60,824 bases of DNA from Gammaproteobacteria bacterium. Lineage in GTDB: Bacteria; Pseudomonadota; Gammaproteobacteria; Steroidobacterales; Steroidobacteraceae. Of this stretch, positions 1 through 60,824 are shown piece by piece. The notes under the pieces were generated by a model. That model worked only from the letters and a program-made list of their open reading frames with translations. It had not been told where the DNA came from and ran no database searches. A program made the translations under genes and the position numbers. Each line of letters begins with the position of its first letter. The first letter of the stretch is position 1. The stretch covers positions 1-60,824 of the forward strand of contig JADZCS010000230.1 in the NCBI GenBank assembly GCA_020851435.1. The letters are read 5' to 3'.

Positions 1-101
1 CGTTAAGGCGTATGGCGACGCGACCCCTATCGCGGTCTGATGGCACCCATACAACGAGCCGGGCCGCGCAAGCGGTCCCCCGGTTCGGGACGGTGGTGAC
101 A

Positions 102-533
102 ATGCGGTCGCGGTGGCTGCTTCTCGCTTTCGTCGCGGCGCTCCACCTTGGAACCGCGCGGGCGGAAACGGCCTCCGCAAACCTGCAGGTCTCCGTCCAG
201 GTCCTGCCCCACGCGCAACTGCAGACCGTCGCTGCCCCCGTCTCGATCACCGCAGCGGACGTGCAGCGCGGCTATCGCGACGTCTCGCGCCACTATCACC
301 TCAGGACCAACGCGCCCGACCGGGTGGTGCTGCAGCTGAATCCGCGGGTTGGCCTCACGGACTCCATCGACATCCAGGGACTCCAGGTGCCGTTGAGCAT
401 GGACCACGCGAGCCTCGAGATCACGCAGCCGCTCGCGCGCGAGTTCACCCTGAATTACCGGCTCTGGCTGAGTGCTGGCGCCCGCCCCGGCGACTACGCG
501 CTGCCCGTGCACGTCGTCGCGCTCCTGCGCTGA
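102..533 (+). CDS. small secreted protein of unknown function beside the pilus operon
   Basis: No family is recognised. The 143-residue product begins with a Sec-type signal peptide (short basic start MRSRW, hydrophobic core, likely cleavage after TARA). The mature part has no cysteine, is rich in alternating hydrophobic residues typical of beta strands, and ends in the strand-like PVHVVALLR. The ATG at 102 is preferred to an in-frame ATG at 12 because it puts the signal peptide at the N-terminus. Its stop lies one base from the stop of the convergent SCPU pilin gene. A pilus-related beta-sandwich role is only a guess from this position and the strand-rich composition. Confidence 0.6.
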   Translation: MRSRWLLLAFVAALHLGTARAETASANLQVSVQVLPHAQLQTVAAPVSITAADVQRGYRDVSRHYHLRTNAPDRVVLQLNPRVGLTDSIDIQGLQVPLSMDHASLEITQPLAREFTLNYRLWLSAGARPGDYALPVHVVALLR

Positions 534-534
534 C

Positions 535-1038
535 TCAGAACGTCAGCGTAACCAGCAGGGTATCCGAATATGTGCCCGGCACAGCGTCCTGCAATTGCGG
601 GATGCGGCCGTAGACTTTGTGCGTGACGGTCTGCGTGCCACCGCCGTTGCCGACGCCCGGACCGACCGTCATCGCACCCGACGCGATCACCGTTCCGCCG
701 CTTCCCGTTCCCCAGGCCTTGGAGCGGGTGGGGTCGGTGAACACGTTGTAGCCCAGGCGCCCGGCGCCCGCGCTCATCTGGCGCGCAGCGGGTGTCGCCC
801 CGTTCATGCCGTGCGAAATGGTCACCGTGTAGTTCACCCGGGTTGCCGCCTGGGTCGTGATGCGGCATGTGACGGTGACCGTGCCGGCCGAGTCGTCCGG
901 CGCAGTCACCACCGGGTCGTAGGCCCCGAAGTTGAGGCTGACCGCGGTGATCGAGCAGTCGGCCGCGTGCGATTCGCGGCTGGCGCCGCAAAGCAACAGG
1001 GCGAGCGCAGCCGTCAGCGAAGCGCGCGCTATCTGCAT
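535..1038 (-). CDS. spore coat U (SCPU) domain pilin-like subunit
   Basis: A 167-residue secreted subunit of an archaic chaperone-usher pilus. It has a signal peptide ending near ESHA, then ADCSITAVSLNFGAYDP, the typical opening of SCPU/Csu pilins. A second cysteine (TVTCRI) would form the fold's disulfide. The C-terminal GTYSDTLLVTLTF is the usual last strand, and HKVYGRIP is the family's 'YG.l' segment. It is the last gene of the minus-strand operon, and its ATG lies inside the 3' end of the usher gene (10-base overlap), which suggests coupled translation. As the final subunit it could be a tip adhesin, but its length is that of an ordinary pilin. Confidence 0.85.
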   Translation of the reverse strand: MQIARASLTAALALLLCGASRESHAADCSITAVSLNFGAYDPVVTAPDDSAGTVTVTCRITTQAATRVNYTVTISHGMNGATPAARQMSAGAGRLGYNVFTDPTRSKAWGTGSGGTVIASGAMTVGPGVGNGGGTQTVTHKVYGRIPQLQDAVPGTYSDTLLVTLTF

Positions 1039-3344
1039 CGCAGGTCACCGAGATCGGGAATGGGCTCGCCGCCCGTCGGCCGCCGTGCCTCTAGCGTGCA
1101 CTGGCCGCCGTTCCAGTCGATTCGAACCTGTGTCGTTTCGCGCAGCCCTTCCACGTAGAGCAGGCCGTCGAGCGCTACAGGGAAACGCGCCTCACCGACG
1201 TGCGCGGTCGCGCCAGCCGGCACGGGCGTGCCGTCGGCCTGCACCGCGCGAATCGTCGCAGCCAGCGCGCGTTCGACCGGGAAGCGCACGAGCGCGCCGC
1301 TGCGATAGGCCGGTGTCACCGCCATCTCGGACTGCGCCAGGCTGCCGTCCATCGGCACCTGTGTCGGGTCCAGGCTGATCAGGTTGTTTTCGTACGGGCG
1401 CAGTGCTTCGACCAGCACGCGCCCCTGCGCGTCGGTGCGGCCCACCGGCTGGTTGTCGACGAATACCGTGAGTCCTTCGTAGTCGGCAACCTGCACGACC
1501 GCGAAGCTCTGGTCGAGCTGCCGGGAGGGCATCACGCCCGCACCAGTGAACGCCAGCGCACCGGTTGCGCCGACACGCAAGCCGGACTGGCCGTTGCGCC
1601 TCGCATGTTCGACCGCGGCCATGCCCGCACGGCCCTGGTAGGCGAGATAGGTGTCCTGCCGGTCGGCGCTCGACAGCGACATGCGGTAACCCAGGCCCGA
1701 GCCGGCGGGCAAGTCGCGCTGCAGCGTGACGTCCGCCTCGAGGCCGCCACCGAGTGCGGGAGCGACGGACGACTGCTGCACGGATGAGCTCAGCGTGCGG
1801 CGGTTGCCGAGCGCCATGGACCACGTCAGCAGCAGGTTTGTCTCTCCGCCATTCGACAGCGTCCGCGATGCATACAGTCCGAGGTAGCCGAGTCCGCCGA
1901 GAGCAACCGAGTAATTGACGCCGATCGTCTCGGCCGTATCCGCGTCGTAGTAGCTCTGCAGTCCATAGGCGAGCTGCGCATTGCCGAAATGGCCCAGGTT
2001 GAGGCCGAGGCCCGCGAACGTGCGCTGGCGCGGCGTGAACGGCAATTCCGCCATGCCGGACTGGACGAACGAGCGGGACGCGTACTGCATCTGCGCGAAG
2101 GCGCTGAACGTCTGGCCGCTGCGCTCGATGCCGAATCCAGTCAGGAATCCGATGCCGCTGGAGTCGCCGCCCGCGGCGAGCTGCGCGGTCACGATGCCGG
2201 CGTATCCAGCCTGCCACGCGGCATCGGCGCCGATGGCGTAAGTGCCATTCGCCTGCGCCTCGGCGCGCGCTCCCGCCGTCAGCGTGTCGGTCACGCCGCG
2301 GCGGTAGGAGGCGACGCCGATCATGTCGCCGTAGCCGAAGCTGCGCGAGCCGTAGTCCTCGCGCACGCTGCCGAGTTCGACCGAATACTCGGCCAGGTCC
2401 TGGCGCAACAGCGAGCTGCCGGAGTAATACGGCTGGGTCAGCACCTGCTGCCGCCCGAGCGCGTCGGTGACCACGACCTGCAGCTGTCCCGCACCGGTCA
2501 GCACTGGCAGGCGATCGATCGAGAACGGGCCCGGTGGCACCTGTTCGCTGGCGATCGGCCGGCCATTGACGAAGACGTCCACGGTCGACGGCACGACGGC
2601 CTCGCCCTCGGCGGCAAGCAGCGGCGTCGTCACCAGCATCGGCTGCGTGCTGAAGTTGGTGCCGAACTGGATTCCGCCGAAACGCACCGCACGGCCCCAG
2701 GGGCCGGGGGTCGAAATCGCGTCGCCGACGCGCAGGGTTGCCAGCAGCGCCGGAAAGTCGCGGCTCCAGGTGGTATCGAGGCGGGCAACGCCGCGATCGG
2801 CAACCTCATGGCGCGCGACCATCGTATTGGCCACGATGCCCTGGTTACCGAACAGTCCGAGTTCGAAAAATCCGCCGCCCTGCCGGGAACCGCTGCTCTG
2901 CTCAGCCGACACGTCGTAATTGAGGAATGCCCCCAGGCCCGTGCGGGTGGCACGCGGGGCATCGGCGGCAGCGGTCGCGCGTTGCGTCGACAGAAACGCT
3001 TTCGCCGGCAGGGTGACGCGTGCGGTCATGGACGCCTGGTCGAACGCGACGACAGCCCCGATCTCAGGCCCGAGGCGGTAATAGCGTTCGCCGTTGACCT
3101 GCATCCCGCCGCGCGCAGGCTTCCTGAGGCGCAGCGCCTGGAGGTCTTCCGCGCGGATCAGCAGCGTGCCGTCGACGTCGCGACGGACGACCAGGCTGAC
3201 GGCCTCGGCTTGATCGTTGACGTGCAGTTCGACGATGGTTTCGGCGAACGGCTCCGCTGCCGCCACGCCGGGTACTGGCGCCGCGATGGCGGATGCACCC
3301 GCAGTCAACAGCAGGATCGCGGCGATGCACGAGCGCAGGTGCAC
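1029..3344 (-). CDS. fimbrial outer-membrane usher protein
   Basis: A 771-residue usher, the outer-membrane pore that takes chaperone-bound subunits and assembles the pilus. After a signal peptide comes an N-terminal recruitment domain (ELHVNDQ, then LRLRKPARGG). A long beta-barrel region follows, with the conserved VFVNGRPIASEQVPPGPFS plug-side segment and DALGRQQVLTQPYYSG. The C-terminal part (VGRTDAQGRVLVEALRPYE) is the carboxypeptidase-like CTD. Its size suits the smaller Csu-type ushers. The start codon is GTG, four bases after the chaperone stop. It lies between chaperone and subunit genes, the usual order. Confidence 0.93.
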   Translation of the reverse strand: MHLRSCIAAILLLTAGASAIAAPVPGVAAAEPFAETIVELHVNDQAEAVSLVVRRDVDGTLLIRAEDLQALRLRKPARGGMQVNGERYYRLGPEIGAVVAFDQASMTARVTLPAKAFLSTQRATAAADAPRATRTGLGAFLNYDVSAEQSSGSRQGGGFFELGLFGNQGIVANTMVARHEVADRGVARLDTTWSRDFPALLATLRVGDAISTPGPWGRAVRFGGIQFGTNFSTQPMLVTTPLLAAEGEAVVPSTVDVFVNGRPIASEQVPPGPFSIDRLPVLTGAGQLQVVVTDALGRQQVLTQPYYSGSSLLRQDLAEYSVELGSVREDYGSRSFGYGDMIGVASYRRGVTDTLTAGARAEAQANGTYAIGADAAWQAGYAGIVTAQLAAGGDSSGIGFLTGFGIERSGQTFSAFAQMQYASRSFVQSGMAELPFTPRQRTFAGLGLNLGHFGNAQLAYGLQSYYDADTAETIGVNYSVALGGLGYLGLYASRTLSNGGETNLLLTWSMALGNRRTLSSSVQQSSVAPALGGGLEADVTLQRDLPAGSGLGYRMSLSSADRQDTYLAYQGRAGMAAVEHARRNGQSGLRVGATGALAFTGAGVMPSRQLDQSFAVVQVADYEGLTVFVDNQPVGRTDAQGRVLVEALRPYENNLISLDPTQVPMDGSLAQSEMAVTPAYRSGALVRFPVERALAATIRAVQADGTPVPAGATAHVGEARFPVALDGLLYVEGLRETTQVRIDWNGGQCTLEARRPTGGEPIPDLGDLRCR

Positions 3345-3348
3345 GGAT

Positions 3349-4113
3349 TCAATCCGCCGTGAGCGTCAACTCCGTCGCGAACGAGCCTCGATCGGTGGTT
3401 CCCTCCAACCGATACTGTCCAGCCTTCCCGGGGCTGGCCACTGACTTCGCATCCGGACGGGTGTTGTTGTTGTCGCCGAATGACCACTGGCGGATCGCGC
3501 CGGGCAGCACGTAGCTGAGACTCGGCTGCTCGAGCACCTTCGCGGTGCCATCGGCGGTCTTCAAGGCAAAATTGTGGATGCGCGCGTGAGCCGCACCATC
3601 GTTGCGGGCGGTGACGGACAGTTTGCCGCTGGCGTCGCGACTGGCCGCCCACGTCACCTGCGGTTCGGCAGGCGCGGTCGGCGCCACGAAAATCGGCACG
3701 CTGAGCTTGAGCGCCACCTGCAGTCCCGTGAAGCCCGGGGCAGCGGTTTGCGGCACTTCCTGGACGATCAGGCGATAGGACAGCTCGCGCGCCGGGTCGA
3801 CGCTGCGGCGCAGGGCCACGCGGATCAGCTGCGAGCCCCCCGGCTGCAGCGTGAAGACCGCCGGCGAAATCAACAGGTCGCGGGAAGGGCTAAGGGCATC
3901 CTTCCCTCCCTCCTGCGACCATGCCATTGCCTGGGTTTGAACCACCGCCGCCGCGGCATCCTCGTTCCTGACGGTGAGGGAAGCCGTGCCGGAAGTCTCG
4001 GCGAAGTCGACCCGCAGCGGCGAGATCGAGAATGATCCGGCCAGGGCCGGCGCTGACAACGCGAGGAGCGTTGCCAGGCCGGCCATTGCGGGAATGATCT
4101 TGCTGGGCCGCAC
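3349..4113 (-). CDS. periplasmic pilus-assembly chaperone (PapD-like)
   Basis: A 254-residue periplasmic chaperone that folds and caps pilus subunits for the usher. It has two immunoglobulin-like domains: SFSISPLRVDFAETSGTASL opens the first, VFTLQPGGSQLIRVALRR is the conserved F-G region with the basic residues that hold the subunit C-terminus, and domain 2 runs from about residue 140. The GTG at 4113 is chosen because it gives a signal peptide with a basic start (RPSKIIPAMAG) and lies 10 bases after the upstream SCPU stop. The in-frame ATG at 4086 is an alternative that loses the basic residues. The frame stays open further upstream, but only antisense-like sequence under the SCPU gene lies there. 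Confidence 0.88.
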   Translation of the reverse strand: MRPSKIIPAMAGLATLLALSAPALAGSFSISPLRVDFAETSGTASLTVRNEDAAAAVVQTQAMAWSQEGGKDALSPSRDLLISPAVFTLQPGGSQLIRVALRRSVDPARELSYRLIVQEVPQTAAPGFTGLQVALKLSVPIFVAPTAPAEPQVTWAASRDASGKLSVTARNDGAAHARIHNFALKTADGTAKVLEQPSLSYVLPGAIRQWSFGDNNNTRPDAKSVASPGKAGQYRLEGTTDRGSFATELTLTAD

Positions 4114-4123
4114 TGGATCCGGC

Positions 4124-4627
4124 TCAGTAAGTGACGGTGACCGTGATCGAATCGTTGTAACTGCCGGTCGGCGCGTTCTGGTTGAACGCGTTGTCCGGCA
4201 GCTGGCCGTACACGGTGTGGGTCTTCGCGTTGGCGGCCGACATGCCGGTGCCGGTGTCGCTGATGATGCCGGTGCTGAGCGTGCCGTCGCCCCAGATCGT
4301 GGTGGCCGCCACGGACGTGAACAGGTTGTACTGCAGCTTGTTCGAGCCGCTGCCACTCAACAGTCGCTGCGCGAACGTGCCGCCGCCCGTGCTCAGCGAG
4401 ACCCCGTACGGCGTCTGGTTCGAGCATCGCACCGTGATGTCGGCCGTGCCCGTCTTCGCAGCCGTGCCGTCGTAGTTGCCGAAAGCCAGGTTCTGCGAAC
4501 TGATGATGCAGTTGGCGTTGACGACCGCGCTTACGCCTAGGGTGGTGGTCCTGGTTGCTGCACTCGCCGAACCCCATACCACCAGCAGGGCGCCCGCTGT
4601 TGCCAGCGCCAGAGCATTCTTAACCAT
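4124..4627 (-). CDS. SCPU domain pilin, first gene of the pilus operon
   Basis: A 167-residue SCPU-family pilin, the likely major subunit. The signal peptide is MVKNALALATAGALLVVWGS with cleavage near ASAA. The mature protein has the family pattern VVNANCIISSQNLAFGNYDG, a second cysteine in ITVRCSNQTPYG, HTVYGQLP, and the terminal strand SYNDSITVTVTY. It is clearly related to the SCPU protein at the other end of the operon (same cysteine spacing and ending). The first gene of a chaperone-usher operon is commonly the most expressed subunit. An AAGGA ribosome site lies six bases before the ATG. Confidence 0.88.
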   Translation of the reverse strand: MVKNALALATAGALLVVWGSASAATRTTTLGVSAVVNANCIISSQNLAFGNYDGTAAKTGTADITVRCSNQTPYGVSLSTGGGTFAQRLLSGSGSNKLQYNLFTSVAATTIWGDGTLSTGIISDTGTGMSAANAKTHTVYGQLPDNAFNQNAPTGSYNDSITVTVTY

Positions 4628-4740
4628 GAATTGTCCTTCCCTTCCTTGTTGTTCACGACGGGTGTCGTGTGGCGCCGTATTCTTCTGATCTGGACGGCTT
4701 GAAAGCGTGATGCAGATTAGATTTTATGTAACTTAAAGCC
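4628..4740 (-). promoter_or_regulatory. upstream region of the pilus operon
   Basis: A purine-rich ribosome site (complement of 4634-4647) precedes the first pilin ATG. An AT-rich patch at 4714-4737 stands out from the GC-rich surroundings and is the best place for the operon promoter. No convincing -35/-10 pair could be fixed by eye. Confidence 0.35.
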
Positions 4741-4867
4741 GGGCTCGGCCCCAGACTGGCGCTCTGCGCTGCCGGATTTTCGGCTTTCAGCCGTGGCAGG
4801 CGCTATTCCCGCACCCGTCTGTTCGATACCGCACAGTGACGCCGCCGGTCATCCACGACCATGGACA

Positions 4868-6541
4868 ATGACCCAACCCTCGACCAACGACACCGACCTG
4901 CAACGGAAGAGCTCGCTGCTCAAGACCGCCGCCCTGCAGAACTCCATCCTCGGCAGCGCCACGTTCTCGATCATCGCCACCGACGAGAAGGGGATCATCC
5001 AGCTCTTCAATCTCGGCGCGGAGCGCATGCTGGGCTACACGGCTGCCGAGGTCGTCAACAGGATCAGCCCGAGCGACATCCATGACCAGCAGGAGGTCGG
5101 CGCGCGCGCGCTGGCCTTGAGCGAGGAGCTGGGCACCACCATCGCGCCAGGCTTCGAGGCGCTGGCTTTCAAGGCCTCGCGCGGGATCGAGGACATCTAC
5201 GAACTGACCTACATCCGCAAGGATGGCAGCCGGTTCCCTGCCGTCGTTTCCATCACGGCGCTCCGCGGCGAGGCCAGCGAGATCATCGGCTACCTGCTGA
5301 TCGGCACCGACAACACGGCACGCAAGCTGAGCGACGCCAGCCTCAACGAGGCCATGGCGGCTGCAGACAACGCCAACCGCGCGAAGACCGATTTCCTCTC
5401 GAGCATGAGCCACGAACTTCGCACTCCGCTCAACGCGATACTCGGCTTTGCCCAGCTCATGGAGTCGGCGACGCCGCCGCCGCTGCTCGCGCAGAAGCGC
5501 AGCTTGGAGCAGATCCTCAAGGCCGGCTGGTACCTGCTGGAACTGATCAACGAGGTGCTCGACCTGGCGCTGGTCGAGTCGGGCAAGGCAACGCTGTCAC
5601 GCGAGCCCGTGTCGCTGTCGGAGGTGATGCTGGAGTGTCGCGCGATGATCGAGCCACAGGCGCAGCAGCGCCACATCACGATGACCTTTTCCGCCGTCGC
5701 CATGCCCTGGTTCATCGACGTCGACCGGACCCGCGTCAAGCAGGTCCTGATCAACCTGCTGTTCAACGCCGTCAAGTACAACAAGCCGAAAGGCACAGTC
5801 GTGGTCGAATGCTCCCTGGCGCGTCCCGGCGTGATTCGTATCAGCATTCGCGACTCAGGCGACGGCCTGACGCCCGAGCAGCAGAGCCACCTGTTCCAGC
5901 CCTTCAACCGCCTCGGCAGGGAAACCGGCGAGGAGGAAGGCACAGGCATCGGGCTGGTGGTGGCCAAGAGGCTCGTGGAACTCATGGGCGGTACCATCGG
6001 CGTGACCAGCACGGTCGGCGTCGGCAGCGAGTTCTGGGTTGAACTCATGACGGCGTCCGCTCCGAAGCTCGCGGCCAGCGAAGAGCACCCGGCGGCGGCG
6101 ACGCGGTCGGTCGTGCCGGACGGCACGCCGCTGCGCACGCTGCTCTACGTGGAAGACAACCCGGCCAACCTGGAACTGGTCGAGCAACTCGTGACGCGCC
6201 GCCCCGAGTGGCGCCTGCTGGGCGCCGCCGACGGCCTGCTCGGCGTCGAGCTCGCCCGGGGCTGCCGGCCGGACGTGATCCTGATGGACATCAACCTGCC
6301 CGGCATGAACGGCATCGACGCCATGCGCGTCCTGCGCGCGGACCCTGCCACGGCCCACATACCGGTCATTGCGCTCAGCGCCAACGCAGTGCCCCGCGAC
6401 ATCGAAAGGGCCCTGGAAGCCGGGTTTTTCAGCTATCTCACCAAGCCGATCCGGGTCAACCAGTTCATGGATGTGCTGGATGCGGCATTGCGCAGCACAA
6501 AGACACCGGACGGCCTCCCGACAGGGAGGGAAGCAGCATGA
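4868..6541 (+). CDS. hybrid sensor histidine kinase (PAS-HisKA-HATPase-REC)
   Basis: A 557-residue hybrid kinase with no obvious membrane segment, so probably a cytoplasmic sensor. Residues about 20-135 form a PAS domain (IIATDEKGIIQLFN, and the PAC-like RKDGSRFPAVVS). The dimerisation/phosphoacceptor site is SMSHELRTPLN with His182. The HATPase region has the N box LINLLFNAVKY and the G box GTGIGLVVAKRL. A C-terminal receiver carries phosphoacceptor Asp474 in ILMDINLPGMNG and the conserved TKP lysine. ATG 4868 is chosen because upstream in-frame codons give only arbitrary sequence. Its stop overlaps the next start (ATGA), so kinase and regulator are translated together. Confidence 0.92.
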   Translation: MTQPSTNDTDLQRKSSLLKTAALQNSILGSATFSIIATDEKGIIQLFNLGAERMLGYTAAEVVNRISPSDIHDQQEVGARALALSEELGTTIAPGFEALAFKASRGIEDIYELTYIRKDGSRFPAVVSITALRGEASEIIGYLLIGTDNTARKLSDASLNEAMAAADNANRAKTDFLSSMSHELRTPLNAILGFAQLMESATPPPLLAQKRSLEQILKAGWYLLELINEVLDLALVESGKATLSREPVSLSEVMLECRAMIEPQAQQRHITMTFSAVAMPWFIDVDRTRVKQVLINLLFNAVKYNKPKGTVVVECSLARPGVIRISIRDSGDGLTPEQQSHLFQPFNRLGRETGEEEGTGIGLVVAKRLVELMGGTIGVTSTVGVGSEFWVELMTASAPKLAASEEHPAAATRSVVPDGTPLRTLLYVEDNPANLELVEQLVTRRPEWRLLGAADGLLGVELARGCRPDVILMDINLPGMNGIDAMRVLRADPATAHIPVIALSANAVPRDIERALEAGFFSYLTKPIRVNQFMDVLDAALRSTKTPDGLPTGREAA

Positions 6542-7362
6542 CCGTCTCCGAATCGGAAATTCTCGACTCGAGCATCCTGATCGTCGACGACCAGGCGGCC
6601 AACGTGGCCCTGCTCGACCAGCTGCTCAAGGCGGCAGGCTACAAGGACGTGGCCTCGACCATGGATCCGTCAGCGGTCTGCGCACTGCACCGGAAGAACC
6701 GCTACGACCTGATCCTGCTCGACCTGCAGATGCCCGGCATGGACGGCTTCCAGGTCATAGAAAGCCTCAAGGCCAGCGATACCGACGGCTATCTCCCGGT
6801 ACTGGTGATCACCGCCCAGCCGGGCCACAAGCTGCGTGCCCTGCAGGCGGGGGCCCGGGACTTCATCAGCAAGCCGTTCGACCTGGTCGAGGCCAGGACG
6901 CGCATCCGCAACATGCTGGAAGTCCGGCTGCTGTACCGGAAGCTCCAGGGTTACAGCGTGCTGCTGGAACGGACAGTCCAGGAACGGACTGCCGAGCTGC
7001 GGGAGAGCGAAGCGCGCTACCGCAGCCTGACCGAGCTGGCCTCCGACTGGTACTGGGAGCAGGACGAGACCGGGAGGTTCACGCGCGTCTCGGGACCGGT
7101 GCTGGAAATGCTCGGCATCCGCGTGGAAGGCCTCGCCGACGAGGGGCCACGCGAACAGGCGGACGGCTGGAACGAGGCCGAGCGTCAGACGCTGCAGGAA
7201 GCGATTGCCGCACGGCGCCCGTTCCTGGATTTCGTCTTCAGCCGCGTGACTGCGGATGGCACGCAGCAGAAGTTCCAGGTCAGCGGCGAGCCGATGTTCG
7301 ACCGCTCCTGCCGCTTCATCGGCTACCGCGGCATCGGCGTGCAGCTGAGTGCCAGGCATTAG
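6538..7362 (+). CDS. response regulator with C-terminal PAS domain, no DNA-binding output
   Basis: A 274-residue protein: receiver domain (residues 1-125, phosphoacceptor Asp62 in LILLDLQMPGMDG, acidic pair in IVDDQ, conserved SKPFD lysine), a coiled-coil linker rich in Arg/Glu (VQERTAELRESEARYRS), then a PAS domain (SLTELASDWYWEQDETGRF). No HTH, GGDEF or kinase output follows, so it probably works through partner contacts, for instance as a phosphate shuttle. It overlaps the hybrid kinase by four bases and is the obvious partner. A Crp/Fnr-like gene starts 22 bases downstream. Confidence 0.88.
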   Translation: MTVSESEILDSSILIVDDQAANVALLDQLLKAAGYKDVASTMDPSAVCALHRKNRYDLILLDLQMPGMDGFQVIESLKASDTDGYLPVLVITAQPGHKLRALQAGARDFISKPFDLVEARTRIRNMLEVRLLYRKLQGYSVLLERTVQERTAELRESEARYRSLTELASDWYWEQDETGRFTRVSGPVLEMLGIRVEGLADEGPREQADGWNEAERQTLQEAIAARRPFLDFVFSRVTADGTQQKFQVSGEPMFDRSCRFIGYRGIGVQLSARH

Positions 7363-7384
7363 CGCGCACCGGCCAGTGCCGACC

Positions 7385-8137
7385 ATGGCAGTCCAGCATG
7401 ACCCCAGGCAGAACCACCTGCTCGCAGCGCTGACGCCTGAGGAGTTCGATCGCGTGGGCGCCAGCCTGGAACTGGTGCAGCTGGCGCTGGGCGACAGGCC
7501 CTACGACCCCGGCGAGCAGCTGCAGCACGGCTATTTCCCGACCACCGCCATCGTCTCGCTGCACTACGTGCTGGAATCCGGCGCGACGGCCGAGACCGCG
7601 AGCGCCGGCAACGAAGGCATCGTCGGCGTATCGCTGTTCATGGGCGGGAACACGACGCCCAGCTCAGCCGTGGTGCTGGTCGCCGGCCACGCCTACCGCC
7701 TGGAGCGTCACCTGCTCGTCAAGGAATTCAACCGCAGCGGCCTGTTCCAGCGCCTGTTGCTCCGCTATACCCAGGCGCTGATCACGCAGATGACGCAGAC
7801 CGCGGCCTGCAACCGGCATCATTCCCTGGAGCAGCGCCTGTGTCGCTGGCTGCTGCTGGTCGCCGACCGGAGCCCTGGCCGCGAACTGGTGATGACCCAC
7901 GAACTGGTGGCGGGGATGCTCGGCGTGCGGCGCGAGGGCGTGACCGAGGCCGCCGGGCGACTGCAGGCAGCGGGTTGCATCAGCTACCGGCGGGGACACA
8001 TTTCGGTCCTCGACCGGTCGGGCCTCGAAGCCCGCGCGTGCGAATGCTATGCCGTGGTCAGGAAGGAATCCACACGCCTGCTGTCCGACGGGCGCCATCG
8101 CCAGGACGCGGCGACCGACGCTGCCCAACTGCTCTAG
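7385..8137 (+). CDS. Crp/Fnr-family transcriptional regulator
   Basis: A 250-residue regulator with an N-terminal cyclic-nucleotide-binding-like beta-roll (YFPTTAIVSLHYVLESG, GIVGVSLFMGG) and a C-terminal winged helix (LVAGMLGVRREGVTEAAGRL, then GCISYRRGHISVLD). The classical cAMP pocket signature (FGE...R.A) is absent, and there are no N-terminal Fnr cysteines, so the signal is unknown. ATG 7385 is chosen; an in-frame start at 7349 would overlap the preceding gene. It follows the two-component genes closely and may be controlled with them. A close paralogue lies at 37419-38147. Confidence 0.88.
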   Translation: MAVQHDPRQNHLLAALTPEEFDRVGASLELVQLALGDRPYDPGEQLQHGYFPTTAIVSLHYVLESGATAETASAGNEGIVGVSLFMGGNTTPSSAVVLVAGHAYRLERHLLVKEFNRSGLFQRLLLRYTQALITQMTQTAACNRHHSLEQRLCRWLLLVADRSPGRELVMTHELVAGMLGVRREGVTEAAGRLQAAGCISYRRGHISVLDRSGLEARACECYAVVRKESTRLLSDGRHRQDAATDAAQLL

Positions 8138-8184
8138 TACACGGCCCCTGCCAACCCGGCCGTCCGCGGGGTAGGCTGTGGCGC

Positions 8185-9849
8185 ATGACGACGACACGGC
8201 GCACGCCCATCTCCCATCTGGCCCGCCTCGAGCGGCTCAAGTCGAGCTACGGCGAAGGCATTGTGGCAACCCGGCTGGCGCTCCTGCGCGTCCTGGCCCG
8301 CTCCAGGCTGCACACCGCGGCCCAGGTCGCCCGGCTGCACGAAATGCTGTGTTTCCTGCGCGCCTACCCGGACGACGCGCGTGTGCTCGCGCAGGTCACG
8401 CGCATGCTCGAGGGCTTCGACAGGCGGCCAGACCTTCTGGCTCACCGGGCCGCGCTCGCAGACTCAGGCATCGCCGGGACTGCGATCCACTATCGGTTCT
8501 TCTGGTCCACGGCGCTGTGGCTGGCGCGGCGCTGGCCCGACCGACTGCAGTTCGAGCGTGATGATCCGGAAGCCGCCGCAAGGATCGCGGCGGCCCTGCC
8601 GCTGGTCGCGCCAGCGGCCTCGGCAGAGTGGCTGCGCGCAGGGCAACTGCCGGCATTCGAGGCGCTGGACCGCCTGCGCGGCCGGCGCAGCGACGCGGCG
8701 TGGTTCGTCGGACGCGTGGCGCAGCTGCCCGGCGACGGCTTCACGCGCGAGGCCTTTTCCGACGCCGTCGACGCGCCATTCGCCGTCGAGCCCGGCAAGG
8801 ACACGCCGTCGCGCAGCCGCGCGCATTTCGCGTCCGCCCCGCGGGCCTTCCAGCAGGCGCCGCTGCGGCGGGGCCGGCCGGACCTGCGAGCCGCCATCGC
8901 AGTGCAGCCGCGCGGCATGCGCCTGCTCTCGCGCCGCGACGGCGCCGCGCTCATCGACCTTGCGCGCTCGGCGATGGTCACGCGCGCACGCGACCTGATG
9001 GCCTTCGAATACGGCGATGCGCGCAGCGTGCGCCTCGTCGACGACGGCGACGGCCTGGCCTTCGCGTTCTGCGGCGTGATCCCGGAACGACGCTCGCTGC
9101 TGCCCGCGATTTTCGGCGGCCTGACCCTCCGGAACGGCGTGCCCATCGGCTACGTGCAGGTGGACGTGATCGGACCCTGTGCCGCGCTGTCGTTCAATAC
9201 CTTCGAGACCTTCCGCGGCAGCGAGGCGAGCCACGTGTTCGCGAGGTTGCTGGCTGCGGTCCGCCACGCGTTCGGGGCAGTGTCGTTCAGCATCGAGCCG
9301 TACCAGCTCGGCCACGGCAACCACGAGGGTATCGAATCCGGCGCCTGGTGGTTCTACTACAAGCTCGGCTTTCGTCCGCAGGCCGCGGCCGCGCGCCGGC
9401 TGGCGCGCGACGAGGTCGCGCGGCTGCAGGCCAGGCCGGCGCACCGCTCGTCGGAGCGCACGCTGCAGGCCCTGGCGGCGCATCACCTGTTCTTCGATCT
9501 GGACCCTGCCGACCGGCGCGGACTGCCGCAACTGCAGGCCCTGCTCCAGCGCGCGGCCCACTGGCTTGCACGTGCCGATGCAGGCACGAATGGCGTGGCG
9601 GCGGCCGAGGCGGCGGCCCTGTCGCTGACGGGCCTGGGATCGCTCGCGGGCTGCAGCCGGGACGAGCGGCTCGCCTGGCAGCGCTGGGCGCCACTGATCG
9701 CCTCCATGCCAGGCATCGGCCGCTGGAGCGCGTCGGAACGTCGTGAGCTGGCGCAAATCGCGCTGGCCAAGGGCGGGCGCGATGAACTGGCGTTCCTGCT
9801 GCGCTGGGCCGCGCATCCGCGGATGGCGGCCGTGCTCTGGCGGGCGTGA
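8185..9849 (+). CDS. unknown protein with a GNAT-like acyltransferase region
   Basis: A 554-residue soluble protein of no named family. The middle (about residues 290-410) resembles a GNAT acetyltransferase fold: GVPIGYVQVDVIGP, then SASHVF-type helix residues, and a terminal GAWWFYYKLGFRP like the beta6-beta7 end of GNAT enzymes. The N-terminal 200 residues are helical and Arg-rich (LARLERLKSSYGEG), and the C-terminal part is helical. There is no signal peptide. ATG 8185 is chosen because the frame upstream overlaps the Crp-like gene. It is convergent with exbD (seven bases between stops) and appears to be a single-gene unit. Confidence 0.65.
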   Translation: MTTTRRTPISHLARLERLKSSYGEGIVATRLALLRVLARSRLHTAAQVARLHEMLCFLRAYPDDARVLAQVTRMLEGFDRRPDLLAHRAALADSGIAGTAIHYRFFWSTALWLARRWPDRLQFERDDPEAAARIAAALPLVAPAASAEWLRAGQLPAFEALDRLRGRRSDAAWFVGRVAQLPGDGFTREAFSDAVDAPFAVEPGKDTPSRSRAHFASAPRAFQQAPLRRGRPDLRAAIAVQPRGMRLLSRRDGAALIDLARSAMVTRARDLMAFEYGDARSVRLVDDGDGLAFAFCGVIPERRSLLPAIFGGLTLRNGVPIGYVQVDVIGPCAALSFNTFETFRGSEASHVFARLLAAVRHAFGAVSFSIEPYQLGHGNHEGIESGAWWFYYKLGFRPQAAAARRLARDEVARLQARPAHRSSERTLQALAAHHLFFDLDPADRRGLPQLQALLQRAAHWLARADAGTNGVAAAEAAALSLTGLGSLAGCSRDERLAWQRWAPLIASMPGIGRWSASERRELAQIALAKGGRDELAFLLRWAAHPRMAAVLWRA

Positions 9850-9856
9850 CCCGTGG

Positions 9857-10297
<441 letters not shown>

Positions 10298-10315
10298 GAC
10301 GATCTCCGGTGGGTA

Positions 10316-11065
10316 TCAGGCGGGCTGCTTCTGCTGTTTCGGCCGGTTGGCGCGGTGGTGGTCCATGGAGGACGGCACGCGCGCGCCGGTGGTGAGGTAG
10401 GCGAGCAGGTCCTCGGCGAAGGCGTGGAAGCCCGCGATGATCACGCGGTTGTTGCGCACCAGCAGGTTGTAGCCGAGCACCGCGGGCACCGCGACCGCAA
10501 GGCCCAGCGCCGTCATGATCAGGGCCTCTCCGACCGGTCCCGCCACCTGGTCCAGGGAGGTATCGCCGGTCGCGCCGATGCGCACCAGCGCGTGGAAGAT
10601 TCCCCACACGGTGCCGAACAGGCCCACGAACGGCGCGGTGCTGCCCACGGACGCGAGCACGGTGAGACCGGTCTCCAGGCGCTCCATCTCGCGGTCCGTC
10701 GCGGCGCGCAGCGCGCGGTCGAGGAACTCAGCCCGACGCATCGTCCCCTTGGCCAGCTCGGGCGGCAGGTGGTCGTGATGCTGCATCGCGAACTCGCCGT
10801 CCAGCGCGATCTTCGAGAACGGCTCCCAGTCGGGCTGCTGCTCGAGGTGGGCGATCGCGAGATCCGGCGAGGTCTTCCAGAACGCCGACACGACGTGGCC
10901 CGCCCGGGAGCGGATGCGCACTACCTGGGCGCCCTTGAGGATGATGAAGTACCACGAGACGATCGACATCATGACGAGCAGGCCGAACACGAACAGTCCC
11001 ACGGCATCCGTCTGCTTGAGGAAATGTTCGAAGCTCATCGCGGTGAGGGCTTGGGTCGGGTCCAT
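10316..11065 (-). CDS. exbB: ExbB/TolQ-type proton channel protein
   Basis: A 249-residue inner-membrane protein with three hydrophobic segments: AVGLFVFGLLVMMSIVSWYF near the N-terminus, VLASVGSTAPFVGLFGTVWG in the middle, and ALIMTALGLAVAVPAVLGYN. The glycine- and threonine-rich second and third segments are the MotA/TolQ/ExbB channel signature. A large cytoplasmic loop lies between the first two. It sits between tonB and exbD in one minus-strand operon. Confidence 0.92.
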   Translation of the reverse strand: MDPTQALTAMSFEHFLKQTDAVGLFVFGLLVMMSIVSWYFIILKGAQVVRIRSRAGHVVSAFWKTSPDLAIAHLEQQPDWEPFSKIALDGEFAMQHHDHLPPELAKGTMRRAEFLDRALRAATDREMERLETGLTVLASVGSTAPFVGLFGTVWGIFHALVRIGATGDTSLDQVAGPVGEALIMTALGLAVAVPAVLGYNLLVRNNRVIIAGFHAFAEDLLAYLTTGARVPSSMDHHRANRPKQQKQPA

Positions 11066-11080
11066 GATGTCTTCCTCGAG

Positions 11081-11785
11081 TCAATCGAGCAGTTTGAATT
11101 CCACCCTTGCGATTACCCAGGCGCGAACCGGCAGGCCGCGGCGCATGGCGGCCTCGAAGCGCCAGTGTCGAACGGCCTCCAGTGCCGCCTGGTCCAGCGA
11201 GGCGTCGCCGCTGGAGCTGTCGATCGTGAGTTCCTCGGGACGGCCGTTCTCGCCGACCAGCGCGCGCACGCGCACCCTGCCCTCGATGCCCATGCGCAGG
11301 CAGCGCGGCGGGTAGTCGGGCGGCTTCATGTCGAGCAGCTTCAGGTTCGCGTAGGCCGCGACCGGCACGTCTTCGAGCCCCTCACCGCCGGGAACGCCGT
11401 ACTTCATCGGCGGACCTGGCGTTCCGGGCAGCAGCTCATCGCCGGCTTCGTAGGGCTTCACCTGCGTGTCGGGCGGCACCGGATTGGAGGTCGGCGTGTC
11501 CACCAGGATCGGCACGGGACGGGTCTGGCGAGGTGGCTGCCTGACCGCGTCGCTGGGGGGTGGCGGCTTGTCGCCGGCAGGCTGGAGCTGGGGTGGCAAC
11601 CGCAGGGGCGGCAGCTTCTGCAGGCTGACCTGGAAGACTGCGTCGGCACTCTGCTTCGCCGGCATCTCGGGCGCCGTCAGCAGCAGGCGGCCGATGACGC
11701 CGGCATGCACCATCGCCACGACCGTCAGTATCCCCGCTGCGCCCCAGGTCAGGCGCTCGTCGTGGACGTAGCGGTCGATGCGCAT
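11081..11785 (-). CDS. tonB: TonB energy-transducing protein
   Basis: A 234-residue TonB. An N-terminal cytoplasmic stub and one membrane anchor (WGAAGILTVVAMVHAGVIG) lead to a proline-rich periplasmic linker (residues about 55-120) and a C-terminal TonB domain: PPDYPPRCLRMGIEGRVRVR, DASLDQAALEAVRHWRF and a final strand AWVIARVEFKLL. It couples the ExbBD proton motor to outer-membrane receptors. No TonB-dependent receptor gene is in the window, so the substrate cannot be inferred. The 261 bases upstream (to 12046), shared with the divergent redox operon, must hold both promoters, but none could be defined by eye. Confidence 0.92.
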   Translation of the reverse strand: MRIDRYVHDERLTWGAAGILTVVAMVHAGVIGRLLLTAPEMPAKQSADAVFQVSLQKLPPLRLPPQLQPAGDKPPPPSDAVRQPPRQTRPVPILVDTPTSNPVPPDTQVKPYEAGDELLPGTPGPPMKYGVPGGEGLEDVPVAAYANLKLLDMKPPDYPPRCLRMGIEGRVRVRALVGENGRPEELTIDSSSGDASLDQAALEAVRHWRFEAAMRRGLPVRAWVIARVEFKLLD

Positions 11786-12046
11786 GACGTGCCGTTACCA
11801 GCGTAGGTCGCGGACTAGCCTGGAAGCCCCTTGATTCTAACGGACACACGCCTCGCCCGCTGTCGGCGCAGGCGGCCAGATGTACCTAGGCGTGCAGGGG
11901 TTGTACGAGGACACGACGACTGGACCAGCCCTGCGGTAGATATCGCTGTGTTTCGGGATGCCGTCATTGCGGGCCTTCCCGAGGCGGGTTAGAACCGACG
12001 TCAAAGGGGGCCCGTTCCCGGGTTACCCGTCTGACCGGTGAATTCC

Positions 12047-12958
12047 ATGACCACGACCGGACCGCAACCCAGCTACGAGATCCTCAGGCGTGAGGATTTC
12101 TCCGACGTGACCTACCTCCTCGAGGTCCACCACCCGAGAATGGCCAGGTCGGCGCGCCCGGGGCAGTTCGTCATCGTCATGTCCCACCCCGAGGGCGAGC
12201 GCATCCCGCTCACCATCGCCGACTTCGACCGCGACAAGGGAACGATCACGCTGGTGATCCAGGCAGTGGGCAAGACCACCAAGGAAATGCAGCAGTCCTG
12301 CCGCGTCGGCAGCCGCCTGCACGCACTGGTCGGCCCGATGGGCATCCCGAGCCACATCGGCAAGGCGAAAAAGGTGCTCTGCGTCGGGGGCGGACTCGGC
12401 GTGGCGCCCATCTACCCGCAGGCGCGGGGGTTCAAGGAGAGCGGCGCCTACGTCATCGGCGTGGTCGGATTCCGCAACCGCGATCTGATGTTCTGGGAAG
12501 ACAAGTTCCGCGCCGTCTGCGACGAGCTGATCATCTGCACGGACGATGGGTCCGCCGGCATCAAGGGCCTGGTGACCGAAGGCATCCGCCAGGCCATCGC
12601 GAGCCACCCCGACATCGACGAGTGCGTCGCCATCGGTCCGCCGATCATGATGAAGGGCTGCGCTGAGGCCACCCGCCCGCACGGCATCAAGACGATGGTC
12701 AGCCTCAACCCGGTCATGGTCGACGGCACCGGCATGTGCGGCGGCTGCCGCGTCAAGCTGCAGAGCGGCATCAAGTTCGCCTGCGTGGACGGGCCGGATT
12801 TCGACGGCCACGAAGTGGACTTCGACGACCTGATGTCCCGCCTCGGCCGCTACCGCGAAGTGGAGCGCCAGGCCACCGCGCGGTTCGAAGAGAACTGCAA
12901 CATGCGTGCGGAGTTCGTGGCCGCCTCCGCCCAGGAAGGCGGGCAGTCCCCCGACTGA
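12047..12958 (+). CDS. FNR-like flavin/2Fe-2S oxidoreductase subunit (NfnA/SudB-like)
   Basis: A 303-residue relative of the sulfide-dehydrogenase / dihydroorotate-dehydrogenase electron-transfer subunits. The N-terminal half is an FAD-binding barrel (RPGQFVIVM, ERIPLTIAD) and is followed by a Rossmann NAD(P)-binding part (VLCVGGGLGVAPIYPQ). The C-terminal MCGGCRVK...FACVDGP cysteines match the family's [2Fe-2S] site. ATG 12047 with GGTGA before it is preferred; GTG 12038 is possible. It is the first gene of a five-gene redox operon. In Nfn-type enzymes this subunit pairs with the GltD-like protein encoded next, and here it may link NAD(P)H to ferredoxin-level electrons from the 2-oxoacid oxidoreductase. 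Confidence 0.88.
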   Translation: MTTTGPQPSYEILRREDFSDVTYLLEVHHPRMARSARPGQFVIVMSHPEGERIPLTIADFDRDKGTITLVIQAVGKTTKEMQQSCRVGSRLHALVGPMGIPSHIGKAKKVLCVGGGLGVAPIYPQARGFKESGAYVIGVVGFRNRDLMFWEDKFRAVCDELIICTDDGSAGIKGLVTEGIRQAIASHPDIDECVAIGPPIMMKGCAEATRPHGIKTMVSLNPVMVDGTGMCGGCRVKLQSGIKFACVDGPDFDGHEVDFDDLMSRLGRYREVERQATARFEENCNMRAEFVAASAQEGGQSPD

Positions 12959-13007
12959 GCCGCGAGCTATCCTCCCCTACCAACGCCCCGACCCTCACGG
13001 CACCCCC

Positions 13008-14546
13008 ATGGCACCCAGGAAGCGGACGATCAGGACCATCCCCCAGGAACGCACGCCCGCGCGCGAGCAGGACCCGGCGGTCCGCGCGAGGAACTTCCTC
13101 GAGGTCAACTGCGGCTACACGCTGGAGGACGCGCTGCGCGAGTCCGAGCGCTGCCTGATGTGCGCCGACGAGCCCTGCGTCCGTGGCTGCCCAGTGGGCA
13201 TCAACATCCCCGGATTCATCCAGAAGATCGGCGAGAAGAACCTGCACGGCGCCTACGACGTCATCACCGACACGAACCTGCTTCCGGCCGTGTGCGGCCG
13301 GGTCTGCCCGCAGGAGAACCAGTGCGAGGGCGTCTGCACCGTGGGCGACTCGCTGGAGCCGGTGGCCATCGGCAGGCTCGAGCGCTTCGTCGGCGACATG
13401 GCCATCCAGCAGGGCTGGAGCAACGTTCCCTACATCGAACCCTGCGGTTACCGGGTCGGCATCGTCGGGTCCGGGCCTGCGGGCATGGCCTGCGCCGCCG
13501 ACATGGCCAAGGCCGGCTGCGAGGTCACGGTCTTCGAGGCCTTCCACGAGGCCGGCGGCGTGCTCAAGTACGGCATCCCGGACTTCCGCCTGCCGAACAC
13601 GGTCGTCGACGCCGAACTCGACAAGCTCGTCCAGCTCGGCATCCGCTTCGAGTGCAACACGCTGGTCGGCAGGCTGTTCACGGTCGAGGAGATGCTCGAC
13701 GACATGGGCTTCCACGCCGTGTTCATCGGCACCGGGGCCGGATATCCGACCTTCATGGGCATCCCGGGCGAGTCGCTGAACGGCGTCCTGTCGGCCAACG
13801 AACTCCTGACCCGCTGCAACCTCATGCACGGCCGCGACCCCGCCCACTTCGACACGCCGCTGCCGCCGAGCCGAAACGTGGTGGTCATCGGCGCAGGCAA
13901 CACGGCCATGGACGCGATGCGCGTTTCGCTGCGCCTGGGTGCGGACAAGGTCCACTGCATCTATCGCCGCAGCCGCAAGGAAGCCCCGGCGCGTGCCGAG
14001 GAACTCCACCACGCAGAGGAAGAGGGCATCGAGTTCCACTGGCTCACCAACCCGGTGGAGATCCTCGACGACGGCAAGAACAACGTCCGCGGCCTGCGTT
14101 GCCAGCGCATGGAACTCGGCGAACCCGACGCGTCGGGCCGGCGGCGCCCAGTCCCGGTCGAGGGCAGCGAGTTCGAGTTCGAGGCAGACCTCGTCGTCTA
14201 TGCGATCGGCACCAATGCCAACCCGATCCTCGGCCAGACCTCCGGCCTGAAGCTCGACAAGCGAGGCTATATCGCGACCGACGAGAACCTCGCGACGTCG
14301 ATCGCCGGCGTGTTCGCCGGCGGCGACATCGTCACCGGTGCTGCCACGGTGATCCAGGCGATGGGTGCGGGCCGCAGGGCCGCCCGCGGCATGAAGGCGT
14401 GGCTGGGGCTGCGCGACACCGTGGACGCCTGCAGCGAAGCGACGCTGGCGCCGGACCAGCGGCCTTTCGGGCTGGATCCGGCCGAACGCGACTTCGTCCT
14501 GGTGCGGTTGCCGCGCGCCGCCAGCACCACGCCCACCCATACCTGA
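13008..14546 (+). CDS. GltD-like NAD(P)H-dependent oxidoreductase subunit
   Basis: A 512-residue homologue of the glutamate-synthase small chain and of the large Nfn subunit. The N-terminal domain has two cysteine sets (CLMCADEPCVRGCP and CGRVCPQENQCEGVC) for [4Fe-4S] clusters. An FAD Rossmann motif (VGIVGSGPAGMACAADM) follows, then the NAD(P) motif VVVIGAGNTAMDAMR, the IYRRSRKEAPAR segment favouring NADP(H), and the C-terminal GVFAGGDIVTGAATVIQAMG. There is no large glutamate-synthase subunit nearby, so it acts here with the FNR-like gene and the 2-oxoacid oxidoreductase genes. As I recall, Azoarcus 2-oxoglutarate:NADP+ oxidoreductase also uses a GltD-like subunit. Confidence 0.9.
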   Translation: MAPRKRTIRTIPQERTPAREQDPAVRARNFLEVNCGYTLEDALRESERCLMCADEPCVRGCPVGINIPGFIQKIGEKNLHGAYDVITDTNLLPAVCGRVCPQENQCEGVCTVGDSLEPVAIGRLERFVGDMAIQQGWSNVPYIEPCGYRVGIVGSGPAGMACAADMAKAGCEVTVFEAFHEAGGVLKYGIPDFRLPNTVVDAELDKLVQLGIRFECNTLVGRLFTVEEMLDDMGFHAVFIGTGAGYPTFMGIPGESLNGVLSANELLTRCNLMHGRDPAHFDTPLPPSRNVVVIGAGNTAMDAMRVSLRLGADKVHCIYRRSRKEAPARAEELHHAEEEGIEFHWLTNPVEILDDGKNNVRGLRCQRMELGEPDASGRRRPVPVEGSEFEFEADLVVYAIGTNANPILGQTSGLKLDKRGYIATDENLATSIAGVFAGGDIVTGAATVIQAMGAGRRAARGMKAWLGLRDTVDACSEATLAPDQRPFGLDPAERDFVLVRLPRAASTTPTHT

Positions 14547-14578
14547 ACCACACGGTCCAAGGCAGAGAACCCATCACC

Positions 14579-16501
14579 ATGAATGCCACGCGCGCAGCAG
14601 ACCTGACCCAAGACGCCGGGAAACGCACGCCGGCGGCCAGCAAGCAGGCCATCGAAATCTCCGAAGCCATCATCGAGATCATCAGCGACTCCGGCGAGGG
14701 CGCGCAGCGCTGCGGCCAGTCGCTCGGCTCGATCGGCGCGAAGATGGGCAACGGCGTCTGGACGGTCGAGATCATCCCGGCGGAGATCCAGCCTCCCGCG
14801 CGCAGCGTGGCCGGCGCCAGCGGCAACCGCATCAGGCTGGCCTCGGGCAGGATCAGCAATGGTGGCGACGAGACCGACCTCGTGGTCGCCTTCAACGAGC
14901 AGGTCCTCCTCGGCCGGGTGCGCGACGGCGAACTCAAGCCGGGTTGCACGATCCTGCTCGAGAGCATGTGGCGCGAGCACCGCGATCCGGCGGTCCGGGC
15001 CGCCTACGTCGAGACCTTCGACCGGCTGATAGGCCTGGGCTATCGCGTGATCGAGACCCCGATGGAACGCGAATGCCTGAAGCTCGTTTCGGATGCGCGC
15101 AAGGGCAAGAACATGTTCGCGCTGGGGCTGCTGTGCAGCATCTACAGCCTCGACCTCGACATCGCCCGCGGCCAGGTGGCCGTGGCGCTGAAGAAGACCG
15201 ACCTGAAGGTCGTGCAGGCCAACCAGCGGCTGCTCGACGCCGGCTTCGCCTGGGCCGAGGAAAACCTCGACCTGAAGTTCCGCATTCCCGCCACCCGGGC
15301 CACCGAACCGCAGATCGTCGTCAACGGCAACACCGCGCTGGCGCTCGGCGTGCTCGCCTCGGGCATGGACATCTGCGCGATGTACCCGATCACGCCGGCA
15401 ACCTCGGTATCGCACTACCTCAGCGATGTGTTCGAGAAGGTCGGTGGCATGGTGCACCAGGCCGAGGACGAGATCGCCGCGGCGGCCTTCACCATCGGCG
15501 CGTCGTACGCAGGCAGGTGCGCGGTGACGGTCACCTCCGGGCCCGGCTACTCGCTCAAGCAGGAGGCCATCGGGCTCGCGGTCATGGCCGAGATCCCGAT
15601 GGTCATCATCAACGTCCAGCGCGGCGGCCCCAGCACGGGGCAGCCCACCAAGACCGAGCAGGGCGACCTTCTGACGGTGTGCTACGGCAGCCACGGCGAC
15701 GCGCCCAAGGTGGTGCTCGCGCCATCGGGCATCGAGGACTGCTTCCACGCGGTGATCACGGCCCGCAAGATCGCCGAGACCTTCAACATGGTCGTGGTCG
15801 TTCTCACCGACGCGAGCCTGGCCACGGCACAGACGCCATTCCCGCGACCGACATTCAGCGAGGACTGGCTGGCGCCCCCGATCGACCAGGGCCCTGTGCC
15901 CGCCGGGGCCAAGCCCTACGACTGGGACAAGACCACGGGCCTGTTCCGGCGCTTCGTCCCGGGCCAGGCCGGCGGCATGCACACCGTCACCGGACTTGCG
16001 CACGACCGCTCGAGCCGCGTGGCCTACGATCCTGCAACCAACGAGGAAGGCCTGCGGCACCGCAGCCTGAAGCTGGCGGCGCTGCAGAAGACGCTGGCCA
16101 CTCCGCCGGTCTTCGGCGACGAGGAAGGCGACCTGCTGCTGATCGGCTGGGGCAGCACCAAGGGCGCGATCGAGGAGTCGGTGACGCGCCTGCGGGCCGA
16201 AGGGCACAAGGTCTCCTCGCTGCACCTCACCTTCGTGCAGCCGATGCCGTCGGGAATCGGCGAAGTCCTGAAACGCTTCCGCAAGGTCATGACCATCGAG
16301 AACAACTGGTCCGACCGGCTCGAGGACGAGATCATCGACGAAGACAACCGCCGCTACTCGGCGCTCGCCTGGATGCTGCGCGCGCGCTTCCTCGTCGACA
16401 TCGACTGCTGGAGCGAGTCGCGCGGCCGCCCGATCAAGCCGGGCACCATCTGCAGCGAGGTCCGCTCGCGGCTCAACCGTGGCAAGGGGTACGGCGCATG
16501 A
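14579..16501 (+). CDS. 2-oxoacid:acceptor oxidoreductase subunit alpha (gamma-alpha fusion)
   Basis: A 640-residue subunit of a thiamine-dependent 2-oxoacid:ferredoxin oxidoreductase that oxidatively decarboxylates a 2-oxoacid to acyl-CoA. Residues about 30-215 form the gamma domain (GEGAQRCGQSLGSIGAK, FNEQVLLGRVRDGELKPG). The pyrimidine-binding alpha domain begins with NGNTALALGVLASGMDIC and contains AMYPITPATS, EDEIAAAAFTIGASYAGRC, TSGPGYSLKQEAIGLA and the ferredoxin-oxidoreductase segment QRGGPSTGQPTKTEQGDLL. The length fits KorA-type gamma-alpha fusions. The substrate (2-oxoglutarate, pyruvate or another) cannot be read from the sequence. Its stop overlaps the beta start. Confidence 0.92.
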   Translation: MNATRAADLTQDAGKRTPAASKQAIEISEAIIEIISDSGEGAQRCGQSLGSIGAKMGNGVWTVEIIPAEIQPPARSVAGASGNRIRLASGRISNGGDETDLVVAFNEQVLLGRVRDGELKPGCTILLESMWREHRDPAVRAAYVETFDRLIGLGYRVIETPMERECLKLVSDARKGKNMFALGLLCSIYSLDLDIARGQVAVALKKTDLKVVQANQRLLDAGFAWAEENLDLKFRIPATRATEPQIVVNGNTALALGVLASGMDICAMYPITPATSVSHYLSDVFEKVGGMVHQAEDEIAAAAFTIGASYAGRCAVTVTSGPGYSLKQEAIGLAVMAEIPMVIINVQRGGPSTGQPTKTEQGDLLTVCYGSHGDAPKVVLAPSGIEDCFHAVITARKIAETFNMVVVVLTDASLATAQTPFPRPTFSEDWLAPPIDQGPVPAGAKPYDWDKTTGLFRRFVPGQAGGMHTVTGLAHDRSSRVAYDPATNEEGLRHRSLKLAALQKTLATPPVFGDEEGDLLLIGWGSTKGAIEESVTRLRAEGHKVSSLHLTFVQPMPSGIGEVLKRFRKVMTIENNWSDRLEDEIIDEDNRRYSALAWMLRARFLVDIDCWSESRGRPIKPGTICSEVRSRLNRGKGYGA

Positions 16502-17478
16502 CCAGGAACGCAACTCAGTCCGTGATGCGCCTGTACGAGGACCACCACGTGCTCGAGGACTACCAGGGCGGCGTGCCGCGCTGGTGCACCGGCTGTGGTG
16601 ACAACGCCATCCTGACTGCCGTTCAGCGGCTCTGCCGCGACGAGGACCTGGCGCCGGAACGGACCGTGTTCGTGTCCGGAATAGGCTGCTCCAGCCGCTT
16701 CCCGCATTCCATGAAGACCTACGGCTTCCACAGCATCCACGGCCGGGCGCTGCCCATCGCTGAGGGCGTGAAGATGGCGCGGCCGGACCTGAACGTGTTC
16801 GTCAACACGGGCGACGGCGACAACTGCAGCATCGGCGCGGCGCACTGGGTACACGCGGTCCGCTACAACATGAACCTCACGATGCTGCTGCACGACAACC
16901 ACATCTACGGGTTGACCAAGAAGCAGGCGTCGCCGACCTCGCCGATCGGCACGAAGAGTAATACGACGCCGCGCGGCTCCTACCTGGAGGCGCTGAACCC
17001 GCTGACGGTGACGCTGGGCGTGCAGAACGTCTCCTTCGTCGCCCAGGCCGTGGACTGGATACCCGAGGTTCTCTACGACATCATCTCGGCAGCCTTTCAT
17101 CACAAGGGCTTCTCGTTCGTGCGCATCATCCAGCGCTGCCCGGCATTCCTGCCGAACATGTTCGACGCGTGGCTCAACGACACGCAGAAGACGCAACTGC
17201 TGACGCACGAAAACGGCCTGCAGCCGAGCGCCGCCATCGGCAAGCTGTACCGCAACCAGTTGCGGCACGACCCTGCGGACATCGACCGCGCGCGCGAGAT
17301 CGCCTCCGGCGACGACCCGATTCCGGTCGGGATCCTGTATCGCAATCCCGACGTCCCCTGCTACGAGGAACTCCGCGGCGCCGGCAGGCAGCGCACGCCG
17401 GAGATGGTCCGGCACGGGCTCGAAGCCGAGTTCGACAAGTTCACGGTCTGGCCGGAAGGCCGGCAGCCCGCAGCCTGA
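16498..17478 (+). CDS. 2-oxoacid:acceptor oxidoreductase subunit beta
   Basis: A 326-residue TPP-binding subunit. WCTGCGDN and GIGCSSRFP carry the cysteines that usually ligate the [4Fe-4S] cluster near TPP. NTGDGDNCSIG followed by the asparagine of YNMN is the Mg-TPP motif, and NHIYGLTKKQASPTSP is the conserved loop seen in KorB-like proteins. ATGA overlap with the alpha gene ensures matched synthesis. The C-terminal tail (GILYRNPDVPCYEELR) is typical of 2-oxoglutarate/2-oxoacid beta subunits. With the upstream NAD(P)H genes, it suggests an enzyme that can pass electrons to NAD(P)+ as well as ferredoxin. Confidence 0.92.
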   Translation: MTRNATQSVMRLYEDHHVLEDYQGGVPRWCTGCGDNAILTAVQRLCRDEDLAPERTVFVSGIGCSSRFPHSMKTYGFHSIHGRALPIAEGVKMARPDLNVFVNTGDGDNCSIGAAHWVHAVRYNMNLTMLLHDNHIYGLTKKQASPTSPIGTKSNTTPRGSYLEALNPLTVTLGVQNVSFVAQAVDWIPEVLYDIISAAFHHKGFSFVRIIQRCPAFLPNMFDAWLNDTQKTQLLTHENGLQPSAAIGKLYRNQLRHDPADIDRAREIASGDDPIPVGILYRNPDVPCYEELRGAGRQRTPEMVRHGLEAEFDKFTVWPEGRQPAA

Positions 17479-17531
17479 CGCCGTCACGCGCCACCCTCCC
17501 CCCCTCCCAACTCATCGAGCCCAGAGCCGAC

Positions 17532-19742
17532 ATGGACGCATCGCTACAACTGCAGACCATGTTCCACCTCACCGGACGGCGGCCCGCGCCGCCGCTGGTG
17601 GCCGTGGAAGGCATCGGACTTCGGCCAGCCCTGCTGGCGCGATACCGCGACCTTGCCCGGCTGCGCTACGACTTCCCGCTGGTGCTCGTCGAGTCCGGCG
17701 CCAACGGACCCGTTGCGCGCTCGCTGAGCGACCTGGTCAGTGAACTGGCCCGCAACGTCGCCTCGGCCGGCCCGACCGGCGAGGCCCTGCGCAAGCAGTT
17801 GCTGAACGTCGAGCGCAGGATTCGCCGCGCTGTCGCCGGCGGCGCCTCCGGGCGGCTGTCGGCGCTGTGGAAACAGGCGGTCGCGGAAGTCACGGCGACG
17901 GGTGATCCGAGGGTGGCTGACACGCTGAACCATGCCGGCCGAACCCTGGGCGTGGATGGCGAGGTGCTCGACTGCAGCGAGGCCATGCCCGCCCGGCTGC
18001 TGACGCATGCCTGGCGCAACGTCCAGGCCGCGAAGCTCAGCCAGGCGCGTGCGGAGATCGACAGCCTGATCGTTCGGCTCAACGACATCCTGCGCGCGGA
18101 CTTCGTCCGCTCCGGTGCCGGGCGGACTGCCGAAGGCCTCAAGACGTCGGTCGGCACACGCCAGCAGGGGCTGTTCGACTTCGCGATGATGTCGCGCCTG
18201 CTGGCGCACACTTCCCCGGACAGCCGGCTATCCGCCACGCGGCGTCGGCGCATCGACTGGGCGCTGTCGGTGCTGCGCTCGCAGCGTTTCTTCCCGGCCG
18301 CGGGCGTGCCGGGGCACAGCGAGCCCGCCTACGAGTTCAGCTTCGACACCTGCCGCGGCGCGCGGCAGGCTTTCCAGGATCGCCTGCCGGCCATGGCCGA
18401 GCTCGTCAAGGCGATGTCCGTGGCGGAACTCGAGGGCAGCGGGCGCTATGACGAGTCGAAGCACGACGCGTTCTTCGACGGCTTCGACGCGGGCTCACTC
18501 TCGCCGCAGGACATGGCGACCTTCCCGGACTATTTCGTCAGCCTGCGCGGTCGGCCCACCGACGCCGCGAAGGACACCAACCTGCTCGAGCTGCTGTCCT
18601 CGGGCTTCTCTGTGAAAGTGCTGGTCGAGACCGACGACATCCTCCAGGAGTCCTCGGCCGGCCAGGGCAACTCCTCGTTCGGCGTGCGCAGCGTGCAGCT
18701 GGCGAGCCTTGCCATCGGCCTCAACGACACCTTCGTGCTGCAGTCGACGAGTTCCAACCTGCTGCAGATGCAGGGTCGGGTTCTGCAGGGACTCGCAACC
18801 GCCGGGCCCGCGCTGTTCTCCGTCTTCACGCCTTCCGCGGCCCACGCCGGCGGCCTGCCGCACTACCTGGCCAGCGCAGCGGCCATGCAGTCCCGTGCGT
18901 TTCCCGCCTTCAGCTACGACCCGGCCGCCGGGGCCGAGCTTGCCTCGCGCTTCTCGCTGGACGACAACCCGCAACCGGACAGCGACTGGCCGGTCGCGAA
19001 GTTCGAGTACGCCGACGCCGGGCTGCAGCGGGTGAGCGAGGAACTGTCGTTCACCCTGGCCGACTTCGTCGCCACAGACTCCAGGTACGCGCAGCATTTC
19101 GCGCTGGTGCCGCACGGTTCCTGGAGCGGAAGCATGACCCCGATCGGCGAGTGGTTCAGGCCGGATGCCGCGCGCGAAGAGGGACGCGTGCCCTACCTGC
19201 TCGCGGTCGACGAGCACGACGTGCTGCAGCGCCTGATCGTCGACGACAAGCTGGTACAGGCCGCCCGCCGCTGCCTCGACAACTGGCACCGGCTGCAGGA
19301 ACTCGGCGGCGTGCACAATTCGCACGCTGATCGCCTGCTGGCGCGCGAACGCGCTGTGTGGGACGAACAGAAGCGACAGGAACTGGCGGCGCTGGCCAGC
19401 GCCGCGCCGCCGGCAGCGCCGACGCCGGCTGCAGCGCCCCAGGCCGCCGTGGCGGACGCCGCTGAGGCGCCCGCGCCGGAACCCGAGCGTTCGAAGGACG
19501 AGGCCTACATCGAGACGATCCGCTGCTCGACCTGCAACGAGTGCACCCAGCTCAACGGCCAGATGTTCGCCTACAACGAGAACAAGCAGGCCTACATCAA
19601 GGACCTCAAGGCGGGCACTTACCGGCAGCTGGTCGAGGCCGCGGAAGGCTGCCAGTTGTCCATCATCCACCCGGGCAAGCCACTGAACCCCAACGAGCCC
19701 GGGTTGGCGGAACTTGTGGAACGCGCGCAGCCCTTCCTCTAG
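17532..19742 (+). CDS. PFOR TPP-module-like protein with C-terminal ferredoxin-type cysteines
   Basis: A 736-residue protein, last in the redox operon. The C-terminal 85 residues contain CSTCNECTQLNG and a fourth cysteine in AEGCQLSIIHPG, a single [4Fe-4S] ferredoxin-like site. Residues about 340-530 resemble the TPP (beta) domain of pyruvate:ferredoxin oxidoreductase: VKVLVETDDILQESSAGQ lines up with the usual DTEVYSNTGGQ, and GPALFSVFTPSAAHAG, FPAFSYDPAAG and FSLDDNPQP follow in the same order as in PFOR. The GDGW metal-TPP motif is not visible, so this module is probably not catalytic. The N-terminal ~330 residues are helical and unrecognised, and an Ala/Pro linker precedes the ferredoxin part. 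A structural or electron-relay role is inferred. Confidence 0.8.
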   Translation: MDASLQLQTMFHLTGRRPAPPLVAVEGIGLRPALLARYRDLARLRYDFPLVLVESGANGPVARSLSDLVSELARNVASAGPTGEALRKQLLNVERRIRRAVAGGASGRLSALWKQAVAEVTATGDPRVADTLNHAGRTLGVDGEVLDCSEAMPARLLTHAWRNVQAAKLSQARAEIDSLIVRLNDILRADFVRSGAGRTAEGLKTSVGTRQQGLFDFAMMSRLLAHTSPDSRLSATRRRRIDWALSVLRSQRFFPAAGVPGHSEPAYEFSFDTCRGARQAFQDRLPAMAELVKAMSVAELEGSGRYDESKHDAFFDGFDAGSLSPQDMATFPDYFVSLRGRPTDAAKDTNLLELLSSGFSVKVLVETDDILQESSAGQGNSSFGVRSVQLASLAIGLNDTFVLQSTSSNLLQMQGRVLQGLATAGPALFSVFTPSAAHAGGLPHYLASAAAMQSRAFPAFSYDPAAGAELASRFSLDDNPQPDSDWPVAKFEYADAGLQRVSEELSFTLADFVATDSRYAQHFALVPHGSWSGSMTPIGEWFRPDAAREEGRVPYLLAVDEHDVLQRLIVDDKLVQAARRCLDNWHRLQELGGVHNSHADRLLARERAVWDEQKRQELAALASAAPPAAPTPAAAPQAAVADAAEAPAPEPERSKDEAYIETIRCSTCNECTQLNGQMFAYNENKQAYIKDLKAGTYRQLVEAAEGCQLSIIHPGKPLNPNEPGLAELVERAQPFL

Positions 19743-19757
19743 GCGACGGCAGGAACC

Positions 19758-20777
19758 CTAAGCCAGGGCCGCCTTGAAGGCGTCCCTGCGCTGGGTCACG
19801 CCCACCGGCAGCGCCTTTTTCGTGTACCCGCTCTCGAGGGATTTCACGATCAGGCGCATGCCGTCGACCATGCCTTTCTCGATCCGCTTGGCGGCGCTCC
19901 TGTCCAGCTTGCGGAACGGCGAGAGGGCCTTCCGGTTCGGCGTCAGGATGGTCTCGAGGTCGTCGACGACGTCGCTCGCGAACTTCTTGCGCTTGGACGA
20001 GCTGCACATGTAATTGCCGGGCCAGTCCGTGTTGTAGCCTTCCTTCACGTCGGCAAGGCTCATCGAATAGTTCTTGAAGCCGCTGTTCGGGTCGATGAAG
20101 TCGTGGCCGGACACGCTGATGCGCTGCTGCGTGTTCTTGCCGACCATGAACAGGTTGCCCGGATTGACCAGCGTCTTGAACTTCAGGTTCTTGCCGCCGA
20201 AGTCCTTGTTGCAGCCACCGGTCGGCATGAACCGGTCCGTGTTGCCGATGTACATGTCGGCCGCGATGATCCGGCCCAACTGCTCCAGCCCGCCGTCTGC
20301 ATTGAGGCCATCGGCCAGCTGCACCATCACGCCCTTGTCCGGGGGGTTGCCGCCAACACCCAGTCGGGCCTCGAGCAGCTTGTCGGCGCCGGTGAGGTCG
20401 GCGCAGGGCATCTTGTACCAGACGCCTCCCTGGAAGTCGTGGAGCGCCTCCTTGAGGTTTTTCGCGGCCGGCCCCGCATCGAAGACGCAGATCTTGTCTT
20501 CGGCAAAGCCACTGGTGACCCGCTCCATGAACGCGACGTAGTCACCCAGCGCTTTCTTTTCCGAATCCTTGAGGGCCTTGGTATTGCCGCCGATCTTGTC
20601 GACGGCCTTCATGGCGGCCCGATGGTGGGTGAGCGTCTGTTTCTCGAAGACGTTCGCTTCGACCTTGACCACCAGTTTCTCGCCGCCGTGCCCGGTCAGC
20701 AGGTAGACGGTGCCCGAGCGCAGGACCGCCAGGTCGGCGATCTCCATATCGGTAAGCTGGGAATACATCGACAGCAC
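19758..20777 (-). CDS. protein with PI3/4-kinase- or HipA-like kinase fold
   Basis: A 339-residue protein not assigned to a named family. The N-terminal lobe has a glycine-containing strand pair and a lysine strand (YLLTGHGGEKLVVKVEANV). The C-terminal lobe has IIAADMYIGNTDRF followed by NPGNLFMV and HDFIDPN, in the order expected for the catalytic and metal-binding loops of PI3K-, actin-fragmin-kinase- and HipA-type kinases. The protein is lysine-rich, unlike its neighbours. The GTG at 20777 is preferred because GGAGG lies eight bases upstream; ATG 20768 is the alternative. It converges on the redox operon and diverges from the M20 peptidase gene. Substrate unknown. Confidence 0.65.
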   Translation of the reverse strand: MLSMYSQLTDMEIADLAVLRSGTVYLLTGHGGEKLVVKVEANVFEKQTLTHHRAAMKAVDKIGGNTKALKDSEKKALGDYVAFMERVTSGFAEDKICVFDAGPAAKNLKEALHDFQGGVWYKMPCADLTGADKLLEARLGVGGNPPDKGVMVQLADGLNADGGLEQLGRIIAADMYIGNTDRFMPTGGCNKDFGGKNLKFKTLVNPGNLFMVGKNTQQRISVSGHDFIDPNSGFKNYSMSLADVKEGYNTDWPGNYMCSSSKRKKFASDVVDDLETILTPNRKALSPFRKLDRSAAKRIEKGMVDGMRLIVKSLESGYTKKALPVGVTQRRDAFKAALA

Positions 20778-20975
20778 TTCTGTACCCTCCCTTGCAGGCC
20801 GGCCAGTTCGCCGGCGACCCTCCATGGACCGCGAGATCATACCTAACCCGGAACAGCTGTCACCCTGTTCGTCACATAACTGGGGGACTTGCGCGGGGCT
20901 CTGCCGCAGGCCTGCCCTTGACGCAAAGCAACGGGGCGCTTGTACTGCGCGCAACGGCCCCAGGAGTTGAACCCG

Positions 20976-22289
20976 ATGACGACGCGGCAGGCCCTCCTCG
21001 CCCTTGCAATCGCCCTGGGCCTGGCCGGCGCGGCACGGGTGCCGCCCGCCTGGGCCGACGGGGCGCAGCGAACGGCCAGCGCCATCTCTGCCGCCGTGGA
21101 TGCCGAGGCACCGGCCGCCGTAGACCTGCTCGAGCGGCTGACGACGCAGAACTCCGGCAGCTTCAACCGGACCGGCGTCGAGGCCGTTGGCCGGATGCTC
21201 GAGGCGGAACTGAAGGCGCTGGGCTTTCGGACGCGCTGGGTGCCGATGGACGCCATCGGGCGCGCGCCGCATCTCGTCGCCGAGCGTGACGGCGGCCATG
21301 GCCAGCGACTGCTGCTGATCGGGCACATGGACACGGTGTTCGAGCCCTTCCATCCCTTCCGCAAGTTCACGCGCAACGGCGACTCCGCCACGGGTCCGGG
21401 CGTCAACGACATGAAGGGCGGCCTGGTCGTCATGCTGTCCGCGCTCAAAGCACTGCGCGCGGCCGGGGCGCTGGACGAAGCCCGCATCACGGTGTTCATC
21501 ACCTCCGACGAGGAGGCGCCTGGCGAGCCGGTCGAGCAGTCACGCCGTGAACTCGTCGAGATCGCGAAGCGCTCCGACGCAACGCTGTGCTTCGAATCAG
21601 GCATCAGCCGCGATGGCAGGGACTATGCGTCGATCGGGCGGCGCGGTTTTACGGGATGGCGCGTCGCCAGCGAGGGCCGCCCCGGCCACTCTGGCGGCAT
21701 CTTCTCCGCGCAGCAGGGCGATGGCGCCGCTTTCGAGCTGAGCCGGGTGCTGAGCCGCTTCCACGACGAGCTGCGCGAGCCGAACCTCACCTACAACGTC
21801 GGCCTGATGCTCGGCGGCGCCAACATCAAGCTCGAGGACGCCGGCATCGGCTCGGTCGCGGGCAAGGCGAACATCGTGCCCGCCGAGGCCCAGGCGATCG
21901 GGGACCTTCGGGCGCTGACGCCGGCCCAGGTCGAGCGCGTCAGGCAGCGCATGCGCGAGATCGTCGCCGCCAGCCTGCCCGGGACGACGTCGACGATCAG
22001 CTTCGAGGGCGCCGAGTACCCGCCCATGGAACCGACGCCGCGCAACGCGGCGCTGCTCGCCCGGTACAGCGAGGCGAGCGTGGCCATGGGCCTGCCCCAG
22101 GTGCTCACGCTCGACCCCTTGCTGCGCGGCGCAGGCGACTCGGCGTTCGTGAGTCCCTATGTCGCGACGATCACGGGCCTCGGCGCCGTCGGCCAGGGCG
22201 CGCATGCCGCCGGAGAGAGCGTGGACCTCACGCGCCTGCCGGTGCAGGCCAGGCGCGCGGCGATGCTGATCCGCATGCTCAGTAGGTAG
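20976..22289 (+). CDS. secreted M20-family metallopeptidase (carboxypeptidase G2-like)
   Basis: A 437-residue zinc exopeptidase with a signal peptide (LLALAIALGLAGAARVPPAWA). Metal and catalytic residues of M20 enzymes are visible: GHMDTVF, GPGVNDMKGGLVVML, TSDEEAPGEP for the catalytic glutamate, a dimerisation domain with RPGHSGG, and a C-terminal GAHAAGESVDL with the last zinc histidine. CAGGAG lies nine bases before ATG 20976. It resembles glutamate carboxypeptidases, but the substrate is unknown. The 3' end overlaps the convergent CotH gene by 11 bases, and these joint ends have a diverged copy at 34219-34373. Confidence 0.88.
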   Translation: MTTRQALLALAIALGLAGAARVPPAWADGAQRTASAISAAVDAEAPAAVDLLERLTTQNSGSFNRTGVEAVGRMLEAELKALGFRTRWVPMDAIGRAPHLVAERDGGHGQRLLLIGHMDTVFEPFHPFRKFTRNGDSATGPGVNDMKGGLVVMLSALKALRAAGALDEARITVFITSDEEAPGEPVEQSRRELVEIAKRSDATLCFESGISRDGRDYASIGRRGFTGWRVASEGRPGHSGGIFSAQQGDGAAFELSRVLSRFHDELREPNLTYNVGLMLGGANIKLEDAGIGSVAGKANIVPAEAQAIGDLRALTPAQVERVRQRMREIVAASLPGTTSTISFEGAEYPPMEPTPRNAALLARYSEASVAMGLPQVLTLDPLLRGAGDSAFVSPYVATITGLGAVGQGAHAAGESVDLTRLPVQARRAAMLIRMLSR

Positions 22290-22356
22290 CGTTTATCGCC
22301 TGGTCCATCCACTGGAAGCGATTGCCGACCCAGACCTGCAGGGCAACGACCTGCGC
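22103..22356. repeat. upstream parent copy of an imperfect direct repeat (M20/CotH gene ends)
   Basis: This segment, spanning the 3' ends of the convergent M20-peptidase and CotH genes, recurs in the same orientation at 34219-34373. The second copy lacks 78 bases (after 22138) and 21 bases (after 22311). The aligned blocks are about 92% identical by hand count, so the two copies bracket the cytochrome cluster. Confidence 0.8.
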
Positions 22357-24147
22357 CTCCCAGGTATTGGCGGCGAGCAGTTCGGGCGGGGTGGCCCATG
22401 TCCCCACGCCGAGCACAGGCCAGCGCTGGAAATTCAACTTCTGGCTCTTTGCCAGCAACGCGCGCTGCCGGGTGATGGACGCCGCGACTTCCGCCTGCAG
22501 AGTGCCCTTGACCTCGTTCCAGCGCGCCTTGAACGCGGCTCGGAACTCCGCCTCCCGGAACAGCCCCTCGTACCAGGGGGCGTAGGTCGGGAACCATCCA
22601 TGCCAGTCGTTGAGCGCGTAACCGCCAATGGCGCCGTAATTGGAATTGCCGGCCCCCAGGTCGAAATCCCAGATCGGCCCCATGGCCATTTTCTGGCCCT
22701 TGTCGCGGTACAGGTTCACGCTGGACATGAACATGCTGTCCTGGTTCTTGAAAAGCTCCTGCACGATCAACCAGTCGATGAACGAGGGAACGTCGACCAG
22801 GCTGGCCCCTGGCACGCCGCTCTTCAGGCCATCCTCGATCTGCTGGACCATCGCCTGGATGTAGGCCTTCTGCCCTGGCGTAAGGCTGTCCGCCTTGGGC
22901 GACTTGTAGTCGAATATCTGCCCATCGGTGGTCGTGAAGTAGTCGACACCGGCCACACCGCCTTCCAGCGGTGAGCGAAGGTTCGCCTCCAGCCAATAGC
23001 CTGTGTCATCGAGCGTCGTCGGCTTCTCGACCGGAATCCGGCCGCTGCCGATCTCCATCTGCTCGCCCACTGTATAGGTGCCCTGGTAGGCCCCGTTCAG
23101 GAACAGGTCCACCGGCAGTGCGCTGGGCGTGAAACTGAGATTCGTGAGCCGGCGCGCTACGTCGAACGCCAGTTGGGTCCGCATCAGGCTCATGTCGAAG
23201 TAGCTGGCGAGCAGGACCCAGTTCTTTGCCGCTGGCAGTCCCAGCACGGCGGCCGAGGCGTCGAGCGTGAAGCGGTAGGGCTTCTTTGGCTGGCCCCAGG
23301 TGGAGTTGCCGCGCCCCTTGATCTTCATCGTGCTGGTCGGCAGGGGCTGCGCGTAACTGGTCGAGCCACCGATGATCGTGATGTCACCCGTTACATAGAA
23401 GTCCTTGGAGTCGATCGGCACGCCGCCCGTGCTGCGGATGATCACCGAGGGGATGCCGCTGTCGCCGATATCCAGCGTGTAGCGCCGGGCGTTGCCGGTC
23501 GCGTCGACCACGAGCAGTTCGCGGACTGTGGTCAGGTCCAGCGTCGCCGGACTGGATACCGGCCTGCCGCTAACGAACACCGTGCCGCCATCGGTCACGA
23601 ACGACACACTGACTACCGCAGCGGTGCCACCGGGAAGCGTCGCTGCGATGCGTCCGCCGGCAGGCGTCTGCTCGACGTCGGCAGGGCCCCGGAACGGCAG
23701 CAGCAGTGGGTGGGGTGCCGACTCCACCATGAATGCTGTCAAACGATTCGTGCCAGGCGGGGCCGGCGTGACCGTCAGCGCGACCGTGGTCGGAGTCGTG
23801 TGGACCAGGTTTCCCGACATGCCCTTGACCGTCAGCGCATGCCCCTGCACGGCGGCCGCAGCGGAGACAGAGATCGTCAGTGTGCCGTACGAACTGTCCT
23901 TAGGGATGACCCCCGTTGCGGTCACACCGGCCGGGGGCGCTTCGAGGCTCAGTTCGATGGCGGCCTTGTGGCCACCCGTGCGCAGCGCCGTCACCGTGAT
24001 TATGCCGGTGCTGTTGCCTTGGACCGCCAAGGCAGCGGTCCCGCTGGCCAGGGCGAAATCCGGCGACGCGCCACTGCCACCACCACCGCAGGCACTCAAC
24101 AGGGCCAACCCGAGCGTAAGCAGGCCCGTGCGCAAAACGACCTTCAC
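22279..24147 (-). CDS. CotH-family kinase-like lipoprotein
   Basis: A 622-residue lipoprotein (lipobox LLSAC, then a Gly/Ser spacer). Residues about 25-230 are beta-rich Ig-like sequence. The CotH domain follows: MKIKGRGNSTWGQPKKPYRF, SYFDMSLMRTQLAFDVARRL, VDLFLNGAYQGTYTVGEQME, and GPIWDFDLGAGN with the metal-binding DFD. CotH proteins are atypical protein kinases in spore coats and are also found widely on bacterial surfaces. GTG 24147 is chosen because AAGGAG lies seven bases upstream and the lipoprotein signal then starts correctly. It points away from the cytochrome cluster, so co-function is not certain. Confidence 0.9.
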   Translation of the reverse strand: MKVVLRTGLLTLGLALLSACGGGGSGASPDFALASGTAALAVQGNSTGIITVTALRTGGHKAAIELSLEAPPAGVTATGVIPKDSSYGTLTISVSAAAAVQGHALTVKGMSGNLVHTTPTTVALTVTPAPPGTNRLTAFMVESAPHPLLLPFRGPADVEQTPAGGRIAATLPGGTAAVVSVSFVTDGGTVFVSGRPVSSPATLDLTTVRELLVVDATGNARRYTLDIGDSGIPSVIIRSTGGVPIDSKDFYVTGDITIIGGSTSYAQPLPTSTMKIKGRGNSTWGQPKKPYRFTLDASAAVLGLPAAKNWVLLASYFDMSLMRTQLAFDVARRLTNLSFTPSALPVDLFLNGAYQGTYTVGEQMEIGSGRIPVEKPTTLDDTGYWLEANLRSPLEGGVAGVDYFTTTDGQIFDYKSPKADSLTPGQKAYIQAMVQQIEDGLKSGVPGASLVDVPSFIDWLIVQELFKNQDSMFMSSVNLYRDKGQKMAMGPIWDFDLGAGNSNYGAIGGYALNDWHGWFPTYAPWYEGLFREAEFRAAFKARWNEVKGTLQAEVAASITRQRALLAKSQKLNFQRWPVLGVGTWATPPELLAANTWEAQVVALQVWVGNRFQWMDQAINATY

Positions 24148-24298
24148 GCAGCAACTCCTTCGAAACGTCGACCAGATCAATGCGGCAGGATAGCAGGAAG
24201 GCGTCGATTACATGGGTCGCCCCAGCCGGTCCGGCACTGAACCAGCAGCAACCTGCTTTGCGGGTCGCACCCAACTCGCGCCGGAAACTCCGTATATA

Positions 24299-24353
24299 TC
24301 AGCAATATTGCTGAATGGCAGAGTGCGCGGCAGCAGTTTGTAACAGTCAAACT
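24299..24353. promoter_or_regulatory. palindrome and dyad upstream of the cytochrome cluster
   Basis: A perfect 16-base palindrome TCAGCAATATTGCTGA (24299-24314) is followed by AGTTTG-N7-CAAACT (24335-24353), 48 bases before the first cytochrome start. The area is AT-richer than its surroundings. These look like operator sites in the CotH/cytochrome intergenic region, but they are not a standard Fnr or Crp box. Confidence 0.45.
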
Positions 24354-24400
24354 CGTTGGTCACCGACATGGCCATGCATAAACTGACCGGGAGACAACCG

Positions 24401-25060
24401 ATGACTTCACGAGACTTCGTCCTGGGCCTGGCGGCCACGGCAGTGGCCCTTGCCATGCTCCCGGCAGTTGCCGGCGCCGACACCATCGTCGGCTCGGACC
24501 ACGACTTCTCCGGCGACGGCTGGTCGGGCGGCGAGATCTGCGTGGCCTGCCACACACCGCATAACGCCGACACCAGTGTAACCAACGCGCCGTTGTGGAA
24601 TCACTCGCTGACGACGACGAGTTTCACCCTCTACAGCTCGGCCACCATGAACGCAACCGTCGGCCAGCCGGACGGCTCGTCCAAGCTGTGCCTGTCCTGC
24701 CATGACGGCACGGTGGCGCTCGACAGTTTCGGTGGCAAGACCGGCACCAGCTACATCGGCGGTGGCCAGAATCTGGGCACGACTCTCGCGAACGACCACC
24801 CGGTATCGATCACCTACAACACCGCCCTCGCCACCGCCGACGGGTCGCTGGCGGACCCGGCGACTGCGCAGGTCACGATCGGCACCAGCGGCAACGGCGG
24901 CAGGACCAAGACCGGTTCCATCAGCGCCATCATGGCCCCGGACGGCAAGGTCCAGTGTTCTTCATGCCACGACGTGCACAACACCTATACCAACGGCGCC
25001 AGCCTGCTAGTCAAGAGCAATGCAGGCAGCGCGTTGTGCCTGACCTGCCACGTGAAGTAA
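24401..25060 (+). CDS. secreted tetraheme c-type cytochrome
   Basis: A 219-residue exported cytochrome with a signal peptide (LAATAVALAMLPAVAGA) and four heme-attachment motifs: CVACH, CLSCH, CSSCH and CLTCH. The spacing CHTPHN...CHDGT...CHDVHN is the doubled-CXXCH pattern. It aligns along its whole length with the N-terminal third of the 563-residue cytochrome at 29420. ATG 24401 has GGGAG seven bases upstream; earlier in-frame starts put the signal peptide too far inside. A terminator-like hairpin follows, so it may be transcribed partly on its own, for example in excess over the rest of the cluster. Confidence 0.92.
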   Translation: MTSRDFVLGLAATAVALAMLPAVAGADTIVGSDHDFSGDGWSGGEICVACHTPHNADTSVTNAPLWNHSLTTTSFTLYSSATMNATVGQPDGSSKLCLSCHDGTVALDSFGGKTGTSYIGGGQNLGTTLANDHPVSITYNTALATADGSLADPATAQVTIGTSGNGGRTKTGSISAIMAPDGKVQCSSCHDVHNTYTNGASLLVKSNAGSALCLTCHVK

Positions 25061-25100
25061 CGCACGGCGTCTGAGACACTGGATCGACTGCAGGACGCAA

Positions 25101-25140
25101 TCGCCGCCACGAGGCGAACAGCCAGTGACGGCGGTTTTCT
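25101..25140 (+). terminator. intrinsic terminator or attenuator after the tetraheme cytochrome
   Basis: TCGCCGCCAC (25101-25110) can pair with GTGACGGCGG (25125-25134) with one mismatch and one wobble, a 14-base loop, and a following TTTTCT. It lies between the first cytochrome and the long operon, so it could reduce read-through. Confidence 0.6.
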
Positions 25141-25210
25141 CTTGTCGAATGTTCAAGACAAGACAAGGGCAATGCCCAGGGAGTGGGGCGTGGGTAGTTC
25201 CGCAAGGTGC

Positions 25211-26329
25211 ATGGTGAGCTTGCGTACGGTTGCCGCCGCGTTGGCAGTGGTGACCATCGTCTGCGGCTGCGCCAGCCAGGCCCCGCGCACGTCGGAATCG
25301 ATTGCACCGATTTTCTACCCTGCTCTCCCTGACCAGCCTCGCCTGCAATTCCTCGCACGCTTCTCGACCGAAGCGGACCTGGCGACGAAGTCCTCCGCGC
25401 TGCAGGACTTCGTCCTGGGCGCCGAGACCAGCGGCAGTGACCTGCTGGTCAAGCCGTATGGCGTCGATATCCACGACCAGGCCATTTTCGTGGTGGACAC
25501 GCGAAACTCAGGCTGGGCAGTGTTCGACCTGGCGCAGCGCCGTACGCGTGTCGTCCGGCCGTCAGGAGCCGGCGCGCTGCGCAAGCCCATCAACATCAGC
25601 ATCGATGCGGACGGCACGCGCTACGTCACCGATACGGGCCGCGACCAGGTGGTTGTCTTCGATGCCAACGACCGATACCTGCGCGCCTTCGGCAAGGCCG
25701 GCGAGTTCCAGCCTGTAGATGCAGTGGTGTCGGGCGACCGGCTGTATGTGACGGACATCGCACACCACCAGGTTGTGGTGCTGAACAAGCACACCGGCGT
25801 GGAACTCCGACGTTTTGGTGCGGCGGGCTCCGGGGACGGCCAGCTTTTCCAGCCGACCAACCTGGCAATAGACGCCGCTGGCGATGTCTATGTCACGGAT
25901 ACCGGAAATTTCCGTGTCCAGAAATTCTCGCCAGATGGCCAGCTGCGGCGTTCATTCGGCAGGATCGGGACCGTGGCCGGTCAGTTCGCGCGCCCGAAGG
26001 GCATAGCCGTGGACCGATCAGGCCGCCTGTATGTGGGGGATGCTGCGTTCGAGAACATCCAGTTGCTGGATGCTGATGGGAACCCGCTGCTGTACATGGG
26101 CGGCCCCGGGGACGGCCGCGACAGCATCAACCTTCCAGCTGCCATCACCGTGGACTACGCCAACGTCGGCGCCTTTCAGCAATACGCTGCGCCTGGCTTC
26201 ATGATCGATTACGTCGTGCTCGTCGCGAGCCAGTTCGGCGTGAACAAGATCGTCGCATTCGGCTTCGGCAGCTATCGCCAGACGGGAGCAGACGTTGCAC
26301 GACCGGCCGCAAGCCAAGACAGGCGCTGA
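25211..26329 (+). CDS. NHL-repeat beta-propeller lipoprotein
   Basis: A 372-residue probable lipoprotein: hydrophobic signal LRTVAAALAVVTIVCGC with a lipobox-like VCGC, followed by an NHL propeller of about six blades. Repeats are easy to see: PINISIDADGTRYVTDTG, TNLAIDAAGDVYVTDTGNFR, GIAVDRSGRLYVGDAAFEN. ATG 25211 is preferred; ATG 25172 would add 13 residues before the signal. It is the first gene of the overlapping operon that runs to 34035 and overlaps the barrel gene by 35 bases. NHL propellers usually bind proteins or ligands; here it may cap or organise the cytochrome complex at the outer membrane (inference). Confidence 0.85.
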   Translation: MVSLRTVAAALAVVTIVCGCASQAPRTSESIAPIFYPALPDQPRLQFLARFSTEADLATKSSALQDFVLGAETSGSDLLVKPYGVDIHDQAIFVVDTRNSGWAVFDLAQRRTRVVRPSGAGALRKPINISIDADGTRYVTDTGRDQVVVFDANDRYLRAFGKAGEFQPVDAVVSGDRLYVTDIAHHQVVVLNKHTGVELRRFGAAGSGDGQLFQPTNLAIDAAGDVYVTDTGNFRVQKFSPDGQLRRSFGRIGTVAGQFARPKGIAVDRSGRLYVGDAAFENIQLLDADGNPLLYMGGPGDGRDSINLPAAITVDYANVGAFQQYAAPGFMIDYVVLVASQFGVNKIVAFGFGSYRQTGADVARPAASQDRR

Positions 26330-28373
26330 GCGGCAACCCGGCCGGCGCGCGTGGCGCTGCGCTGCCCGCGGCGCGGTGGGGTGTGCATGGCTGACGTTAT
26401 CAGTGGGTACCGCGGTCGCTGGCGACGGCAACGGCAATGGCAATGGGCACAGCACACCGATCGCCGCGCTGCGCGTCATCGATTTCGGCGGCTTCGCCAG
26501 CGCTCGTTACCTGATGGATGAAGAGAGTCGCGGCGCTCCAGGAAGCGGGGCTTCCTTCCAGACGCTCGCCAGCTTGGAGGAAGAGCTCCAGTTGTGGGCC
26601 CGTGGCTATGCGTACCACCCCAATCTCGCCACCTGGCAGGCGGAAGGCGGCCCGGTCCTGGTGCAGCAGACATATGACAGCAGTGCCGGCGCCAACCGCA
26701 AGAACGACGTGCTGTTCAATTTCGCTGCACGCATGGATTTTCTGGAGAAGAAAGCCTATCCGTTCGCGGTCTACTTCCGGCGCGGTCACCCGACACTCAG
26801 CACTACTCTCACTGGTTCCTTCCTGACCGAGACGACCGGCTACGGCGCAAGCGCCAGCCTGCTGGAGCCGGTCGCGCCGGTTCAGGTTGAAGTCGATGCG
26901 TCGCATGACGAGACCACCGGGGCCGGCCTTGACAGGCGCATCGACGATACGCTGGACATCGCGTCCATCCGCTTCAGCAAGTCCTACCGCAAAGGCGACT
27001 GGGTGCGCCTGGACCACACGCGGACGCGCCAGGAATCGGCCAGCGGCAGCCCCAACCTACCCGTGTTGCAGTCACTAACCAGAACCGACTCGACCGACTT
27101 CGCTGCGGAAAACGTATTCGGCGAGCGCCGCCAGCTGACCCTCAGGCAGCAGGGGAATCTGCTGGACCAGACGCTCGAAAACCCAGGCATGACCGACTTC
27201 AGCTATGCGACGTACATGGCCGACCTGCGCGCGCAACACCGGCCGGATTTCGCCACCTTCTACCGCTACGACTACCGTAACAGCTCGCGCGACAACCAAG
27301 GTTCACGGCTGGATGCAGTGGTAGCCGGGCTCAATGGTGTCCGCGGCGAGACCGTCGGCTACAGCGCGGACTCGCACGCCACTCGCGAGCGCTCGGAGGG
27401 CTTCCGCCGCACGATCGGTGGTGCGCGTGCCACGGCCAACTATACGCTGGCCGACTGGGGCTTCGGCTCGCTGTCGCTCGGCGGCAGCTGGAATGCCGAC
27501 CGCACCGACCAGCAGTCCACAGTCAACCAGGTGTCAGTTTTCGGTGAACAGGTCGTGCTGGCAGGAACAGCCCCGGTCACACTCAGGAACCCGTATATCG
27601 TAACCTCGACGGTAGTGGTTCGGAACCTGACCCAGACTCAGGTGTACGCCGAGGGCCTTGACTACCGGCTGGTCACCGTCGGAAGCGATGTGTCCATACA
27701 GCGACTTCTGGGCGGCAACATCCTGGATGGAGAAACCGTGCGGGTGGATTACGACTATGAGCCCGGTGGCACGGTCACCTATGACTCAATGGGCCAGTCG
27801 TACTCCGTGAGCACGACCCTGCTTCGCCACCTGACGGTGTTCGCCCGCTACCAGGATCTGCGCAATTCCATCATCAGCGGGCGCCCGACGCAGCCGCTCA
27901 ACGACGTCCGACTCTATGAGATGGGCGCGACCTTCGAGCACCCACTGTGGCACAGCTTCAATATCGGCGGCGAAGTCCGGCATACCAACCAGGACGAGGA
28001 CATCGCACCCTACGTACGCGACTCCTACTCGGCCTACCTTGACGCGCCGGTACCCGGTACGACTAGTTTCCGGCTGACGGCCTACAGCGAGAAGGTCGAC
28101 AACGCCCGCTCGGCCGAGGATGTCGACCTCGTCAGGTTCGCTGTTCACGTGCAAGTCCGTACCTGGGGCCGCATATCCTGCGCGCTGGACGCTGACTACG
28201 AGCAAGATACCGGCGGGACGCTGGAGCGCCGGCGTCGCAGCCAGACGCTTGGTCTCGACTGGAATTACCGACGGGTTCGCTTCGGCCTGCGGGCCCAGCA
28301 TTTCGACGAATCGCAGGGCGACACCACCCGCGAGGACAGCACCGTACGCGCCTTCATCGCAAGGGACTTCTGA
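26295..28373 (+). CDS. outer-membrane beta-barrel protein of the cytochrome cluster
   Basis: A 692-residue protein with an Arg-rich N-terminus and signal-like CAWLTLSVGTAVAG, then a Gly/Asn stretch and a long series of amphipathic strands (ATANYTLADWGFGSLSLGGS, YSVSTTLLRHLTVFARYQD, LGLDWNYRRVRFGLRAQHF). It ends in phenylalanine (AFIARDF), as outer-membrane barrels usually do. No known porin family is recognised. The TTG start at 26295 overlaps the NHL gene; GTG 26376 is an alternative. Size and neighbours fit the porin part of a porin-cytochrome conduit that holds a multiheme protein across the outer membrane. That role is inferred. Confidence 0.82.
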   Translation: MHDRPQAKTGAERQPGRRAWRCAARGAVGCAWLTLSVGTAVAGDGNGNGNGHSTPIAALRVIDFGGFASARYLMDEESRGAPGSGASFQTLASLEEELQLWARGYAYHPNLATWQAEGGPVLVQQTYDSSAGANRKNDVLFNFAARMDFLEKKAYPFAVYFRRGHPTLSTTLTGSFLTETTGYGASASLLEPVAPVQVEVDASHDETTGAGLDRRIDDTLDIASIRFSKSYRKGDWVRLDHTRTRQESASGSPNLPVLQSLTRTDSTDFAAENVFGERRQLTLRQQGNLLDQTLENPGMTDFSYATYMADLRAQHRPDFATFYRYDYRNSSRDNQGSRLDAVVAGLNGVRGETVGYSADSHATRERSEGFRRTIGGARATANYTLADWGFGSLSLGGSWNADRTDQQSTVNQVSVFGEQVVLAGTAPVTLRNPYIVTSTVVVRNLTQTQVYAEGLDYRLVTVGSDVSIQRLLGGNILDGETVRVDYDYEPGGTVTYDSMGQSYSVSTTLLRHLTVFARYQDLRNSIISGRPTQPLNDVRLYEMGATFEHPLWHSFNIGGEVRHTNQDEDIAPYVRDSYSAYLDAPVPGTTSFRLTAYSEKVDNARSAEDVDLVRFAVHVQVRTWGRISCALDADYEQDTGGTLERRRRSQTLGLDWNYRRVRFGLRAQHFDESQGDTTREDSTVRAFIARDF

Positions 28374-29423
28374 ATGCGCGCCAGCAGCGTCACGGGCCGT
28401 TTCACTACGCTGATCGGCTCGCTGCTGGCGGTAGCCGGCTGCAGTACGGCCCCAGCGCGGGTGCAGCTCGACATCGCGCCGGAACAGGGCATCCGCTGGC
28501 CTGCCGCGCCTGATCCAGCCCGCATCACGTTCCTCGGCGAGTTCCGCACGCCCGCCGACCTGGGGGTGACGAAGACCGCCTGGCAGCGCATCTCCGATCT
28601 GGTGGCGGGATCTGCGCCGGATGCACTGGTTCAGCCCATGGCAGTGGTCGCGACCGATGATCGTGGACGCGTCTATGTAGCCGACCCAGGCGCCGGCGTC
28701 GTACACGTGTTCGACCGCACGCGTGGACGGTACCGCCGCCTGCAGGCCGAGGGCCACCAGCCGCTGCCCTCGCCGGTCGGGCTCGCACTGGCGCTGGATG
28801 GCCGCCTGTTCGTCGCCGACTCGAAGCTCAACCAGGTCTTAGTCGCCGCGCACGGCGCAACCGTATTGCGAGCACTGCCCCTGCAGGCCACCCTGTCGCA
28901 GCCCACAGGCCTCGCGTTCGACGACGCGACCGGACGGCTGTTCGTCACCGAGACCGGCGCTCACCGGATCAGCGCGTTCGACGCCACCGGTCGACTCATC
29001 GAGCGCATTGGCACGCGTGGCGCGGGTTCCGGCGAGTTCAACTTTCCGACGTACCTCTGGCTTGATACGGACCGGCTGCTGGTCACCGACTCGCTGAACT
29101 TCCGGGTGCAGGTATTGGATGCACAACATCGGCCAACCGGGCAGCTCGGCTCGCTGGGCAGTGCGCCTGGCAACCTGCCGCGCCCCAAGGGCGTGGCAAT
29201 GGACTCGGGTGGCCATGTCTACGTAGTCGACGCTCTGCTGCACGACCTGCAGGTATTCGATGGCAGCGGAGCGCTGCTGCTTTCCCTGGGATCGCAGGGT
29301 TCGGGACCGGGTGAGTTCTGGTTGCCAAATGGCCTCTGGATCGGGCCAGACAACACAATCTACGTCGCTGACACGCACAACCGCCGAGTTCAGGTCTTCC
29401 GCTACACAGGGTCCACTCCATGA
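28374..29423 (+). CDS. NHL-repeat beta-propeller lipoprotein
   Basis: A 349-residue lipoprotein (signal TTLIGSLLAVAGC, lipobox VAGC). The NHL blades are clear: MAVVATDDRGRVYVADPG, GLAFDDATGRLFVTETGAHR, GVAMDSGGHVYVVDALLHD and a final GLWIGPDNTIYVADTHNRR. It is related to the NHL lipoprotein at 25211 (both have a short pre-propeller region with PA.PDQPR/PAAPDPAR and a 'F..aDL' motif), so the pair are paralogues on either side of the barrel gene. Its start directly abuts the barrel stop, and its stop overlaps the next cytochrome start (ATGA). Confidence 0.9.
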   Translation: MRASSVTGRFTTLIGSLLAVAGCSTAPARVQLDIAPEQGIRWPAAPDPARITFLGEFRTPADLGVTKTAWQRISDLVAGSAPDALVQPMAVVATDDRGRVYVADPGAGVVHVFDRTRGRYRRLQAEGHQPLPSPVGLALALDGRLFVADSKLNQVLVAAHGATVLRALPLQATLSQPTGLAFDDATGRLFVTETGAHRISAFDATGRLIERIGTRGAGSGEFNFPTYLWLDTDRLLVTDSLNFRVQVLDAQHRPTGQLGSLGSAPGNLPRPKGVAMDSGGHVYVVDALLHDLQVFDGSGALLLSLGSQGSGPGEFWLPNGLWIGPDNTIYVADTHNRRVQVFRYTGSTP

Positions 29424-31111
29424 GGCTGCCAATCCGGACGGCGATCGTCATCACGATGCTGGTCACGGTGTCCCCCGTGGCGCTGCCAGAGGTCGCAAGT
29501 ACCCGCCACAACCTGTCTGTGTCCGGGCCGGGCGCCGTGAAGGCGAGCACGGAGAACGAGATCTGCGTGTTTTGCCACACGCCGCACAACGCCTCGACGG
29601 CCGCCCAACTGTGGAACCGCAGCGCTTCCACGGCCACCTATGTCCCATACAGCAGCAGCACCGCGAAGGCGAGCCCCGGGCAGCCGACCGGTTCCTCGAT
29701 CCTTTGCCTGAGCTGCCATGACGGGACCGTGGCGCTCGGCAACGTGCTGAGCCGGACAACGCCGATCGCGATGGCCGGTGGCTTGACCACCATGCCTTCC
29801 GGCGCCGGGCTGATCGGCACCAACCTGACCCACGATCATCCGTTCTCTTTTCCCTACACCAGCACGCTCGCCTCGCAACAGGGTGAACTGGCGGACCCGG
29901 CCTCGTTGCGATCCGAGGTCCGGCTTGACGCCAGTGGCCAGCTGCAGTGCTCAACCTGCCACGATCCCCATGACGATCGCAACGGCAAGTTCCTGGTCCT
30001 GGCGAACCAGGGGTCGGCGCTGTGCACGACCTGCCACACCAAGGCGTCGTGGTCGCAGTCGGCTCACGCCACATCGACCGCGACCTGGAACGGCCAAGCC
30101 CCCGATCCCTGGCCGACAAGCGGCCTGACCACCGTCGCAGCCAATGCCTGCGGCAACTGCCATCTGTCGCATGCGGCAACTGGTGGTCCGCGCCTGCTTC
30201 CCTACGCCACCGAGGAGGCGAACTGCAGCAGCTGCCACAACGCCAAGGTCGCAACGCAAGACGTCATGGCCGCGTTCAGTTCAACTTCCAGCCACCCGAT
30301 CGGCTCGACCACCGGTGTCCACGACCCCGCCGAACAGTCCCTGGTCACATCAAGACACGTGGAGTGCGCCGACTGCCACGAACCGCACTCGGCACGCGCC
30401 AATGCGGATGCGGCGCAAGGGGCACTGCGCAACGTGCGCGGCATCAACCTCGCCGGGGCAGCGATCGAGCCGATTACCAGGACCCACGAACTCTGTTTCC
30501 GCTGCCACTCCGACAGCCCCGGCCTGCCTGCACCCAGGACCGCCCGCCAGATTGCCCAGAGCAACACGCGCCTGGAATTTCAGCTTGGCAACCCGTCCTT
30601 CCACCCTGTCGGCGGCGCGGGGCGCAACGCTGACGTGCCCAGCCTGATCGCACCGTGGACGACGACCTCGACAATGGACTGCACGGACTGTCACAACAAC
30701 AGCGCCTCCCGAACGCTTGGCGGAAGCGGCGCAGACGGGCCGCACGGCTCGTCGTACAGGCCGCTGCTCAACCGCAATTACATCACGACTGACAATACGG
30801 CTGAGAGCAGCGCGGCGTACTCACTGTGCTATGCCTGCCACAGTCGCACCAGCATCCTCAACGATGCGAGCTTCGGCGATCACGACAAGCACATCCGCGG
30901 TGAGAGCACTCCCTGCAACGTGTGCCACGACCCGCATGGGGTCAGCGCCACGCAGGGCACCACCACCAACAACTCGCACCTTATCAATTTCGACACCAGC
31001 GTCGTGTTGCCGAACAGCGACGGGCAGCTCCGCTTCGTCGACGGTGGGAGATTTACCGGGTCCTGCGACCTTTTGTGCCATGGCAAGAATCACCGCGGCG
31101 AGAACTACTGA
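29420..31111 (+). CDS. large multiheme cytochrome c (11 CXXCH plus one CX3CH)
   Basis: A 563-residue exported cytochrome and the largest electron carrier of the cluster. After a signal peptide, heme motifs are CVFCH, CLSCH, CSTCH, CTTCH, CGNCH, CSSCH, CADCH, CFRCH, CTDCH, CYACH and CNVCH. A final CDLLCH has one extra residue between the cysteines (31064-31081). Residues ~45-210 repeat the whole tetraheme protein at 24401. There is no lipobox, so it is periplasmic, barrel-embedded or secreted. Overlap with the preceding NHL lipoprotein suggests the two are made together. Confidence 0.93.
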   Translation: MRLPIRTAIVITMLVTVSPVALPEVASTRHNLSVSGPGAVKASTENEICVFCHTPHNASTAAQLWNRSASTATYVPYSSSTAKASPGQPTGSSILCLSCHDGTVALGNVLSRTTPIAMAGGLTTMPSGAGLIGTNLTHDHPFSFPYTSTLASQQGELADPASLRSEVRLDASGQLQCSTCHDPHDDRNGKFLVLANQGSALCTTCHTKASWSQSAHATSTATWNGQAPDPWPTSGLTTVAANACGNCHLSHAATGGPRLLPYATEEANCSSCHNAKVATQDVMAAFSSTSSHPIGSTTGVHDPAEQSLVTSRHVECADCHEPHSARANADAAQGALRNVRGINLAGAAIEPITRTHELCFRCHSDSPGLPAPRTARQIAQSNTRLEFQLGNPSFHPVGGAGRNADVPSLIAPWTTTSTMDCTDCHNNSASRTLGGSGADGPHGSSYRPLLNRNYITTDNTAESSAAYSLCYACHSRTSILNDASFGDHDKHIRGESTPCNVCHDPHGVSATQGTTTNNSHLINFDTSVVLPNSDGQLRFVDGGRFTGSCDLLCHGKNHRGENY

Positions 31112-31113
31112 CC

Positions 31114-32052
31114 ATGGCCAGTCACCCCCATCGGCTCGCGATGGCAGGCAGGCCAAGCCACAGGATGGTGTCAGGCTATGCGCAGTGGCTACTGACCGGT
31201 TGGCTGGCCTGGACCGGACTCGCAGTAGCCGAGGAACAGCCGCACTGGCGTGATGACCGCTGCGACGCGTGCCACACGACGCCGGGCCCGGCGGTCGGGG
31301 CTGCCCCGCTGAAAGCAAGCCTTGCGGACGAGGGTTGCGCCGAATGCCATGACGGCTCAACTGCTGGCGGCTGCGGTCACCGCTCGCCGCTGACCGCGCC
31401 TGAAGCCATGGTTTCGCAGATGCCATCTACCCAGGCGGCTGCAATGGCGGGCGGAAAGGTCGGCTGCGTGACCTGTCACGACCTCAAACAGCAGTGTCTG
31501 GCCGAGCATCGCGAGGGGCGCGCTGCGAACCCGGCGTTCCTGCGCGATGGCCCGTATCGGGACGTCAGCGAGCAATGCTACGGGTGCCACACGCGCAGCG
31601 CACAGCGCAAGCTTAATCCGCACCGCCAGGTCTCTGCCGGAGCGGGCGTGATCAAGGAATCCTGCCTGCTGTGTCACCCCGCTACGCCGTCGACGGCTCC
31701 GGACAGCTCGCCCAAGCCAGGGTTTCACCTGGCGAGTGACCTCAATGCGGTCTGCGCGGGTTGCCACCCGGTGGCACCGCACCCGGGCTTCAACAATCGC
31801 CCCGCCAAGCGCGGACCACGCTGGACACACCTGGTAAAACCCTCACCGCAGATGCTCGAATTCATGCGCGCCAGATCGACAGCGACTGGTCTGCAGCTCC
31901 CGCTCGAACCGGGAACCGACCGCATCGTCTGCTCGACTTGCCACAATCCGCACGCCACGGACCTGCCGGGCTATCCCGCTGGAGGGGAGGCCGGGACCGG
32001 CGACTACAAGCTCCGTGCCAGCAACATCTGTAGTGCTTGCCATGAAATTTAG
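31114..32052 (+). CDS. octaheme c-type cytochrome
   Basis: A 312-residue cytochrome with eight CXXCH sites: CDACH, CAECH, CVTCH, CYGCH, CLLCH, CAGCH, CSTCH and CSACH, the last only two residues from the C-terminus (CHEI). A hydrophobic segment YAQWLLTGWLAWTGLAVAEE is the signal peptide. ATG 31114 lies two bases after the previous stop; an in-frame ATG 17 codons later gives a shorter leader and is possible. The motif spacing differs from the tetraheme-module family. The gene's last 11 bases overlap the next NHL gene. Confidence 0.92.
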   Translation: MASHPHRLAMAGRPSHRMVSGYAQWLLTGWLAWTGLAVAEEQPHWRDDRCDACHTTPGPAVGAAPLKASLADEGCAECHDGSTAGGCGHRSPLTAPEAMVSQMPSTQAAAMAGGKVGCVTCHDLKQQCLAEHREGRAANPAFLRDGPYRDVSEQCYGCHTRSAQRKLNPHRQVSAGAGVIKESCLLCHPATPSTAPDSSPKPGFHLASDLNAVCAGCHPVAPHPGFNNRPAKRGPRWTHLVKPSPQMLEFMRARSTATGLQLPLEPGTDRIVCSTCHNPHATDLPGYPAGGEAGTGDYKLRASNICSACHEI

Positions 32053-33007
32053 TCTCGCATCCCGTCGGGCCAGCCAGGCTTCCACCGTTGCAACCGCGTG
32101 GCTAGTACTGCTGGGCGCCACCCTCACGGATGCACGCGCCGAGGACGCCGCGACACTTGGGCTGCTGGAGTCACGCCGAATGGCAACGCTGGGGCCCGAT
32201 CAGGACGGGCCGTCCCTGCCGACCGATGTCGTCGTCACGGCCGATGGCCGCGTGTTCGTCGTGGAAGGTGCCAAGCAACGGGTCGTGGTCTATGACGCCG
32301 CAGGCCGACGCACGGGGCAACTGGGCACCGGCGATGGCGAGGCCGCCGCGCTCAAGGACCCGGTTGGCATCGGCGCTGGCCCGGATGGCACGCTCTATAT
32401 CGCGGATCGCGGCAATCAGCGCATCGCCATCTTCAGCGACAACGGCCGCTTCAAGACCGCGCTGGCAGTGCACGTGGACGGCCAGCCGACTTCCCCGGTC
32501 GATGTGGCCGTCGGCCGCGATGGAAGGCTCTACATCACCTGCAGCAACCACCGGGTGATGGTGATGGATCCGTCCGGCGGGGTGAGGGCCTCGTGGGGTG
32601 GTCGTGGCACCGGCGATGGCGAGTTCCAGTATCCGGCCACCGTGGCGATCGACCAGGATGGCTCTGTATTCGTGGTGGACGTCATTAATGCCAGGATCCA
32701 GAAGTTTGATTCGGAGGGCCGCTTCCTGCTTGCCTTCGGCAAGCTCGGGGCGACACCCGGCAGCCTGTACCGGCCGAAGGGCATTGCCCTGGCGGCGGAC
32801 GGCCGCCTGTTCGTGAGTGACAGCTATCTGGGCGTGGTGCAGGTCTTCGACCGCAGCGGCCGGTTCCTGCGGGTACTGGGCGATGCCGGCAAGGTGCGGC
32901 GCTGGAACACGCCGGTGGGCCTTGCAGTCGACGGGCGCGGCCGCCTGCTGGTGACCGAGATGCTTCCAGGCACTGTGTCGATCACCGAACTGGAGGCGCT
33001 GCAATGA
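32042..33007 (+). CDS. secreted NHL-repeat beta-propeller protein
   Basis: A 321-residue exported NHL propeller, third in the cluster. It has an ordinary signal peptide (STVATAWLVLLGATLTDARA) without a lipobox cysteine, so it should be soluble. The blades include PTDVVVTADGRVFVVEGAKQ, VGIGAGPDGTLYIADRGNQR, ATVAIDQDGSVFVVDVINAR and GLAVDGRGRLLVTEM. ATG 32042 overlaps the end of the octaheme gene, and its stop overlaps the next cytochrome start (ATGA). It may be a periplasmic or extracellular partner of the flanking cytochromes, in contrast to the two NHL lipoproteins. Confidence 0.9.
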   Translation: MKFSLASRRASQASTVATAWLVLLGATLTDARAEDAATLGLLESRRMATLGPDQDGPSLPTDVVVTADGRVFVVEGAKQRVVVYDAAGRRTGQLGTGDGEAAALKDPVGIGAGPDGTLYIADRGNQRIAIFSDNGRFKTALAVHVDGQPTSPVDVAVGRDGRLYITCSNHRVMVMDPSGGVRASWGGRGTGDGEFQYPATVAIDQDGSVFVVDVINARIQKFDSEGRFLLAFGKLGATPGSLYRPKGIALAADGRLFVSDSYLGVVQVFDRSGRFLRVLGDAGKVRRWNTPVGLAVDGRGRLLVTEMLPGTVSITELEALQ

Positions 33008-34035
33008 GTTCGCCCACGCTGCGTGTCGCGGCATGCTGGGTGCTTGGCGCCTTGTTGACGCTGGCCGTCGGAACGATGCCGGCCGGTGCCGCAGAAGTGG
33101 CCGAGCAATTCAAGTGCCCTGCCTGCCACCTGGGTCGCCTCAAGGAATTCAAGAATCCGGACATAGTGACGCTGGTGACAAACGAGCCAACGCCGCTGGA
33201 GCCCAGCGGCCGGCAGAACGCGGCGAGCGCCTCCGGTATGTGCCTGTCCTGCCACGATGGCTTCGTGCTCGACTCCCGCGCGACCTTCGCCGCCGCGCAT
33301 GCGGCCCACCCCGTGGGCGTCGTGCCGTCTCCGCGCATCCGGCAGCCGGAAGCGGGCGCGGACCCGGCCTTCCCGCTCAACGACGACGGCAAGGTGTATT
33401 GCGGCAGCTGCCACACCGCCCACGCTGACGAGGACGCCGCGTCCGAGGCCCCGCCGTTCATGCGCGTCGGGCCGAGCGACGGCCAACTCTGCAGTGGCTG
33501 CCACGCCGACCAGGGCGGCATGGCGGGTTCGCCGCACGGCCGAGTCCGGGGAGCCGGCAAGCCCGGAGCTCCAGCCGATTTCGAAGGCAGTGGGCTGTGC
33601 GGCAAGTGCCACGTGGCGCATGTCGCAAAGGGGCCGCTGCTGTGGGCCAAGGTCCCCGGGGAGGGCAACGCCCAGACCGATCGATTGTGCCGCAGCTGCC
33701 ACCGTGCCACTGGCGGCGTGGGCTTGCCCGCCCGCACCGACCATCCAGGTGAAGTCTGGGCCTGGTCACAGTCGCTGCGTAGCGGCATGCGCGCGCGCTC
33801 AACCCAGGAGATGCCGGTGTTCGACAAGTCTGGACACCGCGCCGTCATCGGCCAGATCAGCTGCGCGACCTGCCACGACGCGCACGGCCCGGCCACCGCT
33901 GGTGAGGGCACGTCAACCTCGCGCACGCTGCTCCGGGTGACTGACACGACCGAGTTCCTGTGTGCCGACTGCCATGCTCAGCGCTCGCTGCTTCTTTACC
34001 GGTACTTCCACTCGAAAGCAACGCACTCCCATTGA
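33004..34035 (+). CDS. octaheme c-type cytochrome
   Basis: A 343-residue exported cytochrome with a signal peptide (CWVLGALLTLAVGTMPAGAA) and eight heme sites: CPACH, CLSCH, CGSCH, CSGCH, CGKCH, CRSCH, CATCH and CADCH. The CLSCHDGF...HPVGV segment recalls the tetraheme module of the other two cytochromes. The C-terminus is His-rich (YFHSKATHSH). It is the last gene of the cluster. The relic of a crystallin gene starts about five bases after its stop. Confidence 0.92.
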   Translation: MSSPTLRVAACWVLGALLTLAVGTMPAGAAEVAEQFKCPACHLGRLKEFKNPDIVTLVTNEPTPLEPSGRQNAASASGMCLSCHDGFVLDSRATFAAAHAAHPVGVVPSPRIRQPEAGADPAFPLNDDGKVYCGSCHTAHADEDAASEAPPFMRVGPSDGQLCSGCHADQGGMAGSPHGRVRGAGKPGAPADFEGSGLCGKCHVAHVAKGPLLWAKVPGEGNAQTDRLCRSCHRATGGVGLPARTDHPGEVWAWSQSLRSGMRARSTQEMPVFDKSGHRAVIGQISCATCHDAHGPATAGEGTSTSRTLLRVTDTTEFLCADCHAQRSLLLYRYFHSKATHSH

Positions 34036-34040
34036 CATTC

Positions 34041-34230
34041 GCGGCTCACACTGGAAACTCATCAGGACCATTTGGCCGGGTCGGACCGTCACCGGCACCC
34101 GATGCAGCCTGCCATGGTAGTTGTACGTCACATACGGGTAGTCGACGGCGATGCCGCCGGTCAAGGCGCCGGCGATAAGCCCCGGGTAGGCTCGCTCCGC
34201 TGCACTCGCCGCTGAAGCGCTCACGCTCGA
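34041..34230 (-). pseudogene. degenerate 3' fragment of a beta/gamma-crystallin/glycine-zipper gene
   Basis: Read on the minus strand it encodes GLIAGALTGGIAV and VTYNYHGRLHRVPVTVRPG, matching GALAGALIGGVIG and VTYNYRGKQHRVQMTDRPG in the intact gene at 34382-35176. The segment between these blocks is missing and the original stop is lost. Identity is only about 65-80%, so it is old or derives from a paralogue. Confidence 0.75.
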
Positions 34231-34373
34231 ACCCTTGCTGCGCGGCGCAGGCGAGAGCATCGACCTCACGCGCCTGCCGGTACAGGCCAGGCGCGCGGCG
34301 ATGCTGATCCACCTGCTCAGCAGGCAGCGTTGATCGCCTGGTCCATCCAGGCCTGCAGGGCGACGACCTGCGT
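34219..34373 (+). pseudogene. duplicated ends of the M20-peptidase and CotH genes
   Basis: On the plus strand it reads LTLEPLLRGAGE then SIDLTRLPVQARRAAMLI, the end of the peptidase at 20976-22289 with 26 codons missing. On the minus strand it reads TQVVALQAWMDQAIN, the end of the CotH protein with seven codons missing. Both gaps keep the respective frames. It joins the crystallin relic through GCTCACGCTCGA, a stretch shared by both parents. Confidence 0.85.
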
Positions 34374-34381
34374 CCGGCGCG

Positions 34382-35176
34382 CTACACCCGGGGCTCGCCC
34401 TGACGGTTCACGCTGACGGTGTCGCCCGGACGGTCGGTCATCTGCACGCGATGCTGCTTGCCGCGGTAGTTGTAGGTCACGTCCCAGTAGTCGACGTCGC
34501 CGGCAACCTGCTCGCAACGACGCACGTCCTGGGTGTAGCTGCCATCGCGGCCGACATTGGCGCCCACTGCAGCGCCGACGGCGACGCCGCCGACGGTCGC
34601 AACGTCATTGCCGCGACCGCTGCCGATCTGGTGGCCGATGACGCCGCCGATCAGGGCGCCGGCGAGCGCGCCGGGGACGTTCGCACCGCTGCGTTCGCCA
34701 CTGACACGCTCACGCTCGACCCAGCAGCGCTGCCCATCCTGGCCCATGACCGCATGGGCCGAGGTCACCCGCGCTTCGTAGAGCCGCTCGTCGCTGCGAC
34801 GTCGATAATCGTAGGAAGCCGACGGCTGCGGCGCATAGCGGTCGTCTTCGTACTGAGCCTTCGATCCGACACGGCGGACCGACGACACGCGATTGTTCAT
34901 CGACATGTCGGCCAGCGACGGATAGCTGCCCTTGCGCAATATGACGCACCGGCCCCGGTAACCCGAATCTTCGCAGACCTCCCAGCGGTTGCTGTGCACC
35001 ACGACCGATGACGCGCGGTTGTTGATGCGGGTGTTGGAGAGGTTGCTGGCCTGGCGCTGCACGGTGAGCGCGCGCCCGGAGAAGTTGGCGTTCTCGTAGA
35101 AGGTGACCTGTGCCGACGCGGAAGTGGCGATCGCCAGCCCGGCGACGGCCAGTGCGTTTCTCAAAATCTTGTTCAT
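34382..35176 (-). CDS. beta/gamma-crystallin and glycine-zipper envelope protein
   Basis: A 264-residue exported protein. Signal peptide MNKILRNALAVAGLAIATSA is followed by a beta/gamma-crystallin domain (VTFYENANFSGRALTVQ, WEVCEDSGYRGRCVILRKGSY). The C-terminal half is a 17-kDa-antigen-like glycine-zipper module: NVPGALAGALIGGVIGHQIG, VGGVAVGAAVGANVGRD, then a small beta domain ending RPGDTVSVNRQGEPRV. Such proteins associate with the outer membrane. AGGAC lies six bases before the ATG. It is divergent from the OmpA gene; the 237 bases between hold a GGCACGG-CA-CCGTGCC hairpin and TGCATCGATGCA (35349-35360). Confidence 0.9.
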   Translation of the reverse strand: MNKILRNALAVAGLAIATSASAQVTFYENANFSGRALTVQRQASNLSNTRINNRASSVVVHSNRWEVCEDSGYRGRCVILRKGSYPSLADMSMNNRVSSVRRVGSKAQYEDDRYAPQPSASYDYRRRSDERLYEARVTSAHAVMGQDGQRCWVERERVSGERSGANVPGALAGALIGGVIGHQIGSGRGNDVATVGGVAVGAAVGANVGRDGSYTQDVRRCEQVAGDVDYWDVTYNYRGKQHRVQMTDRPGDTVSVNRQGEPRV

Positions 35177-35413
35177 GGAAATGTCCTGTAGGAGCTTCTG
35201 GGCACGGCACCGTGCCGGTCGCCTGGTTAGCGTGAAGCCATGGTGATCCACGCGGACGAACGTGTCGGTTCGCCACCGCACCGCTGCCGGCACAAGAGGC
35301 CGGTGCGCCAGCGTACAGACCGGCAGCCGCAGTGCTGTTAGAAGGGATTGCATCGATGCAGGCGTGGAACCGCAAGCATCGCCCCAGCCCCAAGGAAATT
35401 CTGAGAGAGCCAA

Positions 35414-36553
35414 ATGAAAACAATCCATGCGATAAGCCTGTTGAGCCTCGCCGGACTCGGCACATTGATAGCAGCTCCAGCCGTTGCGCAGGATGACAGC
35501 TACTTTTACGGCGGATTCGGCGTCGGCCAGTCCGACGCGGATATCGACAAACAGCGCGTCAGCACGATGATCGAGGATACGGAGCTCACGGTCACCTCGT
35601 TGAAGCTCGACGAAAGCGACATCGGCTACAAGGTCTTCGGCGGCTACCAGTTCAACCGCTATTTCGGCCTCGAGGCCGGCTACTTCGACCTCGGCGAGTT
35701 CGGATTCAAGGCCGCGACGGCTCCCGATGGCACGTTCGACGGCAACTTCAAGGTCAGGGGCGTCAACCTCGACCTGGTGCTCACCATGCCGATGGGCGAG
35801 CGGTTCGCCTTCATCGCTCGCGGCGGCGCGCAGTACGCCGAGACCAAGGACAGCTTCAAGGGAACTGGCGCGGTCACCGTGCTCGATTCCAAGCGCAGCG
35901 ACAAGGCCACCAACTACAAGTACGGCGTCGGCCTTCAGTACGAGTTCAGCCCGTCGTTCCTGATGCGCGCCGAAGCCGAGCGCTATCGCGTCAGCGACGC
36001 CCTGGGCAGCGAGGGCAACATCAACCTCTACTCGGTGAGCCTGGTGTTCCCGTTCGGGCGCAGGCACGCCGAGCCAGTGGCCGTGACCCAGGCCTACACG
36101 CCTCCGCCGGCTCCCGCCGTCGCCCCGCCGCCGGCGCCGGTTCCCCCGCCGCCGGCGCCGGCCCCGACACGCCGTCGCGTCAGCTTCTCGGCGGAAGCGC
36201 TGTTCGGCTTCGACAAGTCGACGCTCCGGCCTGAGGGCATGGCGGCACTCGACACCTTCGCCAGCGAACTGCGCGGCAGCCAGTTCGAAGTGATCACGGT
36301 CGAGGGTCATACCGACCGCATGGGCTCCGAGGAATACAACCAGCAACTCTCCCTGGAGCGGGCCACCGTGGTCAAGGACTACCTGGTCAGCAGGGGCGGC
36401 GTCGAGGCCGGCAAGGTGTCGGCAGTCGGCAAGGGCGAGTCCCAGCCGATCAGCAAGGCCGAAGACTGTGACCAGCGGCCCAACCGCGCGTCGCGCATCG
36501 CCTGCCTGCAGCCCGACCGCAGGGTCGAGATCGAGGTGGTCGGCTCGCGTTGA
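35414..36553 (+). CDS. OmpA-family outer-membrane protein
   Basis: A 379-residue protein with a signal peptide (MKTIHAISLLSLAGLGTLIA), an eight-strand OmpA-like barrel (residues about 25-220; FGGYQFNRYFGLEAGYFDLG, ending YSVSLVFPFGRR), a Pro/Ala linker of about 30 residues, and a C-terminal peptidoglycan-binding OmpA domain: FGFDKSTLRPEGMAALDTFA, VEGHTDRMGSEEYNQQLSLERA and the terminal NRASRIACLQPDRRVEIEV. The extra cysteine pair (EDCDQRP, ACLQ) is common in this type. It anchors the outer membrane to the wall. Two hairpins follow its stop. Confidence 0.93.
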   Translation: MKTIHAISLLSLAGLGTLIAAPAVAQDDSYFYGGFGVGQSDADIDKQRVSTMIEDTELTVTSLKLDESDIGYKVFGGYQFNRYFGLEAGYFDLGEFGFKAATAPDGTFDGNFKVRGVNLDLVLTMPMGERFAFIARGGAQYAETKDSFKGTGAVTVLDSKRSDKATNYKYGVGLQYEFSPSFLMRAEAERYRVSDALGSEGNINLYSVSLVFPFGRRHAEPVAVTQAYTPPPAPAVAPPPAPVPPPPAPAPTRRRVSFSAEALFGFDKSTLRPEGMAALDTFASELRGSQFEVITVEGHTDRMGSEEYNQQLSLERATVVKDYLVSRGGVEAGKVSAVGKGESQPISKAEDCDQRPNRASRIACLQPDRRVEIEVVGSR

Positions 36554-36563
36554 TGGGTAAAGG

Positions 36564-36587
36564 AAAGGGGCCCTGAAGGGCCCCTTT
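36564..36587. terminator. hairpin downstream of the OmpA gene
   Basis: AAAGGGGCCC pairs perfectly with GGGCCCCTTT around a TGAA loop, 11 bases after the ompA-like stop. The stem starts with A and ends with T, so it can act in either direction. Confidence 0.8.
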
Positions 36588-36596
36588 CGCATCGAC

Positions 36597-36637
36597 AACG
36601 CCCCTCCGGCACATGCCGCGAGGGGCGTTTCGTTTTT
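36597..36637 (+). terminator. second hairpin with T-tract between OmpA and BON genes
   Basis: AACGCCCCTC and GAGGGGCGTT form a 10-base stem (36597-36630), followed by TTTCGTTTTT. A strong plus-strand intrinsic terminator directly against the stop of the convergent BON gene. Confidence 0.85.
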
Positions 36638-37181
36638 ACTTCTTGACGTCGAGGTTGTTGTCGACCGAGACGACGCCGCCGACCAGGCCGGCGAGACGAC
36701 CTGCCTCCTGGCGAACGGCAGGCGAGTTCACGAAGCCGCCGAGCATCACGCGGCCGTCGTTGGTCTCGACCTTGATCTCGTAGGCCTTGGTGACCGGGCT
36801 GTCGATCAGTGCAGCCTTGACCTTGCCGGTGATCGTGCCGTCATCGACCACTTCGCCCAGCGAGCGCGTTTGGTCCTTGAGCGTCAGGTTGGTCTCCACG
36901 GAGCGCACTCCTTCGACCTCGCGCGCCAGGCGGGTCGCCTGGGTACGGCCCTTGTCGGTCTCGACGAAGCCGTTAAGCTGCACCACGCCGCGTCGCGTCT
37001 CGACGTTGATGTGCCTCGCCTCGGCGGCCGGGTCCGCGATCAGCGCGGCCTTGACCTTGGCGCTGATCGCACCGTCGTCAATCTGTTCTCCAGCAGTCTG
37101 CTGGGTCCGGGTTGACGCGCAGCCCGCGAACAGCAGCGCAGTGGCGACCGCCACCACCGGCGTGAATTTCGTGAATTTCAT
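36636..37181 (-). CDS. BON-domain lipoprotein
   Basis: A 181-residue lipoprotein (lipobox LFAGC) with two BON domains: DDGAISAKVKAALIADP...HINVETRRGVVQLNGFVET and DDGTITGKVKAALIDSP...YEIKVETNDGRVMLGGFVN, each closed by GVRSVETNLTL or GVVSVDNNLDV. BON proteins of this OsmY/DolP type bind membranes and help outer-membrane integrity under stress. It appears to be a single gene converging with the ompA-like gene. Upstream to 37418 (237 bases) no defined promoter could be fixed. Confidence 0.92.
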   Translation of the reverse strand: MKFTKFTPVVAVATALLFAGCASTRTQQTAGEQIDDGAISAKVKAALIADPAAEARHINVETRRGVVQLNGFVETDKGRTQATRLAREVEGVRSVETNLTLKDQTRSLGEVVDDGTITGKVKAALIDSPVTKAYEIKVETNDGRVMLGGFVNSPAVRQEAGRLAGLVGGVVSVDNNLDVKK

Positions 37182-37418
37182 GGGTTCAATTCCTGTGTCT
37201 CCGCCGGAACCGGGCGGCTCGGCGTGCCGGTTGCGGATTCGCAGTGCGACATGCGACTACGTTACCGGTCGTGAGAGAATGGGTCTGTACGCCACGCCAC
37301 GAACGCCTGCCGCACGATCTCGCGCCGACGTCTGTGCGCTGGCGCACCGAGCCTGCGCGCCCGGACATGAGATTTTTTAGTACCTGCTCTCGCAGGCCCA
37401 CCACGCGAGGACCATGCG

Positions 37419-38147
37419 ATGCGGAACCTCGCCGAACAGGATCATCTCGACGTCGGAGACGTCCGCCGGAACCGGCTGCTTTCCGTGCTGCCGGCCGAAG
37501 TGATGGCGCGCATCGAGGGCGCCCTCAAGCCAACGCTGATGAAGCTCGGTTCGGTGGTCTACGAATCCGGCGTGCAACCGGACTACGTCTATTTTCCGAC
37601 CACCGCGATCGTGTCCCTGTTGTACGTGATGGAGGACGGCTCCTCTGCCGAGATCGCCATCGTTGGCAACGACGGCCTGGTCGGCATCTCGCTGTTCATG
37701 GGCGGCTTGTCTACCCCGAGTCGCGCCGTCGTCCAGAGCGAAGGCTGGGCTTATCGCCTCAGGGGCCAGCTGCTCAAGGACGAGTTCTCGCGCAGCGGCG
37801 GCATACAGCTGCTGCTGCTGCGCTACACGCAGGCCCTGATCACCCAGATGGCGCAGACGGCGGTCTGCAACCGGCATCACTCCATCGACCAGCAGCTGTG
37901 CCGCTGGCTGCTGATGAGCATCGATCGACTTCCGGTGCCAGAGCTGACCATGACGCAGGACTTGATCGCGAACATGCTGGGCGTGCGGCGCGAGGGCGTC
38001 ACCGAAGCCGCCGGCAAGCTGCAGAAGGCTGGCCTGATCCACTACAGCCGCGGCCACATATCGGTCATCGACCGCGTCGGCCTCGAGGCCAGGTGCTGCG
38101 AGTGCTACACCGTGGTCAGGCGCGAGTGCGATCGCCTGCTGCCCTAG
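37419..38147 (+). CDS. Crp/Fnr-family transcriptional regulator (second paralogue)
   Basis: A 242-residue regulator closely similar to the one at 7385-8137 (shared blocks YFPTTAIVSL, GISLFMGG, LLLRYTQALITQM, CNRHHS, NMLGVRREGVTEAAG, RGHISVIDR). The beta-roll lacks the canonical cAMP-binding Glu/Arg pair; the HTH is clear (LIANMLGVRREGVTEAAGKL). GAGG lies eight bases before ATG 37419. There is no sensor gene nearby, so it probably senses its own ligand. The two paralogues may compete for similar sites. Confidence 0.88.
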   Translation: MRNLAEQDHLDVGDVRRNRLLSVLPAEVMARIEGALKPTLMKLGSVVYESGVQPDYVYFPTTAIVSLLYVMEDGSSAEIAIVGNDGLVGISLFMGGLSTPSRAVVQSEGWAYRLRGQLLKDEFSRSGGIQLLLLRYTQALITQMAQTAVCNRHHSIDQQLCRWLLMSIDRLPVPELTMTQDLIANMLGVRREGVTEAAGKLQKAGLIHYSRGHISVIDRVGLEARCCECYTVVRRECDRLLP

Positions 38148-38249
38148 GTTCGGCGGCGCACCGACGCGATGGGGATGACCGCGTAGATTTCACGCCTCGA
38201 CCGATCCCGGCGACCCGCAATCCTGCAGGGCCGGGACTGGGAGGTACAC

Positions 38250-38432
38250 GTGAACGATTTCACCGAACAGGGCGCAGCCCTGGCCCCATCACGGTCTGCG
38301 GCACAGCCTGAGCCGTTCCCGACGCCGGCCCCGCTGCTGCCACCGCGGCCGTTTTTCGCCCCGCGTCCGGCGTTCATCGACCGCGTGCACAGCGCTCGCG
38401 GTGACAGAGGCGCCATGGGCCAGCCGGCATGA
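38250..38432 (+). CDS. small proline-rich hypothetical protein
   Basis: A possible 60-residue product, Pro/Ala-rich in the middle (PTPAPLLPPRPFFAPRP), with no signal or known domain. It starts with GTG, five bases after an excellent GGGAGGT ribosome site, and its stop overlaps the next small gene by four bases (ATGA). That arrangement argues for real translation; codon evidence is thin. Confidence 0.5.
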   Translation: MNDFTEQGAALAPSRSAAQPEPFPTPAPLLPPRPFFAPRPAFIDRVHSARGDRGAMGQPA

Positions 38433-38641
38433 GCACCCCGGCGCCGACCCGGAGACGAAGCTGCTGGTACGACGGCCCTGGCGACGCGTTCGCCGCCTGG
38501 GACAGCGTTGCCGCGGATGAGCTGCAACTGGCCTCCACGGACGAAGTTCGTCCACCCGGCATCGTCCAGCGCCTCTACCTGAACCTGCGCTGGGAAGCCG
38601 GCAGGCGACTGGGGCGCCTCTTCGCCCGGCACGCGCACTGA
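38429..38641 (+). CDS. small hypothetical protein coupled to the preceding one
   Basis: A possible 70-residue cytoplasmic protein, basic at the start (TRRRSCWYDGPGD) and at the end (LRWEAGRRLGRLFARHAH), with an acidic middle. No family recognised. Its start overlaps the stop of the 60-residue gene, which suggests translational coupling. The deaminase gene begins about 70 bases later, so the three could form one transcript. Confidence 0.5.
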   Translation: MSTPAPTRRRSCWYDGPGDAFAAWDSVAADELQLASTDEVRPPGIVQRLYLNLRWEAGRRLGRLFARHAH

Positions 38642-38713
38642 CGTCGGACGGCCGTGGGCGGGTCCGGCGCGGGCGCGGTATGCTTCGCTCCCCTCCCAAC
38701 GCCGGTTGCCGTC

Positions 38714-39943
38714 GTGCCCAGCCAGAAGATATCCGACGCGCTGCTCGCAGCGCTGCCCAAGACCGACCTCCACGTCCATCTCGACGGCTCGCTGCGCCTG
38801 CCGACGCTCATCGAGCTGGCCCGTGAACATAGCCTGCAACTGCCCAGTTTCACCGAGGGCGGCCTGCGCGAGACCGTGTTCAAGGATCGCTACGCCAATC
38901 TCGGCGAATACCTGACGGGCTTCGCCCACACGGTGTCGGCGCTGCAGACCGCAGACGCGCTGGAACGGGTCGCGTTCGAACTTGCCGAGGACAACCAGGC
39001 CGAGGGCGTGCGCTCCCTCGAGGTGCGATTCGCGCCGCAGCTGCACGTGCATCCCGGCCTCGACGTCGTCAAGGTCATCGCCGCCGTCGATCGCGGCCTG
39101 CGCAGCGCGCGCGACGCATTCAACCGCCGGCCGGCGGTGGTCTCGGGCGAGGAGCCGCCCTTCGAGTACGGGATCATCTGCTGCGCGATGCGCATGTTCA
39201 CGGGGGGATTCAGCCAGTACTACGGCACCCTGTTCGCCGCGCATCCCTACGCCCGGCGCAAGGAATTGTATGCAATGGCATCGGTGGAGCTCGCGCGCGC
39301 CGCGGTCGCGGCCCGCGACGAGCACGGCCTGCAGGTCGTCGGCTTCGACCTGGCCGGCGAGGAAGCCGGCTACCCGGCCGGCGACCATCGCGAGGCCTTT
39401 GACCACGCCCACCGGAACTTCCTCAAGAAGACCGTGCACGCCGGCGAGGCCTACGGCCCGGAATCCATCTTCCAGGCCATCACCGACCTGCACGCCGACC
39501 GCATCGGCCACGGCACCTACCTGCTGGAGGCCAGCGCCATTCGCGACCCCGACATCCAGGACCGCGAGGCGTATGTCGAGCGCCTCGGCAATTTCATCGC
39601 CGACCAGCGCATCACGCTGGAGATCTGCCTGACCAGCAACCTGCAGACCAACCCACACATGAAGTCGCTGGACGATCACACGCTGCGCCACCTGCGCGCG
39701 CAGCGCCTGTCCACCACCATCTGCACGGACAACCGGCTGGTCAGCAACACCACGATGACGCGCGAGCTCAGGCTGGCCGTCGACAGCCTCGGCCTGGAAC
39801 TGCACGACCTCAAGTCGATCATCATCTACGGCTTCAAGCGCAGCTTCTTCCCGGGCAACTACCTGCAGAAGCGCCAGTACGTGCGCCAGGTCATCGATTA
39901 CTACGATCGCGTCGCAGCGCAACACACAGCGCCGTTTCGATAA
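38714..39943 (+). CDS. adenosine deaminase family protein
   Basis: A 409-residue metal-dependent hydrolase of the ADA superfamily. The metal site starts with DLHVHLDGSLR; HAGEAYGPES supplies the catalytic glutamate, and DRIGHGTYL is the expected His motif. TICTDNRLVSNT sits at the usual TDD position with Asn as second residue, a variant I recall in some bacterial deaminases. The length exceeds classical adenosine deaminases (~340) because of an insertion around residues 140-160. GTG 38714 is the first start that fits the family's N-terminus. It deaminates adenosine or a related purine; the exact substrate is open. Confidence 0.85.
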   Translation: MPSQKISDALLAALPKTDLHVHLDGSLRLPTLIELAREHSLQLPSFTEGGLRETVFKDRYANLGEYLTGFAHTVSALQTADALERVAFELAEDNQAEGVRSLEVRFAPQLHVHPGLDVVKVIAAVDRGLRSARDAFNRRPAVVSGEEPPFEYGIICCAMRMFTGGFSQYYGTLFAAHPYARRKELYAMASVELARAAVAARDEHGLQVVGFDLAGEEAGYPAGDHREAFDHAHRNFLKKTVHAGEAYGPESIFQAITDLHADRIGHGTYLLEASAIRDPDIQDREAYVERLGNFIADQRITLEICLTSNLQTNPHMKSLDDHTLRHLRAQRLSTTICTDNRLVSNTTMTRELRLAVDSLGLELHDLKSIIIYGFKRSFFPGNYLQKRQYVRQVIDYYDRVAAQHTAPFR

Positions 39944-40003
39944 GCGAATGGCCGCTGCGGCGCAAGCGGCATAGTGTGCGGGGCCTCAACACCGGAGCAG
40001 CCC

Positions 40004-41677
40004 ATGTCACACCGCCACCCAGCCGATAGCCGCCAGGTCGCGTCCCGCGTGGACCTGCCGCGCGGCGTCGCCCTGCTCCGCAATCCCGTGCTCAACAAGG
40101 GAACTGCCTTCACCCTGCGGGAGCGCGAGAAGCTCGGGCTGCGCGGGTTGCTGCCGGCCTTCGTCTCGACGCAGGAAGACCAGGTCGGCCGGGTGCTGGA
40201 GAACTTCCGGCGGCTCGACTCCGACCTGTCCAAGTACATCCTGCTGGAGGCCCTGCACGACCGTAACGAGGCGCTGTTCTTCCGCGTCGTGGCCGACCAT
40301 CCCGACGAGATGATGCCGATCATCTACACGCCGACCGTCGGCCTGGCCTGCCAGCAGTTCGGGCACATCTACCGGCGCCCGCGCGGGCTGTTCATCACTG
40401 CGGCCGACCGCGGCCATATCGCCGAGATCATGCGCAACTGGCCGCACCTCGATGCGGCGATGATCGTGGTCACCGACGGCGAGCGCATCCTCGGCCTCGG
40501 CGACCTGGGCGCGAACGGCATGGGCATCCCGATCGGCAAGCTGGCGCTCTACACCGCCTGCGCCGGCCTGCACCCGGATCGCTGCCTGCCCGTGATGCTC
40601 GACGTCGGCACCAACAACCAGGCGCTGCTCGACGACCCGCTCTACATCGGCCTGCGCCAGCGGCGCCTCACCGGCGCCGCGATGGACGAAATCGTCGAGG
40701 AATTCATGCAGGCCGCGGAACAGGTGTTCCCCGGCATCGTCGTGCAGTTCGAGGACTTCGCCAACCACAACGCCTTCCGGCTTCTCAAGCGCTACCAGGA
40801 CAAGTCCTGCTGCTTCAACGACGACATCCAGGGCACGGCGGCCGTCACCGCGGCGGGCATCCTGTCGGCCATGCGCGTCACCGGCGGCACGCTCGGCCAG
40901 CAGCGGTTCCTGTGCCTCGGCGCAGGCGAGGCGGCGGCGGGCATCGCCGGGCTGCTCACCGCGGCGATGATGGACGAGGGCATGGACGAGGCCGCGGCGC
41001 GCGCGCGGTGCTGGATGTTCGACTCCAGGGGCCTCGTCGTCGCCTCGCGCAGCGGCCTGGCGGAACACAAGCTGCCCTACGCCCACGAGCACGCGCCGGT
41101 CGAAACCTTCGTCGAAGCCGTGCGGGCCCTCGAGCCGACGGCGATCATCGGCGTCGGCGCCGCGGCGCAGGCGTTCACGCGCGAGGTCGTGGAGACGATG
41201 GCCGCGCTCAACGAGCGCCCGATCGTGTTCGCGCTGTCGAACCCCACGTCCAAGTCGGAGTGCACCGCTGAACAGGCCTACGAGTGGTCGGGCGGCCGCG
41301 CCCTGTTCGCGTCAGGCAGCCCCTTCGCGCCGGTCACGAGCGGCGGGCGGCACTTCGTGCCGCGCCAGGGCAACAACTGCTACATCTTCCCGGGCGTCGG
41401 CCTGGGCGTCGTCGCGGTGCGCGCCTCGCGGGTCACCGATGCGATGTTCATGGCCGCCGCGCGCACGCTGGCCGCCTGCGTGACGGAAGCGGACCTCGCG
41501 CAGGGCAGCCTGTACCCGCCGCTGACGCAGGTGCGCGACGTCTCAGCGCAGATCGCGGTCGCGGTCGCGGAGATCGCCGTCAGGGAAGGCCTCACCGACG
41601 CGGAACCCGGCGAGGACCTGCACGCGACCATCAGCGCGCAGGTGTACGACCCGAGCTACTCGCCGTACGTCGCCTGA
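40004..41677 (+). CDS. maeA: NAD-dependent malic enzyme
   Basis: A 557-residue large-type malic enzyme converting malate to pyruvate and CO2. Family markers: MPIIYTPTVGLACQQFG, the tyrosine region, VVTDGERILGLGDLGANGMG, LDVGTNNQALLDDP, VQFEDFANHNAF, FNDDIQGTAAVTAAG with metal-binding Asp, and the Rossmann segment FLCLGAGEAAAGIAGLL. The length matches E. coli MaeA (~565) rather than the longer MaeB, which has a phosphotransacetylase tail. GGAG lies seven bases before ATG 40004. NAD preference is inferred from the family. Confidence 0.93.
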   Translation: MSHRHPADSRQVASRVDLPRGVALLRNPVLNKGTAFTLREREKLGLRGLLPAFVSTQEDQVGRVLENFRRLDSDLSKYILLEALHDRNEALFFRVVADHPDEMMPIIYTPTVGLACQQFGHIYRRPRGLFITAADRGHIAEIMRNWPHLDAAMIVVTDGERILGLGDLGANGMGIPIGKLALYTACAGLHPDRCLPVMLDVGTNNQALLDDPLYIGLRQRRLTGAAMDEIVEEFMQAAEQVFPGIVVQFEDFANHNAFRLLKRYQDKSCCFNDDIQGTAAVTAAGILSAMRVTGGTLGQQRFLCLGAGEAAAGIAGLLTAAMMDEGMDEAAARARCWMFDSRGLVVASRSGLAEHKLPYAHEHAPVETFVEAVRALEPTAIIGVGAAAQAFTREVVETMAALNERPIVFALSNPTSKSECTAEQAYEWSGGRALFASGSPFAPVTSGGRHFVPRQGNNCYIFPGVGLGVVAVRASRVTDAMFMAAARTLAACVTEADLAQGSLYPPLTQVRDVSAQIAVAVAEIAVREGLTDAEPGEDLHATISAQVYDPSYSPYVA

Positions 41678-41689
41678 CCGCGGCCCTGG

Positions 41690-43939
41690 TCAGGCCGCAT
41701 CCTTGAGCGGCGACGGACGGCTGATGGCGAAGCCCTGGGCAAAGTCCACGCCCATGCTGCGCGCCGCTTCGAGGGACGCCGGGTCCTCCACCTGCTCGGC
41801 GACGACGCGGAACGAGAGGGTTCGCGCCAGCCGGATCATGGCCGCCACCATTGCCTGGTTGACGGTGTCGCGGCCCAGGTTGTTCATGTACGAACCGTCG
41901 ATCTTCAGGTAATCCATCGACAGGTTCTTGAGGTTCGCGAAGGCGCCCAGGTCGGTGCCGAAGTTGTCGAGCGCGAACTGGCAGCCCATTCCGTGCAGCA
42001 CGCCGATGAAGCGCTGCGCGTGCTCGATGTTGGTCGAGACTGTGGACTCGCTGACCTCGAAGCAGACCTGCGCGGGCTGGACACCGGTCCGGTCGAGCGT
42101 GTCGACGACGAATTCCAGGAAGGTCGGATCGCCCAGCGACTGGCCCGACAGGTTGATCGACATGCAGCGGCCCTCGGCGAGCTGCAGGCTGCCCGAACCC
42201 AGCGCCGTGAACGCCGCCTGCACCACCCAGCGGTCGACCAGCGACATCAGGCGATAGCGCTCGGCGGCGGCCATGAACTCGGCCGGCGCGACGGCGTTGC
42301 CGGCGTCGTCGGTCAGGCGCACGAATATCTCGAGCCCCAGGCCGCTGCCGTCGTCTTCCTGCATCGGCACGATGCGCTGAACGTAGAGTTCGAAGCGCCC
42401 GTCGCGCAGCGCCGTCTGCAGGCGCTGCAGCCAGTGGATCTCGCCGCGGTGCCGCGCCAGCACCTCGTCGCGCGAGGAGTAGACGTGGACGCGGCCGCCG
42501 CTCTGGTTCTTGGCGGCATAGCAGGCGGAATCGGCGGCGGTCAGCACTTCCTCGACGGAGCCGCTGTCGCGGCCGACCTCGACGAGGCCCACGCTCACGC
42601 CCACCGTGAAGATGCGGTCGCGCCAGACGAAGCGGTAGTCGGCGACTGCGCGGCAGACGTCGTCCGCGATCTGTCGCGCCTTGTCGAGCGGGCATCCGGG
42701 CAGCAGCAGGCCGAACTCGTCGCCGCCGAGGCGCGCCACGATGTCGGAGTCGCGCACCGCGTCGCGGATGAGCGCCGCCAGCTCTCGCAGCATGCTGTCG
42801 CCGGCCATGTGGCCGCAGGTGTCGTTGACGTTCTTGAACCGGTCGAGGTCGAGGAAGCACAGCATGTGCGAGGCACCGCCCTCGCGCAGCGACTCGAGGG
42901 CGTCGGCAATCCTGCGCTCGAATTCACGGCGGTTCACGAGCCCGGTCAGCGCGTCATGGCTGGCCTGGTAGGACATCTGGCGCGTCAGGCCCCGCAGCTC
43001 GCTGACGTCGTGCAGCGTCACCACGACGCCGGTCATCGCGCCGCCGTCGTCCTGGATCGGGGCAGCCGTCGCCTCGATGCCGAATTCGGTCGCGGTGCGC
43101 CGCGCGGTCATCACGGCGCGCCGCCCGAGGTTCACGCGCGTGCCGTTGGTGAGGCACTGCCTGGCCGGGTCCGGCAGCGGCTTGCGGTCGGTCTCGTCGA
43201 CGAAATTGAACAACTCGCCGAGGGCGAGGCCTCGCGCCTCCGCCACCGTGACGCCCGCCATCTGCTCGGCGGCACGGTTGAGGTATTCGATGCGGCCGTC
43301 GGCGTCGGTCGCGACCAGGCCGTCGGCCATCGCGTCGAGGGTTCGCTGGGCGCGCGGCGACGCCTCGGCCGGGGCGGCGGGGACGCTCGCGGCAGCCGCG
43401 GGAATGCCCTGGGCGCGCGGCAGCATCTCGATGGCGGTGTACAGGACCGTGCGCTGGCCGCCGATGTCCACATCCACGCCGTTCAACTCGAGGCGGGTCA
43501 CCTGGCCGTAGACGTCGGCGATCTCGATCTCGCAGACACCGGGCGCCTGCTCGCCAGCGATGCGGCGCGCGAGGTTGGACTCGACGAGGCCGGCATACTC
43601 GGGTGAGACGAACTCGGACAGCGACCGGCCCACCAGTTCATCGGTCGGGCGTCCCACGAGGCGCGAGAACGCGGCGTTGGCGAACACGATGTGGTCGCGA
43701 TGCACGACCACGGCGTCCTGCACGTTGTCGACGAGGGCGCGGAACAGCGCATCCCGGCGGTCGACCGGCGGCGGCGCGAACGTGGGCTCGGCAGTGCGGG
43801 CAACGGGCGCGGGACGGGCCGACTGGAGCTCGGCCTCCTCGGATGCGCGGGCAAGTTGACGGCGCACCGACATGGCGTAGAACGCCAGGGCCACGGCGAC
43901 GGCCGAGAGCACGATGGTGATGAACCCAAGGCTCGTCAT
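41690..43939 (-). CDS. PAS-GGDEF-EAL protein with deviant EAL motif
   Basis: A 749-residue membrane-anchored c-di-GMP protein. One N-terminal membrane segment (LGFITIVLSAVAVALAFYAM) leads to two PAS domains (DNVQDAVVVHRDHIVFANAA and ADGLVATDADGRIEYLNRA). The GGDEF domain is intact (LGGDEFGLL around residues 405-409). In the EAL domain, canonical EAL is EIF (GLEIFVRL) and DDFG is DNFG, while FEVSES, KIDGSY and AEQVED remain near normal. Cyclase activity is likely; phosphodiesterase activity is doubtful. ATG 43939 is chosen; ATG 44044 would add 35 residues. Confidence 0.9.
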   Translation of the reverse strand: MTSLGFITIVLSAVAVALAFYAMSVRRQLARASEEAELQSARPAPVARTAEPTFAPPPVDRRDALFRALVDNVQDAVVVHRDHIVFANAAFSRLVGRPTDELVGRSLSEFVSPEYAGLVESNLARRIAGEQAPGVCEIEIADVYGQVTRLELNGVDVDIGGQRTVLYTAIEMLPRAQGIPAAAASVPAAPAEASPRAQRTLDAMADGLVATDADGRIEYLNRAAEQMAGVTVAEARGLALGELFNFVDETDRKPLPDPARQCLTNGTRVNLGRRAVMTARRTATEFGIEATAAPIQDDGGAMTGVVVTLHDVSELRGLTRQMSYQASHDALTGLVNRREFERRIADALESLREGGASHMLCFLDLDRFKNVNDTCGHMAGDSMLRELAALIRDAVRDSDIVARLGGDEFGLLLPGCPLDKARQIADDVCRAVADYRFVWRDRIFTVGVSVGLVEVGRDSGSVEEVLTAADSACYAAKNQSGGRVHVYSSRDEVLARHRGEIHWLQRLQTALRDGRFELYVQRIVPMQEDDGSGLGLEIFVRLTDDAGNAVAPAEFMAAAERYRLMSLVDRWVVQAAFTALGSGSLQLAEGRCMSINLSGQSLGDPTFLEFVVDTLDRTGVQPAQVCFEVSESTVSTNIEHAQRFIGVLHGMGCQFALDNFGTDLGAFANLKNLSMDYLKIDGSYMNNLGRDTVNQAMVAAMIRLARTLSFRVVAEQVEDPASLEAARSMGVDFAQGFAISRPSPLKDAA

Positions 43940-44198
43940 GATCCTCGAGTGGCCCCTACGCCGCTCCACGACCTGCCAGGGGCGCAGGACGGTCGCGAAC
44001 CGATTCTTGTTGTCAGACTCACGCAACGTCGAGCATAGCGACATGGGTCGCGCGACCGCGCGCGATTGACCATAATGGGGCACGGTATTACCGCTTGTAG
44101 GTCGCAGGGCCGACCGCTTAACCTCATGCCCCGCGCGCGCCGCGCGCGCGACCCTGTCCATTATCCAGGCCCCACGAAAAGCACGCAGAGCACTCGCC

Positions 44199-44864
44199 AT
44201 GACCATGCTGGAAGCCGCCCGTCGACAGATGATTGACCAGCAGGTCCGCGCCTGGGAGGTCCTCGACGCCCGCGTGCTCGAGACACTGGCATCGGTCCGG
44301 CGCGAAGACTTCGTGCCCGCGGAATTCCGCGACGTGGCCTTCGCGGATGCCGCGATCCCGCTCGGCCCCGGGCAGCACATGCTGGCGCCGAAGGTCGAGG
44401 GGCGGATCCTGCAGGCGCTCGAGCTCGGCCGGCACGAGGAAGTGCTGGAAATTGGCACCGGCAGCGGGTTCTTCGCCGCGTGCCTGGCCAGGCTGGCGCG
44501 CCGCGTGCGCTCGATCGAGATCCATCCCGACCTCGCCGCGCAGGCAGGCACGAACCTCAGCACCGCGGGCATCGCCAACGTCACGGTCGAGACCGGCGAC
44601 GCCCTGGCGCTCGAGTTCACGGGAACCGACCAGGGCCGCTACGACTCGATAGCCATCACCGCCTCGCTGCCGCTGTACGACGAGCGCTTCCAGAAGGCCC
44701 TGAAGATAGGTGGACGCATGTTCGTGGTCGTCGGGAAGGCGCCCGTGATGGAAGCCCGCCTCGTCACCCGCACTGGCCCGTCCGACTGGTCAACCGAAAG
44801 CCTGTTCGAGACCGTCATTGACCCGCTCGTCAACGCCGTCGAGCCGCCACGATTCAACTTCTAG
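44199..44864 (+). CDS. pcm: protein-L-isoaspartate O-methyltransferase family protein
   Basis: A 221-residue SAM-dependent methyltransferase. Family features: an N-terminal helix pair (RRQMIDQQVRAWEVLD), REDFVPAEFRDVAFADAAIP, GPGQHMLAPKVEGRILQALE, and the SAM loop VLEIGTGSGFFAACLA. It would repair isoaspartyl residues. It carries GSGF rather than the usual GSGY, and this tolC-linked subgroup is more diverged than surE-linked pcm, so activity is not assured. A rhodanese-like gene follows 11 bases later. Confidence 0.85.
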   Translation: MTMLEAARRQMIDQQVRAWEVLDARVLETLASVRREDFVPAEFRDVAFADAAIPLGPGQHMLAPKVEGRILQALELGRHEEVLEIGTGSGFFAACLARLARRVRSIEIHPDLAAQAGTNLSTAGIANVTVETGDALALEFTGTDQGRYDSIAITASLPLYDERFQKALKIGGRMFVVVGKAPVMEARLVTRTGPSDWSTESLFETVIDPLVNAVEPPRFNF

Positions 44865-44875
44865 GGACGCACACC

Positions 44876-45196
44876 ATGGTCACCGACATCACTCCCATCG
44901 AGTTCGTCACCCGCCGCGACGCCGGCGAGGACATGGTCCTGCTGGACGTCCGCGAGCCCCACGAGGTCGAAGCCGCCAGCGTGCCCGGCATCCTGCACAT
45001 CCCGATGGCGCAGGTTCCCCACCGGCTGGCCGAACTCGACCCGTCCCGCGAGATCGTCGTGATGTGCAAGGCAGGCGGGCGCAGCATGCAGGTAGCGCGC
45101 TTCCTGGAGTCCCGCGGCTATACCCGCGTCCTGAACCTCACGGGCGGCATCCTGCGCTGGACCCAGGACGTGGACCCCAGTCTGACGCCCATCTGA
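44876..45196 (+). CDS. rhodanese-like sulfurtransferase domain protein
   Basis: A 106-residue single-domain rhodanese. LLDVREPHEVEAASVPG is the CH2A-type start of the fold, and the active-site loop MCKAGGRSM carries the catalytic cysteine that takes up sulfane sulfur. The final GGILRWTQDVDPS is typical. It is probably cytoplasmic. It lies between pcm and tolC, an arrangement common in related gammaproteobacteria. Confidence 0.92.
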   Translation: MVTDITPIEFVTRRDAGEDMVLLDVREPHEVEAASVPGILHIPMAQVPHRLAELDPSREIVVMCKAGGRSMQVARFLESRGYTRVLNLTGGILRWTQDVDPSLTPI

Positions 45197-45218
45197 GCCT
45201 CCGCCCGCCGCCGGGATA

Positions 45219-45255
45219 TTGCACGCTTCCGGTAGGTGATATACAGTTGTACAAC
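45219..45255 (+). promoter_or_regulatory. likely promoter of tolC with a palindrome at the start region
   Basis: TTGCAC (45219-45224) and TACAGT (45242-45247) are spaced by 17 bases, a reasonable sigma-70 pair. A perfect GTTGTACAAC palindrome (45246-45255) overlaps the -10 edge and could be an operator. Confidence 0.45.
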
Positions 45256-45303
45256 ACTAGTTGTCCCCGGACATCTGTTCCGACCCGAGGAACCACGAGA
45301 GCC

Positions 45304-46734
45304 ATGAATACCCGGCAGATCGTCAAGAGCATCCTGTTGGCCGCCAGCCTGGCCGCCACGCCGTTCGCCCAGGCATCCGACCTCGCCGAGGTGTACCAGA
45401 AGGCCCTGCAGAACGACCCCCAGATCCGTGAAGCCGAGGCCCTCCGGCTGGCGGCGCTGGAAGCCAAGCCACAGGCCCTGGCCACGCTGCTGCCGCAGGT
45501 GACGGGCGACGCCAGCTACAACACCACCGAGCCGTCGGGCTCGTCGAGCTTCGTGTCGCTGGTCCCGGATGCGTCGACACCCGATCCCGACGACCTGAAG
45601 CCGGTCATCGGCAGCCGCGACTCGTCAGCCGACTCCGAGACGACGCGCTGGGCCCTCGAGCTGCGCCAGAGCGTGTTCCGCTGGCAGAACTGGGTCGCGC
45701 TGAAGCGCGCCGACTCGCAGGTTGCCCAGGCCGAGGCCGACTACGCTGCGGCGCAGCAGGAACTCATCCTGCGGACCGCGCAGCGCTATTTCGACACCCT
45801 CGCCGCCCGCGACACCCTCGACGCCGCGCTCGCCGCGCAGGAAGCCATCTCGCGCCAGCTCGAACAGTCGGAGAAGCGCTTCGAGGTGGGCCTGATCGCG
45901 ATCACCGACGTGCAGGAAGCCAGGGCGGCCCGCGACACCGCGAACGCCGCGGTAATCCTCGGCAAGCGCACGCTGGCCACGCAGCAGGAACGGCTTCGCG
46001 AGCTGACCGGCGAGACTTTCGCCGAGCTCAAGGGCCCCGGCGACGACCTGCCGCTGCTGGGCCCAAACCCCGCGAACGAGGACGACTGGGTCAAGCTGGC
46101 GATGGAACAGAACCTGTCGCTGATATCGAGCCGCCTGGCCGCCGACATCTCGCGCAGCAACATCAGCTCCGAAAAGGGCGGCCACCTGCCGACCCTGGAC
46201 CTGGTCCTGACGCGCAGCAGCTACGACACCAAGGCGACCCGCGACCTCGACGGCATCCCCGGCGTCTCCGGCAACGCGGACAGCGACGGCGACGACAAGC
46301 AGGTGCTGCTGCAGTTCACGGTGCCCATCTACTCCGGCGGCGCCACCTCCAGCCGGGTCCGCCAGGCGGAATACCAGCACCGCGCTTCGCGTGAGCGCCT
46401 GGAGCGCACCGCGCGCCAGACCGAACTCGACACCCGCGATGCCTACCTGGGCGTCGTATCCGAGCTCGCGCGCACCAAGGCACTCAAGCAGGCGATGGAT
46501 TCGGCGCAGACCGCGCTGTCGGCGACCGAGGCCGGCTACGAAGTGGGCACGCGCACCTCGGTGGACGTGCTCGAAGCACGCCGCCGGCTGTTCGACGCGC
46601 AGACCAACTACTCGCGCTCGCGCTACGACTACCTGCTGAACGGCTTCAAGCTGTATCTCGCCGCAGGCGCACTGGAGCCGAAGTCGGTGGCCGCGATCAA
46701 CGGCTGGCTGGTCAAGCCCGTGAGCGTGAAGTAG
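45304..46734 (+). CDS. tolC: TolC-family outer-membrane efflux/export channel
   Basis: A 476-residue outer-membrane channel used by efflux pumps and type I export. The signal peptide (SILLAASLAATPFAQA) is followed by DLAEVYQKALQNDPQIREAE, the hallmark N-terminal helix. The two structural repeats are visible (FRWQNWVALKRADSQVAQAE and IYSGGATSSRVRQAEYQ), as are EVGLIAITDVQEARAARD and EVGTRTSVDVLEARRRLF. The length matches TolC. There is no membrane-fusion or RND gene beside it, so it is likely the general-purpose TolC. Confidence 0.93.
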   Translation: MNTRQIVKSILLAASLAATPFAQASDLAEVYQKALQNDPQIREAEALRLAALEAKPQALATLLPQVTGDASYNTTEPSGSSSFVSLVPDASTPDPDDLKPVIGSRDSSADSETTRWALELRQSVFRWQNWVALKRADSQVAQAEADYAAAQQELILRTAQRYFDTLAARDTLDAALAAQEAISRQLEQSEKRFEVGLIAITDVQEARAARDTANAAVILGKRTLATQQERLRELTGETFAELKGPGDDLPLLGPNPANEDDWVKLAMEQNLSLISSRLAADISRSNISSEKGGHLPTLDLVLTRSSYDTKATRDLDGIPGVSGNADSDGDDKQVLLQFTVPIYSGGATSSRVRQAEYQHRASRERLERTARQTELDTRDAYLGVVSELARTKALKQAMDSAQTALSATEAGYEVGTRTSVDVLEARRRLFDAQTNYSRSRYDYLLNGFKLYLAAGALEPKSVAAINGWLVKPVSVK

Positions 46735-46750
46735 CGCCGGACGGCGTGGC

Positions 46751-48031
46751 TCAGGCGCGGTCGACGTCCGCGAGCAGCGGCTCGATGAGGGCGAGCAATC
46801 GTCCGAGCGCGCCGCGGTTCTGCAGCACCAGCCGCTGGCCGATCGCGCCCACCGCCTGCCGGCGGTCGGCATCCGCCAGCAGCGCGATCACCTCGCGGGC
46901 CAGTTCCGCCTCGTCGTGCACGACGCGGGCGGCGCCCGCGTCGATGAACATCCGCGCGATATCCTCGGAATTGAAGTTGTAGGGACCCACGATGATCGGC
47001 AGGCCCACCGCCGCCGGCTCCAGCAGGTTGTGGCCGCCGATCGGCACGAGGCTGCCCGCGACGAAGGCCAGGTCGGACGCCGCGTAGAATGTCATCAACT
47101 CGCCCATCGTGTCCCCGAGCAGCACCTCTGCATCGGGGTCGATCCGCCCGCCGGCCGAGGCCAGCACGTGGCGCACCCCCCGTCTCGCCAGCAGCGCGCC
47201 GACCGCCTCGAAACGCGGGGGGTGGCGCGGGACGAGTATCAGCAGGGCCTCCGGCAGGACCTCGCGCACGCGCCGGTGTGCGTCGAGGAGCTTCTCCTCC
47301 TCGCCTTCGTGCGTACTGCCGGAGACCCAGACTGGCCGGGACGCAGCGTGCTGGGCTCGCCAGGCGCGGCCGCGCTCCAGGATGTGCGGCGGCAGGTCGA
47401 AGTCGAACTTGAGGTTGCCGGTGACGTGCGTGCGCTCGGGATTCGCCCCGATCGACACGAAGCGCTCGGCATCCAGCGCGCTCTGCGCGGCGATCACGAT
47501 GCCGTGCGACAGGGTCTCGCGGAACAGGCCGACGAGCCGCCGGTAGCGACTCACCGAGCGCGGCGAGACGCGGGCGCTCGCCAGCACCAGCGGCACGCGG
47601 CGGCGACCGCACTCCGCATACAGGTTGGGCCAGAGCTCCGTCTCGAGAATCAGCGCCAGGCAGGGCCGCACGGAATCGAAGAAGCGCCGCACCGCGGCCG
47701 GCGTGTCGTAGGGGGCATAGCGGTGCTCGACGCCTGCTCCGGCAAACAGCATGCGCGCGCGCATCGCGCCCGTTGGCGTGACCGTGGTGAGCACCAGCGG
47801 GGTGCCCGGGTGCCGCTCGCGCAAGGCCCGTACCAGCGGCGCCGCGGCCTGCACCTCGCCCACCGACACGGCGTGGATCCAGATGGCCTGCCCCGGCAGG
47901 CGCGGCCCGTAGCCCCAGCGCTGGCCAAGGCCACCCCAGTAGGCTCGATCCGTGAAGCCCCGCCACAGCAGCGCCAGGAAGGCCAGCGGCGCGGCGATCC
48001 GGATCAGCACTGCGTAAATCAGGCGCAGCAC
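46751..48031 (-). CDS. waaA: 3-deoxy-D-manno-octulosonic acid (Kdo) transferase
   Basis: A 426-residue inner-membrane enzyme that adds Kdo to lipid A precursor. One N-terminal membrane anchor (YAVLIRIAAPLAFLALLWRG) is followed by a GT-B fold: IWIHAVSVGEVQAAAPLVRA, LILETELWPNLYAECGRRR, HVTGNLKFDFDLP, VWVSGSTHEGEEE, and the donor-binding SLVPIGGHNLLEPAA. The GTG start lies one base after the kdkA stop, so the two genes form an operon. KdkA acts on the Kdo that WaaA adds, which suggests a mono-Kdo, phosphorylated inner core. Confidence 0.93.
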   Translation of the reverse strand: MLRLIYAVLIRIAAPLAFLALLWRGFTDRAYWGGLGQRWGYGPRLPGQAIWIHAVSVGEVQAAAPLVRALRERHPGTPLVLTTVTPTGAMRARMLFAGAGVEHRYAPYDTPAAVRRFFDSVRPCLALILETELWPNLYAECGRRRVPLVLASARVSPRSVSRYRRLVGLFRETLSHGIVIAAQSALDAERFVSIGANPERTHVTGNLKFDFDLPPHILERGRAWRAQHAASRPVWVSGSTHEGEEEKLLDAHRRVREVLPEALLILVPRHPPRFEAVGALLARRGVRHVLASAGGRIDPDAEVLLGDTMGELMTFYAASDLAFVAGSLVPIGGHNLLEPAAVGLPIIVGPYNFNSEDIARMFIDAGAARVVHDEAELAREVIALLADADRRQAVGAIGQRLVLQNRGALGRLLALIEPLLADVDRA

Positions 48032-48032
48032 C

Positions 48033-48749
48033 TCACGCCCCTCCGTCGTGTGCGGAGCGCAGCGCGAGCATGCCCTCGCGCCAGTCCGGCGCGCCGGGAT
48101 TGAGGCCCGCCAGTTTCGCCAGGGAGCGCTCGAGGCGCGCGAGCACCGCGTCCTGCCAGGGGCCGGGCGGGCGCAGGCGGCCGCGATCGAAGTCCAGCAG
48201 CCACACCTGGCCGGCTGAGCCGAGCATGACGTTGTTGGCGTTCAGGTCGACGTGCTGCACGCCGGCGCGATGGAAGCGCTGGAGGCAGGCGCCCACTGCG
48301 CGCCAGTCGGCAATCCGCATCGAGCCCGCGAGCCAGCGCGCCGCCAGCGTGTCGCAGGGGGGCAGGCGCGCGGTGACGAGTTCCGCGCGATAGGCAAGCC
48401 TGGTCCGGACATAGCGCGCGGCGACCGGCGCGGGCACGGGCAGGTCGAGGTCGACGAGGGCGCCGAGCAGGCGCAGTTCGTGGAAGGCGCGCGTGCGCTG
48501 CTCGCCCGTGTAAAAATAGGCGTCGCGGGCGAAGCGCGCGGCGAAGCCGCCGCGAAGGTAACGGCGCAGCACGAGGCCCTGGGCATCGTCGCCCAGGAAC
48601 ACGATCGAGCCGCGGCCGCCCGACATCTCCCGCGCGGCCCCTCGGCGCCGCCAGGCGTCGAGGTCGAACAGCGCCGCTGGCGCGTTGCCGGCCCTGGAGG
48701 GGTCATATAGGATTGCGCCGCCGCCGATGGCGATGCGCTCGAATTTCAT
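48033..48749 (-). CDS. kdkA: Kdo kinase
   Basis: A 238-residue small kinase that phosphorylates Kdo in the LPS inner core. Kinase-like motifs: QHVDLNANNVML (catalytic loop) and WLLDFDRGRLRP (metal site), with LVLRRYLRGGFAARFARDAY near the nucleotide-binding lobe. It precedes waaA on the same strand. ATG 48749 suits the family's N-terminus (KFERIAIGGGAILYDPSR); ATG 48758 would add three residues. The start codon overlaps that of the divergent glycosyltransferase gene at CATG. Confidence 0.88.
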   Translation of the reverse strand: MKFERIAIGGGAILYDPSRAGNAPAALFDLDAWRRRGAAREMSGGRGSIVFLGDDAQGLVLRRYLRGGFAARFARDAYFYTGEQRTRAFHELRLLGALVDLDLPVPAPVAARYVRTRLAYRAELVTARLPPCDTLAARWLAGSMRIADWRAVGACLQRFHRAGVQHVDLNANNVMLGSAGQVWLLDFDRGRLRPPGPWQDAVLARLERSLAKLAGLNPGAPDWREGMLALRSAHDGGA

Positions 48750-49821
48750 GGCCGCCATCCTACCCGCCCCGCCCCGCCGCGTCTGCATCCTGCGCCTGTC
48801 CGCGATCGGGGACACCTGCCATGTGCTGGCGGTCGTGCGCGCGCTGCAGCGCGCCTGGCCGGAAGCGAAGTTCACCTGGATCATCGGCAAGGTCGAGGCG
48901 AAGCTGATGTCGCTCGCGACCGACATCGATTTCGTCGTGTTCGACAAACGTGCCGGGCTGGGCGAGTACGCGCGCCTGCGCCGGACGCTCGCCGACCGCG
49001 ACTTCGACCTGCTGCTGCACATGCAGCTCGCGCTGCGCGCCTCGGCGATCACGCCGTTCGTGCCCGCGCGCGTCAAGCTCGGATTCGACCGCGCGCGCGC
49101 GCGGGAGCTCCAGTGGCTGTTCACGACCCACCGCATCGCCGCCCGCAGCCGCGAGCACGTGCTCGATTCCCTGTTCGGCTTCGCCGAAGCCGTGGGAGTG
49201 CACGACCACGCGCTGAGCTGGGACCTGCCACTGCCGGCGGATGCGATGGCCTACGCGGCGCGCCTGATTCCGGACGCGCAGCCGACGCTGGTGCTGAGCC
49301 CCTGCTCCAGCCACCCGCTGCGCAACTGGAGCACCGAGCGCTACGCCGCGGTCGCGGCGCACGCCGTGCGCGAGCATGGCATGCGCGTGATCCTCGCGGG
49401 CGGCCGCAGCGAACTGGAGACGCGCACGGCAGCGGACATCGAGCGGCTCGCAGGCGTGCCGCTGGTCAACACCGTCGGCCAGGACACCCTGCCGCAACTG
49501 CTCGCGCTGCTCGGGCGCGCCGACGTGCTGCTCACGCCCGACTCGGGCCCCGCGCACATGGCCACCATGGTGGGCACGCCGGTCATCGGCCTCTATGCGA
49601 CGGCCAACCCCGAGCGCAGCGGCCCCTACCTGAGCCGCGCGCACTGCGTGAACCGCTACCCCGATGCGGCCCGGAAGTTCCTGAACCGCAGCGTCGACGA
49701 AAGCCCCTGGACCACCAAGATCGAACGTCCCGGCGTGATGGACCTCATCCTCGTCGAGGACGTGACCAGCAGGCTCGACGCGCTGGTCCGGTCCGGACTC
49801 AAGCCGCGCCAGCCACTATAA
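48748..49821 (+). CDS. glycosyltransferase family 9 protein (LPS heptosyltransferase-like)
   Basis: A 357-residue GT-B enzyme of the heptosyltransferase family. CILRLSAIGDTCHVLAVVRA is the classic N-terminal motif with the catalytic Asp, and LVLSPCSSHPLRNWSTERYA and LLTPDSGPAHMATMVGTPVI form the ADP-heptose side. It probably adds heptose to the Kdo core made by WaaA/KdkA. ATG 48748 starts just before the family's first strand; ATGs at 48727 and 48733 are alternatives. It is divergent from kdkA with overlapping starts, and the DUF6165 gene follows. Confidence 0.9.
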   Translation: MAAILPAPPRRVCILRLSAIGDTCHVLAVVRALQRAWPEAKFTWIIGKVEAKLMSLATDIDFVVFDKRAGLGEYARLRRTLADRDFDLLLHMQLALRASAITPFVPARVKLGFDRARARELQWLFTTHRIAARSREHVLDSLFGFAEAVGVHDHALSWDLPLPADAMAYAARLIPDAQPTLVLSPCSSHPLRNWSTERYAAVAAHAVREHGMRVILAGGRSELETRTAADIERLAGVPLVNTVGQDTLPQLLALLGRADVLLTPDSGPAHMATMVGTPVIGLYATANPERSGPYLSRAHCVNRYPDAARKFLNRSVDESPWTTKIERPGVMDLILVEDVTSRLDALVRSGLKPRQPL

Positions 49822-49870
49822 TCGGCGTTCGCGGCCCACTCCCGGACCGCGCATGCCCCGGAGTCGACCC

Positions 49871-50269
49871 ATGTCCGAAATCCTCGTGCCCGTATCGCCT
49901 GGCGAGATGCTCGACAAGGTCACGATCCTGCGGATCAAGTCGGCGCGCATGAGCGATCCCGCGAAGCTCGCGAACGTGCGGCTCGAACTCGACATGCTCG
50001 AGCGCACCTGGGCGGCCTCACCCTACGCCGGTGCCGACGTCGCCGCCGACGTCGCCGCCCTGCAGGCGGTCAACGAGCGCCTGTGGGTGATCGAGGACGA
50101 CATCCGCGACAAGGAACGCGCGCAGGAATTCGACGCGCGCTTCATCGAGCTCGCGCGCTCCGTCTACTTCGAGAACGACGAACGCGCCGCGATCAAGAAG
50201 CGCATCAACACCGCGCTCGGGTCGAAAATCGTCGAGGAAAAGTCGTACGCCGCTTACAAGCCCAGCTGA
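49871..50269 (+). CDS. DUF6165 family protein
   Basis: A 132-residue protein of the family I recognise as DUF6165, found near LPS-core genes. It begins SEILVPVSPGEMLDKVTILR and continues with a helical body (LWVIEDDIRDKERAQEFDAR, SVYFENDERAAIKKRIN). No catalytic motif is visible, and it is probably cytoplasmic. GGAG lies upstream of ATG 49871. It follows the GT9 gene by 49 bases and may be co-transcribed. Function unknown. Confidence 0.82.
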   Translation: MSEILVPVSPGEMLDKVTILRIKSARMSDPAKLANVRLELDMLERTWAASPYAGADVAADVAALQAVNERLWVIEDDIRDKERAQEFDARFIELARSVYFENDERAAIKKRINTALGSKIVEEKSYAAYKPS

Positions 50270-50578
50270 CGAGAGCACCGCGCTCACGTGCAGCTGCGTC
50301 CCGTGATGGTCGATCCTCCGCGCGGTCCACGCGCACCGGTGCCCCGTGATGGTCGACCCGCCGCGCTGCGCCGGCGATTCACTCAGCGGGGCGTGTGGGC
50401 GGGTCGGCATTCCGCCCGGCCGCCGTGCGCAGGCAGCCGAGTGTGGGGTGTCGGGTCCGTAGCAATCAGGCGGCGCTTCGCCGCCGCGGAGGACCCGATA
50501 CCCCGCGATCGGCTGCCGGTCGGCTGTGGCGCCTGTATCACGGGTGCGACGGACGGGCTCCGAACGGCAAAACGCAAG
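50270..50578. other. intergenic region with a repeat pair and nested hairpin
   Basis: No gene is supported. It holds a 23-base imperfect direct repeat (50301-50323 and 50344-50366, two mismatches) and a nested structure: outer stem TCGGGTCC (50451-50458) with GGACCCGA (50491-50498), inner stem GGCGGCG-CTT-CGCCGCC (50469-50485). It lies between convergent genes, so it may end transcription or encode a small RNA. Confidence 0.55.
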
Positions 50579-50782
50579 TCAGCGCAGCGTGAATTCCGCC
50601 GAGCAATACGGGCATTTCGCCCAGCCGGTCTTCTCGATCGGCAGGTACACGCGCGGGTGGGAGTTCCACAGCTGCATGCCCGGCATGGGGCAGGACAGCG
50701 GCAGGTCCGACGCCGTCACCTCGTAGCGGTTCTCGGCGTTGGGAGCGATCGTCTGGGGCAGGGGCTTGGCAGCGACGGCCAT
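50579..50782 (-). CDS. CHCC-type zinc-finger domain protein
   Basis: A 67-residue protein with a zinc site made of SCPMPG, a downstream His (NSHPRVYLPI) and CPYCSAEFTL, the pattern of bacterial relatives of complex-I subunit NDUFS6 (zf-CHCC). AAGGAGAGG lies just before ATG 50782. It is 59 bases downstream of glnE on the same strand. It probably binds zinc; role unknown. Confidence 0.9.
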   Translation of the reverse strand: MAVAAKPLPQTIAPNAENRYEVTASDLPLSCPMPGMQLWNSHPRVYLPIEKTGWAKCPYCSAEFTLR

Positions 50783-50841
50783 GGCGGCCTCTCCTTGGCG
50801 GGACTGCGGCAGCCTTGGGCTCGCCGCGTGAGGGGACGGCA

Positions 50842-53691
50842 TTATACCGCCCGGGGCTCCTCGCCCGCGACCATTGCCGCCTCCCACACCGCGGTCACGC
50901 GCGCGCGCTGCGCATCCCAGGGGGCTGACTCGACGACGGGCGGCAAGCCGTCCAGCGAGCGGTGATGGGCTTCGTTGCGATAGCTGCGGTAGGTGTCGCG
51001 CAGCACGTCGACCACGTGGTGATCCACGAGCGCAGCCGAGCCCAGTGATTCGAGCTGGCGGATCGTGTCCGGGAATTCGACGATCGGCGGGTAGTCGCGC
51101 GCCCAGCGCAGCGCCCAGTACTGCGTCATGAACTCGATGTCGGCGATGCCGCCGCGATCCTGCTTGAGGTCGAACTCGCCGGCCTTGGACCGCGACAACT
51201 CGCGGCGCATGCGCTCGCGCATGTTGCGCACCTCGTCGCGCAGGGTCTCGCGCCGGACATGGTTGGCGAGCACGTCGAGGCGGATGCGGGCGAATTCGGC
51301 GCCGAGGCGCGCATCGCCGGCGACCGCGCGCGAGTGCAGCAGCGCCTGGTGTTCCCAGGTCCATGCCTCCGACTGCTGGTAGTCCTCGAAGGCGCGCACC
51401 TGCGTGATCATCAGGCCGCCCTTGCCGCTGGGCCGCAGGCGCGTGTCGACTTCGTAGAGGCGGCCCGCCGCGCCCTGCATGGTCAGGATGTGCACGATGC
51501 GCTGGCCGAGCCGCAGGAAGAACACCTGGTTGTCGACGACCTTCGGGCCGGTCGTCTCCTGAACGGTGCCGGAGGAGTCGTGCAGGAAGACCAGGTCGAG
51601 GTCGGAACCGTAGCCGAGTTCGATCCCGCCGAGCTTGCCGTAACCCACCGCGGCGACGGAGGCGACGCGCAACTCGCCGGGTTCGCCGCAGCGCGGCTCG
51701 CCGTAGGTCGCCACCAGTTGCCGCCACGCCTGCCGCATGACCTCGCCGAGGATCAGCTCGGCGACGTCGGTGAGCCGGTCGCTGACGTGCATCAACGGCA
51801 GGCGCCCGGCGTAGTCGAGGGTCGCGACGCGGAACACCGCCGCCATCTGGAACTGGCGGAGCGCATCGGCCAGGCGTTCCGGATCGTCGCCGGCATGCTC
51901 GAGCCTGATCGCCATCTCGTGCGCGAACTGCGCGCGGTCGGGGAGCGCCTCGAACAGCCGCGGGTCGATGAGCTCGTCGAGCAGCATCGGCAGTGCCCGC
52001 AACTGCGCCGCCAGGAAATCGCCGTGGCGGCAGACTTCGACGAATCGCTCCAGCGCGGTGTGGTTCTCGTTGAGCAGTGCCAGGTAGGCCGTGCGGCTGC
52101 CGATGGACTCCAGGATCCTTAGCATGCGCCGCAGCGCAGGCAGCGCGCTGCCGGCGCGCTCGCGCGCCGCCAGCTCGCGCAGCAGGCGGGGCAGCAGCAG
52201 CGATAGGCGCTTGAGGCCGTACTCGTCGAGGCGGCGGTAATAGCCCGACTGCCGCAACTCGAGCAGCTCGGCTGCGACCGCGGGCGGATCGACTAGCCCG
52301 ATCCGCGCGACGTCCTCCACGACGCGCACCGTATCCGGCTCGGGCTGCCACAGCGGGGCGAGGTCGGCCGCTGGCGCAGCCGGCGTAGGCCCGAACACCA
52401 CGCCGCGGAAGTGACTGGCCACCGCGTTGCGGTGCCGCGCCAGCGCCGCCGCGAAGGCCGCCCAGGACTCGAGGCCCATCGCCGCCGCCATCCAGGCGCG
52501 ACCGTCGTCGTCATCGGGCAGTTCGTGGGCCTGGGCGTCGGCGCGCATCTGGATCTTGTTCTCGGTGCGGCGCAGGAAGTCGTAGGCCGCGCGCAGGTCG
52601 TCGACCGCCGCGGCCTCCAGGAGCTTGGCGCCGGCCAGCAGCGGCAGCACGGTGAGCAACGACGGCGTCTGCAGGCGCTTGTCGCTGCCGCCGCGGATCA
52701 GCTGGAACGACTGCACCACGAACTCGATCTCGCGGATGCCGCCGGGCCCGAGCTTGACGTGCTGCTGGAGCTCGCGCCGCACCACCTCGCGCTCGATGAG
52801 GCCCTTCATTTCGCGCAGCGATTCGAACACGCCGAAGTCGAGATAGCGGCGATAGACGAAGGGCCTCACCACCGCGTCGTACAGCTCGGCATAGACGCCG
52901 GCGCCGGTGACCGCGCGCGCCTTGACGTAGGCGTAGCGTTCCCAGTCGCGGCCGTGCTGCTGCAGGTAGTCCTCGAAGGCGCCGAAGCTCGCCACCAGCG
53001 GCCCGGAGTCGCCGAAGGGCCGCAGCCGCATGTCGACGCGGAACACGAAGCCGTCGACGGTCGGCGCGTCGAGCAGGCGAATGAGGGTCTGCCCCAGCCG
53101 CGTGAAGTATTCCTCGTTGGCGATGGGCCGACGGCCGTCGGTATCGCCGTGTTCCGGGTACAGGAACACGAGATCGATGTCCGACGAGAAGTTGAGCTCG
53201 CCGCCGCCGAGCTTGCCCATGCCCAGCACGACGAGCTGCTGCAGCTCGCCGGATTCGCTGCGCGGCAGTCCGTAACGTGGCTCCAGCGCGCGCACGCCGA
53301 AGGCCATCGCGGAACGGATCGCGGCGTCGGCGAAGGCGGACAGCTCGGCGAGCGTCTCGGTCAAGGGCGCCAGGCCGGCCAGGTCGCGCCAGGCGATGCG
53401 CACGAATTCGCGGCGCCGCAGGCGGCGCAGCGCGGACATGAACGAGGCCTCGTCGGCGCCGGCGCCGGCAAGTGCCAGGCACAGCGCCTCCACCTCACCG
53501 GCTTCGCGCGGCCGCTGCAGTTCGTCGCTGGCGAGGGACGGCAGCAGGTCCGGGTCGCGGACGCAGGATTCAAATACGAAGTCGCTGGCCGCCAGCACGT
53601 GCGCGAGCCGCGCCTCGGTCGCGGGCGGCAGGCTCGCAGCCGCACAGGCCTCGCGCCAGCGCGCGGCGCGCTCCGCGCCGCGCTCAATCAC
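50842..53691 (-). CDS. glnE: glutamine synthetase adenylyltransferase / deadenylylase
   Basis: A 949-residue bifunctional enzyme controlling glutamine synthetase by adding and removing AMP. Two nucleotidyltransferase domains are clear: GMGKLGGGELNFSSDIDLVF (about residue 160, deadenylylase) and GYGKLGGIELGYGSDLDLVF (about 670, adenylylase), each followed by RLRPFG or RLRPSG. GPGGIREIEFVVQ and DRGGIADIEFMTQ complete the halves. The GTG start overlaps the stop of the upstream hydrolase gene by eight bases. Confidence 0.95.
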   Translation of the reverse strand: MIERGAERAARWREACAAASLPPATEARLAHVLAASDFVFESCVRDPDLLPSLASDELQRPREAGEVEALCLALAGAGADEASFMSALRRLRRREFVRIAWRDLAGLAPLTETLAELSAFADAAIRSAMAFGVRALEPRYGLPRSESGELQQLVVLGMGKLGGGELNFSSDIDLVFLYPEHGDTDGRRPIANEEYFTRLGQTLIRLLDAPTVDGFVFRVDMRLRPFGDSGPLVASFGAFEDYLQQHGRDWERYAYVKARAVTGAGVYAELYDAVVRPFVYRRYLDFGVFESLREMKGLIEREVVRRELQQHVKLGPGGIREIEFVVQSFQLIRGGSDKRLQTPSLLTVLPLLAGAKLLEAAAVDDLRAAYDFLRRTENKIQMRADAQAHELPDDDDGRAWMAAAMGLESWAAFAAALARHRNAVASHFRGVVFGPTPAAPAADLAPLWQPEPDTVRVVEDVARIGLVDPPAVAAELLELRQSGYYRRLDEYGLKRLSLLLPRLLRELAARERAGSALPALRRMLRILESIGSRTAYLALLNENHTALERFVEVCRHGDFLAAQLRALPMLLDELIDPRLFEALPDRAQFAHEMAIRLEHAGDDPERLADALRQFQMAAVFRVATLDYAGRLPLMHVSDRLTDVAELILGEVMRQAWRQLVATYGEPRCGEPGELRVASVAAVGYGKLGGIELGYGSDLDLVFLHDSSGTVQETTGPKVVDNQVFFLRLGQRIVHILTMQGAAGRLYEVDTRLRPSGKGGLMITQVRAFEDYQQSEAWTWEHQALLHSRAVAGDARLGAEFARIRLDVLANHVRRETLRDEVRNMRERMRRELSRSKAGEFDLKQDRGGIADIEFMTQYWALRWARDYPPIVEFPDTIRQLESLGSAALVDHHVVDVLRDTYRSYRNEAHHRSLDGLPPVVESAPWDAQRARVTAVWEAAMVAGEEPRAV

Positions 53692-55654
53692 GGGTCACTA
53701 TCGGAAAGGTGCCGTCCGCCTTGTCGATGAGACTGAAGAATCGCCCGAGGTCGATCGTGCTGCCGTCGATGCGGACCTCGTCCGAGAGCAGCAGGTCCTT
53801 CGCCCCTGCCGATCCGGTCAGCATCTGCAGGAAGAACGGCTTGGTGAGGGTGAGGGTTGCGTTGGCGCCGGCGACCGGTGGCCCGCGGCGCACGTGCAGC
53901 ACGGCGTTCTCGAGGTCGAGGACGTAGGTCTCGCCGAGATCGGAGAACACGAGGTTGATCGTGAGCCTGACGCCGTCGGCCTTCTCGCCGTCGACCGATG
54001 CTGCCATGGCCTCGAGGAACCGCTCGATGGGCGTGTGCTGCAGCATGTCCACCATCGCCGCGCGCGTCACGCCCTTCGCCGGCGGTCCCTGGCGCAGTTC
54101 CATGGCGCCGACCAGGTAGACATTGCGCCAGGTGGCCGCCTCGGCCATGTAGCCCATCTGCTCGAAGCACTTCGCCATCAGCTCGCGCGCGGGCCGGTTG
54201 CCCGCGTCGGCGTAGACGGCGTGCTTCAACAGTTCCGCGGCCCAGCGGAAGTCGCCCGCGTCGTACGCGCGCTGCGCCGCGGCCAGCACCTTGTCCGCGC
54301 CGCCGGCGAGCTGGATGTAGCGCTTGCCGGCCTCGACCGGCGGCAGCGCGTCGAGGTTCGCGGGATTGGCGTCGTACCAGCCCATATAGAACTGGTACAC
54401 CGCCTTCGCGTTGTGGCGAACCGTGCCGTAGTAGCCACGCACGTTGAGATGGTCCTGCAAGACGCTCGGCAGCTTGATCGCCTCGGCGACCTCGGGACCC
54501 GTCAGGCCGGCATTGATCATGCGCACCGTCTGGTCGTGGATGAACTGGTAGGTGTCGCGCTGCATCACGATGAAGTTGCGGATACGCTCGCGGCCCCACA
54601 CCGGCCAGTGGTGCTGGTTGAACACGACCTCGGCGTCGCCCACCCACGCCAGCGAGGCGTCCAGGTAGGACGCCCACTTCATGGCATCGCGCACTTTCGC
54701 GCCGCGCAGCGTGTACAGGTTGTGCAGCGTCTGGCTCATCAGCTCTGCGCCGTTGAAGGCCTTGAGCTCCGGCAGGGCAAACACGAATTCAGAGGGCGCC
54801 TCGCTTCCGGGCACGAGGTAGAACACGAAGCGCACGCCGTCGATCACCACTTCCTGGCCAGTCCTGTCGACCAGGAGGCTGGGCTCGAGCAGGCCGATGC
54901 GGCCCCAGGCCAGCGCCTTCCCGAGCCCCGTGTCCACCAGCCCGGTCGCGTCGCGAGGCAGCGGGCTGCCGTACATGTATCCCGCCCGGCGCGCCATGGC
55001 CGTGCCCAGCAGGATGTTCTCGCTGGTTGCCTCCTCCATGAATCCCGCGGGCGCCACGATGGGCACCTTGCGCGCCTTCGCGTCCTCCGGCGCGATCACG
55101 CCCAGCGCGCCGCCGAAATGATCCGCGTGGCTGTGCGTGAACACGACGCCCGTCACCGGCTTGTCGCCGAGTTGCTTGCGCGCGAAGGCCATCGCAGCCG
55201 CCGCGGTCTCGCGGACCGTGAGCGTGTCCACGACGATCCAGCCGGTGTCGCCCTCGATCAGCGTGAGGTTGGCGATGTCGAAGCCGCGCAGCTGCCAGAT
55301 GCGGTCGGCGACCTTGAACAGGCCGACCTGGTTGTTGAGCAGCGCCTGGCGCCACAGGCTCGGGTTCACCGTCGCCGGCGCCTCGCCCTTCACGAAGGCG
55401 AAAGCCCCGTAGTCCCAGATCACGTTGCCCGCGGCGTCCTTCACCTGGCCCGTCGGCGCAGCGACGAACCCGCGCCGTGCGTCCGCGAACGACGCCGGGT
55501 CGGACAGGTCGGCGGCACGCGCGACGGCCGCATTGGACTGAAGCACCGTCGCCGACGCGGCGCTGGACTGGGTGGTGTCGGGCGCCGGGCTGCAGCCAGC
55601 CAGCAGCAGCGCTGCCAGTGCCGGCAGGCAGGACCTCGAAGTCGTGATTTTCAT
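53684..55654 (-). CDS. metallo-beta-lactamase-fold alkylsulfatase-like lipoprotein
   Basis: A 656-residue lipoprotein (lipobox LLAGC) of the linear alkylsulfatase (SdsA1-type) family. The zinc site is FTHSHADHFGG, followed by GFMEEATSENILLGTAMARR. The middle dimerisation domain (AVYQFYMGWYDANPANL, GDFRWAAELLKHAVYAD) and a C-terminal SCP2-like domain (NAVLHVRRGPPVAGANATLT) are typical. It would hydrolyse alkyl sulfates in the periplasm; the true substrate is open. It sits between a metallophosphoesterase gene and glnE, which it overlaps. Confidence 0.9.
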   Translation of the reverse strand: MKITTSRSCLPALAALLLAGCSPAPDTTQSSAASATVLQSNAAVARAADLSDPASFADARRGFVAAPTGQVKDAAGNVIWDYGAFAFVKGEAPATVNPSLWRQALLNNQVGLFKVADRIWQLRGFDIANLTLIEGDTGWIVVDTLTVRETAAAAMAFARKQLGDKPVTGVVFTHSHADHFGGALGVIAPEDAKARKVPIVAPAGFMEEATSENILLGTAMARRAGYMYGSPLPRDATGLVDTGLGKALAWGRIGLLEPSLLVDRTGQEVVIDGVRFVFYLVPGSEAPSEFVFALPELKAFNGAELMSQTLHNLYTLRGAKVRDAMKWASYLDASLAWVGDAEVVFNQHHWPVWGRERIRNFIVMQRDTYQFIHDQTVRMINAGLTGPEVAEAIKLPSVLQDHLNVRGYYGTVRHNAKAVYQFYMGWYDANPANLDALPPVEAGKRYIQLAGGADKVLAAAQRAYDAGDFRWAAELLKHAVYADAGNRPARELMAKCFEQMGYMAEAATWRNVYLVGAMELRQGPPAKGVTRAAMVDMLQHTPIERFLEAMAASVDGEKADGVRLTINLVFSDLGETYVLDLENAVLHVRRGPPVAGANATLTLTKPFFLQMLTGSAGAKDLLLSDEVRIDGSTIDLGRFFSLIDKADGTFPIVTRD

Positions 55655-55662
55655 CGTGTGGC

Positions 55663-57543
55663 TTACCTGGCGAGCGCCCGCGCCCGCTTCACGAGCGCGT
55701 CGTACTGGCGTTTGGGCAGGACCTGCAGCAGTGACGCCCGCGCTTCGTCCGACGCGAGCCCGGCGAGCCTGAGTCGCCACAGTGCCGTGACGCCGAGGCT
55801 CGCGTCCTTGAGGTGAACCGGGATGCCCTGCCCCGTCCCGAAGGCCTCGTGGTGCCCCGTCAACACCAGCTGCCCGCCGCCCGCGACGTAGTGCAGGTCG
55901 CCGCCCGTCCGCGGCGCGTTGAAGATCAGCGCGTCGAACAGGTACATCTCCTGCCACTGGTCCTGCAGCGGACACCAGGGCTCCACGCGCGCTTCGCCGG
56001 TCACCCGCTTCGCCTCCATGATCAGCGACCGCGGCACGAACCGCAGGGTTCCCAGCGTGTCGTCCACCTTGCGCAGGACCGCCGCGGGCACCATGGCGAG
56101 GCCGAGCAGCCGATCCAGCCGATAGGCAGCGACCTCGGGGAAAAACCCGGGCGGGCCGGAGGCCGGCCTGAACAAGGCCTGCAGGTCCTTGCCCTGCCAG
56201 CGCAACTCCAGGAGTTCCCCGGCAGGCGTCGGGCTGCGCGCCGTGATCTCGCCGCCGGTGAGTGCGGCCTCGAGTTCCGCCGGTGCCAGGTTCGCCGACA
56301 GCGCGCCTGCGCGGTCATCGAGCTCCTCGACCGCTGCCGGCTTGCTGGCCCCCTGATAGATCGCGGCCATCGTCCCGTGCTCCAGCAACAGCGCGGCGCC
56401 CTGTCCCTGGTAGTACGAGCGCAGCATGCCCGCGTCGATCAGCCAGACCTTGTCGTCGAGGCGGCGCCACACCTGCCGCTTGAAGGTCGGGGTATGCCCG
56501 ATCACGACGCGCTGGCTTGAGAGTGATTGCAGGGACTTTGCCAGCCGGTCCTGCTCGACCAGCGGCCCGCAGCCGACATTGCCGCGGTACCACAGCGGGC
56601 TCGCCGGCGTGAACACCAGGGACTTCTGCAGTTCGAGCAGGCGCTGCACCTGGGGATCGGGCGTCGGCGGTTCGGCGGCGGGCGCCGCGTCCGCGGCCAC
56701 TGCGGGGACGCCCAGCAGCGCCGGCAGCTCGTAGAAGTCCATCGTCGGGACGACCGTGCCCCGCGTCGTGAGCTGCTCGAGCAGCTTGACGTACTCCACG
56801 AACTCGCCGCGCAGCGCGCCGTTGATGCCCTGCAGGCTCATGGAGCCCAGCGCGGCAGTGACGCCGGCGTGCACGAACAGCGTGTCGTTGACCCGCAGCG
56901 CCAGCGGCTTGCCGAGCAGCCAGCGGCCGTACCTGCCGCCGGCAGAGAACGCCGCGCGATGCCCGAAGAAACCCGGCGGGAAACGGGCGTCGAATTCGGC
57001 GCGGGTCAGGGGCGCTCGCCCGGCCGGCGGCCGCGCGGCATGCCAGGCATACGCGGCATCGCGCATCGCGGCGGTTTCATCGGCCGCGAAGGCCGCGAAC
57101 TCGCCCTTGGTCACGTAGCGCAGGTCCCCGACGAGGTCCATGAGCTCGTGGTTGCCGAGCACGAAGTGCACGCGCCCGCCGGCCGCTGCCGCCTGTTCCT
57201 CGAGCCGCATCATCAGGTCGAGCGCGGCGCGCGAATCGTCGCCGCGATCGACGATGTCGCCGACGACGACGAGGTGCGTCCGGCCCGCGATCCAGCCCGC
57301 GGCGGCATCGACGACCCCGGCGGACTGCAGCGTCTCGACGAAGGCCTGTTGAGCGCCGTGGATGTCGGAGATCGCCACCACGCGATCCACGCCGTCGAGT
57401 TCCCAGGCCTGCTCAGGCGCCTGCGCAAGCGCGCTGGCCGACGCGAGGCCGAGCGCCAGGCTGGCGGCGCCAGCGAGCAGCGTCGCGCGAAGCAGGCGGA
57501 TGATATGATCCGCGCGCAACATCCTCGGTCGAGCACCCATCAT
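55663..57543 (-). CDS. exported calcineurin-like metallophosphoesterase
   Basis: A 626-residue protein with a signal peptide (LLAGAASLALGLASASALA) and a metallophosphoesterase domain: AISDIHGAQQAF, VVVGDIVDRGDDSR, VLGNHELMDL, a later VVIGHTPTF and WLIDAGM. The C-terminal ~230 residues are unrecognised and contain WCPLQDQWQEMYLFDALIFN. The ATG at 57543 has AAGGAGGTG seven bases upstream and is preferred over 57540 or 57522. That ribosome site lies inside the divergent DUF4956 gene. Confidence 0.88.
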   Translation of the reverse strand: MMGARPRMLRADHIIRLLRATLLAGAASLALGLASASALAQAPEQAWELDGVDRVVAISDIHGAQQAFVETLQSAGVVDAAAGWIAGRTHLVVVGDIVDRGDDSRAALDLMMRLEEQAAAAGGRVHFVLGNHELMDLVGDLRYVTKGEFAAFAADETAAMRDAAYAWHAARPPAGRAPLTRAEFDARFPPGFFGHRAAFSAGGRYGRWLLGKPLALRVNDTLFVHAGVTAALGSMSLQGINGALRGEFVEYVKLLEQLTTRGTVVPTMDFYELPALLGVPAVAADAAPAAEPPTPDPQVQRLLELQKSLVFTPASPLWYRGNVGCGPLVEQDRLAKSLQSLSSQRVVIGHTPTFKRQVWRRLDDKVWLIDAGMLRSYYQGQGAALLLEHGTMAAIYQGASKPAAVEELDDRAGALSANLAPAELEAALTGGEITARSPTPAGELLELRWQGKDLQALFRPASGPPGFFPEVAAYRLDRLLGLAMVPAAVLRKVDDTLGTLRFVPRSLIMEAKRVTGEARVEPWCPLQDQWQEMYLFDALIFNAPRTGGDLHYVAGGGQLVLTGHHEAFGTGQGIPVHLKDASLGVTALWRLRLAGLASDEARASLLQVLPKRQYDALVKRARALAR

Positions 57544-58243
57544 GTCGGACACCTCCTTGGGCACCCAGCAGCTCGTGTTCCTCGGCAAGCTGTCAGTGTA
57601 TTTCCTCGGCCTGGGCCTGCTGCTGGTCGGCATGTTCCACTACATCCCGCTGCTGCTCAACGCCGACGCGGAAGGGGCCCCCGCCGGCGAGATCACGCGC
57701 ACCCTCATCGAGGGCCTGCTCGAGGAATCCGGCCGTCGCCCGACGCTCGAGCACAGGAACTTCAGCAGCCTGGCTGCCGTCCTCGGCGTGCTGTCCTTCT
57801 CGTTCGTCCTCACGATCGCCCTCATGGCACCGATCACGTGGGTCTACATGCACACGCATCGCAAGACCTACAGCCGCAACCTGATCGCATCGCTCATCGT
57901 CCTGCCCATCTGCGCCACCGCCACCGTATGGCTGATCCAGGACAGCCTCGCGCTCGCCTTCGGCCTCGCGGCGCTGGTCGCCGCGGTCCGGTTCCGCATC
58001 CGCCTCGACAACGAGCTCGACGGCGTCTACGTCTTCGCCGCCATCTCGGTCGGCCTGGCCTGCGGCGTCGGCCACTTCGGGGTCGGATACGTCATGGCCG
58101 GCTTCTTCTGCTTCACCACGGCCCTCATCTGGATCGTCGGCTACGGCATGCGGCCCAAGGAAGAGAAGGTCAAGGATGCGGGATCTGCGGAAGCTGCCAC
58201 CGCCATCGGCGCCGACGCGCCTGTCGGACCCGGCCGGCAGTAA
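57542..58243 (+). CDS. DUF4956 integral membrane protein
   Basis: A 233-residue inner-membrane protein with about five to six hydrophobic segments (YFLGLGLLLVGMFHYIPLLL, GVLSFSFVLTIALMAPITWV, LIASLIVLPICATATVWLI and two later ones). VRFRIRLDNELDGVYVF followed by GLACGVGHFGVG is the DUF4956 signature. As I recall, this family is often encoded near CotH or VTC-type polyphosphate polymerase genes, and a CotH-like gene converges on it here. The start overlaps the divergent phosphoesterase start; its last 103 bases overlap the CotH-like gene. Confidence 0.88.
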   Translation: MSDTSLGTQQLVFLGKLSVYFLGLGLLLVGMFHYIPLLLNADAEGAPAGEITRTLIEGLLEESGRRPTLEHRNFSSLAAVLGVLSFSFVLTIALMAPITWVYMHTHRKTYSRNLIASLIVLPICATATVWLIQDSLALAFGLAALVAAVRFRIRLDNELDGVYVFAAISVGLACGVGHFGVGYVMAGFFCFTTALIWIVGYGMRPKEEKVKDAGSAEAATAIGADAPVGPGRQ

Positions 58244-59310
58244 TCGTAGATCCAGCGCTGGACTTCGGTCGCGTCGCCGATGATCCCGTAGAACTCCTGG
58301 ACATAGACCAGGGCGCGGTGCGACGCAACCTTGCCGATGCCGCCGCCCTCGAACAAGGCCTCCAGCTGCGGACGAACTTCCTGGAAGCGGCGGATCGACG
58401 CCGGCACCTGGTCGTTGTGCGCGCACAGTCCCCGATAGATGCGCTGCCGGACCCGGCGGACGCCGGCGGCGCGGCTCACGGCGGCATACTCGGCGTCGAT
58501 CAGCCCGGCATAGTCGAAGTCGAAGGGCACGACGACGAACTTGCCGCCATCGCGCACAGGCCGCAGCACGTGCCCGTTGTGGCAGCACTCCTTGCTGCCG
58601 TCCTTCGGCGCGTAGGCCGACCAGTCGGTGTTGCCGATCATGAACTGGAACAGTTCCATGAGGCCTGTCTGCACGGGGTCGACGTCCGCGGGGTTGAGCA
58701 CGGACATCCTGGCCTCGCGCATCCCGATCCGGCCCGCCATGTCGTCGCCGTCCTCCATCAGGAATGCCGGCGCCGCGACCGGAACCATGCGCTCGACGGA
58801 ATCGACGTAGGTCACTGCCAGCGCTCGCGTCTTGAATGACGCCGGCGTGATCAGCCCATACGCGCGGTAGATTCGCTGCTCCAGGCGCACGTAGTCGGCG
58901 TAGCGGTTCCCTGGCCGGCAATGGGTGACCAGCTTGAGGTGCTTCTCGCCCGCGAACGGCGTTCCGGCGGTCTGGGCTGGATCGAACTCGAGCCGCAGCG
59001 GCGGGAAATCGCACAGGTCCAGCCGCGTGTTGCCGCGGGCCCTGACCTTGATGGACAGCGAGGCCTCGCGCCCGTCCGGCCCCTGGTAGTGCAGCATCCC
59101 GGCAAGTTCTTCCTTGGCCCTGGGATCGCGGAGCATGCGCCGCACCGGATACTTGAGCACGACGGCCAGTTCGGTGTGTTCATCGAACAAGGGGCTGCCG
59201 TGCGAACCGGGGCCCGGTGACGCGCAAGCCGGCAGCGCCCACAGCAGCGCGCAGAACGCAGCGCACAGCGTCGCGGCGAGGACGGACGTTGATGAGCCTG
59301 GCCGCGCCAT
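58141..59310 (-). CDS. exported CotH-like protein
   Basis: A 389-residue secreted protein. Signal peptide SVLAATLCAAFCALLWALPA is followed by a divergent CotH-like domain: LSIKVRARGNTRLDLCDFPP matches the RGNSTW.KKPYRF block, YADYVRLEQRIYRAYGL the helix, ELFQFMIGNTDWSAY the catalytic-loop region, and FVVVPFDFDYAGL the metal-binding DFD. It is weaker than the CotH protein at 22279, so the fold is likely but the activity open. Its start is coupled to the upstream cytochrome stop (TGATG), and its 3' end overlaps the DUF4956 gene. Confidence 0.82.
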   Translation of the reverse strand: MARPGSSTSVLAATLCAAFCALLWALPACASPGPGSHGSPLFDEHTELAVVLKYPVRRMLRDPRAKEELAGMLHYQGPDGREASLSIKVRARGNTRLDLCDFPPLRLEFDPAQTAGTPFAGEKHLKLVTHCRPGNRYADYVRLEQRIYRAYGLITPASFKTRALAVTYVDSVERMVPVAAPAFLMEDGDDMAGRIGMREARMSVLNPADVDPVQTGLMELFQFMIGNTDWSAYAPKDGSKECCHNGHVLRPVRDGGKFVVVPFDFDYAGLIDAEYAAVSRAAGVRRVRQRIYRGLCAHNDQVPASIRRFQEVRPQLEALFEGGGIGKVASHRALVYVQEFYGIIGDATEVQRWIYDYCRPGPTGASAPMAVAASADPASLTFSSLGRMP

Positions 59311-59687
59311 CAGTCGGCCGGCTCCTTCGGGTGCGTGAGCGTCAGCATGTACTCCGCCGCCACCTGTACCTCGTGGTCGCTCAGCACGGGGTTACCACCC
59401 CGCGCGGGCATCTTGAAATAGCCGCGCCGGGCGTGATCGATCAATACAGCCTGCCAGAGGTTAGAACGACCGGCCCAGTCGCTGGCGCGGCCTGTCATCG
59501 GCGCGCCGTCGACGCCCTGTTCGTGGCAGGCCGCACAGGCCCGCTCGTAGGCCTCGCGCCCGCTGCCGTTGATGCCGGCGGGCAGCGTTGGCTGAGTGGC
59601 GCTGGCCTGCGCAGGCCGGGGCGCAGGCTGGGCGCAGGCGGCCAGGGTGGCGGCGAGGAAAAGAAGGGCAGGTGCGCGTATCAGCAT
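59310..59687 (-). CDS. small monoheme cytochrome c lipoprotein
   Basis: A 125-residue lipoprotein (lipobox LAAC) with one heme site (ACAACHEQGVDGAP) and a likely axial methionine in FKMPARGG, a cytochrome c5/class I type. It is a periplasmic electron carrier or sensor. TGATG couples it to the CotH-like gene, an odd partner for a cytochrome. It is unrelated in type to the multiheme proteins at 24-34 kb. Confidence 0.92.
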   Translation of the reverse strand: MLIRAPALLFLAATLAACAQPAPRPAQASATQPTLPAGINGSGREAYERACAACHEQGVDGAPMTGRASDWAGRSNLWQAVLIDHARRGYFKMPARGGNPVLSDHEVQVAAEYMLTLTHPKEPAD

Positions 59688-59802
59688 TCGGGTCCCCCAG
59701 CGCGTTGGTCACAACGCTAGCTGCGCCCGAACTATAGCCCGAGGCGCTGGCCGGCAGGTTACGGAGGAACCGTATGGGACCTGGGGGGGGGGAAAGACAA
59801 AA

Positions 59803-59826
59803 GGCCCGGGAGTTGCCTCCCGGGCC
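59803..59826 (-). terminator. intrinsic terminator for groL
   Basis: GGCCCGGGAG and CTCCCGGGCC form a perfect 10-base stem with a four-base loop. On the minus strand it is followed by TTTTGTCTTT, fitting the end of the groL transcript. Confidence 0.8.
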
Positions 59827-59850
59827 CATTGCGGTGACGTGTAGAGAAAC

Positions 59851-59952
59851 GGAGGGGTCTGACCCCGCGGCGAGAACCGGAGGGGTCTGACCCCGCTGCG
59901 GGGTCAGACCCCGGCAGCGGCGGGGTCAAGCCGCGTGGCGGCTTGACCCCAC
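59851..59952. repeat. array of GGGGTC/GACCCC palindromes downstream of groL
   Basis: GGAGGGGTCTGACCCCG occurs twice (59851 and 59879, 28-base period), followed by CGGGGTCAGACCCCG (59899-59913) and a hairpin GGGGTCAAGCCGC-GTG-GCGGCTTGACCCC (59922-59950). It resembles REP-type extragenic repeats. Confidence 0.8.
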
Positions 59953-59958
59953 ATCAAG

Positions 59959-60824
59959 TTACATATCCATGCCGCCCATGCCGCCCGGCATCTGCGGGGC
60001 CGGCTCGTCGTCCTTCGGAGCCTCGGCGACCATCACTTCGGTGGTGAGCAGCAGGCCGGCGACCGAAGCCGCGTTCTGCAGCGCCAGGCGCGTGACCTTG
60101 GTCGGATCCAGGATGCCCATGTCGATCATGTCGCCATAGACGCCCGTGCCGGCGTTGTAACCGAAGCTGCCCTTGCCCTCGCGGACCTTGGCCAGGACCA
60201 CGGCGCCGTCTTCGCCAGCGTTCTGGACGATCTGGCGCAGCGGCTCTTCGATCGAGCGGGTCAGGATGCGGATGCCGACGTTCTGGTCGTCATTCGCGCC
60301 CTGCAGCTTGTCGAGGGCCTTCTGGACGCGGATCAGCGCGACGCCGCCGCCCGGGACCACGCCTTCCTCGACAGCCGCACGCGTGGCGTGCAGCGCGTCT
60401 TCGACGCGGGCCTTCTTTTCCTTCATCTCGACTTCGGTGGCCGCACCGACCTTGATCACGGCGACGCCGCCGGACAGCTTCGCGACGCGCTCCTGGAGCT
60501 TCTCGCGATCGTAGTCCGAGGTGGCTTCCTCGATCTGGCGGCGGATCTGCTCGACCCGGCCCTTGATCTCGGCAGCCTTGCCGGCGCCGTCGATGATCGT
60601 GGTGTTTTCCTTCTCCACGACGATCTTCTTGGCCTTGCCGAGGTCGTTCAGCGAAGCCTTCTCGAGCGACAGGCCGACCTCGTCTGAGATCACGGTGCCG
60701 CCGGTCAGGACAGCGATGTCCTGCAGCATGGCCTTGCGACGGTCGCCGAAGCCCGGCGCCTTGACGGCGCAGACCTTGATGATGCCGCGGATGGTGTTCA
60801 CGACCAGGGTCGCGAGCGCCTCAC
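59959..60824 (-). CDS. groL: chaperonin GroEL, 3' part (runs off the window)
   Basis: The C-terminal ~288 residues of GroEL; the 5' part lies beyond the window edge. Conserved segments: [65 protein letters not shown] with the nucleotide-binding GGG, and [20 protein letters not shown]. The tail ends in the usual Gly/Met repeat (GGMGGMDM). A hairpin array and terminator follow. Confidence 0.96.

What the first reader, a model, noticed from the sequence alone, without database searches (positions are those of the whole stretch)
24401..34035. Compact cytochrome / NHL-propeller / beta-barrel cluster: candidate electron conduit
Eight plus-strand genes, mostly overlapping by a few bases, encode 4-, 12-, 8- and 8-heme cytochromes, three NHL propellers (two lipoproteins, one soluble) and one outer-membrane barrel. 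Porin-cytochrome conduits with a barrel plus multiheme cytochromes are known (Mtr, Geobacter Omb/Oma/Omc, Ext). The NHL-barrel-NHL-cytochrome alternation and 32 hemes do not match a system I know in a gammaproteobacterium. Function in extracellular electron exchange is inferred, not shown.
Basis: partly seen in the sequence, partly recalled or inferred. Interest (0 to 1): 0.85.

Follow-up and report, generated by a model that had tools for sequence, protein, structure and literature searches.

The report
Nanowire-tipped outer-membrane electron conduit
Eight adjacent bacterial genes encode four multi-heme proteins, three propeller proteins and one predicted outer-membrane barrel, and would likely build a wire that carries electrons between the cell and its surroundings; the core of the set recurs in a dozen phylum-level bacterial groups, and one heme protein is a relative of a known electrical-filament subunit.

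The parts
24401..25060 (+). g1: tetraheme OmcE-family cytochrome (219 aa); predicted extracellular filament-type subunit
   Evidence: 4 CxxCH; PDB 7tfs OmcE E 2.6e-25 (residues 6-219 of 219) and 9yuq E 4.2e-22; all four OmcE non-motif His kept, and the chain ends CxxCHxK as OmcE does
25211..26329 (+). g2: NHL propeller, lipoprotein-like; start ATG 25211 chosen by eye for its signal peptide (frame open from TTG 25142)
   Evidence: PF01436 1.9e-19; lipobox VCGC by eye; NHLg2-type genes found in 60 of 80 named loci
26295..28373 (+). g3: predicted outer-membrane beta-barrel (692 aa, TTG start with an upstream GGGAG)
28374..29423 (+). g4: NHL propeller, lipoprotein-like
   Evidence: PF01436 1.3e-28; lipobox VAGC by eye; an NHLg4-type gene lies directly before the undecaheme gene in 71 of 80 named loci
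29420..31111 (+). g5: undecaheme cytochrome (11 CxxCH + 1 conserved CX3CH) with an OmcE-like N-terminal module (about residues 29-207)
   Evidence: homologue of Uet-type undecahemes over 497 columns
31114..32052 (+). g6: octaheme cytochrome, N-terminal signal by eye, predicted periplasmic
   Evidence: 8 CxxCH; PF09699 1.7e-14; g6-type genes follow the undecaheme in other gammaproteobacterial loci
32042..33007 (+). g7: third NHL propeller, N-terminal signal by eye, no lipobox
   Evidence: PF01436 9.1e-29; g7-type gene precedes the g8-type cytochrome in other gammaproteobacterial loci
33004..34035 (+). g8: octaheme cytochrome, short relative of 18-24-heme cytochromes in related loci
   Evidence: 8 CxxCH; L037 24-heme protein 404 bits, L097 18-heme protein 335 bits

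Best explanation
The cluster encodes a compact relative of the Uet porin-cytochrome conduit that would likely carry electrons across the outer membrane and out along an OmcE-type tetraheme cytochrome. Shown: the sequence family of the cytochromes and propellers, the OmcE relationship of g1 and of the first ~200 residues of g5, the conserved gene core, and the homology of g5 to Uet-type undecahemes. Predicted: g3 is an MtrB-sized barrel. Inferred: the 8-motif remainder of g5 (about 350 aa, close to the 333 of MtrA) lies in or at the barrel, while its OmcE-like module faces outwards as the first unit on which g1 subunits stack. Inferred: the NHL lipoproteins are docking or assembly factors, g2 for g1 and the barrel, g4 for g5. 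Inferred: the octahemes g6 and g8 link the barrel to the periplasmic and quinone side. Direction of flow is open.
Confidence: 0.6

Rival explanations
1. A nanowire assembly and secretion machine rather than a fixed conduit: the barrel exports g1 and the propellers govern folding or shape, as proposed for the Geobacter osc (omcS companion) operon.
For: PMC13194489 passages report Osc proteins proposed for OmcS folding (OscH), secretion (OscE, F, G) and morphology (OscD); that OscD is propeller-like and OscEFG channel-like is recalled, and the primary paper is not held. In the three Calditrichota loci and several Bacteroidota loci the barrel and NHLg2-type gene lie with the OmcE-type gene, apart from the NHLg4-undecaheme pair.
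Confidence: 0.2
2. A conduit in which g1 and the g5 N-terminal module are single surface cytochromes of OmcE fold that never polymerise, an MtrC-like terminal exchanger on a porin-cytochrome complex.
For: OmcE-like N-terminal modules also occur in a long (about 800-950 aa) undecaheme family, so the module can serve as an ordinary domain. g1-type proteins have a conserved extra His68 (61 of 64 rows) where OmcE has Arg.
Against: g1 ends directly after heme 4 like OmcE and keeps every OmcE ligand; the second PDB match, 9yuq, has 16 chains in its entry, which suggests but does not prove an assembly.
Confidence: 0.15
3. A soluble periplasmic electron store or reductase set with an unrelated barrel.
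For: Octahemes g6 and g8 look periplasmic (signal, no lipobox, by eye), and the genome has a NapC/NirT-type tetraheme next to a five-CxxCH protein.
Against: Barrel and short-type undecaheme co-occur in 13 of 13 undecaheme genomes; two lipoprotein-like propellers; OmcE relationship of g1.
Confidence: 0.05

Closest known systems
Uet (undecaheme electron transfer) system of Ca. Tenderia electrophaga and some Gallionella (PMC10734462 passages; primary paper PMC9599434 not held)
   Same: Tetraheme of OmcE type, outer-membrane barrel, two NHL proteins, undecaheme; g5 aligns with the undecaheme of Uet-type loci over 497 columns.
   Different: No trihemes (UetDEG) and no PPIase (UetB) in the cluster; undecaheme 563 aa instead of about 800-950; barrel only distantly similar (hhalign prob 95, 12% identity); extra g6-g7-g8 set.
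OmcE filament cytochrome of Geobacter sulfurreducens (PDB 7tfs)
   Same: g1 size, four motifs, four distal His and abrupt C-terminus; g5 N-terminal module has the same fold.
   Different: g1-type proteins have His68 where OmcE has Arg; filament formation untested; g5 fuses the module to eight further motifs.
MtrCAB / MtoAB and Geobacter Omb-Oma-Omc and Ext conduits
   Same: Barrel plus multiheme cytochromes; best VIA match of the barrel is MtrB.
   Different: No MtrB_PioB Pfam match in the protein or the genome; DmsE-family decaheme model far below its cut-off for g5 and g8; no NHL protein in the Mtr and Ext sets as described in the passages read.
Osc (omcS companion) operon, Geobacter
   Same: By description, filament cytochrome plus secretion and morphology factors (PMC13194489 passages).
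Geoalkalibacter ferrihydriticus locus Ga0056053_02426-02431 (PMC12016550 passages)
   Same: OmcE homologue with two NHL proteins and MtoA-like cytochromes in one locus.
   Different: Reported there as lacking mtoB and mtoD; sequences not compared here.

Membership tests
Uet system | Undecaheme UetJ | tested here: met
   hhalign of the g5 family with six undecahemes from loci L150-L155: E 2.1e-88, 497 columns. Four of these loci are Uet-type by gene content; the Tenderia sequence itself was not available.
Uet system | Extracellular tetraheme UetA | tested here: met
   g1 is tetraheme; both g1 and the tetraheme of Uet-type locus L154 match OmcE 7tfs and 9yuq. Extracellular position not tested.
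Uet system | Two NHL proteins UetHI | tested here: met
   g2 and g4, plus g7
Uet system | Barrel UetC of the same family | tested here: inconclusive
   Barrel predicted; hhalign with three Uet-type candidates prob 95.3, E 2.4e-8, 12% identity; the barrel model gave no labelled hit in L150-L155
Uet system | Three triheme cytochromes UetDEG | tested here: not met
   Only four multiheme frames in the window: 4, 11, 8 and 8 motifs
Uet system | Peptidylprolyl isomerase UetB in the cluster | tested here: not met
   No rotamase among the eight proteins; L154 has one
OmcE-family cytochrome | Sequence homology, four CxxCH and four OmcE distal His | tested here: met
OmcE-family cytochrome | Polymerises with a heme ligand shared across the subunit boundary | not testable with these tools
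   Property of OmcE from PMC9473688 passages; needs cryo-EM
MtrCAB/PCC (MtrB_PioB) | PF11854 barrel | tested here: not met
   No Pfam family on g3 at E <= 0.001; none in the genome
MtrCAB/PCC (MtrB_PioB) | MtrB-like fold of the barrel | tested here: inconclusive
PCC3 | Periplasmic cytochrome with 21-27 hemes in the cluster | tested here: not met
   Largest count is 11 + 1; two large multiheme frames lie elsewhere, on contig C169
Osc operon | Hexaheme OmcS and homologous companion genes | tested here: inconclusive
   No six-motif frame in the window; Osc sequences not held

The most novel reading that the evidence does not exclude
g5 is the long-sought base of a cytochrome nanowire: one polypeptide that is a barrel-lodged wire at its C-terminus and the permanent first OmcE subunit at its N-terminus, so that g1 subunits polymerise straight onto the outer-membrane conduit. 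The five-gene core would then be an ancient, phylum-spanning machine for rooting OmcE-type filaments in the cell envelope, each with a dedicated propeller for the filament side (g2) and for the base (g4).
Probability: 0.3. Interest if true: 0.87.

Novelty: new variant of a known kind. Interest (0 to 1): 0.62.

Why it matters
[quoted passage not shown] A conserved gene set that pairs an OmcE-type subunit with a cytochrome carrying the same OmcE fold fused to eight more motifs, beside a predicted barrel, names a concrete junction that structure work can test. It would also widen the range of candidate nanowire-bearing bacteria to 12 phylum-level groups, by record titles.

Tried and rejected
NHL-undecaheme fusions: ~900-aa frames looked like fusions; they were start extensions in another frame over a separate NHL gene in most of them (re-annotated), so no fusion is claimed. 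Single-sequence barrel scan of genome contigs found nothing; the alignment of the undecaheme worked. Single-sequence barrel search found 10 proteins among 7994 scored candidates, which wrongly suggested a rare barrel; the profile shows otherwise. Calling the cluster Uet outright was rejected. A motif search for prolyl isomerases found none in the annotated loci, but the motif was not validated and carries no weight. The phage tail tube match of the barrel (below its cut-off) was set aside as a small insert domain. The VIA list for g5 (10 chains) did not include MtrA; that absence proves nothing. The L037 b561 protein had no match in the own genome, but that search had no positive control, and PF01292 itself has eight matches there, six over the cut-off. 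A comparison with the Osc and Tenderia sequences could not be made (primary papers not held; sequences not found). Mantel correlations of 0.28-0.75 among the five core proteins cannot separate co-transfer from shared ancestry.

Dropped rows: alignment A2 held two one-residue rows by mistake and was replaced by A3, which leaves out P0007 and P0010 and the barrels of several loci. L119 and L120 (same places as L070 and L097) were left out; L124 gave no undecaheme by the filter.
Full report
WHAT IS THERE. Eight plus-strand genes fill 24401-34035. Gaps between neighbours are 150, -35, 0, -4, 2, -11 and -4 bases with the starts I chose. Four are multiheme cytochromes: g1 4, g5 11, g6 8 and g8 8 CxxCH. 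They are the only stop-to-stop frames of 100 aa or more in the window with three or more motifs, and shuffled versions average at most 0.06. g5 also has a C-terminal CX3CH, invariant in the 49 rows of A4, though the more distant L123 protein has 12 CxxCH and no CX3CH. g5 carries 16 non-motif histidines present in at least 48 of the 49 rows, more than the 12 needed for bis-His ligation of 12 hemes. g2, g4 and g7 are NHL propellers. g3 has no Pfam family at E <= 0.001. The genome is a 348-contig assembly, 95.8% complete with 6.4% estimated contamination.

THE TETRAHEME IS AN OMCE RELATIVE. g1 matches the OmcE filament subunit 7tfs at 2.6e-25 and 9yuq at 4.2e-22, nearly end to end. In 64 rows (g1, OmcE and 62 relatives from the loci) all four motifs are complete; three of the four OmcE-type distal His are in 64 of 64 rows and the fourth in 63. 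g1, OmcE and the twelve relatives printed stop right after the fourth motif with xK. In OmcE and OmcS a heme is ligated by a His of the neighbouring subunit (PMC9473688 passages).

CONSERVED CORE. g5 homologues are very common: 7447 of 7996 scored candidates. I annotated these by a barrel model built from ten sequences (E <= 1e-2), by best phmmer hit to the window's NHL genes (over 40 bits) and by motif counts. In the 80 named loci a barrel was found in 66, an NHLg4-type gene next to the undecaheme in 71, a g1-type cytochrome in 57, an NHLg2-type gene in 60, and all four in 45. Many loci are cut by contig ends: in the 40 with at least 5.5 kb on both sides the counts are 37, 36, 37, 37 and 32. 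The eight incomplete ones are L054, L069, L070, L071, L093, L100, L101 and L104. Those come, by record title, from Pseudomonadota, Thermodesulfobacteriota, Nitrospirota, Verrucomicrobiota, Kiritimatiellota, Planctomycetota, Bacteroidota, Ignavibacteriota, Calditrichota, KSB1, Hydrogenedentes and Myxococcota; most are metagenome-assembled genomes. Control: 160 NHL genes in 1195 kb within 7.5 kb of the undecaheme against 6 in 254 kb beyond. In the three Calditrichota loci and several Bacteroidota loci the set splits in two blocks, NHLg4-undecaheme and g1-NHLg2-(multiheme)-barrel, so each propeller tends to keep its own partner. A multiheme gene lies between NHLg2 and the barrel in 41 of 46 other loci but in 0 of 14 gammaproteobacterial ones, the window included.

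CO-OCCURRENCE. Of 369 class genomes, own included, 49 matched g5 at E <= 1e-20. I read 13 of these as short-type undecahemes from length and coverage (G156 split over two contigs; G268 and G368 covering only about residues 25-480). All 13 have a barrel match of 90 bits or more; one further genome, G253, has a barrel without a seen undecaheme, on a 4 kb contig. Five more genomes have only short, weaker barrel matches. In G340 and G368 barrel and undecaheme are not adjacent. In the undecaheme tree of 51 rows the 13 gammaproteobacterial rows form one group (92/72, under the starred level), the window pairing with L034. L034 has the same eight-gene order. With a single-sequence query none of 35 same-family genomes matched the barrel, and one same-order genome matched weakly (26.7 bits).

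RELATION TO UET. Many other matches are frames of about 780-960 aa. I read the 17 loci L017-L033 on the plus strand only; 9 showed such a frame, each with 11 CxxCH. Six neighbourhoods were fetched. Four (L151-L154) show trihemes, one or two NHL genes and the long undecaheme; L150 shows no triheme or NHL gene and L155 only two NHL genes. L154 also has an OmcE-like tetraheme, a PPIase and a 589-aa protein without Pfam family, which fits the Uet content given in PMC10734462. The L151 undecaheme also starts with an OmcE-like module (1.2e-21). hhalign joins the two undecaheme families over 497 columns, E 2.1e-88; the barrels only weakly. So this is a sister architecture of Uet, not Uet itself.

SECOND HALF. 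g6-g7-g8 corresponds to a longer gammaproteobacterial set: octaheme, 7-heme, cytochrome b561 (PF01292, tested in L037), 3-heme, NHL, 18-24-heme. g8 is a short relative of the 18-24-heme protein. The L037 b561 had no match at E <= 0.001 in this genome, which has other PF01292 proteins. A NapC/NirT-type tetraheme on contig C45 is a candidate quinol partner, by inference.

MECHANISM. Quinol-side donors, then g6/g8, then g5 in or at the barrel g3, then the OmcE-like module of g5, then g1 subunits outside; reversible in principle. Everything after family assignment and the barrel model is inferred. That no RuBisCO was found makes autotrophic electron uptake less likely in this organism but does not settle direction.

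NOVELTY. In the papers read in passages and the listings of searches, I saw no statement that the undecaheme of such clusters carries an OmcE-like module or that their tetraheme is OmcE-type; one paper notes an OmcE homologue beside two NHL proteins in Geoalkalibacter. The primary Uet, OmcE, nanowire-survey and Osc papers are not held, so they may say so.

After a second look I narrowed the reductase refuter to 'tested in part', added the b561 family matches, the L123 exception, the contamination figure and the non-adjacent genomes. None of these changed my odds.

Noticed in passing
window 27543-27803 (barrel residues 417-503): A conserved insert of the barrel matches a phage family of unknown function (phrog_18315, 6.5e-7; not seen for the two other barrels tested) and weakly a phage tail tube model (below cut-off); short ~250-285-aa frames in five class genomes match about the same segment.
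   Followed up: partly
window 24602-24604 (g1 His68): g1-type cytochromes have a conserved His (LWNH, 61 of 64 rows) where OmcE and g5 have Arg; it could be an extra ligand or contact.
   Followed up: no
L150-L155: A long (about 800-950 aa) undecaheme family shares the OmcE-like N-terminal module (L151 tested; family alignment), so the module occurs in two undecaheme lineages.
   Followed up: partly
L147 (G000 contig C169): Two large multiheme frames (23 and 21 CxxCH, overlapping, same strand) lie elsewhere in the same genome; frame or assembly not resolved.
   Followed up: no
L149 (G000 contig C45): A NapC/NirT-type tetraheme next to a five-CxxCH protein that looks like NrfA (family from memory, not from a search).
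   Followed up: no
window 22279-24180, minus strand: CotH-kinase-domain gene divergent to the cluster.
   Followed up: no
window 34385-36553: Beta/gamma-crystallin plus glycine-zipper gene (minus) and an OmpA-family gene (plus) just downstream.
   Followed up: no
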